Below the pieces are notes generated by a model. That model saw only the letters and a list, made by a program, of their open reading frames with translations. It did no database searches and was not told the origin of the DNA. Below are positions 1 through 43,125 of a DNA stretch of 43,125 bases, piece by piece. The stretch is from positions 1-43,125 of the forward strand of contig QEVD01000015.1 of NCBI GenBank assembly GCA_003576975.1, given 5' to 3'. The translations under genes were made by a program, and so were the position numbers. The number at the start of each line of letters is the position of its first letter. The stretch's first letter is position 1. This stretch comes from Candidatus Zhuqueibacterota bacterium (GTDB taxonomy: Bacteria > Zhuqueibacterota > Zhuqueibacteria > Zhuqueibacterales > Zhuqueibacteraceae).

Positions 1-149
1 GCAAATTCATAATTGAAATAACTCGCTTCATCCCAAAAGCCGGGATAATCGAGATATTGCGGAAACGGCGGCGCCCATTGCAGGCGATTGCCGCTCAGGT
101 ACCATTTATCACTACGGGAGAGAGCTGCAATGGGATCAAATTTTTTCAT
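1..149 (-). CDS. Partial protein, probable carbohydrate-active enzyme (N-terminus only)
   Basis: An ATG at 149 opens a frame that runs leftwards without a stop to the window edge, giving about 49 codons of N-terminus. The visible protein is rich in Trp, Tyr and Pro and contains WAPPFPQYLDYPGFWDEA. I associate this style of start with large glycoside hydrolases of the glycogen-debranching/trehalase type, but this is recollection and not a search. There is no signal peptide, so the product is probably cytoplasmic. It lies 124 bp downstream of a secreted glycosidase on the same strand and is probably the next gene of the sugar-uptake operon. The Shine-Dalgarno is weak (GAAG about 9 bases upstream). 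The function is tentative; that a gene starts here is fairly likely. Confidence 0.55.
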   Translation of the reverse strand, partial: MKKFDPIAALSRSDKWYLSGNRLQWAPPFPQYLDYPGFWDEASYFNYEF

Positions 150-273
150 AAGAATTCTTCGTTCTCTTTGCGTTCGCGGTTGTGGCCAGATCAACGATCA
201 ACTGCTCTCAAATCAAACCAAATGCAATGGCCAAGCCATTGCAGGATCATTTGCTGAACTCTTGTATCCGGCA

Positions 274-2835
274 TTACTTTGTTTCAATCACGATTTCATG
301 CTTGACGAACTCACCGGCCGCGCCGTCCGGCATCTTCATCACCAACATGTTGGCGCTCGCCTGTGCGCCGTGCACGGCCTGAATTCTTTCGCCCTGCACA
401 ATTCCTAATTCGTAGTTTTCACCGGCAAGGCCTTCGACGGTGAATGTCAGCCTGCCCTCCTGCCAATGCGTGGAGATAATCTTCAAGCCCTTGTTGGTGT
501 CGCCGGTTTTGGTGGTAATCACCGGCGGCAAAATTTCGACGTACGGCTCGAAGTTGATCAGAACCACTGCAGAATCCGTCACCGTGAACTCGATTACTGG
601 TTGCATCGTTTGTGCAGAAACCGCCGGCAGGAAGTTGGCGGGGATTCCATTCACAAATACACTTCGAATCTTGCTGCCCATGCCGAGAGCCGGCGCGAAT
701 TGCAAGGTATAGGGTTCAATACCCTTGCTTTTTGCTGTGAGTTTGATTTGACTGATTTCCCTTTCATAGTGAAAAGAAAAAGCTTCCTTTCCAACTTGAT
801 AATTTCGAATCGTGACGTCCGGCCAATCTGCCGGAAACTGTGGCGCAAAATGAATTCGTTTGTCGAGGGCATTACCGGCCAGTCCGAGCATGCCACGTAC
901 CAACGGCAACACCACGCCGGCGCTGCAAAAGCCCTGATGCGCGACCGCTTCCTGTGGCCAACTGTTGTGATAACCGGAGAACACCTCCGTGACGAAACCC
1001 AGCGCATTGTCAAACGTGTGCCGTACGCTTGCCATCAAGGAATTGTAACCCTGCAAAGCAAAATGATGTTGGTACTGCGCGGTTGCCACCCAACTGGTAA
1101 GAAAGGGCCACACCGCGCCATAGTTGTAATTCAGCGGCTCGAACAAGCGGCTTTTGATTGAAATGCTGCGCACGCCCCAATCCGTTGTCAATTCTGAAGA
1201 ATTCAATTTTTCAAGCGACAGCGCGCTGCGCCGCGGGTCGGCGAGATTCCACATCAACCCCACCGCGGCCCAGGGCGAAACTTCAGCGACGTGTTCGCCT
1301 TGGGCATTGAAGGCGTACGAATACTGCCGCAGCTTGTCATCCCAAAATTTTTCATTGAATGCTTGCTGCGCTTTTTCAAAATCACGTTGTGCTTTGAGCG
1401 CGTAGTCTTTCTCGCCGGCGATCTGCGCGAGTGTTGATATCGCCCAGGCGGCGCGCACCCAAACAGCAGCGAGATAAATATCCGTTGCAATATTCGTCAG
1501 CGAACCAAACTCCAACGCGCCAAGCCCGGCCTTGCTGTTGTCCATCAAACCGTCGCGATTGGCGTCGGTCGAGAGGCACCATTCATATGCTCGCCTAATC
1601 GATCGCCAACTGTTTTTGATGAAGGCTTCATCGCCGGTCATCGTGAGATAATCGTACATCGCGCACAAATAAAACGGGGTGGTGTCGCCGTGAATATAAC
1701 CATAGTGATAATCTTTAAACCAATTGATGTAGCCTTCGGCCTGGGAAAGTTCGTGCGCCATTTTGCCGTCGTCGCGTTGCCATTTCTGCGTGAACGCAAG
1801 CGCTTCCTTCACTGTCTCGAATGCGCCATAACTGTTCATGCTGAAACTGTTGATATAAGCATCGCCGCCGAAAAACCAGCCGAAACCGGGGCGCCCGCTG
1901 GTGCCGGAGGCGCCGAGTCCCGCCACCAAGCCCTTGCCGAGCGTGGGATGATCGACGCGCAAATTGTCGTAAGCAATCTTTGCCCATTCAAACGCGAGAT
2001 TCAATTCGCGTTGCGGCGTGATGACTTGCAGCGTGCCCTCCCGCAGTCGGCGGTAATAAGCGACATTTTGTTGGTAGAATTGTTCCGGTTGCGCTGCGAG
2101 TTTTTGATAGACGGTTTTGATTTCATCGCGCTTGCCTTTGCCGCCGGCCATGATGATGGGAATATATTTTCCTTTGACTGCTGCAACGTCTTTGATCTCG
2201 ATCTTGAATTGATTCGGCACATCGGAAAGCATGTGAGCGGGTGTGTATGAAATGCCCGAGGCTGCCGGAGAACCGAGATAGCCGTGGTTCATGCGCGAGG
2301 ATTCCGAAATGAGATATGCTTTCATGCCGTTATCCCAATGCGCATATTGCCCGCCAATGCCAGCCGGCCACATGGGCTGCAAAACCGGCAGGAAGCTGCA
2401 AATGATGGTCAGCGGCTCGGTTGAATCGACCTCGAGCAAAATTATTGCGCCCGGTTCGGAAACCGGGGTGAGATAAATCGCGCGAATGGCAAACGACTGA
2501 TAGGTGTACGTCAGCGTTGTGGCCTCGGGTGTGACGGAAATGAAACGCACGATGTCTTTGCCTTTGATCGGCTCGGTCGAGCTGCCGAGGAGAAATGAAA
2601 ACTCGAAATTGCGAAAGAGCTTCAGGGGATAAGCCCAGGCTTCAAATGAGCCGCTCTCGAAACCGAGTATGGCGAACTTGCTGCCGGCTTTGTCAAAATA
2701 AGTTCCGGGTTGCGCCAGCCGCGACAATTCGAGATCATTGGCTTGCAGCTTGAAAGCCGGAACGAGATTATCCTGGGCGAGCGCCTGAGCCAGGCTCAAG
2801 AACAATGCTGTAATCGCAAAAAAAATTCTGAGCAT
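274..2835 (-). CDS. Secreted six-hairpin glycosidase, amylo-1,6-glucosidase/trehalase-like
   Basis: The 853-residue protein starts with a signal peptide (about residues 1-21, MLRIFFAITALFLSLAQALAQ). A beta-rich N-terminal domain reaches about residue 290. The rest has the look of an (alpha/alpha)6 barrel as in the C-terminal domain of glycogen debranching enzymes and related GH families. Tell-tale pieces are GWFFGGDAYINS (about 320), DDGKMAHE (about 355) and HGDTTPFY (about 382). It should hydrolyse an alpha-linked oligosaccharide in the periplasm or outside the cell. Start: the open frame extends to 3069, but those extra codons lie inside the upstream permease gene. ATG 2835 has GGGAAAGG just upstream and gives a clean signal peptide. 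It lies 20 bp after the permease stop, so it is in the operon. Exact substrate and GH family are not determined. Confidence 0.8.
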   Translation of the reverse strand: MLRIFFAITALFLSLAQALAQDNLVPAFKLQANDLELSRLAQPGTYFDKAGSKFAILGFESGSFEAWAYPLKLFRNFEFSFLLGSSTEPIKGKDIVRFISVTPEATTLTYTYQSFAIRAIYLTPVSEPGAIILLEVDSTEPLTIICSFLPVLQPMWPAGIGGQYAHWDNGMKAYLISESSRMNHGYLGSPAASGISYTPAHMLSDVPNQFKIEIKDVAAVKGKYIPIIMAGGKGKRDEIKTVYQKLAAQPEQFYQQNVAYYRRLREGTLQVITPQRELNLAFEWAKIAYDNLRVDHPTLGKGLVAGLGASGTSGRPGFGWFFGGDAYINSFSMNSYGAFETVKEALAFTQKWQRDDGKMAHELSQAEGYINWFKDYHYGYIHGDTTPFYLCAMYDYLTMTGDEAFIKNSWRSIRRAYEWCLSTDANRDGLMDNSKAGLGALEFGSLTNIATDIYLAAVWVRAAWAISTLAQIAGEKDYALKAQRDFEKAQQAFNEKFWDDKLRQYSYAFNAQGEHVAEVSPWAAVGLMWNLADPRRSALSLEKLNSSELTTDWGVRSISIKSRLFEPLNYNYGAVWPFLTSWVATAQYQHHFALQGYNSLMASVRHTFDNALGFVTEVFSGYHNSWPQEAVAHQGFCSAGVVLPLVRGMLGLAGNALDKRIHFAPQFPADWPDVTIRNYQVGKEAFSFHYEREISQIKLTAKSKGIEPYTLQFAPALGMGSKIRSVFVNGIPANFLPAVSAQTMQPVIEFTVTDSAVVLINFEPYVEILPPVITTKTGDTNKGLKIISTHWQEGRLTFTVEGLAGENYELGIVQGERIQAVHGAQASANMLVMKMPDGAAGEFVKHEIVIETK

Positions 2836-2855
2836 ACCTTTCCCTTCGGTGAATC

Positions 2856-3680
2856 TCAGCCTTTTAATCCTGTGAGTGTGATTCCTCGCACAAAATATCT
2901 TTGCGCCAAAAAGAAAACGATGATGATCGGCAGCATCACAATCACTGCCGCCGCCATCTGATGCGTCCAGTCGAGCGCATAAATGGTGCTGAACGAAGCG
3001 ATGCCGACTTCCACGGGCCGCATCTCGGTTTGACTGGTGACGATCAACGGCCAGAGAAAATCCTTCCAACTGTTCATGAAGGCAAAAATGGCGAGCGTGG
3101 CGAGCGCCGGTTTGGCCAGCGGCAGCACGATGCGCCAGTAGATGCCGAATTCATGCGCGCCGTCCAGACGCGCTGCTTCTTCCAAATCTTTCGGGATCGT
3201 TAGAAAAAACTGCCGCAACAGAAATATTCCCCACACGCTCGAAAGCGAGGGCGCAATGAGGGCGAAATAGGTGTTCATCCAGCCAAAAGCGGTGATGATC
3301 AAAAATGCCGGAATGAGGGTGACCATGGCGGGAATCATCATGGTGGCAAGATAAAGCGCAAAAATTTTGTCGCGCCATTTGAATCGCAAGCGTGCAAACG
3401 CATAGGCGGCCATCGAGCAAAACAGCAATTGTCCGGCAACGGAAAAGAATGTGACAATTGTGGTATTCAAAAAATACCGGCCAAAGGGCTGCAGCGCCAT
3501 GGCTTCGGGATAATTTTCCCAGCGCGGCGATTGCGGCAGCAGCTTTGGCGGATATTGAAAAACTTCAGTGTCCGTCATCAATGAGGTGGAGAGCATCCAC
3601 CAAAACGGCAACAGCATCGAAGCCGCCAGTGCGATCAGCACTGCATAAATCGAAAATTTGACAATCAGATTTTTCCTCAT
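2856..3680 (-). CDS. Sugar ABC transporter permease, MalG type
   Basis: A 274-residue inner-membrane protein with about six hydrophobic segments. It carries the cytoplasmic EAA loop that docks to the ATPase (EAARLDGAHEFGIYWRIVLP, followed by LAKPAL), typical of MalG/carbohydrate-uptake-1 permeases. It would pair with the MalF-type half of the upstream fusion protein to form the channel. ATG 3680 is preferred. A TTG seven codons upstream (3701) is open in frame but has no ribosome-binding site. The gene follows the fusion protein by 60 bp and precedes the secreted glycosidase by 20 bp, so import and hydrolysis are probably co-expressed. No ATPase gene is in the window; a shared MsmK-like ATPase elsewhere is the likely partner (inference). 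Confidence 0.9.
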   Translation of the reverse strand: MRKNLIVKFSIYAVLIALAASMLLPFWWMLSTSLMTDTEVFQYPPKLLPQSPRWENYPEAMALQPFGRYFLNTTIVTFFSVAGQLLFCSMAAYAFARLRFKWRDKIFALYLATMMIPAMVTLIPAFLIITAFGWMNTYFALIAPSLSSVWGIFLLRQFFLTIPKDLEEAARLDGAHEFGIYWRIVLPLAKPALATLAIFAFMNSWKDFLWPLIVTSQTEMRPVEVGIASFSTIYALDWTHQMAAAVIVMLPIIIVFFLAQRYFVRGITLTGLKG

Positions 3681-3740
3681 CTCTTTTCGCTCGTGCAGCA
3701 ACGATTCATCTCAAACCGTAACAACTGGACGCTCAGATTC

Positions 3741-6095
3741 TCAAGCGTATTCGACATGCTTGCCCAACAGGCGAAACTGAAGCCACGTGGCCGCCATGAT
3801 GATCACAAACAACACCAGCGACATGGCCGAAGCATAACCCATGCGGAGATTGTTCCAGGCGGCTTGATAAATGTGATGCACCACGACATCGGTGCTGCGC
3901 GCCGGGCCGCCGCCGGTCATCACATAGATGGCGGTGAACACTTGAAAAGAGCCAATGATCGAGGTAATAAAAATGAAAAAAGTCGTGGGCTGCAACAGCG
4001 GCAGCGTAATGGTACGAAAACGTTGCCAGGGCGAGGCGCCGTCGATCATCGCCGCCTCATAAAGCGAACCCGGAATGCCCTGCAAGCCTGCCAGGAAAAT
4101 CACCATTTGATAACCCAATCCCAACCAAATGCTCATGATGATGAGCGCGAGCATGGCCGTATCCGGCGAGTTGAGCCATAATGATTTGGGCAAGTTCAGC
4201 AGATCAAGAATAAAATTTGCCAAACCAATTTGCGGTTCGTAAAGCAGCCGCCACACCAGCGCGATGGCGACAAAAGAAGACACGCTGGGCAAAAAATAAA
4301 GCGCGCGCAACAGATGCACGCCGCGCAGGTTTAAATTCAGCATCACCGCCACGCCGAGCGAGAGCGCCATGCCGAACGGCACATTAAGCGAATACACCAG
4401 CGTGTTCTTGAGCGCATTCCAAAACGCGCGATCGCGAAACATCTCGACAAAATTATCCGCCCCGATGAAGGGCTTGTGCGGGACAATAATCTCCCAATTG
4501 TGCATGCTGAGGTAAAACGCAAACGCTATGGGCGTCAATAAAAAGAACAACAAATGAACAAACGAGGGCAGCAGAAATGCAAAACCCATGAGTGTCTGCC
4601 GTCGTTTCGCGGTTGCACCGCGCGTTTTCCAAACGCCAAAGCCGGCCAGGCCGAGCGCCAGAACCATCATGACCAGCAGAAATCGCAGAATTTCGGTATT
4701 GCCCGGCAGCGCTGTTGCTTTGCCGGCGCCGGTAGCGCGAATCTGTTGTAGCTTTTCATCAATGCGTTGCGCATGAACCGTGAAACTTTCATGAATGGAT
4801 CTGTTGTTGAAAAGCACGTCATCGATGGCATCCTCGAAAAACCTTTCGATCTCAGGGAATCGTTCGACCACAGAACCCCAATGCTGGCGGCAATAGGGCA
4901 CTTCCTCAAGAAAAGTCTTTTCGACGCCGAGCGTGTCTTTTTGCACCTGCTCGGCTGCCACCGATTTCATTGCCGGCATGCCGATGAGCATTTCACTGCG
5001 CAGCCGCGCGGCAAATTCGTCCGACATGAAAATCGCCAATTCGACCGCCAGTCCGGGATGCGGTGTGCTCACCGGCACGCACCAGCCGGACTCATACATC
5101 ACATTCACTTTCTTGCCCTGCGCCGGCACCGGCAGCGTGGTCACGCCGAGCGATAACTTGCCGCTCTCGATGTACGGCAAAAACGTCGGCATGGACCAAT
5201 GGCCGCTGACGCGCATAGCAGCGCGGTTGCTGAAAAACAATGACTCCAACAATCCCGAGGTACGAATCTGTTCGTGCGAGCCCAAATTCGGCGCGACTTT
5301 GTGGATGCGTTGCAGATCGATAATTTTCTGCAATGCTGCAATGGTTTGTGGCGAATTAAAATATCCCGTGGCGCGCCGGCCATCCGGCGAAAGCACGTCG
5401 CCACCGTGCATCCAAACCAATGGCATCCACATGTAGGTCATCTGCGGCCAAAGTACGCCGAATTGATCCGCCTCGCCGTCGCCGTCCGTATCTTTCGTCA
5501 ATCGTTTGGCCGTGGCGAGAAACTCCTCCCACGTCCATTGCGCCGGAGGGTAGGAAACGTTGGCCTCATCAAAAAGCTTTTTGTTATAATAGATCACCAT
5601 CGGCGTAAAATCTTTCGGAAGCGCATACAGTGCGGAATCACGCCGGGCAATCGCGAGCACATTCGGGAAATAAACATTCAAATCGAAACCAAGCCGGCGA
5701 ATGTGCGGCATCAAGTCGAGCACCACACCCTTGTTGACATAACTCGGAATCGAACCTGAGTCGAGCAAAAAGACGTCGGGTGGCGAGCCGGCCACGATGC
5801 TCAGGAGGATTTTCTGATCGTAGTGATGCGGCACCGGCTCGAGCGTTACACTCACGCCGGGATGAAGTTCTTCGAAGGCACGAATGATTTTATTCTCGTA
5901 CTCAATGTCGCGCTGACGCGTCGACCAGTTGCTCACGCGCAGAGTGATTTCAGATGACGCGAGGAGGGCCGTATCGGCAAGCAGGCAAAAACAGAATACA
6001 GCGAGGGCGTATCGCACAGGTAGCATTCGAGGAAGAACGAGTTCGCGATTAAGTTGCACAAAATTGGTTTCCAAAATTGTTGTGATTTTTTCCAT
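3741..6095 (-). CDS. Fused sugar-binding protein and MalF-type permease
   Basis: The 784-residue protein joins two ABC-importer subunits. An N-terminal hydrophobic segment (about 27-47) is followed by a periplasmic extracellular solute-binding domain of family 1 (about 49-455; pieces include AGSPPDVFLLDSG, YALPKDFTPMVIYYNKKLFD and TDGDGEADQFGV). A transmembrane helix (about 471-489) leads into a basic cytoplasmic stretch (KTRGATAKRRQT). A MalF-like permease domain then runs from about 500 to 784, with an EAA loop at about 680-700 (YEAAMIDGASPWQRFRTITLP). The fusion is continuous, with no stop or frame change. The start is uncertain: ATG 6095 or ATG 6026 immediately before the hydrophobic segment; neither has a good ribosome-binding site. 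It heads a minus-strand operon with a MalG-type permease and glycosidases. Substrate is probably an oligosaccharide. Confidence 0.87.
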   Translation of the reverse strand: MEKITTILETNFVQLNRELVLPRMLPVRYALAVFCFCLLADTALLASSEITLRVSNWSTRQRDIEYENKIIRAFEELHPGVSVTLEPVPHHYDQKILLSIVAGSPPDVFLLDSGSIPSYVNKGVVLDLMPHIRRLGFDLNVYFPNVLAIARRDSALYALPKDFTPMVIYYNKKLFDEANVSYPPAQWTWEEFLATAKRLTKDTDGDGEADQFGVLWPQMTYMWMPLVWMHGGDVLSPDGRRATGYFNSPQTIAALQKIIDLQRIHKVAPNLGSHEQIRTSGLLESLFFSNRAAMRVSGHWSMPTFLPYIESGKLSLGVTTLPVPAQGKKVNVMYESGWCVPVSTPHPGLAVELAIFMSDEFAARLRSEMLIGMPAMKSVAAEQVQKDTLGVEKTFLEEVPYCRQHWGSVVERFPEIERFFEDAIDDVLFNNRSIHESFTVHAQRIDEKLQQIRATGAGKATALPGNTEILRFLLVMMVLALGLAGFGVWKTRGATAKRRQTLMGFAFLLPSFVHLLFFLLTPIAFAFYLSMHNWEIIVPHKPFIGADNFVEMFRDRAFWNALKNTLVYSLNVPFGMALSLGVAVMLNLNLRGVHLLRALYFLPSVSSFVAIALVWRLLYEPQIGLANFILDLLNLPKSLWLNSPDTAMLALIIMSIWLGLGYQMVIFLAGLQGIPGSLYEAAMIDGASPWQRFRTITLPLLQPTTFFIFITSIIGSFQVFTAIYVMTGGGPARSTDVVVHHIYQAAWNNLRMGYASAMSLVLFVIIMAATWLQFRLLGKHVEYA

Positions 6096-6198
6096 GAAGC
6101 GCAAGGGCTTTGTCGCCGCCTTGACTTTACTACCGCCTTTCGTTACTTTGATTCACCACAAGTTGACCGGCTCTTACACCAACATTTGGAGAGAAGGC

Positions 6199-7206
6199 AT
6201 GATCGCCTCACGTTGCCACTGTCGATGTACAAATCGGGGAACAAGTCTTTCAAAGCCCGTGCCTTTATTGTATGCGATGTTAACCGGCATCATCGTTCTC
6301 GCATGTTACCTGCCGCCGGCTCACGCACAAAATTCTCACAACTCGACTTCGAATCGCATCGACCCGGTTTTGACCAAGAAAGTTCTGCAGGCAATAGACG
6401 GATTTAAGGGCGAGGTCGGCGTTTATGTGCGGCATCTCAAAAGCGGAAAAACCGTCATGATTCGCGCGGATGAACTTTTTCCCACGGCCAGCATGATCAA
6501 AGTGCCGATTTTGTTGACTGCTTTTCAAAAAATTCAAGAGGGCGAACTGGATTATCACGGCGAGCAGACCTATCGTGATTCGTTGCTCTATGCGGGCGAA
6601 GATATTTTGGGATCATTCAAAGACGGCGAAAAAATCAAGCTGAGCAAAGTGATCATGCTGATGATTACCACAAGCGACAACACCGCAAGCTTATGGTGCC
6701 AAAAGCTCGTGGGCACGGGCACGGCAATCAACGAATGGCTGCAGGCGCACGGATTTTCACAAACACGGGTGAATTCGCGCACGCCCGGGCGAGAAGCCGA
6801 CCGTGAAAAATTCGGCTGGGGGCAAACCACGCCGCGTGAAATGGCCGAGTTGTTGGTGATGATTCGTGAAGGCCGCGCCGTCAGCCTGGACGCGAGTGAG
6901 GAAATGTATCGCACGCTCACGCGCATCTACTGGAACGGCGAAGCCCTGTCGCAGATTCCACCGTTCATACAGGCCGCATCGAAACAAGGCGCAGTCAACC
7001 GCTCGCGCTCTGAAGTCGTGCTCGTGAATGCGCCCTCCGGCGATTACGTGTTTTGTGTCATTACCAAGAATCAAGAAGACGAGAGTTGGCAATATGACAA
7101 CGCCGGTTATGTGTTGCTGCGCAACATCTCGCGTTTGTTGTGGGACTATTTCGAGCCGAAATCGAAATGGCAACCGGCGCCCGGCGCGAAAAAATGGGCG
7201 AAGTGA
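6199..7206 (+). CDS. Class A beta-lactamase-like serine hydrolase
   Basis: The 335-residue protein has a basic N-terminus and a hydrophobic signal segment ending ACYLPPAHAQ (about residue 44). The class A beta-lactamase/DD-peptidase fold is marked by SMIK (Ser98, Lys101) and SDN (159-161). The region of the omega loop reads PGREADREKFGWGQTTP and shows no ExxxN motif, so the deacylating Glu166 of true class A enzymes appears absent. The third box is KQG (262-264) instead of KTG/KSG. It may be a penicillin-binding esterase or peptidase more than an antibiotic-degrading enzyme (inference). ATG 6199 is chosen because GGAG lies 7 bases upstream; the open frame continues upstream, but only as an antisense of the neighbour. 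It is divergent from the sugar operon. Confidence 0.82.
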   Translation: MIASRCHCRCTNRGTSLSKPVPLLYAMLTGIIVLACYLPPAHAQNSHNSTSNRIDPVLTKKVLQAIDGFKGEVGVYVRHLKSGKTVMIRADELFPTASMIKVPILLTAFQKIQEGELDYHGEQTYRDSLLYAGEDILGSFKDGEKIKLSKVIMLMITTSDNTASLWCQKLVGTGTAINEWLQAHGFSQTRVNSRTPGREADREKFGWGQTTPREMAELLVMIREGRAVSLDASEEMYRTLTRIYWNGEALSQIPPFIQAASKQGAVNRSRSEVVLVNAPSGDYVFCVITKNQEDESWQYDNAGYVLLRNISRLLWDYFEPKSKWQPAPGAKKWAK

Positions 7207-7250
7207 AGAGCCCCGGAGGGAAATCGCAGAAGCAAGGACGCAATGCAATC

Positions 7251-8219
7251 ATGACGAAACTTCACTGTATCTCTTTGCCGACGCCTTTTCCGGTTGGGCC
7301 GGTCAATGTTTATTTGGCTAAGGGTGAGCCGTTGACTTTGATCGACACCGGCCCGAAAACTGAAGCAACGCGCGCCGCATTAAGCCAAGAATTGGCGCGG
7401 CTCGGCTACAACCTCCCTGATCTGAAGCAAATCATTCTTACTCACCATCATGTCGATCACCTCGGCCTGGCCGGGGAAATCGCAGCCCAATCCAATGCAA
7501 AAATTTTTGCGCATCCGTACAATCTGCCCTGGTTGCACGACTATGCCAGCACGCGCAAACACCACGCGCAATTCTACCGGGGGTTTTGGAAACAGAACGG
7601 CGTGCCGCAGGAGTTGATTGAGCGCATGCTGTACCTCGGCGAGGCATTGACGCAATTCCGCGATTCCCACCTGCCGGTTCAGCCTTTGCCCGAGGGCCAG
7701 GAAATCCATTTTGCCGGCTGCGATTGGAGCGTGTATCACACGCCCGGCCATGCCGGCGGCTTGATTTGCTTGTGGCACGCGCAGAGCCGCACGCTGATCT
7801 CAAACGACCATATCTTAAAAAATATTTCATCAAATCCCATTCTCGAACCGCCCATGTCCGGCGAGGCTACGCGGCCACAGCGTTTGCGCGATTATTTGCG
7901 TGAAATGAACCGCATGGCCGAATTAAATCCGCAAATTGCCTACACCGGCCACGGCCAGGCGGTGCGAAACGTTCGGGAACTGGTCGCCCGGCGTGTGGCA
8001 TTCCATCACCGGCGCGCCGAAGCCATTTTAAGCGCGCTCGGTGCACGCACAATGAGTTTGTGGGAACTCACGCAGGAACTTTTTCCGGCATTGACAAATG
8101 ATGCTGATTTCTTCCTGGCAATTTCCGAAGTGCAGGGGCATTTGGACCTTTTGCAGAACGACCAGCGCATCGTTGAAACTTTTCACGGAGAAAAAGTTCT
8201 TTGGAAGCGCCAAGCCTAA
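7251..8219 (+). CDS. MBL-fold metallo-hydrolase with C-terminal helical domain
   Basis: The 322-residue protein carries the metallo-beta-lactamase metal motif THHHVDHLG (about 63-71), then TPGHAGG (about 165), a SNDHIL aspartate site (about 185) and YTGHGQ (about 224), so both zinc sites appear complete. The first strand, NVYLAKGEPLTLIDTGP, is typical of glyoxalase II-like and LACTB2-like enzymes. The C-terminal 70 residues look like a winged-helix domain (LWELTQELFP...ISEVQGHLDLL), as in the LACTB2/BLACT_WH group. Substrate is unknown; a thioester, phosphodiester or RNA are all possible. ATG 7251 matches the first conserved strand; AAGGA lies 12 bases upstream. An upstream in-frame ATG at 7194 would overlap the preceding gene by 13 bases. 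It starts 44 bp after the beta-lactamase-like gene and is probably co-transcribed. Confidence 0.87.
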   Translation: MTKLHCISLPTPFPVGPVNVYLAKGEPLTLIDTGPKTEATRAALSQELARLGYNLPDLKQIILTHHHVDHLGLAGEIAAQSNAKIFAHPYNLPWLHDYASTRKHHAQFYRGFWKQNGVPQELIERMLYLGEALTQFRDSHLPVQPLPEGQEIHFAGCDWSVYHTPGHAGGLICLWHAQSRTLISNDHILKNISSNPILEPPMSGEATRPQRLRDYLREMNRMAELNPQIAYTGHGQAVRNVRELVARRVAFHHRRAEAILSALGARTMSLWELTQELFPALTNDADFFLAISEVQGHLDLLQNDQRIVETFHGEKVLWKRQA

Positions 8220-8502
8220 CCCTTCCGGCTTCACATCTCTCATTCAGAAACGTCATTCAAATCCCCCTACTCAGAACCTGTCCATTGACCGCTAATTTTC
8301 TTTGACTCAACGTCGATCAGCGATGAATCGTGTCAGAGTTCTTCATTCCACCAAAAAAATTCTCCAGGTTTTGCCCAATTGTTTACACCAAGCGTTGCTC
8401 ATTTATAAAACTATTTGGCTGCGTACCGGAATACTTCCCGCCTATCATCTGCGACAGCAGCTCGTTTGGGTGTTTTAAATTCATCAACTCCAGCATCAAA
8501 AA

Positions 8503-9105
8503 ATGACTCTCAGGCAAGTTTTCACCAAACACTTTGCGAAGAAGTCCGTTGCGCGCCGCCAAGCCCATGATCATGAATTGATTTACGCCAACGGGAAATA
8601 CTTCATTCAGGAGCGGCACCAGAGTCCGGCGATTATCGTGATGCCTTCGGCGCGCATCGTGTCTCATGTTTTTCTCGATTTGATGATGGAGCTGGGCGAA
8701 GAGGTGATACTCGTCGTGGGGGAAACCATTTTCGAACAGAAGCCGAAACACGTCATGTCATTCAGCCCGGCGTTGGCGGCTAGCCGTTTGCAAGTTTTGC
8801 TGGCGGATTATCATGACATCATCAAGCGCCACCCGGGCATCGAGATGAGCGTGACAAACACCCGAAAGTGTTGCAGCCTGGTGTTATCCGCAAGCAAACA
8901 CATTTTCATGAATGTGTGTTCTCTGAACCCGTATGTCCGGCTTTTGGAGAGCCGTGGCATTCGCCAAACCGAAGAAATCTCGGGGCGCATGCCAAACGCT
9001 TGCGCCAAAGCCACGCCGGTGGACGAGATTCGTCTTGACGAATTGAAGCAAGTGCTAACGCTTTCGGCCGCGGCGTTTTGCCCGCAACAGGAGTTGCTGC
9101 ACTAA
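8503..9105 (+). CDS. Hypothetical protein
   Basis: An open frame of 200 codons with a protein-like composition, including alternating hydrophobic strands such as SPAIIVMPSARIV and EEVILVVGETIF, and several cysteines in the second half. I do not recognise a family. There is no signal peptide or membrane helix. The ATG at 8503 has no visible ribosome-binding site, and later ATGs (for example at 8569) are possible. A 122-codon frame on the opposite strand (8383-8751) overlaps the 5' half and is less protein-like. The preceding 283 bp hold no gene that I can support. It stands alone between the MBL-fold gene and the convergent ABC-F gene. That it is a real gene is only moderately supported. Confidence 0.45.
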   Translation: MTLRQVFTKHFAKKSVARRQAHDHELIYANGKYFIQERHQSPAIIVMPSARIVSHVFLDLMMELGEEVILVVGETIFEQKPKHVMSFSPALAASRLQVLLADYHDIIKRHPGIEMSVTNTRKCCSLVLSASKHIFMNVCSLNPYVRLLESRGIRQTEEISGRMPNACAKATPVDEIRLDELKQVLTLSAAAFCPQQELLH

Positions 9106-9269
9106 GGTGATCGCACGGCGTGAGGAGAACGCCAGTTTTGTTGTTGTGAATGGATGTCTTTGCAAGAATGCTGTGGTTGCACACGGTGATCGCGAGGCGT
9201 TTGGTTTTAGAAATGGCGGGGATTTTGGGGAGGAAACGCGTCGCGATCTTTTTTTATTCAATCTGCGAT

Positions 9270-11216
9270 TTACTTCTCAAATGCCGCTTCCACTTGCTCA
9301 ACCCTTTCGCTTATTTCCGTCCACTCTTCCAAAAACTTTTCAAGCTGGATTTCAACCTCCCGTTGCTGGCGAAGTTTTTGAGGATAGACATCCTTATTCG
9401 CGATAATCTGGGGATCGCACACCGCGGCAAGCAATTCCGTCTTTTCTTGTTCCAGGCGCGAAATTTCCCGTTCCAGCTCAATCAGGCGTTGTTTGAATGG
9501 TCGCAGTTCGCGTGACTTCTGCTGAACGCGTTCCGCGCGCAGGCGGCGTTCTTCTTTTTTATTCACAGCCGCGCTGGCCTTGTCAGCCTCCAGCGCTGTG
9601 GCCGTAAGCGGCGCGGGCGCGCTTGCCATCTGTTTGCGCCAGACATAATCATCATACGTGCCGGGAAAAATCGTCAACCGGCCATCCACGACTTCCACGA
9701 CTTTGCTGGCAATCGCATTGATAAACGCGCGATCGTGCGAAATGAAAAGCAGTGTTCCCTCATAATCTGCCAGCGCGTCTTCCAAAATTTGCCGCGACAA
9801 AATATCAAGATGATTCGTCGGTTCGTCCATCACCAGCAAATTGGCCGGACGCCCGAGCATCTTTGCGAGCGCCACGCGCGCTTTCTCTCCGCCGGATAAC
9901 ACCGAAACCGGCTTAAAAATATCATCTCCAGTGAACAAAAATGCTCCAATCAGAGTACGGCGCTGTTCGGGAAGCAGATGGCCGGTCACGCTCGAAATTT
10001 CTTCAAAGATGGTCGCCGCCGGATTGAGAATCTCGAGTTGGTGCTGAGCATAATATTCAACCGTCACGTTGTGGCCGTACAAACGTTCGCCATCTTCAAT
10101 CGGCAAAACGCCGGCAACAATTTTAAGCAGGGTTGATTTGCCCGCGCCGTTGGGCCCCACCAATGCCACCTTTTCGCCGCGCGCCAGATGGAAATCAAGA
10201 TTGCGGTAAACGAGTTTATCGCCATAGCGCTTCTCGACGCTGCGCAGTTGCAGGACATCGATGCCGGAACGTTCCGGCTGCGGTAACCGGAACTTCATGA
10301 CGCGCGGCGCATCATTTTCAACTTTCACCCGCTCCATTTTTTCGAGCATTTTGATGCGGCTCTGCACCTGCCGCGCTTTGGTCGCTTTGTAACGAAACCG
10401 CTCGATGAATCTTTCCGTCTGCTCAATTTTCTTCTGTTGATTTTTGAATTGGGCCTCGAGCTGTTCGCGCTTCACCGCTTTCTGCTCGGCATAGGATTCA
10501 AAATCGCCGATATAGGTATGCAATTGATGCAGACTGATTTCGAGAATGCGTTCGGCGATGCTCTGCATGAAAACCTGATCATGCGTCGTCAGCACAATAG
10601 TGCCGGGATAGTCCATCAAAAAAGATTCCAGCCAGACGACGGATTCGAGATCAAGATGGTTCGTCGGTTCATCCAGCAACAAGATATCCGGTTTACTCAG
10701 CAGCAATTTCGCCAGCGCAACGCGCATCATCCAGCCGCCGGAAAACGTGTGCAACGGCTGCGCGAACTGCGCCGGCCGAAAGCCGATGCCGCTCAAAATT
10801 CTTTTGGCCTCGTGCTCGATGGCATAGCCGCCGAGGGCTTCGAATTTTTGACGCAATTTGCCGTAACGTTCGATCAATTCGGCGTCGTGATTTGTCGCCA
10901 TGGCGTTTTCCAATTCGATCAGACTTTGCTCCAGCGCTTGCAGTTCCGGAAAACCGGCCAGCACCTCGGCAAGGATGCTGCGCTCGGGATTATTCCAAAC
11001 CTCCTGTTTAAGATAGCCAACGCGCGCGCCCTTGGAAATAACGAGACTGCCCTCATCGATATGCTCCTCGCCGATGAGCATGCGGAACAGCGTCGTCTTG
11101 CCGGAGCCGTTGGGACCGACGAGGCCGACGCGCGTATGCGGCGGAATATGCGCCGAAGCGCCCTCAAAAACGACCTGCGGGCCGAATTGTTTTCTTAGAT
11201 TGTGAATATGGATCAT
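9270..11216 (-). CDS. ABC-F family ATPase (ribosome-associated, Uup/YdiF-like)
   Basis: The 648-residue soluble protein has two complete nucleotide-binding domains and no membrane domain, which defines ABC-F. The first half has Walker A GPNGSGKTT (34-42), signature FSGGWMMRVALA and Walker B LLLDEPTNHLD. A charged linker of about 80 residues (the P-site tRNA interaction motif region) follows, with KREQLEAQFKNQQKKIEQTE. The second half has GPNGAGKSTLL, LSGGEKARVALA and LLVMDEPTNHLD. The C-terminus (about 560-648) is a coiled coil, as in Uup. ABC-F proteins bind the ribosomal E site and relieve stalled translation; which subfamily this is cannot be fixed by eye. The start at ATG 11216 begins directly with the first strand (MIHIHNLRK), but no clear ribosome-binding site is seen. 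It is a single gene, convergent with its left neighbour. Confidence 0.93.
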   Translation of the reverse strand: MIHIHNLRKQFGPQVVFEGASAHIPPHTRVGLVGPNGSGKTTLFRMLIGEEHIDEGSLVISKGARVGYLKQEVWNNPERSILAEVLAGFPELQALEQSLIELENAMATNHDAELIERYGKLRQKFEALGGYAIEHEAKRILSGIGFRPAQFAQPLHTFSGGWMMRVALAKLLLSKPDILLLDEPTNHLDLESVVWLESFLMDYPGTIVLTTHDQVFMQSIAERILEISLHQLHTYIGDFESYAEQKAVKREQLEAQFKNQQKKIEQTERFIERFRYKATKARQVQSRIKMLEKMERVKVENDAPRVMKFRLPQPERSGIDVLQLRSVEKRYGDKLVYRNLDFHLARGEKVALVGPNGAGKSTLLKIVAGVLPIEDGERLYGHNVTVEYYAQHQLEILNPAATIFEEISSVTGHLLPEQRRTLIGAFLFTGDDIFKPVSVLSGGEKARVALAKMLGRPANLLVMDEPTNHLDILSRQILEDALADYEGTLLFISHDRAFINAIASKVVEVVDGRLTIFPGTYDDYVWRKQMASAPAPLTATALEADKASAAVNKKEERRLRAERVQQKSRELRPFKQRLIELEREISRLEQEKTELLAAVCDPQIIANKDVYPQKLRQQREVEIQLEKFLEEWTEISERVEQVEAAFEK

Positions 11217-11600
11217 GCCAACTTAACTCAAAATGAGTCGGATCTCGGACTAAAAATCAGGCGGGGAATATAAGCATACGAAGGGCAAAAAACAACGAGG
11301 CGGCCTCATCATCGAACGCGAACAGGGCAGGAGAAAAGAGATGCGGAGAACGGCAGGCGAGGTGACGGCTGTACAACCTCCACTCGATTAAACACGAGTT
11401 TCCCGAGCCGGGCAAACATCGTCGCCGTTATTTCTTTTCTTTTGATTTCGCAGTTATCCTAAGCGAGAGGCATAATTTCAGCCTGTAGTCCCACGGCTAG
11501 TCTTGCTTAAAAGTATTTAACTGAAGGGATAGTCTTTATACAAAAATCGTTATGGTCTCTGTCCCGGGTTATTCCAATAACTTGCAAATGCTACCGGCGA
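11217..11600. other. Intergenic region without recognisable gene
   Basis: This 384-bp stretch lies between the start of the ABC-F gene and the stop of the LytTR gene, both on the minus strand. It must hold the ABC-F promoter and any terminator of the LytTR gene. I see no convincing coding frame, tRNA, strong hairpin-plus-T-run or long repeat in it. Confidence 0.5.
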
Positions 11601-12017
11601 TCAGTGCATGGAACGCACGGCTTTCATGAAATCTGCTGTGCGATAGCGGCTGACGAGCACGGCGCTATGCATGAAATCCTTCATGGTGAGTTGGCAACGG
11701 CCATCGGACAGCGGCGTGATCTTTTCGATTTGTTTGAGATTCACGATCACGGAACGGTGAATGCGAAAAAACGTGCCGGAGGCGAGACGGCTGTACAGTT
11801 CTTCCATCCCGAAATCAAGCACGTGTTGCTTGTTCTCGGTGTAGGCATACACGAGCCGATGTTTGGTGCCAATCCAAACGATTTTTGCGACGGGCAAAAA
11901 GAATTGTTTTCCGAGACGTTGGATCGGCAACCGGTCGCCGGGCTGGGAATATGACGCGGGGTTAAAACTGTTTTCCAACAAAAAGGCGGCGGGTGTGCTT
12001 GATTGCACCGAAATCAT
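11601..12017 (-). CDS. Stand-alone LytTR DNA-binding regulator
   Basis: The 138-residue protein consists almost wholly of a LytTR domain (about residues 36-136). Recognisable parts are VAKIVWIGTKHRLVYAYTEN, MEELYSRLASGTFFRIHRS and the VIVNLKQIEKI strand that is the hallmark of the fold. Residues 1-35 are polar and show no receiver domain or membrane helix. LytTR domains bind direct repeats in promoters and usually follow a response-regulator receiver; here no receiver or kinase is adjacent, so the input signal is unknown. ATG 12017 has CAGGAG 8 bases upstream, which fixes the start. It is divergent from the aminotransferase gene, and the 187 bp between them could hold promoters for both. Confidence 0.88.
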   Translation of the reverse strand: MISVQSSTPAAFLLENSFNPASYSQPGDRLPIQRLGKQFFLPVAKIVWIGTKHRLVYAYTENKQHVLDFGMEELYSRLASGTFFRIHRSVIVNLKQIEKITPLSDGRCQLTMKDFMHSAVLVSRYRTADFMKAVRSMH

Positions 12018-12154
12018 AACAGGCTCCTGAATTGGGTGAGAGGACTTGTTTCGAATAGACGCTCATAATTTCGAAAATGTTCAAAGAAAGTTTCACATTG
12101 CATTCCACTCGAAAAGGGATTAATTTACTTTCGTCCATGTGCGACGATTAAACT

Positions 12155-12173
12155 CCGGGGCTGTTTTCCCCGG
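12155..12173 (+). other. Hairpin in the leader of the aminotransferase gene
   Basis: A 6-bp perfect G+C stem (CCGGGG, loop CTGTTTT, CCCCGG) lies 32 bp before the ATG of the branched-chain aminotransferase gene. It is not followed by a T-run, so it is not a typical terminator. It could shape the mRNA leader. A strong ribosome-binding site (GGAGG, 12197-12201) follows, outside the hairpin. The regulatory role is speculative. Confidence 0.3.
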
Positions 12174-12204
12174 TCATGATCCGTTGTACTAACCGGAGGT
12201 TTGT

Positions 12205-13455
12205 ATGATCCCCGCTCTTCAACGACCAGAAGCGCCTGCCGAAAAGACGCGGACGATGTCGCTGCCCATTCGAAAGCTCTCCCTGCCCGATTTCGACCAT
12301 TTGATTTTTGATGTATATCGCACCGCCAATATGTACTTGGCCTGCCATGTTACAAGTGATGATCCCGATGAGGGCAAACATTGGCCCAATCCCTGCTTGG
12401 ATATTGGCTGGGAATTTTATTACTCGGATGATTGCCCGGAAAATGGATGGCGCAGCGTCGCCAATAAAGCTCTCGTCCCCATGCAGCATTTGTCCCTGCA
12501 TCCCGCAACCTGCGCCTTGCATTACGGCGCTGCCGCGTTTGAAGGCACAAAAGCTTTCATTTCGGCAAAAAAAAGGGTCGTGCTGTTTCGACCGGAAATG
12601 AATGCTCGGCGCCTGCAAAAATCGGCGGCGCGTGTATTGATGCCGAAGGTGCCGATTGAAATGTTTCTTGAAGGGGTCACAGAAACCGTGCGGGCAAACC
12701 GCGAGGCCATCCCGCCCTACCGCGAGGAGAATTGGGCGTGGCAGACGCGCAATCCGCAATGCTTATACGTGAGGCCGTTGCTCATGGGTCATGGCCCGCA
12801 ATTGGGCGTGCGCCCGGCCAAAGATCATCTATTTCTTATTTATGCCTCGCCCGTGCGTTCTTATTATCCCGTGGAAGGCATGAGTGTCTTGATTACTCGC
12901 AGCTTTCATCGCGCAGCGCCCGGCGGCACCGGCAACACCAAAACCGCCAGTAACTATGTTTCCGGTTTATTACCGACGCAGCTCGCGCGCCGGGGGTATG
13001 ATTGGGTGGAGGGCAAGCCTGTGCAGGTGAGTGACAAGCCGTTCAATGACGTTCTTTATTTGGATGCCGTTCACAATCAATACATTGAAGAATTCTCCGG
13101 CGCGACTTTTCTGGCGGTGTCAACCGAGGGCAAACTGATCACTCCGCAATCCGACACCATCCTGCCGGGTGTCACGCGCGATTCGGTGATGACTCTGGCG
13201 CAAGCTCTGGGCATTTCCGTGGAACAACGGCCGCTCCACGTGGATGAAGTGATGGACGAAAAACGTATTGCCGAAGTGTTTTGCGCCGGCAATGCCGCCG
13301 TAGTGACGCCCATTGTTTCGATTTATTACGGCGGCAAAACGCGCAAATTCCAACTGGAAAAACTCCACACAACGCGGCGATTGTGGGATATGCTCGTCGG
13401 CATTCAACTGCAAACGAGGGAAGATCCGTATGGCTGGGTGCGCGAAATCGGTTGA
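12205..13455 (+). CDS. ilvE: Branched-chain amino acid aminotransferase, class IV (type II)
   Basis: The 416-residue protein is a fold-type IV PLP aminotransferase of the long, BCAT type II kind. The PLP lysine is Lys246 in GTGNTKTASNY. Other family marks are LHYGAAAFEGTKAF (about 105-118), YVRPLLMGHGPQLGV (about 188-202), EEFSGATFLAV and the C-terminal AGNAAVVTPI. It transfers the amino group between Val, Leu or Ile and 2-oxoglutarate in the cytoplasm, the last step of branched-chain amino acid synthesis. The GGAGG site 3-7 bases before ATG 12205 is strong. The N-terminus is about 30 residues longer than in many homologs. It is monocistronic by appearance, followed by 332 bp and then leuS. 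Specificity within class IV is inferred. Confidence 0.88.
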   Translation: MIPALQRPEAPAEKTRTMSLPIRKLSLPDFDHLIFDVYRTANMYLACHVTSDDPDEGKHWPNPCLDIGWEFYYSDDCPENGWRSVANKALVPMQHLSLHPATCALHYGAAAFEGTKAFISAKKRVVLFRPEMNARRLQKSAARVLMPKVPIEMFLEGVTETVRANREAIPPYREENWAWQTRNPQCLYVRPLLMGHGPQLGVRPAKDHLFLIYASPVRSYYPVEGMSVLITRSFHRAAPGGTGNTKTASNYVSGLLPTQLARRGYDWVEGKPVQVSDKPFNDVLYLDAVHNQYIEEFSGATFLAVSTEGKLITPQSDTILPGVTRDSVMTLAQALGISVEQRPLHVDEVMDEKRIAEVFCAGNAAVVTPIVSIYYGGKTRKFQLEKLHTTRRLWDMLVGIQLQTREDPYGWVREIG

Positions 13456-13787
13456 CGCCAATCCGGCAGACAAGCTGCAACTAAAGGTTCTTAAAAAATG
13501 CCGCCAACGAATGGAAACAACCCAACCGGTAAAATTTTTGTCACCTGAGCCGAGTGCTGACGAGCCATGATAGAGCAGTTTTACATCACTGTATCTGATC
13601 TTTAAACCTCTCCAAGCCCGCACTTCCCTCTTATAAAAAAGCGTTAACAAATTTACCGCAGCAAGAAAACTTTCCGCACAGGCCATAAAATGAAAGGTTG
13701 TGCTTTTTTTGTTGTGAAATTTTGTGTATTTTTCCGCTCCATCTGCAATAAAGTTCACCTCAGATTCTTTACACGTAAGGAATGTGC
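13456..13787 (+). other. Intergenic leader region before leuS
   Basis: This 332-bp gap has no convincing gene. Its right half is A+T-rich with long T-runs (13700-13735) and probably contains the leuS promoter, but I cannot place -35 and -10 boxes with confidence. No T-box (tRNA-sensing leader) features such as the conserved T-box core or an antiterminator were found. The leuS ribosome-binding site (TAAGGA, 13776-13781) lies at its end. Confidence 0.45.
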
Positions 13788-16451
13788 ATGAGCAGTCAAA
13801 CAGATAACACCACCCCGCCAGGGCGCTACAATTTCGCCGCCCTCGAAGCCAAATGGCAAACCTATTGGGAAAAACTGGGTTTGAGCAATACCGGCAACGA
13901 CCCCAGCAAACCTAAAAAATATATTCTCGATTTTTTCCCCTATCCTTCCGGCGAAGGCCTGTCCGTCGGCCATTGCCGCAACTATGTGCCAACCGATGTG
14001 GTGACGCGTTATCATCGCATGCGCGGTTTTAATGTCCTGCATCCGATGGGCTGGGACGCCTTCGGCCTGCCCGCAGAAAATGCCGCGATCAAAATGAAAA
14101 CTAATCCGGCGAAATTGATCGCACAATTTTCTGCCAATTACAAACGCCAAATGAATCTCATTGCGGCAACATATGATTGGGAACGTGAAATCAACTCCAG
14201 CAAGCCGGAATACTATCGCTGGACGCAATGGATTTTTTTGCTGCTCTACAATTCGTGGTACGACACACGCGCCAATCAGGCGCGCCCCATCGAAGAATTG
14301 GAAGCCGAACTGGCGAAACACGGAACCCAAAACCTCGCACTGCAGGCCGGCGTCGCCGCAGTGTTGCCGCAACAGTGGCAAGCATTGTCGCTGCGTGAAA
14401 AGCGGCACTACTTGAGTCATTTTCGCCTGGCCTATCGCGCGGCGTCCGCGGTGAATTGGGATCCGGTGGAAAAAACCGTGCTGGCGAACGAAGAGGTTGT
14501 CGATGGCCGCGGCTGGCGCAGCGGCGCGTTGGTCGAACGTAAAATCTTGCAACAATGGTTTTTCAGAATCACCGCTTATGCCGAACGCTTGATCGCTGAT
14601 CTCGACACGATAGATTGGCCGGAGAGCATCAAGGCGATGCAACGCAATTGGATCGGCCGCAGTGAAGGCGCAGAGGTTTCATTCAAAACCGAGGCGGGCG
14701 ATTTCGTCATCTTCACGACGCGGCCGGATACACTGTGGGGCGCAACCTTCATGGTGTTGGCGCCCGAACATCCCTTTGTGGCGCAATTGACCACGGCGGC
14801 GCAACGCCAACAGGTTGTGGCATACGTCGAAGCGACAAAGAAGAAAAGCGAAGAAACGCGCAGCGAGGAAACGCGTGAGAAAACCGGCGTGTTCACCGGC
14901 AGCTATGCCGTCAATCCGGTGAATAACAAGCGCATTCCGATCTGGATTGCGGACTATGTCATGATGGGCTACGGCACGGGCGCGATCATGGCCGTGCCGG
15001 CGCACGATCAACGCGACTTTGAATTTGCGCGCATGTTTCATCTGCCCATTCGTGTGGTGATCAAACCGGTGGGCGTTGATCTTGAGCCGGAATATATGAC
15101 GCAAGCTTATGATGCAAATGCTGGCGAGATGATCAATTCCGATGACTTTGACGGCACACCGGCGGATATCGCGGTGAACAAAGTTACGGCTTGGCTCGAA
15201 GAAACCGGCAAAGGCCACCGCCGCGTCAATTACAAATTGCGCGACTGGCTCATCAGCCGCCAACGCTATTGGGGCACACCGATCCCGATCATTCACACCG
15301 AGGAGTTTGGTGAAGTCGCGTTAACGCCGAATGAATTACCGGTGCAATTGCCGGAGGTGCCCAACTATGAGCCAACCGAAACCGGTGAGTCGCCATTGGC
15401 TGCGATTACAGAGTTTGTGAATGTGACGCTGCCCAACGGCGTCACCGGCCGCCGTGAAACCGACACCATGGGCACGTTTGCCTGCTCCGCCTGGTATTTT
15501 TTGAGATTTCCCAGCCCGCACGAGGACCAAGCGCCCTTTGATGCCGAAGCCGTGAAGTATTGGCTGCCGGTTGATTTGTATGTTGGCGGCGCCGAACATG
15601 CCGTGATGCACTTGCTTTACGCGCGTTTTTGGACGAAAGTTTTGCACGATCGCGGCCTGGTGCCGTTTGTCGAGCCGTTCAAAAAATTGCGCAATCAAGG
15701 CATGCTGCTTTCTTATGACAATCAAAAGATGTCGAAGTCACGTGGCAATGTTATCACGCCGGACGCCGTCGCCGCCGCCAACGGCGTCGATGCCTTGCGA
15801 GTTTATATTCTGTTCATTGGGCCGTTCGAGGCCGAAACGAAATGGGAAGAAACCGGTATCAAAGGCGCGAGCCGCTTTCTGCAACGTTATTGGGCGCTGG
15901 CAAATGACTTTACTGATGCGCAATTTTTTGATCACTCCGACGAACGCGAACGCGCATTTCGTCGCATCATGCACACGACCATCAAACGCGTGACATACGA
16001 TATCGAGAATTTTGAATTCAACACCGCCATCGCGGCGCTGATGGAATTCCTCAATTTTTTTTACGATTGCCGGCGCGAACAGAATGTTTATGGTATTTCC
16101 GCGGCATTGTGGCGTGAAGGTTTGGAAGTGTTCACCCGCTTGCTCGCGCCGGTTGCGCCGTTCATTACCGAAGAAGTGTGGCAGGAGATTTTGCGCCATC
16201 CCGGCCAATCCGTGCATCTACTGCCCTGGCTAGAGCATGATGAGGCCGCGCTCGCGGTTGACGAAATTACAGTTGTCATTCAGGTGAATGGCAAACTGCG
16301 CGGCCAGCTTACGGTGCCGGCGGAAATTGACAACAGCAGCTTGCAACAAATGGCGCTGGCAAGCGAGCAAATCAAGAAATTCGTGGACGGCAAAACCGTG
16401 AGAAAAGTGATCGTGGTGCCAAAGAAGCTGGTGAATATTGTGGCGGGATAA
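13788..16451 (+). CDS. leuS: Leucyl-tRNA synthetase
   Basis: The 887-residue class I synthetase charges tRNA-Leu. The Rossmann-fold start reads DFFPYPSGEGLSVGHCRNY; the HIGH motif is the variant SVGH (59-62). HPMGWDAFGLPAEN follows. The CP1 editing domain contains TTRPDTLWGATF. The KMSKS loop is intact (Lys647 onward, KMSKSRGNV). The anticodon-binding and C-terminal domains (to VNGKLRGQL...VIVVPKKLVNIV) are complete. An insertion of about 80 residues before the editing domain (about 165-245) is longer than in E. coli. Two ATGs lie close together; 13788 is chosen because TAAGGA ends 6 bases before it, while 13782 would leave no spacing. A probable terminator follows. It is a housekeeping gene standing alone. 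Confidence 0.97.
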   Translation: MSSQTDNTTPPGRYNFAALEAKWQTYWEKLGLSNTGNDPSKPKKYILDFFPYPSGEGLSVGHCRNYVPTDVVTRYHRMRGFNVLHPMGWDAFGLPAENAAIKMKTNPAKLIAQFSANYKRQMNLIAATYDWEREINSSKPEYYRWTQWIFLLLYNSWYDTRANQARPIEELEAELAKHGTQNLALQAGVAAVLPQQWQALSLREKRHYLSHFRLAYRAASAVNWDPVEKTVLANEEVVDGRGWRSGALVERKILQQWFFRITAYAERLIADLDTIDWPESIKAMQRNWIGRSEGAEVSFKTEAGDFVIFTTRPDTLWGATFMVLAPEHPFVAQLTTAAQRQQVVAYVEATKKKSEETRSEETREKTGVFTGSYAVNPVNNKRIPIWIADYVMMGYGTGAIMAVPAHDQRDFEFARMFHLPIRVVIKPVGVDLEPEYMTQAYDANAGEMINSDDFDGTPADIAVNKVTAWLEETGKGHRRVNYKLRDWLISRQRYWGTPIPIIHTEEFGEVALTPNELPVQLPEVPNYEPTETGESPLAAITEFVNVTLPNGVTGRRETDTMGTFACSAWYFLRFPSPHEDQAPFDAEAVKYWLPVDLYVGGAEHAVMHLLYARFWTKVLHDRGLVPFVEPFKKLRNQGMLLSYDNQKMSKSRGNVITPDAVAAANGVDALRVYILFIGPFEAETKWEETGIKGASRFLQRYWALANDFTDAQFFDHSDERERAFRRIMHTTIKRVTYDIENFEFNTAIAALMEFLNFFYDCRREQNVYGISAALWREGLEVFTRLLAPVAPFITEEVWQEILRHPGQSVHLLPWLEHDEAALAVDEITVVIQVNGKLRGQLTVPAEIDNSSLQQMALASEQIKKFVDGKTVRKVIVVPKKLVNIVAG

Positions 16452-16467
16452 GACGCGTTTGAGGTTC

Positions 16468-16500
16468 AGCCACGGCTTGGCCATGGCTTATTGTTTTATT
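16468..16500 (+). terminator. Probable leuS terminator
   Basis: A 9-bp stem with one mismatch (AGCCACGGC, loop TTG, GCCATGGCT) starts 17 bases after the leuS stop. It is followed by a T-rich tail (TATTGTTTTATT). It lies between convergent genes and may act mainly on leuS transcripts. Confidence 0.5.
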
Positions 16501-16562
16501 GTGTTTGGAGATTTCATGCGACGGCCCGGTCGTCGCAAAACAATATGCGGTATTGCTGCGAT

Positions 16563-17069
16563 TTATTCCCACTGCCGCAACAAACGAATCATTTCGCCCG
16601 GGTCTTCGACCGCCATCAACTCCTCGACCGCGTTGTGAAAGGTGCTGATCTCGGCGAGGTGTTTATAAATACGCAAATATAAGCCGTCATCCTCATGGCC
16701 GGGCGCAACGACGACGAAGAAGATATGCGTGGGCTGGCCGTCAAGAGAGTCAAAATCCAGGCCTTCTCGCGAACGCGCGATGGCAATCGTCAGTTCGCGC
16801 AGGTAGCTCGTGCGCACATGCGGCACCGCCAAACCGCGCCCGAGCGCAGTGGTGGCGCGGCGCTCGCGATTGATCATGTCGGTGAGCAGTTTGCGCTTGT
16901 TCGTGACGTTGCCGGATTTCTCCAAGAGTTCGACAAGCTCTTCAATGATTTTTTCTTTTTGCTGCTGGCGAAATTTTTCGAGATTGGCTGCGGGATCATC
17001 CGGCGGCGTGAGCGGAGACTCCATTTCCAGCTTGATTAAATCCGTCGAGAGATAGCGCGTCAAATTCAT
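16563..17069 (-). CDS. PTS EIIA-like protein (PtsN/fructose type)
   Basis: The 168-residue protein has a PTS EIIA type-2 domain at about residues 35-165. The phosphorylatable histidine is His84 in GRGLAVPHVRT, the signature of the EIIA-Ntr/EIIA-Fru family, followed by the strand THIFFVVVAPG. The N-terminal 30 residues are a polar extension (MESPLTPPDDPAANLEKF). No EIIB, EIIC, HPr or EI gene is in the window, so a regulatory role like PtsN is more likely than sugar uptake (inference). The start ATG 17069 has AAGG about 11 bases upstream, a weak spacing. It is convergent with leuS and divergent from the DUF2914 gene. Confidence 0.88.
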   Translation of the reverse strand: MNLTRYLSTDLIKLEMESPLTPPDDPAANLEKFRQQQKEKIIEELVELLEKSGNVTNKRKLLTDMINRERRATTALGRGLAVPHVRTSYLRELTIAIARSREGLDFDSLDGQPTHIFFVVVAPGHEDDGLYLRIYKHLAEISTFHNAVEELMAVEDPGEMIRLLRQWE

Positions 17070-17198
17070 AACGAATGGCCTTGCGAATTTTGACTTTGAT
17101 GAATTGCACGGAACCGAATTGACACAAATCTACAAAATCGTTATCACCTGAAACTCAAATTCACTCATACCAAGGACTCTTTTCAAGGAGGACAACTG

Positions 17199-17603
17199 AT
17201 GAAAGCATTCAAAATCCTGGCAAGCTTGGGTATCACGCTGCTCGCCATGGCGCCGGCAATGGCACAAGAGGCCGATACCATTAAGGTCAACCGCGTTGCC
17301 ATTTGCACCGCGGTGGTTGAACGCGAACCTTCCGGAGAAGCGTTGGAATTCGACGCCACCACTCCGATACTTTATTGTTTCACTGAGCTTGAGGGCGCAG
17401 CAGGTGAAGTGACGCATGCCTGGTTTCAAGGCGACTCGCTGCGCGGCGAGGTGAAACTCAACAAAGGCCGGGAAGGGCGTTGGCGCACCTGGTCGAGCAA
17501 AACCATGACAACCGAAATGTCCGGCTCCTGGAAAGTCGAAATTCGAGACGCTTCGGGAAACACTCTGAAAAGCGCAAGCTTCACTTTCGGAAAAACAGAA
17601 TGA
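17199..17603 (+). CDS. Exported DUF2914 domain protein
   Basis: The 134-residue protein has a signal peptide (MKAFKILASLGITLLAMAPAMAQ, cleavage after about 22). The mature part of about 110 residues matches the DUF2914 pattern: CTAVVEREPSG near the start, a THAWFQGDSL strand, GREGRWRTWSSKTM and a closing SGSWKVEIRDASGN. DUF2914 domains occur in periplasmic or membrane proteins of unknown function, often as single domains. AAGGAGG about 8 bases before ATG 17199 gives a firm start. The gene stands alone; its 3' side leads into a gene-poor 700 bp. No function is claimed. Confidence 0.82.
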   Translation: MKAFKILASLGITLLAMAPAMAQEADTIKVNRVAICTAVVEREPSGEALEFDATTPILYCFTELEGAAGEVTHAWFQGDSLRGEVKLNKGREGRWRTWSSKTMTTEMSGSWKVEIRDASGNTLKSASFTFGKTE

Positions 17604-17712
17604 CATTCTCATCGCCTTCCGAAGGCCGGCGCTTTCGGGAGGCGATGTTCATCGTGCAGCATGTCATAATCAATCTTGCCTCCCCCGGCTTCGGGACTTC
17701 CTCTTGTTGACC

Positions 17713-17930
17713 TTATCTCACCAGACTCATCGCCTTCGTATCCTGTTGCGCCCCGCTTTCCAAACGGAAATATTGCACGCCATTTGCCACGAGATTTCGC
17801 CGGGCGTCACGGCTATCCCAGCTAATTCCGTATATCCCCGGCAGGCCGTTCGCCTTCGAATAAAATAACACTCTCCCGGCCGTTCACATCAAAAATCTTC
17901 AAACGCACGAGGCTGGTGTAAAGCACATCA
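17713..17930 (-). pseudogene. Decayed FlgD/T9SS-type C-terminal domain fragment
   Basis: The minus strand here encodes two pieces of a C-terminal Ig-like domain, as found at the ends of secreted proteins of this kind of bacterium. Upstream in one frame is LVRLKIFDVNGRESVILFEG (about 17925-17860). After a stop and a frame change comes WDSRDARRNLVANGVQYFRL, ending TKAMSLVR and a TAA at 17713-17715. The pattern (F-D-x-x-G-R-E, then W-D-x-x-D and NG-x-Y-F) fits FlgD-Ig/type A sorting domains. No intact protein precedes it, so this is the tail of a deleted or degraded secreted-protein gene. Confidence 0.65.
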
Positions 17931-17982
17931 TCTGATCGCGCTTTACGTTGTCGCAATGAACTGACAGGGACTAACAAAAATC

Positions 17983-18011
17983 TTGCATTTATGGCGCATG
18001 CGCTATATATT
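17983..18011 (+). promoter_or_regulatory. Sigma-70-like promoter upstream of a possible small RNA
   Basis: TTGCAT (17983-17988), a 17-base spacer and TATATT (18006-18011) form a plausible promoter on the plus strand. The -10 box matches the consensus at five of six positions and the -35 at three. Transcription would start at about 18018. The next strong signal is a hairpin terminator about 200 bases downstream. Confidence 0.45.
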
Positions 18012-18017
18012 CATCCT

Positions 18018-18225
18018 TCATTTTTAAAGCAAGAACTTTGTTTCGATTTGATTCACACCCCAGGTAAGTATGATGCAATCGGATTTGCTCAAAACGCGTG
18101 AGTTCAAAAAGCGGATGCTTATTAATGCCATGCACGATCAGCGATACATGCTCTTCTGCGTAAAGCTTCTCGCGCCCGCGAGAAAAAATTCGAATGCACC
18201 TGCTTGCCAGGTGCATTTTTGTTTT
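18018..18225 (+). ncRNA. Candidate small RNA (or short ORF) between promoter and terminator
   Basis: A unit of about 205 bases is bracketed by a promoter-like sequence and a strong intrinsic terminator in the 700-bp gap between two genes. Near its 3' end a 7-bp hairpin with a 4-base loop (TTCTCGC/GCGAGAA, 18167-18184) directly precedes the terminator hairpin. The size would fit 6S RNA, but I could not fold the 5' and 3' ends into the long rod typical of 6S, so I leave it unnamed. Alternative: an ATG at 18070 with AGG five bases upstream opens a 52-54 codon frame that runs through the terminator stem, which makes a protein less likely. Confidence 0.35.
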
Positions 18226-18227
18226 TA
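18193..18227 (+). terminator. Strong intrinsic terminator
   Basis: A perfect 10-bp stem (AATGCACCTG, loop CTTGC, CAGGTGCATT; 18193-18217) is followed by TTTGTTTTT. It ends transcription entering from the left, 76 bp before the next gene. Confidence 0.8.
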
Positions 18228-18302
18228 GCAGGATTATTGCTTTTGTTGGCGCTTGGGCTTCGGTACAACTATTCAAACGAATCTTTTTGAGATGGGAAAC
18301 AT

Positions 18303-19031
18303 ATGCTAGCCTCCGTTCTTCAAACCCTATTAGAAGTACAAAAAATTGATCGGCAATTGCTCACCCTGGAAAAAGCCAAAGGCGATTTGCCGCAACGCTT
18401 GGCCGAGCTTAAGCAGCGCCTTGCCAGCTCGGCGCTCAAACTGGAAGATATCAGGACCAAGCTGGCCGCAACTGAGCGCGAGCGTCGCGCACTCGAAGGC
18501 GCAATTAGCCTGGCGAAAGAACGCAAAAAGAAATATGAGACACAGCTTTTCTCCGTGAAAAACAACAAAGAGTACGACGCCATCACGCTTGAAATCGAAA
18601 CTACGGAAAAAGAAATCGATCAAGGCGAGACTAAAGTTCTGGGCTTTTTCGAAGAAGAGAAAAAACTCAACGACGACGTCTCATCTCAACAAGCGGCTTT
18701 GCAACAACTTGAGCAAGAGGCGCGTGAACAAGAGGCCGAGTTGAATCTCCTGCTGGAGGAGACAAAAAACCATGTTGCCGAATTGACCAACATGCGCGCC
18801 GGCCTGGCGCAAAGCGTGAAACCGAATTTGTTACGCACCTATGAACGCATCCTGCGCAGCCGGGAAGACTCCGCCGTGGTGCAGCTTTCACGAGGCGGCT
18901 GCGGGGGTTGCGGCACGCGCATTCCGCCGCAGCGCATGATGGAGATTCGTGAAATGAAACAGATTTTTTTCTGCGAAAATTGCGGCCGCATTTTGGTTTG
19001 GCAGGAAGACGAAGAAGCCGTGGCGGTTTAA
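18303..19031 (+). CDS. COG1579-type coiled-coil zinc-ribbon protein
   Basis: The 242-residue protein has a long N-terminal coiled coil (about 5-175, with alternating Leu, Glu, Lys and Arg, including KKYETQLFSVKNNKEYDAI, a conserved patch in this family). A C-terminal C4 zinc ribbon has CGGC (about 200) and CENC (about 225). Proteins of this group are proposed nucleic-acid-binding factors; their exact role is not established. The open reading frame ends two bases before the 5' helix of RNase P RNA, so the two genes are probably linked in transcription. ATG 18303 has GGGA about 6 bases upstream. The family and architecture are clear; the function is not. Confidence 0.87.
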   Translation: MLASVLQTLLEVQKIDRQLLTLEKAKGDLPQRLAELKQRLASSALKLEDIRTKLAATERERRALEGAISLAKERKKKYETQLFSVKNNKEYDAITLEIETTEKEIDQGETKVLGFFEEEKKLNDDVSSQQAALQQLEQEAREQEAELNLLLEETKNHVAELTNMRAGLAQSVKPNLLRTYERILRSREDSAVVQLSRGGCGGCGTRIPPQRMMEIREMKQIFFCENCGRILVWQEDEEAVAV

Positions 19032-19033
19032 AC

Positions 19034-19397
19034 GAAGCGAGCCGGATCATCGCGTCTTGCCTCGCGCAAGCGAAACGAGACGAGGAAAGTCCGAACACGA
19101 TAGAGCAGAGTAAGAGGTAACGCCTCTCGCTAGTGATAGCGCTATAGGGCCACAGAAACCAGGTCTGTTCCGCCCTGCGGAATAAGAGTGAAAAGGGTAA
19201 CCAGTACTCCGTGCAAATGCAAATAGGCTTACGCTTGTCCCGCTTTTAAAAATTTTCAACGCTCTGGCGGGACATGAAGAGCGGCTCGCTCGAGTAAGCG
19301 GGTAGCATGCTCGAGGTTGCCGGCGACGGCAGCCCTAGATAAATGATGATCAGCCCGTTTCAGCGGGATACAGAATTCGGCTTACAGGCTCACTTCG
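19034..19397 (+). ncRNA. rnpB: RNase P RNA, type A-like
   Basis: The catalytic RNA of RNase P, which trims 5' leaders from tRNA precursors. Recognised by its conserved core: GAGGAAAGTCCGAACAC (19081-19097), CACAGAAACC, GTGAAAAGGGTAACC, GATAAATGATGATC and ACAGAATTCGGCTTACAGGCTC (19371-19392). The ends are placed by the P1 helix, GAAGCGAGCC (19034-19043) pairing with GGCTCACTTC (19388-19397), which has one C-A mismatch. The gene begins two bases after the stop of the zinc-ribbon protein gene and is followed within four bases by a strong terminator. No separate promoter is obvious, so it may be processed from a longer transcript. Confidence 0.95.
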
Positions 19398-19400
19398 ACA

Positions 19401-19436
19401 AGGGCATTCCGTCACGACGGAATGCCCTTTTGTTTG
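19401..19436 (+). terminator. rnpB terminator
   Basis: The stem AGGGCATTCCG pairs with CGGAATGCCCT around the loop TCACGA, followed by TTTGTTTG. It lies four bases after the RNase P RNA 3' helix. Confidence 0.88.
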
Positions 19437-19640
19437 TATCCAATTGCGCACTGTATGCGCCCCCGCTGAAGCAGTTTTGATGATTTTCTCATTTCATTCA
19501 TTTGGTGGTATATTTGTTTTGTCGGCAGGATCGACGATCGCAGCAGAGACGATCGGGGTTGATTATTTTTGTGTAGAAAACAAAGGCCACACGTTTACCA
19601 AGAACTTCAACCGTAGATTTCAAAATTCAAAGGACACAAC

Positions 19641-20504
19641 ATGAAAGGTATTATCCTGGCCGGCGGCAGCGGCACACGCCTCTATCCCATCACCCACGTC
19701 ATCAGCAAACAACTGTTGCCGGTTTATGACAAACCGATGATTTATTATCCGCTGTCGGTTTTGATGCTGGCCGGTATTCGCGATATCCTCATCATTTCCA
19801 CGCCGCAGGATTTGCCGCGCTTTCGTGAGTTGTTGGGCGATGGGCAGCGCTTCGGCTTGCAATTCAGTTATGCCGAACAACCGCGCCCCGAAGGTTTGGC
19901 GCAGGCCTTCATCATTGGCGAACAATTCATTGGATCGGATAACGTCGCGCTGGTATTGGGTGACAACATTTTTTACGGTCACGGCTTTCCCGAAATACTC
20001 CGCAATGCGGCGCAGCAAAAATCTGGCGCAACGGTGTTTGCTTATTTCGTGCGCGACCCCGAACGCTATGGTGTGGTGGAATTCGACAAGAATTATCGTG
20101 CGCTTAGCATCGAAGAAAAGCCGGTCAAGCCAAAATCAAATTATGCTGTTACGGGACTCTATTTTTATGATAACCAAATCGTCAGTATAGCCAAGCATCT
20201 CAAACCCTCGACGCGCGGCGAATTGGAAATCACGGATGCGAACCGCGCCTACCTCGCCTCCAATGCCCTGCATGTTGAAGTGCTGGGCCGCGGCTTCGCC
20301 TGGCTCGATACCGGCACGCATGATTCGTTGATCGAGGCGGCAACCTATGTTGCAACCGTCGAAAAACGCCAGGGGCTGAAAATTTCCTGTGTTGAAGAAA
20401 TTGCCTATCGCATGGGTTATATTGATGCGCAACAACTGTGCGCGCTCGCCGAGCCGCTTGCCAAAAATGAATACGGTAAATATTTGCTGGATTTGCTGCG
20501 GTGA
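19641..20504 (+). CDS. rfbA: Glucose-1-phosphate thymidylyltransferase
   Basis: The 287-residue protein makes dTDP-glucose from dTTP and glucose-1-phosphate, the entry to dTDP-rhamnose and related sugars for surface polysaccharides. The nucleotide loop is [12 protein letters not shown] (5-16). The RmlA markers [17 protein letters not shown] (23-39), LGDNIFYG (about 110) and [20 protein letters not shown] (about 155-175), and the LDTGTHDSL segment (about 221) are all present. Length is normal for short RmlA. AAAGGA lies about 8 bases before ATG 19641. The other dTDP-rhamnose genes (rfbB, rfbC, rfbD) are not adjacent, which is unusual for this pathway. The enzyme is cytoplasmic. Confidence 0.95.
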
Positions 20505-20648
20505 GAACGATGTTCGGCGCTCATAACAATTCGGCCATGACGAATCAGCACGATTGAAAAAATTTCAAATGGCGATGGAATAAAGCCGCCTGCCGCGAGT
20601 AGAATAAGCAAAACAAATTTTGTTTGGATCATTCTGCCGGAGAGCTCT

Positions 20649-22901
20649 ATGAAGTCGCCTGTAATTTTTCTGCCATTCTTGTTGATGGCGTTCAGCCTGG
20701 CAAACGGCCAGGGCCTCATCATTCGCCCGGATTTTCAGCCCACCGAACTGGAATTGCGCCGTCATGCAATCAATGCACAGTTACATGAACAAATGGCCGT
20801 CGTGACGGTCGAGCATGAATTTTACAATCCCGGGGCAACGACCGTTGAGGGCACATTTCTTTTTCCCCTTCCAGCCAACGCGCACGTTTCGCGCTTCAGC
20901 ATGAACGTCGACGGCAAGGAGATGGCCGGAGAGCTATTGAGCGCCGAGGAAGCGCGCGGCATTTACGAGAATATCGTGCGCCAACAGCTTGATCCGGCAT
21001 TGCTGGAAATGGCTGATTACCGCACCTTTCGCGCGCGTATTTTTCCCATTCCTGCCAAAGCCACACGCAAGTTAACCCTGCGCTACGACGCCAGTCTCGC
21101 GCGCGAGGGCAACACGGTCACGTTTCAATATCCCATGCAGGGGAATTTGACCCAACGCCGCGCTGGCGGCCCCTGGCCGCGTCCCCTGCCTCCTCGCCCG
21201 ATTGCTTCAATTCCGTTCGAGCGCGAGCGCTCGCAGCAACCTGAAAGTGTGAAATCACAACAGAGTTTTTTGCGCATTGAAATGCAGTCGGAAACCGCAT
21301 TGCGAAATATTTATTCACCTTCGCATCGCGTCGAAATCCGGCAGCCTGACGACCGCCATGCGACTGTAGAATGTGAAATGACGAATGCGCTGGACGGTCG
21401 CGATTTTCTGCTCTACTACTCACTCGATCCCAACGAAATCGCCACGACCCTGTTAACGCATCGTCCGGAAACCGGAAAACCCGGCTATTTCATCCTGCTC
21501 ATCTCGCCGCAAGTCGAGCTTAATGAGAATCAAGTTCAGGCCAAGGATTTGGTCTTGGTACTCGACACCTCGGGCAGCATGGCGGGCGAAAAAATCGAGC
21601 AGGCCAAAGCAGCCTTGCGTTATTGTTTGCAACGGCTCGGTGAACGCGACCGTTTTGGGCTGGTAACCTTCAGTTCCGAGGCCAAAGTTTTTCGGCCGAC
21701 ACTAGCGGGTATTACTGAACGCGAGGATGCGCTTTGGCAGGTTGATAAACTGGAAGCCACCGGCGGTACGAACATCAACGAAGCCTTGCTTGCTGCGCAT
21801 AAACTTTTGCGTGATTCACCGGCGGGACGCGGCATGATCATTTTTCTTACTGATGGCTTGCCTTCCGTGGGCGTGCAAGATGAAGGGCAAATTCGGCGCA
21901 ACCTCCAGCAGGCCAACAGCAACGAGGTTCGCCTGTTCTCATTCGGCGTCGGCTTCGATGTCAACACCAAATTGCTCGACGGCCTCGGCCGCGATCATCA
22001 CGCTTTCGCCGATTATATTTCACCGCAAGAGAATATCGAAGAACGCGTATCGACATTCTATGATAAAGTCCGCTACCCGGTGATGCGCAACATGGAATAC
22101 GAATTTCGCGGCACGGACGTAAGGCTGTTGTCTCCGCGCCAACTGCCGGATTTATTCAAAGGCGGGCAAATTATTCTGGCGGGCCGCTACCAGCAAGCGG
22201 GGCATGCCAGCTTGATTCTGCGCGGACAAACCGGAGAGCAGCGTCAAACATTTCAATATGAATTTGATTTTCCCCGGCGCGAGCGCGAACGCGAGTTTGT
22301 GGCAAGACTGTGGGCCACGCGACGCGTCGGCGATTTGCTCGAGGACATTCGACTCAACGGCGAAAACGCAGAATTAAAAAACGAAGTGATCAGCCTGGCA
22401 AAGGAATTCGGTCTGGTCACGCCCTACACTTCATATCTCGTTCGGGAAGAGGAAACGTTAGCAGGAGATGCTGCAGCTTTGCCTGGTGTATTCCAGCAAA
22501 TGGAGAGACGCTGGGCCGCAGAGCCGTCGCGGGAAATGCTCATGAAGGCCTCTTCCGGTGCCGGCGCAGTGGCAATGAGCCAATCCATTCGTGAGATGAA
22601 GGAGGCCGAGGTTGTCGCTGCACCGAAACAGGCCAGCGTGGTTGTCGTAAAAGGGCGCATCATGGCGTTAAATCCGGACGGCGTCTGGATCGATACGGAG
22701 TTCAAACCAGCACTCGAGACGGTTAAAATTGTCTTCGCTTCGAATGCCTACTTCACGTTTCTTCGCCTCTTTCCAGAGGCCGAGGATTTTTGCCGTCTCG
22801 GCCAGAAAGTAATTTTTAATTGGCAAGGTAAATTCGTCGAGATCGGAGAAAAAGGCGAAAAACAAATGGATGCAACCAAATTGCGCGAGTTGATGAATTG
22901 A
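20649..22901 (+). CDS. Secreted VIT and VWA domain protein
   Basis: The 750-residue protein has a signal peptide (about 1-21, ending LANGQG). A vault/inter-alpha-trypsin (VIT) domain spans about 25-155, with EHEFYNPGATTVEGTFLFPLP, YENIVRQQLDPALLE and FPIPAKATRKL. A von Willebrand A domain runs from about 298 to 480 with an intact MIDAS metal site DTSGSM (about 305) and a downstream TDG (about 403). A C-terminal region of about 250 residues contains LVTPYTSYLVREEE, common in this protein class. There is no visible C-terminal sortase signal or membrane anchor. VIT-VWA proteins are thought to mediate protein or matrix contacts; the role is unknown. GGAG lies 6 bases before ATG 20649. The neighbour rfbA is co-oriented but 144 bp away. 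Confidence 0.88.
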   Translation: MKSPVIFLPFLLMAFSLANGQGLIIRPDFQPTELELRRHAINAQLHEQMAVVTVEHEFYNPGATTVEGTFLFPLPANAHVSRFSMNVDGKEMAGELLSAEEARGIYENIVRQQLDPALLEMADYRTFRARIFPIPAKATRKLTLRYDASLAREGNTVTFQYPMQGNLTQRRAGGPWPRPLPPRPIASIPFERERSQQPESVKSQQSFLRIEMQSETALRNIYSPSHRVEIRQPDDRHATVECEMTNALDGRDFLLYYSLDPNEIATTLLTHRPETGKPGYFILLISPQVELNENQVQAKDLVLVLDTSGSMAGEKIEQAKAALRYCLQRLGERDRFGLVTFSSEAKVFRPTLAGITEREDALWQVDKLEATGGTNINEALLAAHKLLRDSPAGRGMIIFLTDGLPSVGVQDEGQIRRNLQQANSNEVRLFSFGVGFDVNTKLLDGLGRDHHAFADYISPQENIEERVSTFYDKVRYPVMRNMEYEFRGTDVRLLSPRQLPDLFKGGQIILAGRYQQAGHASLILRGQTGEQRQTFQYEFDFPRREREREFVARLWATRRVGDLLEDIRLNGENAELKNEVISLAKEFGLVTPYTSYLVREEETLAGDAAALPGVFQQMERRWAAEPSREMLMKASSGAGAVAMSQSIREMKEAEVVAAPKQASVVVVKGRIMALNPDGVWIDTEFKPALETVKIVFASNAYFTFLRLFPEAEDFCRLGQKVIFNWQGKFVEIGEKGEKQMDATKLRELMN

Positions 22902-23079
22902 AGGATTGACTCTCATCGCCCGTTCGTTAAAGACGAAGATTGTCAGCCGAGCCCAACAATCCAGTCATGTTGAAAGCCGGCAAACGCTTTGTTATTTTGA
23001 TTTGGAAATTTTCCAGAAACTTTGCATAATGGCGTCATCAACTCTGCATTCCGTTTCAAAGAAATACAGGAGAATAATT

Positions 23080-23487
23080 ATGAGCCTGTGGGAAAAAATT
23101 GCAAAAGATTTGCAGCAAAGCGCCACAACATTCAGTGAAATGGCCAGTGATTTCATTAAAAGCGGCGCCGAAGTGATTCGTGAGGGTATTGAAGTAGCTT
23201 CCGAAAAAACCGCACAAGCCACCAAGCTCGCCAAGCTCAAGTGGGAAAAGAGCATGATCCATCGTGATATTGAGAAGGCCTTTCTCGCGCTCGGCGGTCA
23301 AGCCTATGAGCTTCACGTGCAGGGAAAGCTGGCAGATTTAGCGACGGTGGCTTTCGATAAGCTCGAAGAGTTGCGCATTCTCGAAAGCAAGCTTGACGGC
23401 AAAGATCAAGAAATTGCCGATCTCCAAAATACCGCCACGGCTAGCGCCCCCAAGCAAGACACAACGGCACATTCGACCCAATCATGA
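23080..23487 (+). CDS. Small coiled-coil protein upstream of a RuBisCO-like protein
   Basis: The 135-residue protein is helical and charged. Residues 1-50 are amphipathic (MSLWEKIAKDLQQSATTFSE), and 60-115 alternate hydrophobic and charged positions with HRDIEKAFLALGGQAYELHV. The last 20 residues are low-complexity (Ala, Thr, Ser, Gln). There is no signal peptide or membrane helix. I do not recognise a named family; it resembles small YtxH-like or apolipoprotein-like helical proteins. ATG 23080 is chosen because CAGGAG stands 7 bases upstream; the open frame continues upstream without support. Its stop is 18 bp before the RuBisCO-like gene, so the two are very likely co-transcribed and may work together. 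Confidence 0.75.
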   Translation: MSLWEKIAKDLQQSATTFSEMASDFIKSGAEVIREGIEVASEKTAQATKLAKLKWEKSMIHRDIEKAFLALGGQAYELHVQGKLADLATVAFDKLEELRILESKLDGKDQEIADLQNTATASAPKQDTTAHSTQS

Positions 23488-23505
23488 AATAGACAGGAGA
23501 CCAGC

Positions 23506-24684
23506 ATGAGTTACATCAACAAAGCCTATGAGCCCAAACCTACGGATGTCTTATGCAGCTATTATCTTGAACCGGCGCCCAAAAGAACCTTGATCGAGGC
23601 CGCCGAGGAGTTATGCAAGAAAGCTTCTGTTGATGTTTTAGGTGGAGAAATCGTGAGCAAGCTGCGCGCTTCCGCATACGAAGTGCATGAGGAGGGTACG
23701 CAGGTGGCCTTTCCTGCCGAGCTTTTTGAAGGCGGGAATATTCCGCAAATGTTGACGATCATCGCAGGCAAAATTTTTGGTTTGGAAAAAATTGCAAATT
23801 TACGTTTGCAGGATGTGCGCTTTCCGCAATGGTGGATAAAAAGTTTTCGCGGCTCTGCGTTTGGCAGCAAGATTGTCGAGAAGCATTTCGGCAATCCAGC
23901 GCGTCCGCTAGTGGCGTCACTCATCAGCCCGGAAGTCGGCCTGCCCCTCGAAGCATACAAAGAAAAGGCGGAGGCCTCGTTCTTGGGCGGGTGCGACATC
24001 GTGCGTGACAGCCCGCAGATTCACAACATGTCCCTCAATCCATTTGAGAAGCGTGTCGACGCAATTTTGGCGTTGACGCGAGAGTGTTCACAAAAAACCG
24101 GCATGCCGAAAATGTATTTTCCCAATGTCAGCGGCTCCGGCGATGTTGTGTTGAGTAGAATTAACTATGTGATGAAAAAAGGCGGGCGGGGCGTGGTAAT
24201 TGATTTTCAGGCGTGCGGTTTTAGTATCCTGCAAATGGTGCGCAATGAGTTCCCCGAATTGATCGTTTATGCCGATCGCACCTCGCATGCTGCGACAGCA
24301 CGAAATAAACGCCAAGGCATTTCAATGACAACGCTTGGCAAGCTGGCACGCCTCGCCGGCGCCGATCTCGTCGAAATCGGCTCTATTACCGGCGACATGG
24401 TCGAAACGGAAGCGCATGTCGTGCAACTGCATACGAATTTATTGGCAGATTTATTCAAGACGCGCGACCCGCATCGGTTTGATCAGAACTGGCACGGCAT
24501 CGGAAATAGCCTGCCGGTAACTTCCGGCGGCCTTAAGGCAAATGACGTGCGCGAATTGCGCAATCGTTTCGGCAATCAGATCGTGCTGCAATTCAATCGC
24601 AGCATGACGGGCAAAGAACACGTCTCGAAGCGCCACATCGAGATGTTCCTGGATGAGCTTGGCCCGCTGGTGCCGCTGGTCTAA
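23506..24684 (+). CDS. RuBisCO-like protein (form IV) with substituted active site
   Basis: The 392-residue protein follows the RuBisCO large-chain pattern: N-terminal LCSYYLEPAP, then AGKIFGLEKIANLRLQDVRF (87-106), GGCDIVRDSPQ (161-171), the DRTSHA...RQGIS stretch (257-273), LARLAGADLVEIGSITGDM (280-298), LPVTSGGL (336-343) and VLQF (360-363). Aligned by eye, catalytic positions are changed: Lys175 to Ser141, Lys177 to Glu143, the carbamylated Lys201 to Arg167, the Mg ligands Asp203 and Glu204 to Ser169 and Pro170, His294 to Asp257, His327 to Glu290 and Lys334 to Asp297. Only Arg295 and the SGG phosphate loop remain. It cannot fix CO2; its reaction, if any, is unknown. A GGAG site precedes ATG 23506. 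It sits 18 bp after the coiled-coil gene and before a strong terminator. Confidence 0.87.
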   Translation: MSYINKAYEPKPTDVLCSYYLEPAPKRTLIEAAEELCKKASVDVLGGEIVSKLRASAYEVHEEGTQVAFPAELFEGGNIPQMLTIIAGKIFGLEKIANLRLQDVRFPQWWIKSFRGSAFGSKIVEKHFGNPARPLVASLISPEVGLPLEAYKEKAEASFLGGCDIVRDSPQIHNMSLNPFEKRVDAILALTRECSQKTGMPKMYFPNVSGSGDVVLSRINYVMKKGGRGVVIDFQACGFSILQMVRNEFPELIVYADRTSHAATARNKRQGISMTTLGKLARLAGADLVEIGSITGDMVETEAHVVQLHTNLLADLFKTRDPHRFDQNWHGIGNSLPVTSGGLKANDVRELRNRFGNQIVLQFNRSMTGKEHVSKRHIEMFLDELGPLVPLV

Positions 24685-24720
24685 CAAATCGGCGATTGCC
24701 ATTTCCTTACTTTACCCAAT

Positions 24721-24750
24721 AAAAAAGGCTCGTCCTGCGAGCCTTTTTTT
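24721..24750. terminator. Bidirectional terminator after the RuBisCO-like gene
   Basis: The stem AAAAAAGGCTCG (24721-24732) pairs with CGAGCCTTTTTT around the loop TCCTG. The A-run before and T-run after let it serve both the RuBisCO-like gene on the plus strand and the convergent gene on the minus strand. Confidence 0.88.
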
Positions 24751-24769
24751 ATTTCTTGTTGCGCCGAAA

Positions 24770-25282
24770 TCAGGCTGCTTCGAGTTGCGTGACTCGAACA
24801 TTCAAATTACTCTGGGCCTCATTCTGATCGCTATCAGATTCTTTCAAACGACTGATTTCATCTTTTAAGCGTGATTGTCCCGCCCAGAGTGAAGTTTTTT
24901 CCGTGTGAAACTCATCATACTGCTTTCGGACAAAATCCATCATTGTCAAAATCTCGTTGCGCAATTTCGCGTCGTTTTGCTCGATCGCTTCTATCCTTGC
25001 AAGCAGCATGCCTCCAAATGTCGCAAACTGCTTTTGAATCTTCACTTCGAATTTATAAAAGGCTTGTTTCATTTCCTGACGGAGCTTCGGGGATTCCTTT
25101 GCCGATTCCTGGCGAACCTTCTTGAATTCCCTTGCTGACTCTAGACGGAATTTCTTGAACTCTCGTTTTGATTCCCGACGCATTAACCCAATTTTGCTGG
25201 ACAAGCCATCCACTCTTTTCTCGAGTCGACTCGACCCATTATTGGGGAGCCGCCTTGTCTTCTTACGAGACTTCATAGGCAT
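24770..25282 (-). CDS. Coiled-coil protein with 11-residue repeats
   Basis: The 170-residue protein is basic at the N-terminus (MPMKSRKKTRR) and then forms a continuous coiled coil. Residues 35-78 contain four consecutive 11-residue units: RRESKREFKKF, RLESAREFKKV, RQESAKESPKL and RQEMKQAFYKF. Such hendecad repeats form right-handed or slightly unwound coiled coils. The second half returns to heptad-like spacing up to the end (LNVRVTQLEAA). No signal peptide, membrane segment or known family. ATG 25282 has GGAGGG 8 bases upstream; the open frame further upstream crosses a terminator and tRNA genes and is not coding. A terminator lies on each side. Function unknown. Confidence 0.72.
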   Translation of the reverse strand: MPMKSRKKTRRLPNNGSSRLEKRVDGLSSKIGLMRRESKREFKKFRLESAREFKKVRQESAKESPKLRQEMKQAFYKFEVKIQKQFATFGGMLLARIEAIEQNDAKLRNEILTMMDFVRKQYDEFHTEKTSLWAGQSRLKDEISRLKESDSDQNEAQSNLNVRVTQLEAA

Positions 25283-25361
25283 AAGGTTTTCCCTCCAATT
25301 TGAATTCGTGGCATGATAACGAGTCGTTTTTTGAGTCGCAACCATTTTTTTAAAACCTTTG

Positions 25362-25394
25362 CAAACAACAAAGGCTCGCACTAAGCGAGCCTCG
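25362..25394. terminator. Terminator after the tRNA-Lys pair
   Basis: AAGGCTCGC (25371-25379) pairs with GCGAGCCT (25385-25392). On the minus strand the stem is followed by TTTGTTGTTTGC, ending the tRNA-Lys transcript. On the plus strand it is followed by CGTTTTT. Its stem shares GGCTCG/CGAGCC with the terminator at 24721. Confidence 0.75.
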
Positions 25395-25422
25395 TTTTTC
25401 CTTCCTCCCTCTTGACCAACAG

Positions 25423-25495
25423 TGCGCCCACTAGGAATCGAACCTAGAACCTCCGGATTAAGAGTCCGCTGCTCTGCCAGTTGAGCTATGGGCGC
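25423..25495 (-). tRNA. tRNA-Lys (CTT)
   Basis: A 73-base tRNA on the minus strand. The acceptor stem is GCGCCCA with TGGGCGC and discriminator A. The D arm begins TAGCTCAACTGGCAGAGC, the anticodon loop is CTCTTAA (anticodon CUU, Lys AAG codon), and the T arm contains GGTTCGATTCC. CCA is not encoded. It is the second gene of a two-tRNA transcript. Confidence 0.95.
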
Positions 25496-25529
25496 TTGTC
25501 GCAAATTTGCCAGTTTAGAAAACAAACTG

Positions 25530-25602
25530 TGAGGGTGGAGAGAATCGAACTCTCGGCCAACGGCTTAAAAGGCCGCTGCTCTACCAGCTGAGCTACACCC
25601 TC
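25530..25602 (-). tRNA. tRNA-Lys (TTT)
   Basis: A 73-base tRNA on the minus strand. The acceptor stem is GAGGGTG with CACCCTC and discriminator A. The D arm is GCTCAGCTGGTAGAGC, the anticodon loop is CTTTTAA (anticodon UUU, Lys AAA codon), and the T arm contains AGTTCGATTCT. CCA is not encoded. It is 34 bp upstream of the second lysine tRNA, and a good promoter precedes it. Confidence 0.96.
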
Positions 25603-25626
25603 TACCTTTACAAACAAAACGCCGCC

Positions 25627-25655
25627 AATATAATGAATTTGACACTGGCAGTCAA
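25627..25655 (-). promoter_or_regulatory. Sigma-70-type promoter of the tRNA-Lys pair
   Basis: On the minus strand, TTGACT (25655-25650), a spacer of exactly 17 bases and TATATT (25632-25627). Each box matches the consensus at five of six positions. The -10 box ends 24 bases before the first tRNA base, as expected for a short tRNA leader. Confidence 0.75.
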
Positions 25656-25701
25656 TCTAAATTTCCCTGTAACAAGCGCAAAACCGCGCCGGCTTTAGGG
25701 C

Positions 25702-25825
25702 CAATACCGTTCACTTAACATTTCGTTCGTAGTCCCGGCCCCTTGTGGGCCGATGCTAACGCAAATAATTTCAATCTTCCTGCAGTGCCCCACAAGGGAG
25801 CAGTGCTACTAAGTGAACGGTATTG
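25702..25825. repeat. Palindromic element with 16-bp terminal inverted repeats (MITE/REP-like)
   Basis: Perfect 16-bp inverted ends, CAATACCGTTCACTTA (25702-25717) and its complement (25810-25825), enclose 92 bp. Inside is a second inverted pair, CCCTTGTGGG and CCCACAAGGG. A 7-base direct repeat, TTAGGGC, flanks the element (25695-25701 and 25829-25835, the right copy three bases away), which could be a target-site duplication. No coding frame is present. This is the form of a non-autonomous mobile element or a large RNA hairpin. It lies between the tRNA-Lys promoter and the 3' end of aspS and could also terminate aspS transcripts. Confidence 0.7.
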
Positions 25826-25868
25826 TTCTTAGGGCTTTTTCAGGCCTGGCCGGCCCAACAGTACTCTA

Positions 25869-25976
25869 TTAAATCAATTTGATGCCAAGTTCCTGCAACT
25901 GTTTTGGAGAAACAGGTGAAGGCGAGTTGTCCATCAACGAAACGGCAGAATTGGTTTTGGGGAACGCGATCACATC
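25869..25976 (-). pseudogene. aspS: Orphaned 3' end of aspS (35 codons and stop)
   Basis: In the frame lost by the 32-bp duplication, the minus strand reads [14 protein letters not shown] and ends ELGIKLI with TAA at 25869-25871. This is the normal AspRS C-terminus. It has no stop or other lesion of its own, so the disruption is recent, or else an assembly error. Adding it back would give a 607-residue enzyme. Confidence 0.85.
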
Positions 25977-25977
25977 T

Positions 25978-26041
25978 CGAATGGATTTGCGCCCGGCCAG
26001 CAACATCACCGAATGGATTTGCGCCCGGCCAGCAACATCAC
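25978..26041. repeat. 32-bp perfect tandem duplication in the 3' part of aspS
   Basis: The 32-bp unit starting CGAATGGATTTGCGCCCGGC occurs twice without change, at 25978-26009 and 26010-26041. In the coding sense it encodes [10 protein letters not shown] plus two bases. Since 32 is not a multiple of three, the second copy shifts the frame and creates a TGA at the junction. Confidence 0.95.
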
Positions 26042-27724
26042 CAGCCGGTCAAAACCAAAGGCAATTCCGCCGTGAGGCGGCGCGCCATATTCGAATGCCT
26101 CCATCAAGAATCCGAATTTTTGTTCTGCTTCTTCGTCGCCGATATTGAGCAATTTGAACATTTTCTGCTGAATATCACGGCGATGAATACGAATGCTGCC
26201 GCCCGCGATTTCAACGCCATTCAGCACAAGATCGTATGCTTTTGCACGGACGTCGCCGGGCGCGGAGTCCATCAAAGGCAAATCTTCATCGAGCGGCGAG
26301 GTGAACGGATGATGACAGGCCACCCAACGCTGTTCTTCTTGATCGAATTCAAGCAAAGGAAATTCTATTACCCACAACAAGTTTATTTTGTCTTTGGGAA
26401 TAAGATCTTCGGCCTGAGCCAGTTTCAGACGCAGCGTTCCGAGGATCTCGCGGGCTTTTTCTTTCTTATCCGCGATGAACAACAACAAATCATCACCCTG
26501 AACGGCGAAGCGACCATTGACCTGGTTGACAAAACTCTCTGAGAAAAATTTTGCGGCTGATCCTTGCCAGCCTTCACTCGTGTTCTTGAGCGCCACCAAA
26601 CCTTGCGCTCCCATTTGTGTGGCCTGCAATGTGAGATCGTCGATCTGTTTGCGTGAATATTTTGCGCCGCCTTCAAGACAAATGCCTTGCACGGTTTTGC
26701 CGCCCTTGGCCGCCTCGACAAAAACGCGAAAGCCGCATTCACCGGCCAGGTCGGTAATCTCACGGATTTCCATGCCAAAACGCGTGTCCGGCCGATCGCT
26801 GCCAAAACGTGATACCGCTTCGGCGTAAGTCATGCGCGGCAACGGCAATGTGACCGGCTTCCCGAGAGTTGCCTGCACCATTTCGGCGACCAGACCCTCC
26901 ATCATGCTAATCACATCGTTATGATCGACAAATGACATTTCCACGTCGATTTGCGTGAACTCCGGCTGGCGATCGGCGCGCAAATCTTCGTCGCGGAAAC
27001 AACGCACGATCTGGAAATAGCGATCCAATCCCGCGACCATCAACAGTTGTTTATAGGTTTGCGGGCTTTGCGGCAACGCATAAAAATTGCCATGATAAAG
27101 CCGGCTCGGCACCAGGTAATCGCGTGCGCCCTCGGGCGTGCTTTTCATGAGCATCGGCGTTTCGATCTCAATAAAATTATTGCGATCAAAATAGCGCCGC
27201 GTGAGCTGCGCAAGTTGATGGCGAATGATCAAATTGCGCTGCATTTCCGACCGGCGTAGGTCGAGATAACGGTATTTCAAACGCAACTCTTCCGCCGCTT
27301 CAAAACGATCGCCAATCTCAAAGGGCGGCGTTTTAGCCGGGTTGAGAATTTTCAATTCCGTCGCCAAGACTTCAATTTCGCCGGTGGTAATATTGGCATT
27401 CGTCATGCCCGCGGGCCGTGCTTTGACTTTACCTTTGACGGCAATCACAAATTCGCTCCGCAGGCTTTGCGCCAGCGTGTGCATTTCTTCATTTTCCGGC
27501 GCAAACACGACCTGGGTCTTGCCATAGCGGTCGCGTAAATCCACAAACAAAACGCCGCCATGATCGCGCCAGCTATCGACCCAGCCGTTCAAAATCACAT
27601 CGTTGTCGCAATGTTCTTTTCGCAATGCGCCACATGTGTGCGTCCGCTTCCATGTTCCGGATTCGTTTAAGCCTGTCATGTTCTTAGATGTGACTCCCTC
27701 TTGAGTTGCACGATTTGTTGCCAA
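26006..27724 (-). CDS. aspS: Aspartyl-tRNA synthetase, C-terminus truncated by tandem duplication
   Basis: The 572-residue class II synthetase charges tRNA-Asp. The N-terminal OB-fold anticodon domain runs from [13 protein letters not shown] to about 150. Class II motif 1 includes [11 protein letters not shown], and motif 2 includes [18 protein letters not shown]. The bacterial GAD insertion (about 310-430) is present, and motif 3 is [15 protein letters not shown]. The frame then stops at GRKSIR, where homologs continue DVIAFPK; 35 codons lie downstream out of frame because of the 32-bp duplication. The start is probably TTG 27724, which has AAGGAGG 7 bases upstream; ATG 27679 is the alternative. 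An essential gene, so the break is either an assembly error, a population variant or a tolerated truncation. Confidence 0.9.
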
Positions 27725-27887
27725 CGTCGTCCTCCTTGCCTGTGTCGATTTTTTGCAGGATGCTTTAATCAGATTTCCGCCGCTCAGGCTCTCATGTCAT
27801 GCACGACAAACGAACACATAAGCCGGCGATAAAATTATCTTGTTTACACGGTACAATCGTCAGGCCGGAATATAAAAATTTCTAACA

Positions 27888-27943
27888 AAATAAAAAACCG
27901 CTTATCTAGCGACCCAACGCGGTCATCGCTAAAGCAAGCGGTT
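27888..27943 (-). terminator. Terminator of the Exb/TonB operon
   Basis: On the minus strand AACCGCTT (27943-27936) pairs with AAGCGGTT (27903-27896), with an inner AGCGA/TCGCT pair. The outer stem is followed by TTTTATTTTG. It lies 26 bp after the stop of the AgmX-type gene. Confidence 0.75.
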
Positions 27944-27968
27944 CAGAATTAGAGTCAAAACTATTAAA

Positions 27969-29129
27969 TCAGTAACCGAAGGTGTACACCTGTCTAACAG
28001 TCGTATTGCCCTTTTTGGGATCGATTGCACCAAAATCATCCCACCGCCGGATGCGACTCAGAATACAATCTTCCACTTCAGAATTCGTGCTGCTCTTGGA
28101 AATGATTGTCGCGCTTTCGACAGTGCCTTGTGGTGTAATTACGAATCTCACGACAACTTTGCCTTTGAGATTCGGGTCACGTTTGATAGCGCGCTGATAG
28201 CAATATTCAATCGCCGGACTATGACTTGCCACCACTGCCTGAATGGATTCGGCATCGCGGCCCGTGCCGCCCACTTGCCCTTCTTCCGTTTCGATCAACG
28301 GCTTTTCACTGGTGATCACCAGCTCACCCGAGCGGCTCACGCCTTTGGCCTTGCCTTCGCCCAGCCCTTGTACCAAAGCGTCAATATTGCCGCCGCCAGT
28401 TTCACGACCGCCGCGGACACGGCCTTTACCAGGCCCTCCCGAGCCAACGCCACTGCCTTCCGCACCGGCTCCGCCTTCAGCCTCGCTGCTGCTGCCGGCG
28501 CGTTTGATGCCGCTAACGCCTGCAAGAGCTTCGTCGAGATTGGCGTTGGGATTGTGATCACCAAGCAAATCAGCCGCTTCGTTACCACTCGCCATTCCGC
28601 TGTTGCTCGTCAACAGGCCGAGCAGGCCTTGATTGCCAACTTGTTCTCGAATAACTGCGCGTGAGCGCCGCCCGCCCGCTGCCGGGCCACTCGTTCCGGC
28701 AATTTCACCGCCTCCACCTCCCGGCTCTCCGGTGTCATCTCCCTGGCCGCTGCTTTGCCCTGTTGTTCGCCGCGACGCTCCGGGATTGACGATGCCCGTA
28801 GGCGTGCGAACAGTACTCGCAGTCGGCTCCTCTGAGGGTAACTCATCAGGCGCAACATCCAACGGTGTTTCGACAAATTGGGTTTCGCTTGAGGCCTTTT
28901 CCAAGACAAGCCGGGCAAACTGCTCTTGCACCCGCGCCACATCGTGTGTTGGCGGATTTTTTACAAAATAAACAATGACGAGAAAATGGATGATCAGAGA
29001 GGCAACCAGCGTCACTGAAAAGCGGCGATCAAGCGTTTGCCACCAATTGTACTCGAATTCCTTCGGGAATACGAGGCCAGACCTCGGTGTGCCCTCATGC
29101 TGTCGTTGCGTGCTGCTCTGCGCCGGCAT
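27969..29129 (-). CDS. AgmX/TonB-type energy transducer
   Basis: The 386-residue protein has a cytoplasmic N-terminus (about 1-36), one membrane helix (about 37-56, SVTLVASLIIHFLVIVYFV), a long low-complexity periplasmic stretch rich in Gly, Ser and Glu (about 100-280), and a C-terminal domain (about 290-386) of the AgmX/PglI or TonB kind: AIEYCYQRAIKRDPNLKGKV, VRFVITPQGTV, then ILSRIRRWDDF. A histidine inside the helix (His48) recalls the His of TonB needed for energy coupling. It should link the ExbB/ExbD motor to periplasmic or outer-membrane partners. ATG 29129 has AAGGA four bases upstream; TTG 29156 is open but unsupported. It is the last gene of the operon, before a terminator. Confidence 0.85.
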   Translation of the reverse strand: MPAQSSTQRQHEGTPRSGLVFPKEFEYNWWQTLDRRFSVTLVASLIIHFLVIVYFVKNPPTHDVARVQEQFARLVLEKASSETQFVETPLDVAPDELPSEEPTASTVRTPTGIVNPGASRRTTGQSSGQGDDTGEPGGGGGEIAGTSGPAAGGRRSRAVIREQVGNQGLLGLLTSNSGMASGNEAADLLGDHNPNANLDEALAGVSGIKRAGSSSEAEGGAGAEGSGVGSGGPGKGRVRGGRETGGGNIDALVQGLGEGKAKGVSRSGELVITSEKPLIETEEGQVGGTGRDAESIQAVVASHSPAIEYCYQRAIKRDPNLKGKVVVRFVITPQGTVESATIISKSSTNSEVEDCILSRIRRWDDFGAIDPKKGNTTVRQVYTFGY

Positions 29130-29225
29130 ATTGTCCTTCAGGGTTACTTGGCTCAACAGATTTAAGATTTAATTCAGCAGATGTTGTATTCATCCATGAA
29201 ACAGAGTCATGGCGGTGCGCTGCAA

Positions 29226-29738
29226 CTATTCGCCGCCTTCGCGGTAAACGACCAGCCGCATGTTCGGATAGTCCGAAACGCCGCAGGTACGCATCACTTT
29301 CACCAATTCGGCGTAGGGCAGCTCTTTGTCGCCCTGGATCATGACTCTGCCGGAAAATTTGACGCCGTAATCGACTTCCATTTTCTTCGCTTGTGTACTG
29401 TAGTAACGCAGGCGCTCCCGCAATGGTTTGATAATGCCATTCTCAACCACCGCAGGATTATTGGACATCACGTCATCCATCGTCGCGACTTTCTCGTGAT
29501 TGACTAGAATAATCTGCTTGGATACGATCAAATCCAAACCCACCTGGGCCGGCTCTTCAATCAAGGAGTTCGGCAGTTTCAAATATTCCGAAGGCGAGAT
29601 GAGCTGGCCCTCGGTGGAGAATGTCTTCAGCAAAAACACGAGAATGATCGTGAACATATCCATCATCGAGGTGAGATTGAGTTTCACCTCGACGGCTTTG
29701 GTGTCGTGCTTTTTGATTCTAGAAGGTATAAAAGCCAT
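29226..29738 (-). CDS. ExbD/TolR-type motor protein with conserved Asp
   Basis: The 170-residue protein has a short basic N-terminus (MAFIPSRIKKHD), one membrane helix (about 24-42) and a periplasmic domain. The helix reads LNLTSMMDMFTIILVFLL and keeps the aspartate (Asp27) through which protons drive ExbD/TolR/MotB-type motors. The periplasmic domain ends RVMIQGDKELPYAELVKVMR, the typical ExbD fold. ATG 29738 is chosen because the protein then begins like its paralog (MAF-x-PS); a GTG 11 codons upstream is also open, and neither has a clear ribosome-binding site. It lies between the other ExbD (64 bp) and the AgmX-type gene (96 bp). Confidence 0.87.
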   Translation of the reverse strand: MAFIPSRIKKHDTKAVEVKLNLTSMMDMFTIILVFLLKTFSTEGQLISPSEYLKLPNSLIEEPAQVGLDLIVSKQIILVNHEKVATMDDVMSNNPAVVENGIIKPLRERLRYYSTQAKKMEVDYGVKFSGRVMIQGDKELPYAELVKVMRTCGVSDYPNMRLVVYREGGE

Positions 29739-29802
29739 ATCGCATGCCGGAAAAGTTGTTTCGAATTTCACGAGCGCAGGTTGTGCGCCCCGCCGCCCGC
29801 CG

Positions 29803-30345
29803 TCAGATGACGCCGGCGCTCAAAGACACTTGCGGAAAAAGAATCATGGGCCCACCTTCGAGGCGTATCATGCGCGCCGCGTCCATCGTGCTGACCAGTA
29901 CTTGGTAACGGATCTTATTCTCAGCCTGAATGATGATGGATTCAGAGTCCGAGAAGCCGTTGCCAATATTTTGTTTGATCTCATGGAGCTTTTGGGAAAG
30001 CGCTTGAAAATCATACTCGCCGTTTGCTTGGATGGGAATGGTCGGCCCGGTCGCCGTTGCGCCCGTGAGCATTGCCGCCGCGCTGGAAATATAGAAGCCC
30101 TGATCGGTGATCGACACTGTGAGATCCAGTTTGCGCTGCGCTTCTTTGGGCGCGCTGCCGCTCGCCATGCCGGCGGTTGCGCCGGCGGCCGGCGGCAAAT
30201 TCAGCTCAATGATGCCGATCTTGATGAACTGCGCCGACGAGAGCAGCAACGGAATCATCACCACCATCAAATTCATGATGGGCGTGAGATTTAATTCCGT
30301 GCTCTCCTCCTTGATGTGCCGGCGCTTCGAAGGTTTAAAAGCCAT
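29803..30345 (-). CDS. ExbD/TolR-type protein with Asn in place of the conserved Asp
   Basis: The 180-residue ExbD paralog begins MAFKPSKRRHIKEE and has one membrane helix (about 20-38), LNLTPIMNLMVVMIPLLL. The position of the proton-carrying aspartate is Asn25 here. The periplasmic part contains an extra Gly/Ala-rich insertion (AAGATAGMASGSAPKEA, about 53-69) and ends with the ExbD pattern SIIIQAENKIRYQVLVSTMD. It may form a heterodimer with the Asp-bearing paralog, with only one active proton path (inference). The ATG is 2 bp from the stop of the ExbB gene, so translation is probably coupled. Confidence 0.85.
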   Translation of the reverse strand: MAFKPSKRRHIKEESTELNLTPIMNLMVVMIPLLLSSAQFIKIGIIELNLPPAAGATAGMASGSAPKEAQRKLDLTVSITDQGFYISSAAAMLTGATATGPTIPIQANGEYDFQALSQKLHEIKQNIGNGFSDSESIIIQAENKIRYQVLVSTMDAARMIRLEGGPMILFPQVSLSAGVI

Positions 30346-30347
30346 GG

Positions 30348-30998
30348 CTATTTATTCCCGGTGAGAAGATTGATCAGCTTCACGGTGTGCTCGTCGATCT
30401 CATCGATGATCTTTGCGGTTTTGTTGAACAAAAACGTGTAAATCAACACGGCTGGAATGGCCACGGCCAAACCCATCAATGTTGTATTCATTGCCGCACT
30501 GATGCCGGCCGCGAGCATGCGCGCCTTCTCCGCCGCATCAATTCCCGGAGATGAAACCGCCTTGAAGGCGAGAATCAAACCCCAGATGGTGCCCATAAGG
30601 CCGAGCAACGTTGCCACGTTGGCGAGCATGGCCAAAAAACTGGTGCGCTGATTCAACCGCGGAATCACTTCCAGCGTGCTTTCGTCCACACTGTTTTGAA
30701 TGGCGCGAAAATCCGTCACTTCCTGCTCCGCCACGCGGCGCAAGCTGGCGCCCACGACTTGCGCCAACGCCTTTTCCGGCGCTGCGTCACACAAGGCCAG
30801 GGCTTTCTTGTATTCGCCGGCGCGTACGAGCTTGCGAATCTCGGACATGAATTTGCTGGCGTTGATGTTCGAGCGTACCATCAGAAAATAGAAGCGCTCA
30901 ATGGCGATCGCTGCTGCGAAAGCGCCAACGACGAGAATGGCATACATGTAGGGGGCGCCGTCGGCTTCCCACCGAAAGGCTTCGATAAAACTATCCAT
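30348..30998 (-). CDS. ExbB/TolQ/MotA-type proton channel protein
   Basis: The 216-residue inner-membrane protein has three hydrophobic helices (about 17-38, 122-145, 168-192), the MotA/TolQ/ExbB arrangement. The family core lies at about 115-190: NQRTSFLAMLANVATLLGLM, GTIWGLILAF and AGISAAMNTTLMGLAVAIPA, including the conserved small-residue and Thr positions that line the channel. It forms the ring around an ExbD dimer. AGGAGG 8 bases before ATG 30998 is the best ribosome-binding site in the operon. It precedes both ExbD genes with a 2-bp gap and follows a small secreted protein gene. Confidence 0.93.
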   Translation of the reverse strand: MDSFIEAFRWEADGAPYMYAILVVGAFAAAIAIERFYFLMVRSNINASKFMSEIRKLVRAGEYKKALALCDAAPEKALAQVVGASLRRVAEQEVTDFRAIQNSVDESTLEVIPRLNQRTSFLAMLANVATLLGLMGTIWGLILAFKAVSSPGIDAAEKARMLAAGISAAMNTTLMGLAVAIPAVLIYTFLFNKTAKIIDEIDEHTVKLINLLTGNK

Positions 30999-31092
30999 GA
31001 AAAAACCTCCTAATACGTTATCCTTAGTTTGTCTGAAAATTCCATCCGGTGAATTTGGGGGTCTATTTTGTGTATTGCGCTAGACAATACCA

Positions 31093-31503
31093 TCAATCCT
31101 TTTTCTTTGCGGGAATTTTCTTAAGCCCGTCAACTTTTTGTGGTTGATCGATAGTGTCATCGTGCAGCAATATTCCTTTCGAAACAGATTTGAGTTCCCG
31201 CGCAAAACTGCGCTCCAGTTCGCGCATCTCTCCGAAATCAGGTTTGACGCGTTTGGGGATAATATCCACGTTGGGCTTCTCAATGACGGCTTCGATGGCA
31301 ATGGCTTCCAGCTCAAGCTCATTCAGGTCGGATTTCTCTTTGGCCGCGGCCGGCAGTTTCTTTGCCGTGTCAGCCGGCGCTTGCTGCCGAACGAGGCCAG
31401 AGTTTCTTTGCAGCGAATCCGGCGTGGCCGGCTGCGCTTCCTGCGCCGACGCTGATCCCACGCCTGCAAGCAAGAGCATTAAAAAAATGGACCGGGCTAA
31501 CAT
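31093..31503 (-). CDS. Small secreted protein of the Exb/TPR operon
   Basis: The 136-residue protein has a clear signal peptide (MLARSIFLMLLLAGVGSASAQ, about 21 residues). The mature part is polar, Ala/Lys/Glu-rich and probably mostly disordered or helical, with LNELELEAIAIEAVIEKPNV (61-80) and FGEMRELERSFARELKSV as the most ordered part, ending KKIPAKKKD. I recognise no family. It starts 9 bp after the stop of the giant TPR protein gene, so it belongs to the same operon, and may be a linker or cofactor in the periplasm (inference). GAGG lies about 8 bases before the ATG. Confidence 0.72.
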   Translation of the reverse strand: MLARSIFLMLLLAGVGSASAQEAQPATPDSLQRNSGLVRQQAPADTAKKLPAAAKEKSDLNELELEAIAIEAVIEKPNVDIIPKRVKPDFGEMRELERSFARELKSVSKGILLHDDTIDQPQKVDGLKKIPAKKKD

Positions 31504-31512
31504 CGTTGCGCC

Positions 31513-34500
31513 TCATTTTAAATTGGGTACAATACCGCGCTCAAAAATGAGCATTTCTTCATAGCGTTCCTTCTTCAACTGCGCTTCCGTCTGGTGTTTT
31601 TCCCAGGCCGGCAATGTCTTTAGAAAAATGACCGTCTCCAACCCGCCACCGGAATTGTCGGTATCGCGCACTTCGAAGGCGACAACATTGATGCCACCTT
31701 TCAAGAAGTTGGAGAAGTCATGGATGTTCGTTTTACCGCCGTTCGCCGCAGAATTCATGACTTGCGCAATATATTCGCCATTCACAAAAAGATTGTATGA
31801 GTCATCGGCTTGCACCTGAATCTGTCCGAACACAGGCAGGCCCTTTAACTCAAAGGCTTTGCGAAAATAGGCGGTTTTGACATTGCTGCGACTGACGCTC
31901 GAAACATTTGCTGCCTTTTCAACCCGCGGCGCGCCGGACGATGAATCAGGCGGCGCTTCGGCCTGGCGATCGCCGGGCAACCACACGCGCTTGGCATCAT
32001 AACCGCTAAATGCCGTCGAGGCCTCGAGCGCTTGCGCCGCCTGCCATTGCGCCGCGGCATAATCAATAGCAGTCCAATTACGCGCATATTGCGCCGTCAC
32101 GGACCAGGTCTCGTCAGTTTTAATCGTCGTATCGGCAATGGCAAGATTCAACTCTTGCGCATATTTCGCCGGGTCGCTGCGCACGAGAGTCAACGTGATT
32201 TTTTCCGACCAGGGATTTTCGATGCTATGATCGCGCATCGCAAGAAATCCGGCTTCGAGAATTTCTTTTTTACTGTCGGTTAAGGCGAAATTATTTTCTT
32301 CGAACGTAAACACGGCATCCTGAAATTGATCTTTTGATTCCCGCCGCAGCCTCTCTTCGAAGGCAAGACGCTCCGCATTTGCAACGGCCGCCAGCGAATC
32401 AACCTGGCGGGCATGGCTGAAAACGAAACTCAGCAATTGATCTTCCGTGTCTTCCAGCGCGCGGGCACGCAGATCAGCCTGCTTGGCGCTGTTCAAGGTT
32501 TCGAGGTAGGATTGCACCGCCGCTTTGGCAAACGAACGCCCAAAATCGATCAAATTCGCCATTTCCTCCTTCACATCATCAGCCTGGAAATCGGCGGTTG
32601 CAATCATGTTCTTGTATGTGCCAATATCGCCGGCATATTGCGACATCGCGCGCTTTGACAAACCGACATATTCGCGTGCAAGCGCATTATTGGTTTCAAT
32701 AATTTTCCGGCGGGAGAGATCCAGCCAGGCGCTTTCGATGCCGAGCGAATCACATTCTTTAAGATTACGTTGATGCGCCTGAATCGTCTGCGCCACCAAC
32801 GGTTTGACAAACTTGCTCAGCAACTGATTGCGAAACTCAAGCGCCGTGATCTTGTCCATGTTTTCCGGCGTCGGCGCGTCGAGCAACTGCTTCATCGAAG
32901 CGCTGTTCAACTCCGCGATATCATAGATCACTTCCGACACCTTGTCTTTGCTGCGTTGAATCCAGCGCCGCGCAACTTGTACCGTCGTGTCTTCCAGGGC
33001 AAGCTTGGCATTGCGCACCGTCGTATCCGGAGGATTATTGTACTGGCTCGCCAGGCGCTCCAGCGCCAGCGCCGCATGCTTGTATGATTGCAACGAACGT
33101 TCGTACAAATCTGTAGCCGCCTGATTGATTTCTTTTTTTGCGACAATGCGGCGATTTTCGTCGACTTCCGGTATTTCTTGATCCGCCCAGGTTTGCGCAA
33201 ACTCTTCGTAGGCCGCGCCGATTTTATGTGTGGCTTCATACAACCTCAAGGTGCCAAAGCTCGCGACCCGGGTATAACCGTTCACGATGTCGATCAGCGA
33301 GTTCTTCTTGCGGTCTTTCGAAGCGTCCATCTGCGCTTTTGGCAGCTTGAAACGAACTTCGGCGAAATCGCGAAATTTTAGCTCGGTTAAGCGAAACAGC
33401 GCTTCGCCGGAAAAGAAATCATTATAATCCATCTCGCGGCTGCGGAACTCATCGCTTTTGCCCATGGCTTTTTCATACTCGGCGCGCGCTTGCGGCAGCA
33501 AACCTTTCCATTCAAAATACTCGCCCCGGCGATAGAACGTTTCCACCACGCGCGGCGAATCCGGAAAGCGCACGGCATACTCGCCGTACACATTGTTTGC
33601 TTCTTCGAGCTGATCGAGTTTGAGGTGATAATTCGCGATATCGTAGAACAAATCATCGGCATCCTTTGAACCGGGATATTTATCCACAAACTTGCGATTG
33701 ACGCGGATGGCGCGTTCCCAATCCTGGGCGCGCACAAAATTCACGCTGGCATTGAACAAGCTGGTCTCTGCTTTGGCGGCGTCCGGCTCTTCGTTCGCCA
33801 GGCGTTCGAACGTGATCGCGGCATTGAGAAAATCATTCAATTCGCCGTAGTCATACGCCATGTTATTCAAGCCGCTGAGATAATGCGGCGACTTCGGAAA
33901 ATTGTCCGTCAAAAGGGCATACGTTTCGACCGCGCGGCGATACTCGCGCGCTTGATCGAATTCAAGTCCGGCGTTGTACAGGGCAAGATCGGCAAATTCC
34001 GCATTCGGCACCTCTTCATACACCCGGCGGTATTCTTCACCGGCGCGCACATGTTGTTCGATATGCGCCAAATCCTCGGCTTGCAAGAAAATGGATTCTG
34101 CCAGGCGCTTCTCCGCCTTTACGGCATATTCACGATTCGGCGAATTGAGCTTGATGCGCTTGGCCACGATTTCGCAGCTTTTGTAATCAAGCTTGCCGAA
34201 GTAACTCTCCATTACAAGATACTCGGCATAAGGCGCATCCGTGCTTTGCGGGAAATGCTTGAGCAATGTTTTAAAATACTTCAAGGCGCCGGCGAATTCA
34301 TTCTTGTTATAGTACAGCGCACCGGCTTGCGCCAAGCGCTCCGCGGTTTGCGACTCATGGGGGAAGAGCTTGATATAATTATCCAAGGCTGTCGCCAGGT
34401 TTTCTTCGCCGACCGACATCGGAATCGCCTCCAGCTTCAGAGCCTGGCGCAAACTGTCGCGGTTCATCTCCACGGCAGCTTTCATTTCGCCGAGCTTCAA

Positions 34501-36165
34501 CGGCAACACCTGCGGCCGGCGCATGGTATCCGCGCTTGCCATTTCCTGCGACAACGCCACGGCATTCTCGGCCGCCAGCTTCTGGAAACGGCTGTTCCAA
34601 TACCGATTGCTGATTTCAATATACTCTTTAAACGCCTCGGGAGGTTGTTTGAGTTTGGCATCCAACGTCAAAGCGAGATTCCAATGAATCAACGCCGCCA
34701 TCGTATCTTTGGGAAACGCCACGAGATATTTGCGGCTGTCGTTCACCGCTTGCGCATAGAGATTGTTGTCGTTATACTCATCCGCTCGCTTGAGCAAGAG
34801 ATTGACGTTCTCGCGCAGCGCACGCTCCGCCAAGGATTTGCCTTCCTTCCGAATATCTTCAGAAGTATTGTTTGTCCACCAAGACGTGCCTTCGCGATAA
34901 TCCATGAACAAGCTGTCGCGCTGCATATAAGCCATTTGTTCATCATCGAGCGCGCGATAAGCCTCGGCAATTTTGGCGCGCACGGTCGGAGCTTTCGGCG
35001 CGTTGGGATACATGCGCAACAACAGGCGAAAGGCACGGATCGCATTCTCGTGCTCTTCTTTTACGGTCATGTAAATGTCGCCGATGCGCATGAGAATATC
35101 GATGCCGTATTCCCGTCCCCCGAGATCCGCGAGATATTGCGCGGCCTTGTCCGGGCCTTCATAGTCAAGAAACGAGATGCCAATGTATTCAATCGATTCT
35201 TCCAGCAGGCCAGGGTTGGTGATTTGATTTTTGGGATCATGCTTCTTGGCGCGATGCAGGTCGTCCGCCAGCAGCGTGAAATAAGAAATCGCCTGCGGAT
35301 AGTTGTTGAATTTGTAGTGCGCCCAGCCGAGACGGTACAGGGCCTCGTCGTATTTCGGGCTATCGCCGTATTTCAACACTTGTTGATAAATGGCGATGGC
35401 GCTGTCGAGCGAGCTTTTGGGAGGGTTGAAATAATACTCCGCCACCCGAAAGAGCGCATCAGGGATATAGCGACTGTCGCGATACGTTTGAATGAAATCC
35501 TGATAGAGCTTGACTGCTTGCTCGCGTGGACCGAGATCCTCGGTTAAGAATGCAATGTTGTATGCCGCATCGTCGCGCAGCGGACTATCGGCATGCTCAT
35601 CCAAAATGCGGCGATACAGCGTCAGCGAGGGCGTAAAATCCTTTTTCGGCTCGACCGGGGTTTCCGTCACCAGGCCGGAATCGAGCTTGGCAAGTTGCCG
35701 CGAATAATGCTCCTGGGCGACCGCATAGCTTTCGAGAGACTTTTCATAGTACAGCTCAGCCAGGCGCAAAATGACTTTGTCTTTCACTTTGCTTTTGGGG
35801 TGGCTATTCAAAAAAGTCTCCATGTCCCGAATGCCTTTTTCGCGCAACAACACGCGTTCGCGTTCGGTGCGCAGCCGCTGGCGTTCATAAAAATCCTTGT
35901 ATTCGAGCAGCTCGTCGATCGTATAGGATCGCAAGGTCGAATCCGGATTCAAACGCGAAATGGTTTTCCCTGCGTCCGGCTGGCGTGAGGGCGCGGTGAA
36001 GGGCGTATCGCGAACAATCTGGCCAAAAGCGTGATCGTTCGCCGCCAGCGCGACGCCGAGCAAGCAGGTCAGCGCGAGCAGTTTGGTAGCCGGCAACGTG
36101 GCGCGTTGTTGCGCGAACGCCTGCTTTTTTTGCGATATGTTGGGGGTGCGATAATTCAAGATCAT
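31513..36165 (-). CDS. Giant periplasmic TPR protein with C-terminal galactose-binding-like domain
   Basis: The 1550-residue protein has an N-terminal signal segment (about 26-48, KLLALTCLLGVALAANDHAF). Tetratricopeptide-like helical repeats fill most of the next 1100 residues (for example YNIAFLTEDLGPREQAVKLY, ALYRLGWAHYKFNNYPQAIS, ALYYNKNEFAGALKYFKTLL and DIANYHLKLDQLEEANNVYG). A helical region follows, and a beta-sandwich of the galactose-binding kind ends the protein (about 1425-1520: YFRKAFELKG, DDSYNLFVNGEYIA, LKGGINVVAFEVRD). TPRs bind partner proteins; the sandwich may bind glycan or peptidoglycan (inference). ATG 36165 has no strong ribosome-binding site. It lies 130 bp after another TPR protein gene and 9 bp before a small secreted protein gene. 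Confidence 0.82.
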   Translation of the reverse strand: MILNYRTPNISQKKQAFAQQRATLPATKLLALTCLLGVALAANDHAFGQIVRDTPFTAPSRQPDAGKTISRLNPDSTLRSYTIDELLEYKDFYERQRLRTERERVLLREKGIRDMETFLNSHPKSKVKDKVILRLAELYYEKSLESYAVAQEHYSRQLAKLDSGLVTETPVEPKKDFTPSLTLYRRILDEHADSPLRDDAAYNIAFLTEDLGPREQAVKLYQDFIQTYRDSRYIPDALFRVAEYYFNPPKSSLDSAIAIYQQVLKYGDSPKYDEALYRLGWAHYKFNNYPQAISYFTLLADDLHRAKKHDPKNQITNPGLLEESIEYIGISFLDYEGPDKAAQYLADLGGREYGIDILMRIGDIYMTVKEEHENAIRAFRLLLRMYPNAPKAPTVRAKIAEAYRALDDEQMAYMQRDSLFMDYREGTSWWTNNTSEDIRKEGKSLAERALRENVNLLLKRADEYNDNNLYAQAVNDSRKYLVAFPKDTMAALIHWNLALTLDAKLKQPPEAFKEYIEISNRYWNSRFQKLAAENAVALSQEMASADTMRRPQVLPLKLGEMKAAVEMNRDSLRQALKLEAIPMSVGEENLATALDNYIKLFPHESQTAERLAQAGALYYNKNEFAGALKYFKTLLKHFPQSTDAPYAEYLVMESYFGKLDYKSCEIVAKRIKLNSPNREYAVKAEKRLAESIFLQAEDLAHIEQHVRAGEEYRRVYEEVPNAEFADLALYNAGLEFDQAREYRRAVETYALLTDNFPKSPHYLSGLNNMAYDYGELNDFLNAAITFERLANEEPDAAKAETSLFNASVNFVRAQDWERAIRVNRKFVDKYPGSKDADDLFYDIANYHLKLDQLEEANNVYGEYAVRFPDSPRVVETFYRRGEYFEWKGLLPQARAEYEKAMGKSDEFRSREMDYNDFFSGEALFRLTELKFRDFAEVRFKLPKAQMDASKDRKKNSLIDIVNGYTRVASFGTLRLYEATHKIGAAYEEFAQTWADQEIPEVDENRRIVAKKEINQAATDLYERSLQSYKHAALALERLASQYNNPPDTTVRNAKLALEDTTVQVARRWIQRSKDKVSEVIYDIAELNSASMKQLLDAPTPENMDKITALEFRNQLLSKFVKPLVAQTIQAHQRNLKECDSLGIESAWLDLSRRKIIETNNALAREYVGLSKRAMSQYAGDIGTYKNMIATADFQADDVKEEMANLIDFGRSFAKAAVQSYLETLNSAKQADLRARALEDTEDQLLSFVFSHARQVDSLAAVANAERLAFEERLRRESKDQFQDAVFTFEENNFALTDSKKEILEAGFLAMRDHSIENPWSEKITLTLVRSDPAKYAQELNLAIADTTIKTDETWSVTAQYARNWTAIDYAAAQWQAAQALEASTAFSGYDAKRVWLPGDRQAEAPPDSSSGAPRVEKAANVSSVSRSNVKTAYFRKAFELKGLPVFGQIQVQADDSYNLFVNGEYIAQVMNSAANGGKTNIHDFSNFLKGGINVVAFEVRDTDNSGGGLETVIFLKTLPAWEKHQTEAQLKKERYEEMLIFERGIVPNLK

Positions 36166-36295
36166 GCTGAATCAGACTCGGTTAAATGGCTTCCTTCCAT
36201 TCGCTCGAGGAGGTCTTTAGGGTTTATGTTTCAGGCATCGCGACGGTTGCAACAGAGCTGCGCGGCCGGCAAACGATGCTGTGCTTAACGCCGCT

Positions 36296-39232
36296 TTAGG
36301 GCGTGAGTTTTTCCGGAGTTGTGACTGTTTTAGCTGGCGTGTTGCGCAGCGTTTCAGATTCCGAAGTATCAAAATAGAAAAAATCAAAATACTTCTGATG
36401 CTCAAGTTTATCGAGGCGAACCTGTTCCTCCAACAACTCTTCCTCGATGCGATGCATCTCCTCGTCGAATCGTTTCAAGCGCATTTGCAAGCTTGCTTGC
36501 CGGTCGCGCAAGATCCCATCGATGGAGGCGAGATTGCTGGCTTGCAGCTCGATCTTGTGCTCACGCCGCTCCATTTCTTGAAAGGTGAGATCGCTCAAGC
36601 CGAAACCGGAAAAATCCGCCCATTGGTCGAAGTCACTTTGAACCTCTTCGATGTCGTAGCTGTTCAGCCAGGTTTGAAACCGATCCATACGATACTTCAG
36701 GTCGGTCAAATCTTGCTGCAAAATTTCAAAGTTGGTGGCCAGTTCCACTTTATTACGGTCACTGCGCGCCAGCAGACTCTGGAATTGCGCCACGCTTTCT
36801 TGCAAACGCGTCTGCTCGCTTTCCATTTCCACCATTAAACTGTCCACGATTTGCTTGCGATAGGCTGCGCCGCTTTCCTTGACAGCAAGCGGGTATTCCA
36901 CCCAGTAATTCACGGCCTGGACCGCACGATCTGCTTGATAGGTCTCCAGCGCTTTCACAACGCGATTGCGCTGTTGCACGGCTTCTTTTGCAACCTCGAG
37001 CTGGCCGGTCTTTTGCGCTTCGGCAATGACGCGATCGAAATAGCGAATCTGCACATACATGCTTTGGCGTTCATCCGCGAATTCATCCATCAATAAATTG
37101 CCTTTGGGGCCGCGATAATTAAAATTGAGCAAGATAGCCTGCAAATTTTGCTTGGCCTGCGCAATCAGCTCATAAAGCGGCTTATCCTGCCGCTCCAATA
37201 CCTGCTGCTCCATCTGATCAAGCTCGGTGAGCTGCGCCACAATCAAACGGCGCTCTTCGTTGTATTCACTGGTTACATCGAGCACGCCGCGGGCATTGGT
37301 AACATAGCGAAAATCTTTCATGGCGGAAGCGGGGCGCTCCAACAAACGCTTGCAATGCGCGCTCAACGCCAGCGCTTCATAGGTGTAATTCGACGCCAGA
37401 TAATTGCCCAACAGAGCGTCGGTCTGCGCAATGCTGCTTTCCAAATTGCCTTGCTTCATTTGCGTCCACGCCAAACCCAGCAAGCTTTGATCATAATGCT
37501 CGGAGCCTTTCGACACTTGCTCGAAATAGTTAACGGCTGTGGCATAATCGGCGCGTTCGTAATAGAGAAAACCCAGCTTGACCAGAGCATTGTTCCGCAG
37601 CAGGGTATTGAAAGCGGTGCTCCAGGGCAGCGTTTCCGCATTCGCAACAGCGTCGAAGTGTGACAACGCGGCGGAGGCGTTGCCCAGATTCACTTGTGCG
37701 ATGCCGCGCAGATAACGCGCCGCCAGATAATATCTTGAGCTTGCAGGAATGCGCGACAACTCGGCTTCCACCGCATTGAAGCGGTCGAGCGCAAGATGAT
37801 AATAGCCGGCAAGGTAACGCCCGCGCTCGAGAATTCGCGGTTCAATGCTCGCCGACAGCGAGTCCATTTTCTGATAATAAACGAAGAATTGATCCTGCCA
37901 TTTCAGCGTCTGGGCAATGCTGATCAAACGCAACAGCGCCATGCCGCGAAATTTACTTGCCGGATATTCGTGCAAGAGCTGTTCATAAATCTTGTAAGCT
38001 TCCGGAAAAATCGCGCGTCCATAAAGCGACTCGGCGCGGTAGAAAATCACAGCTTCCCAGTTCGGGGAGATTCCGTGCCGCGCAAAATAGGGATCATAGT
38101 CCCGCCGCGCGGCTTGAAATTGCAAATCCGCAAGCAAATAGCGCTCCGCCGCATAATTCAACAAAGCATCGCTGAGATCGCGATTGAGCATGCGCAAAAA
38201 CGAACGTGTTTCAGCGGTTTGCAGTAAATTCTTTTTGAGAATCGCGTATTGCGTGCGCTTTACCTCAAACGCCGTGTGCCGCCCGGCACGCCATTCCTGA
38301 AAAGCCTTCTCCAGCGTTATCGCCGCGGTGTCGGGCTGTTCGGAGTATCCCAACAAGTCGATCAGATTTTTATCCAGCTTCGATAGAATTCCCCGGCGTT
38401 CCGCCTCCACGTCCACCGCGCCGGTGAGTGTTTGCGCTTTCCGCTGATCGAGCTTATCAAGTTGTTGCAGAACTTTGGTGAGCTGTTCGACTTCGTTCAA
38501 ATAGGCTTCGGCAAACGCCGGATCGTCTTGCGTGACGTCGTACATTTTAGCGACGATCGCTTGAATCTTTTCCTTCTGTTGCTTGACGATCTGCAACGCG
38601 CTTGAATCGCGGCGGGCCACAGCGGCGCGCTCGAATCTTTCCAGGCGTTCGTACATGCGCAACACGGAATCGACTTCGACGTCGTATTCGCGCACCAACC
38701 CGGCTTTGTAGTCGGTGGTGGGCAAGTTCTTTTTGTAAATTTCACGGCTCTCCACCACGGCCATCAGCCGGTCGCGCAAATCGCTGAACTGTTCGAGCAG
38801 CTCGTTGCGGTTTTCTGTGCGCAGCGTTTTGGAGAGCGCCTGAATTTCATCGAGCATCGCCAGAATCGCTTCCAACTCGGCCGTATAGTCATTGACCATG
38901 CGATCCATATCGCCATAGATCTGGGCAAAGCCCGCATGATCTTTGGCGATGCCTTCGAGGCCGCGCTGCTTGATCTCGGTGTAGAGGTTCTTGATATTCT
39001 CCAGCAAAAGGCGTTCTTGCGCGGCAGTTTCAACGAGATAGGTTTTCGTTTTCTGGTCAAGATAAAACTTGAGCCGTTCGTTGTAGCGCACGGTCTTTTG
39101 TTTGTCGAAGACGCCGCTCTCTTGTGCGGTTGCCGGAGAGACAAGGATGGGAATGAAATACAGGCCGGAGATGAGCAAAAAAGCACAAGCGTTTTTTCTA
39201 GCGCGACCTGTCCTTAGTCCAATAGGCCACAT
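36296..39232 (-). CDS. Large periplasmic coiled-coil and TPR protein
   Basis: The 978-residue protein has a signal peptide (about 1-36, core ACAFLLISGLYFIPILVSPATAQ). A helical coiled-coil region (about 40-260) is followed by TPR-like repeats (about 370-650: SLYGRAIFPEAYKIYEQLLH, RYLRGIAQVNLGNASAALSH, GFLYYERADYATAVNYFEQV). A second long coiled coil occupies about 700-940. It is probably the first gene of the operon that continues with the giant TPR protein and the ExbB/ExbD motor. ATG 39232 has GAGGAAG 7 bases upstream; the frame is open to 39340 but the extra residues do not look like a protein. I recognise no named family. It should be periplasmic and act as a scaffold (inference). Confidence 0.8.
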   Translation of the reverse strand: MWPIGLRTGRARKNACAFLLISGLYFIPILVSPATAQESGVFDKQKTVRYNERLKFYLDQKTKTYLVETAAQERLLLENIKNLYTEIKQRGLEGIAKDHAGFAQIYGDMDRMVNDYTAELEAILAMLDEIQALSKTLRTENRNELLEQFSDLRDRLMAVVESREIYKKNLPTTDYKAGLVREYDVEVDSVLRMYERLERFERAAVARRDSSALQIVKQQKEKIQAIVAKMYDVTQDDPAFAEAYLNEVEQLTKVLQQLDKLDQRKAQTLTGAVDVEAERRGILSKLDKNLIDLLGYSEQPDTAAITLEKAFQEWRAGRHTAFEVKRTQYAILKKNLLQTAETRSFLRMLNRDLSDALLNYAAERYLLADLQFQAARRDYDPYFARHGISPNWEAVIFYRAESLYGRAIFPEAYKIYEQLLHEYPASKFRGMALLRLISIAQTLKWQDQFFVYYQKMDSLSASIEPRILERGRYLAGYYHLALDRFNAVEAELSRIPASSRYYLAARYLRGIAQVNLGNASAALSHFDAVANAETLPWSTAFNTLLRNNALVKLGFLYYERADYATAVNYFEQVSKGSEHYDQSLLGLAWTQMKQGNLESSIAQTDALLGNYLASNYTYEALALSAHCKRLLERPASAMKDFRYVTNARGVLDVTSEYNEERRLIVAQLTELDQMEQQVLERQDKPLYELIAQAKQNLQAILLNFNYRGPKGNLLMDEFADERQSMYVQIRYFDRVIAEAQKTGQLEVAKEAVQQRNRVVKALETYQADRAVQAVNYWVEYPLAVKESGAAYRKQIVDSLMVEMESEQTRLQESVAQFQSLLARSDRNKVELATNFEILQQDLTDLKYRMDRFQTWLNSYDIEEVQSDFDQWADFSGFGLSDLTFQEMERREHKIELQASNLASIDGILRDRQASLQMRLKRFDEEMHRIEEELLEEQVRLDKLEHQKYFDFFYFDTSESETLRNTPAKTVTTPEKLTP

Positions 39233-39340
39233 GGTCTTCCTCAATAATGGTAGAAAGCCAGCACGATGCCTGGCGCAACAATCATTTCCTGCGCAGCTCG
39301 GAGTCGGCAAATGATTCGACCCGTGGTCTGCGGCATACAA

Positions 39341-39820
39341 CCCATCCGTGGATTGCCGATACCTTTTTAAACATTTTTGTCTGAGGCTCTATATACTGGC
39401 ATTGCCTCGCAATTACGTAAGTAATTTTTTAAAATGCGTGCGTACCCATTCAAATTGTTACAATATTCTTACAACTGATTCCAATGGCCATGGTACGATT
39501 GCCCGGCGTGGGGTGGCAGTTTCACCTCGCAACGCAATAGTACCGACAATAAGTGAAAATGCCGATTTTCACGCCCATCGACGTGCGCGTTCCGTCGAAA
39601 CGCGCTTGCAACGGAACACGAAACCCGGCAATTTTCGATTAAACTCGATAGAAAACAATGTCGCGGGCAGGGATGTTGTTATTTTGTTCCCTCCCAAATG
39701 TTGCTTGGGCCAGGGTTGGTTGAGGGTTGTGATCGCGGGAATCGCCCCATTGTTTAAGCGCCGCCGAAACCGTTGCAGGAGCATTATCCTCAATGCCTCA
39801 GCGCCGGGCAGTATCGAGGC
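39341..39820. other. Intergenic region upstream of the TPR/Exb operon
   Basis: This 480-bp stretch, between a terminator and the start of the large TPR operon, should hold that operon's promoter, which I cannot place confidently. It contains a perfect hairpin (GTGAAAAT, loop GCCG, ATTTTCAC; 39553-39572) and a wider inverted pair GTTCCGT/ACGGAAC (about 39589-39616). A 176-codon frame on the plus strand spans the region but does not look like a protein. Confidence 0.45.
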
Positions 39821-39856
39821 AAAAAAAACGGGGGCGGGAAATCCCGCCCCCGGTAA
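39818..39856 (-). terminator. Terminator of the tail-specific protease gene
   Basis: On the minus strand CGGGGGCGGGA pairs with TCCCGCCCCCG around a short TT-containing loop, followed by eight T. It lies about 35 bp after the stop of the protease gene. Confidence 0.9.
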
Positions 39857-39886
39857 ATTTCAAAGGTGCCTGGCTTGAGAATCAGC

Positions 39887-41971
39887 CTATTGCTCGACCA
39901 CCTTGCCGCGGTACTGCGGTTTGGAGAGCAGCAAAAGATCACAGACGATGTGCCCGCTCTCTTCCAACAGCGGATCCGGCGCATTCTCGATGGTCGGCGC
40001 TTTTTCACCTTTTTTAAGCGGAGGCAAACCGCGGGTGGTGCGGCGCTTGTTTTCAATCATGAGATTTTCTTCTTCCGCAGCCTCACGCTCTTTGAGACGC
40101 CTGCTCTCTTGCAATGAGAGAGCGGTTTTAGCGCGCTCGCGTTGATACCGTGTGAGATCTTCCTCCCGGAAACGAAATTCGGGATTTTTCGCGGTGCGCT
40201 GTTGTGATTTCGTGCGCAACTGCGGCAAAAACTGCGAAACTAAATTCCAACGCGTGAAGCCGGTCGGCTGAATTTGATCCCACGGCAGCGCATTGCGTTC
40301 CGCGCTTTCACCAATTTCGGAATCACCGGGATCCGAGGGGAATTGAATGTCCGGTAACACGCCTTTGTGCTGGGTCGTGCCGCCGGCAATGCGATAGAAC
40401 TTTGCCGTGGTCAGTTTGACCTGGCCGAGCTTGGCTTCCGCGGTGGGGATGTAGCGATCGAGGCTGATCAATTGTTGCACGGTGCCTTTACCGAAGGTTT
40501 GATCGCCCAAAACCAAACCGCGATCATAATCCTGAATCGCGGCGGCAAAAATTTCCGAGGCCGAAGCGCTGCGGCGATTGACCAACACGGCAAGCGGGCC
40601 GTCATACGCGACGTCATTATCGTGATCTTTCAACACTTTCACGGAACCGTCGCTGTTGCGAACTTGCACCACCGGGCCGTTGTCGATAAACAATCCGGTC
40701 AACTCCACCGCTTCTTGCAACGCACCGCCGCTGTTGTAGCGCAGATCGATGATCAAGCCGTCAATCCCGGCTTTTTTCAGCTCTTCGATTTTCTGGCGCA
40801 CGTCGCGCGTCGTGCTTTTATAATTCTTGTCGTCGCGCGCTTGCGCTGCCATATCGGAATAAAAGGTCGGCAAGCTGACCACGCCGATGCGATAGGTGTG
40901 GCCTTCGTGTGTGATTTCGAGCGTGTCACTTTTGGCTTCGCGATCGGTGAGCACGATCTTGTCGCGCACCAGCGTCAATTTTTTCGGAGGGCCGCCGGCG
41001 GTGGCCTCGGCAGGAATGATTTCGAGGCGCACGGTTGTGCCTTTTTCGCCGCGAATCATTTGCACGACGTCATCCAGCCGCATGCCGACCACGTCAACCA
41101 TCTTGCCGTCAACGCCCTGCCCCACGCCCACGATTTTATCATTCGCCCACAACTCCCGGCTGCGATCGGCCGGACCGCCTGGAATGATGCGATACACCAC
41201 GGTGTGCTCGCCCTCGGTCACCAACTGCGCGCCAATGCCCTGCAGCGACAAACTCATTTGAATGCCGAAGTTTTCCGAAGCGATCGGCGACATATAATTC
41301 GTGTGCGGATCAAACGTTTCGGAAAAGCCGTTCATGAAAATTTGAAAAACGTCCTCAGACGTGTTTTGTTTGACGCGCTTTTGAAAATTTGTCCAGCGGC
41401 TGGTGATGGTGCTGACCACGCCTTCGTCATTTTTGCCCGCCAGCTTCAAGCCCAGCGCTTCATTCTTCAAGCGCTTGCGCCAAATTTCGTTCAATTCCAC
41501 AACGGTTTTGGGCCAGGGCGCCTTGTCGCGCGCCGGCTCATAAGATTCGTCAAGGGTGAAATCGAATTTTTGATTGGCAGGATTGAGAACGTAGGCAATG
41601 CGCTCATCGACCCGCTTGATAAATGTGTTGTAAATATCGTACGCCGGCAGCAATTGCCCGGAGGTAACGGCTTCGTCGAATTGATAACGGTACTTTTTGA
41701 AGCTCGCGATATCTGAGCTGAGAAAAAAGCTGCGATTGGGATCAAGCGCCTCGATATAGTAGTCCAGCAAATGGGAGGACACAGAATCATCGATCGCCAT
41801 CTGGCGGTAATGATGGTAGGAGAACAAGCGCGCCACCACTTTGCTCACCACCGGGTGTTGCCGTTCGGGCAAGAGATCGTCCGCCCGGGAAACATGCACT
41901 TGAAAAACAAGCACACTGCAAAGCAAACTCAAAAACATTTTGGTTGCAAACCTTGAAAAATTAGTTTTCAT
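39887..41971 (-). CDS. prc: Tail-specific periplasmic protease (Prc/Tsp, family S41A)
   Basis: The 694-residue serine protease degrades periplasmic proteins from their C-termini. It has a signal peptide (about 1-30, ending VHVSRA), an N-terminal helical domain, a PDZ domain (about 230-325, with IIPGGPADRS) and the S41 catalytic domain. Ser470 in NRRSASASEIF and Lys495 in FGKGTVQQ form the Ser-Lys dyad, spaced 25 residues as in E. coli Prc (Ser452, Lys477). The C-terminal DUF3340-like part (about 560-694) is present, with charged helices. Length fits the Prc group better than the shorter CtpA group. GAGGA stands about 11 bases before ATG 41971. It is followed by a very strong terminator, so it is probably the last gene of its transcript. 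Confidence 0.93.
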   Translation of the reverse strand: MKTNFSRFATKMFLSLLCSVLVFQVHVSRADDLLPERQHPVVSKVVARLFSYHHYRQMAIDDSVSSHLLDYYIEALDPNRSFFLSSDIASFKKYRYQFDEAVTSGQLLPAYDIYNTFIKRVDERIAYVLNPANQKFDFTLDESYEPARDKAPWPKTVVELNEIWRKRLKNEALGLKLAGKNDEGVVSTITSRWTNFQKRVKQNTSEDVFQIFMNGFSETFDPHTNYMSPIASENFGIQMSLSLQGIGAQLVTEGEHTVVYRIIPGGPADRSRELWANDKIVGVGQGVDGKMVDVVGMRLDDVVQMIRGEKGTTVRLEIIPAEATAGGPPKKLTLVRDKIVLTDREAKSDTLEITHEGHTYRIGVVSLPTFYSDMAAQARDDKNYKSTTRDVRQKIEELKKAGIDGLIIDLRYNSGGALQEAVELTGLFIDNGPVVQVRNSDGSVKVLKDHDNDVAYDGPLAVLVNRRSASASEIFAAAIQDYDRGLVLGDQTFGKGTVQQLISLDRYIPTAEAKLGQVKLTTAKFYRIAGGTTQHKGVLPDIQFPSDPGDSEIGESAERNALPWDQIQPTGFTRWNLVSQFLPQLRTKSQQRTAKNPEFRFREEDLTRYQRERAKTALSLQESRRLKEREAAEEENLMIENKRRTTRGLPPLKKGEKAPTIENAPDPLLEESGHIVCDLLLLSKPQYRGKVVEQ

Positions 41972-42088
41972 AATAAAATCGTCCTCATATCAAGTGCCTG
42001 ATTCCCGCAATCGTGTGAATTCAAAATTCAGAAGCAGCGCCGCATTAGCCATCTAGATAATTGAAAGATCGCCAAATTCAGGAAATGT

Positions 42089-42388
42089 TCAAAAGCTTGT
42101 CCGCATTTTTCGGAGAATGGCCTGCTCATCAACGCGATACTTGCAAGCGAGCTGACCATTGACCCAAATCAATGGAATGCGGGTGTGATACTCCGCAAAC
42201 AATTGCGGCTCCGAGGTGATATCGACTTCCTGCAAATTGAAACCATGACGGCGCTGCAATTCTTGCAGCCGGGCTTTGGCTTCGTCACAAAGACAACAGT
42301 CCGGTTTGCTGTAAATTTCAACCACCACGCCCTCGCCGCTCTGAGCGTTTGCCAGCCGGCCCAGCCAATGTTTAAGGCGATCGCGCAT
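42089..42388 (-). CDS. Glutaredoxin-like protein (DUF836 type)
   Basis: The 99-residue protein has a glutaredoxin fold without a signal peptide. The first strand VVVEIYSKPDC leads to the redox site CCLC (about 31-34) with CDEAKARLQEL on the following helix. A cis-proline position is at RIPLIWVNGQ. DUF836-type proteins are small thiol-disulfide proteins of unclear partner. It lies 6 bp after the stop of the exported thioredoxin gene, so the two are co-transcribed. The first 20 residues (MRDRLKHWLGRLANAQSGEG) are an extension; a later start cannot be excluded. Cytoplasmic location is expected. Confidence 0.82.
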   Translation of the reverse strand: MRDRLKHWLGRLANAQSGEGVVVEIYSKPDCCLCDEAKARLQELQRRHGFNLQEVDITSEPQLFAEYHTRIPLIWVNGQLACKYRVDEQAILRKMRTSF

Positions 42389-42394
42389 GCCGCC

Positions 42395-42925
42395 TCAGCT
42401 TTTACGCTTCGCGAGAAAATCTTCGTACTTCGTCGTCTTGTAATGCCCGTCTGCCAAAAATTCCAAAATCGGCATGAATTTATCCGCAGGCACAAACCCG
42501 GAAACCAGCGTGATAAACTCGCCATCCGGCCCAATAAAAATCGTCGCCGGATAGCCGCGCACGCCGAAACCGGCTGCGAGCTGCTGATACGTCAACTCGT
42601 TGTCTTGAAAACGTGTCATCGCCTTGGATTCGGCGTTCACTTTCGACATAATCAATTTGGCTTTGGCGTATTTGGCCACCTCGGCGTTGCCATACGTGTC
42701 GCGATCCATCACTTTACACCAGCCGCACCAATCCGTATAGAAATCGACCACGAGCATTTTGCGCTCTTTTTTTGCAGCCGCAACGGCTTTCTCGAAATCC
42801 AACCATTGAATCGCTTCTTTCTTATTTTTCTCATCCGCCGGGCTAAGAGAAGCCGTCAAAACAACCGCTGCGATTGCCAGGCCGGCCCAACGCCGCCGGC
42901 TGCTTTTTGATTTGTCAGTTTTCAT
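42395..42925 (-). CDS. Exported thioredoxin-fold protein
   Basis: The 176-residue protein has a basic N-terminus (MKTDKSKSSRRRW), a hydrophobic signal segment (about 14-29, AGLAIAAVVLTASLSPA) and a thioredoxin_7/DsbD-gamma-like domain. The redox site is WCGWC (about 65-69) in VVDFYTDWCGWCKVMDRDTY, and the cis-proline lies in GYPATIFIGPDG. It probably handles disulfides in the periplasm. ATG 42925 places the basic residues correctly before the signal core; an in-frame ATG at 42955 is the alternative, and neither has a strong ribosome-binding site. It is the first gene of a pair with a glutaredoxin-like protein. Confidence 0.84.
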   Translation of the reverse strand: MKTDKSKSSRRRWAGLAIAAVVLTASLSPADEKNKKEAIQWLDFEKAVAAAKKERKMLVVDFYTDWCGWCKVMDRDTYGNAEVAKYAKAKLIMSKVNAESKAMTRFQDNELTYQQLAAGFGVRGYPATIFIGPDGEFITLVSGFVPADKFMPILEFLADGHYKTTKYEDFLAKRKS

Positions 42926-42979
42926 AGATAACTCTGTTTTCAAGTACTGTGCCATTACTTGAGTTTAACTTTGACTCAG

Positions 42980-43012
42980 ATGGTCAACGATTAATTGCCA
43001 ATAGTTGACCAT
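42980..43012. repeat. 9-bp inverted repeat upstream of the thioredoxin gene
   Basis: ATGGTCAAC (42980-42988) and GTTGACCAT (43004-43012) are exact complements 15 bases apart. A tandem TTGACCA (43005-43011 and 43012-43018 region) adjoins. It could be an operator or a fragment of a dispersed repeat. No T-run follows. Confidence 0.4.
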
Positions 43013-43034
43013 TGACCATTAACAATTAGATGAC

Positions 43035-43083
43035 AAGTGCCAGGACATCGTTGACAAAATAAGTGCCACGACATCGTGGACAA
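43035..43083. repeat. Paired 23-bp direct repeats, probable insertion-sequence end
   Basis: Two copies, AAGTGCCAGGACATCGTTGACAA (43035-43057, given as 20 plus 3 bases) and its near-copy at 43061-43083, match at 21 of 23 positions with a 26-base period. Read on the minus strand they begin TTGTCCACGATGTCGTGGC. Such multiple terminal repeats are typical of the ends of IS21- or IS481-like elements. The transposase gene would lie beyond the window edge. Confidence 0.55.
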
Positions 43084-43125
43084 GTTTAAAGTTCTTTGAA
43101 TTTGTTATTGGGCATGAATATCTTC

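Follow-up and report, generated by a model that had tools for sequence, protein, structure and literature searches.

The locus described here raises the question of what a protein with the RuBisCO fold does once the residues that hold the metal have been replaced. It lies in a window (the whole stretch of DNA analysed, 43,125 nucleotides) from a Candidatus Zhuqueibacterota (KSB1) draft genome. Its central features are:

23506..24684, + strand: gene for a 392-aa RuBisCO-fold protein with the metal site lost, ATG start
23495..23499, + strand: AGGAG ribosome-binding site, read from the sequence, 6 bases 5' of the ATG at 23506 and kept in genomes G001 and G002
24661..24681, + strand: GPLVPLV C-terminal tail, identical in the five full-length members aligned, low pLDDT
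24721..24749, + strand: intrinsic-terminator-like hairpin (13 pairs, T run) 3' of the gene

A RuBisCO large-chain homolog confined to one KSB1 family among the genomes searched

An earlier sequence-only reading had placed the protein in the RuBisCO superfamily on the strength of four motifs. All four are present in the 392-aa reading frame, and the Pfam search bore the assignment out: PF02788 (84.5 bits, cut-off 20.7, E 8.9e-24, residues 3-108) is followed by PF00016 (120.5 bits, cut-off 30.1, E 1.1e-34, residues 128-364), each well over its curated cut-off. The protein probably still folds as a ferredoxin-like domain and a (beta/alpha)8 barrel. Its confident structure model leans on the RuBisCO rows in the underlying alignment, and with the six family members alone no confident model was obtained (mean pLDDT 51.5, pTM 0.50). 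The chain stops earlier than those of RuBisCOs, and its GPLVPLV tail, constant although the model is unsure there, is a possible binding motif. The terminator scan is weak evidence alone (8 sites in the region versus 3.6 expected in shuffles).

The gene was found in seven of the eight genomes of the window's taxonomic family (its own included), across two genera; G004, the one genome without it, is 79% complete. No members were found in the other 74 of 82 phylum genomes searched, seven of which carry other RuBisCO homologs. Distant members might have been missed, because the contig search that succeeded relied on a pair of short patterns and retained 80 of 82 loci. Members are 60-85% identical to the window protein (except one from its own species) and contain no stops; the G005 copy runs off its contig end. 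None of 76 matched stretches on viral contigs was a relative of the protein, and the best match of a plasmid tblastn search (217 records) was a form I sequence at 28.6% identity.

Loss of the metal site

Site residues were compared in two separate MAFFT alignments. One had 94 rows (105 minus nine repeat loci, L001, L017, L023, L098, L099 and L102-L105, and two short ones, L092 and L093), and the other had 42 rows with named MtnW (2,3-diketo-5-methylthiopentyl-1-phosphate enolase), OiaX (3-oxo-isoapionate-4-phosphate decarboxylase) and form I sequences. Residue names were assigned by motif and follow the usual spinach numbering. The positions concerned are:

23620..23622, + strand: K39, the Glu60 position (E60K), invariant in the family (alignments)
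23770..23772, + strand: K89, the Asn123 position, K or R in the family (alignments)
23926..23934, + strand: S141-P142-E143, with the Lys175 (S or A) and Lys177 (invariant E) positions (alignments)
24004..24015, + strand: R167-D168-S169-P170, the positions of carbamate Lys201, Asp202, Asp203 and Glu204 (alignments)
24274..24288, + strand: D257-R258...H261, the positions of His294 (D), Arg295 (kept) and His298 (kept) (alignments)
24346..24405, + strand: strand 6 and loop 6, residues 281-300, with E290 at the His327 and D297 at the Lys334 position
24523..24531, + strand: S340-G341-G342, the Ser379-Gly380-Gly381 positions, kept (alignments)
24595..24603, + strand: N364-R365-S366, the Gly403-Gly404-Gly405 positions, the last two R and S in all full-length members

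The carbamate lysine and metal ligands had been reported as lost in the sequence-only reading, and both alignments agree on all eight positions named (K175S, K177E, K201R, D203S, E204P, H294D, H327E and K334D). Where a catalytic RuBisCO has K201, D203 and E204, the window protein has R, S and P, and where it has Lys175, Lys177, His294, His327, Lys334, Glu60 and Asn123, the window protein has S, E, D, E, D, K and K. All seven tabulated members (the window protein and one of the same species included) share the eight changes, the residue being S or A at position 175 and P or H at position 204. All six aligned members carry E60K, K177E, K201R, D203S, H294D, H327E and K334D, and the five whose sequence reaches that far carry G404R. 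Further departures from form I, absent from the earlier reading, are E60K, N123K, T65V, a change at W66, T173L, L335M, G403N and G404R, of which positions T173 and L335 vary in form III too. Metal-site residues at shifted positions, which would have spoken against the loss, were not found at strand 2 (residues 158-184) in six members. No lysine there could act as K201: five of the six have none in this stretch, and the window protein's sole one, K182, lies 15 residues past the K201 position.

Among the 22 site residues around bound 2CABP, as given in a figure legend of PMC9570433, six are kept in the window protein (R295, H298, S379, G380, G381 and F402) and 16 are changed. By comparison, 10 are kept in MtnW, 11 in OiaX, 10-15 in other full-length form IV rows, 18-20 in rows taken as form III and all 22 in form I. 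K201 and D203 are kept in 87/87 other homologs of the 94-row alignment, and the K175/K201/D203 core is kept in the tabulated RuBisCOs and form IV proteins, one row being gapped at 175. In excerpts of the GOS survey (PMC1821046), only N123, K177, D198, F199, H327 and G404 of 19 site residues are poorly conserved; K175, K201, D203 and E204 are not among the positions listed there.

Possible roles of the altered pocket

With most of the catalytic and all of the metal-binding residues replaced, the protein probably does a different job. A metal-free enzyme or a non-enzymatic binder, the two options put forward from the sequence alone, are still the main readings, and binding a ligand is more likely than catalysing. 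We see an even chance that a form III-type RuBisCO has here become a metal-independent, non-carboxylating pseudoenzyme, a metal-free ligand binder fixed in one KSB1 family.

In such a history, a form III-type large chain would have lost carboxylation and metal dependence and gained a new role within this family. The pocket would no longer bind Mg2+ or form a carbamate; it would keep R295, H298, S379 and G380, whose positions we take to be the phosphate side of the RuBisCO site, and would have gained the acids E143, D257, E290 and D297 and an arginine at G404. Head-to-tail pairing of the chains was probably retained, because changes on the barrel side are matched by changes in the N-domain residues that reach into the neighbouring subunit's site. 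Glu60 contacts Lys177 and Lys334 in RuBisCO; with E60K and N123K/R accompanying K177E and K334D, the intersubunit ion pair may have been swapped in polarity, not lost. The swap happened on a single branch and does not count as independent covariation. Excerpts of PMC9570433 and PMC5786004 list Glu60, Lys177 and Lys334 only as lining one RuBisCO site, and a literature search returned nothing on a Glu60 salt bridge. Loop 6 and barrel strands 5-7 would be the working part of the pseudoenzyme, which may sense, hold or deliver a small metabolite that perhaps bears one phosphate or carboxylate group, and which would not depend on a partner in most species.

Against a binder stands the observation that D257, E290, D297, E143, R167 and H261 are conserved, ordinary acid-base residues that could serve a metal-free enzyme. 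Such an enzyme would catalyse a new isomerisation, enolisation or retro-aldol step, with D257, E290, D297, H261 or R258 as acid and base, and with R258 and S340 gripping the single phosphate of its substrate; we consider this rather unlikely. It gains from the invariance of ionisable residues at catalytic positions across members as divergent as those above, from the kept R295, H298 and S379 positions, and from strand 6 and loop 6 being the most conserved block, loop 6 being the element that closes over the ligand in RuBisCO according to excerpts of PMC5786004. However, no pathway genes were found among the profiled neighbours (no sugar-phosphate pathway cluster was recognised in either the window or the G003 setting), and conservation of the catalytic face as a whole exceeds that of the remaining barrel only slightly, unlike in other RuBisCOs. 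To our knowledge, characterised members of the RuBisCO superfamily use the metal site, which also counts against a metal-free enzyme.

The conservation figures come from the five full-length members. On the catalytic face, 57/89 positions are invariant versus 86/167 elsewhere in the barrel (p 0.064), and 15/21 site positions are invariant (hypergeometric p 0.084). The excess in the pocket is suggestive and not significant; with 15/21 site positions invariant, the pocket is nonetheless not simply neutral. Seven control sets of other RuBisCOs gave 0.78-0.91 on the face and 0.44-0.69 elsewhere, although these are unmatched and only roughly comparable (sets of 2-5 rows, lowest identity 0.63-0.75 versus 0.60 in the RuBisCO-fold family). 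Residues 281-300 are the most conserved 20-residue block, with 19/20 invariant (controls, 0.75-0.95). Outside strand 6 and loop 6, the face therefore seems less constrained than that of working RuBisCOs, which favours a binder with one working corner over a full enzyme.

A form III AMP route found no support: AMP phosphorylase matches in 8/8 genomes were all below cut-off (best 240.6 versus 535 bits). Sub-cut-off matches of this kind likewise occurred in 14/14 control genomes.

Descent of the family

Form III RuBisCO (Thermococcus kodakarensis, PDB 3a12; 8dht; Hyperthermus butylicus, 6hun) is the closest known system, from which the window protein differs in having no metal ligands, carbamate lysine or Lys175 and in its shorter C-terminus. 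The best of six NCBIfam matches was to the form III model TIGR03326 (265 bits, under the cut-off of 497.45), and matches to MtnW and OiaX models stayed below theirs (81.2, 109.3 and 104.6 bits versus 513.6, 409 and 700). A PDB sequence search was headed by 8dht, 6hun and reconstructed RuBisCO ancestors; the closest relatives are form III RuBisCOs, at full-length identities up to ~36%, and the fold match of the model is also nearest form III. Archaeal, Patescibacteria and Ammonifex rows carry the form III label; of seven of them run against NCBIfam, five pass the form III model, and L033 and L037 score 425 and 451 on it, below its cut-off.

Two careful trees with form IV rows placed the family inside the form III and form I set (support 98/99 and 100/98). 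Forcing it together with form IV was 7.9 and 12.0 log units worse (AU p 0.206 and 0.059). The family stem is long, at 1.57-1.72 changes per site, and its spot within form III is not fixed by the trees. A quick 90-row tree, which the careful trees with fewer rows supersede, joined the family to the long L012/L015 form IV branch, a warning of long-branch attraction. Rows left out were L097, L016, L028 and L090 in the quick tree, L091 and L129 in the first tree with form IV rows, and these two together with L012, L015 and L127 in the second. Form III descent is favoured, and a grouping with form IV is disfavoured (AU p 0.06-0.21). The separate and very divergent branch proposed in the sequence-only reading is upheld. 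Its attribution to form IV is not clearly borne out: sequence, profile, fold match and careful trees all point nearest to form III, with a form IV clade unrejected.

An alternative is that the protein belongs, as a very divergent branch, to the form IV (RuBisCO-like) lineage and is not a form III derivative; this appears improbable. Form IV is described in excerpts of PMC5575542 as lacking the active-site residues of characterised RuBisCO, a wording that, with 16/22 residues changed, would cover the window protein. One clade with form IV is not rejected by the AU tests, the quick tree united the family with two long form IV branches, and L100, an MtnW-like KSB1 protein, scores 268 bits on the form III model, as high as the window protein. 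Yet L100 reaches 395 bits on a MtnW model, whereas the window protein reaches at most 109 on MtnW and OiaX models. The placement in both careful trees and the best matches outside the protein's own family, which are form III, also stand against form IV membership. Nor is the metal site of the form IV type: nine form IV rows (L011, L012, L015, L100, L124-L127 and L129) keep K175, K201 and D203, all three of which are changed in the window protein.

MtnW, OiaX and the window family are all RuBisCO homologs in which part of the carboxylase site was lost. MtnW and OiaX keep K175, K201, D203, E204 and H294; none of these five remains in the window family, in which H298 and G380 are kept. G381 is common to all three, R295 occurs also in OiaX and S379 also in MtnW, and R295, S379 and G381 are found in some form IV rows as well. 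Form IV rows keep K175, K201, D203 and H294 and change other parts of the site, and the window family is nearly the reverse. We tentatively suggest, at somewhat below even likelihood, a second, independent exit from RuBisCO chemistry, in which a form III-type protein gave up the Mg-carbamate site entirely, reversed charges in the pocket between its subunits and turned into a metal-free enzyme or sensor, a near mirror image of form IV. The interest of the locus lies in this lineage-level loss of the K175/K201/D203 core with largely complementary kept residues, the pairing with a coiled-coil gene being minor. The family lets one ask, as an experiment of nature, which RuBisCO features (fold, dimer, loop 6 or phosphate grip) can persist once catalysis is gone. 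A literature search returned no title or abstract on the family, which does not establish its absence from print, and no paper joining candidate division KSB1 with a RuBisCO-like protein.

Selection, partners and gene surroundings

The RuBisCO-fold protein is under purifying selection in its family. For the two closest between-species pairs, dN/dS was 0.076 (G001/G002) and 0.116 (G003/G006) by NG86 and 0.059 and 0.079, respectively, by YN00; the eight remaining NG86 pairs (0.070-0.287) have dS >1 and are not relied on. Strong selection on a protein that has dropped its core suggests that the scaffold can still be of use once its metal chemistry is gone.

Another reading has the barrel serve purely in structure or assembly, as a scaffold or decoy subunit whose pocket charges only hold the dimer, for example by joining true RuBisCO or by binding a partner via the GPLVPLV tail. 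We find this reading improbable as well. The identical tail, the altered charges on either side of the presumed dimer contact and the coiled-coil gene adjoining in one genus are consistent with it. However, the other genus yielded no coiled-coil homolog. A general RuBisCO partner it cannot be, because no other RuBisCO homolog was found in five of the seven genomes with the protein (including G005, 78% complete); true RuBisCO is also present in just G002 and G003, and the role of partner was rejected. A RuBisCO profile match in those five genomes should not be counted as carbon fixation.

The features upstream of the gene are:

22970..23030, + strand: sigma-70-like promoter candidates 5' of the coiled-coil gene, weak consensus (9 of 12)
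23080..23487, + strand: gene for a small coiled-coil-type protein, 135 aa from ATG, upstream neighbour in genus g1 only

The 18-bp gap between the coiled-coil gene and the RuBisCO-fold gene, from which a two-protein unit had been suggested, is real and of the same length in the three genus-g1 species checked. A survey of homolog neighbours did not extend the unit into a general rule. The coiled-coil gene was found in 4/8 family genomes (one genus, two of one species), adjacent in all four, and no homolog was found in the other four, including three with the RuBisCO-fold gene. The adjacency is thus a one-genus arrangement, and an obligate pair was rejected as a general rule. Coiled-coil relatives (E up to 0.001) are widespread, occurring in 62/81 phylum genomes, many as weak matches; in G008, G011, G035, G061 and G062, the five genomes outside g1 seen with both, their contigs are not those of the RuBisCO homologs. 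The window copy of the coiled-coil protein matched no Pfam or NCBIfam family above cut-off, and dN and dS versus G001 were 0.17 and 0.79. The sigma-70-like scan gave 6 sites in the region versus 1.9 expected, which is no evidence of function.

In genus g1 the gene order is VIT/VWA protein, coiled-coil gene and RuBisCO-fold gene. Further window neighbours recognised by profile include leucyl- and aspartyl-type tRNA synthetases, PTS EIIA, a zinc-ribbon coiled-coil protein, a nucleotidyltransferase, TonB and ExbB. Genus g2 has a different setting around the RuBisCO-fold gene. Eight neighbours were profiled in G003, including O6-methylguanine-DNA methyltransferase, AAA ATPase, haem-binding protein, TIR protein and SusD/TonB-dependent receptor genes.

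Very unusual motif residues in a draft assembly of 776 contigs might point to a pseudogene, to contamination or to an assembly error. This reading has a negligible chance and is refuted by the other family members: presence in 7/8 genomes and two genera, open frames without stops, similar replacements, a conserved start and ribosome-binding site and dN/dS of ~0.06-0.12 mark neither an artefact nor a decaying gene.

Other RuBisCO homologs and window features

Form I RuBisCO occurs in the same phylum (L008-L010 and L014), and G003 has both form I and the RuBisCO-fold protein. L008, L010 and L014 keep 22/22 site residues, and a small subunit is present in the four genomes of L008-L010 and L014. 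In excerpts of the phylum paper (PMC11683472), form I rbcL and the Calvin cycle are described in one order, and the term 'rubisco-like' occurs 0 times. Another RuBisCO, L013/L104 (G002 C1:463443-464570), keeps 22/22 site residues and is sister to the form I rows in trees; no small-subunit match was found in G002 (listed as 100% complete), and a small-subunit-less form I type in KSB1 is possible. L012 (G008) and L015 (G011) are RuBisCO-like proteins of the K-D-D-H type, 538 and 525 aa as extracted; L015 carries a C-terminal Cupin_2 domain (E 1.7e-12), and L012 appears similar in sequence.

Elsewhere in the window, the longest-start reading frame at 24770-25525 (- strand) overreads a tRNA-Lys gene (25422-25495, - strand), and its true start is probably nearer the 3' part; the stretch 24773-25420 had no Pfam match. 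A second tRNA-Lys lies at 25529-25602 (- strand), and positions 19034-19400 (+ strand) are a full-length match to bacterial class A RNase P RNA.
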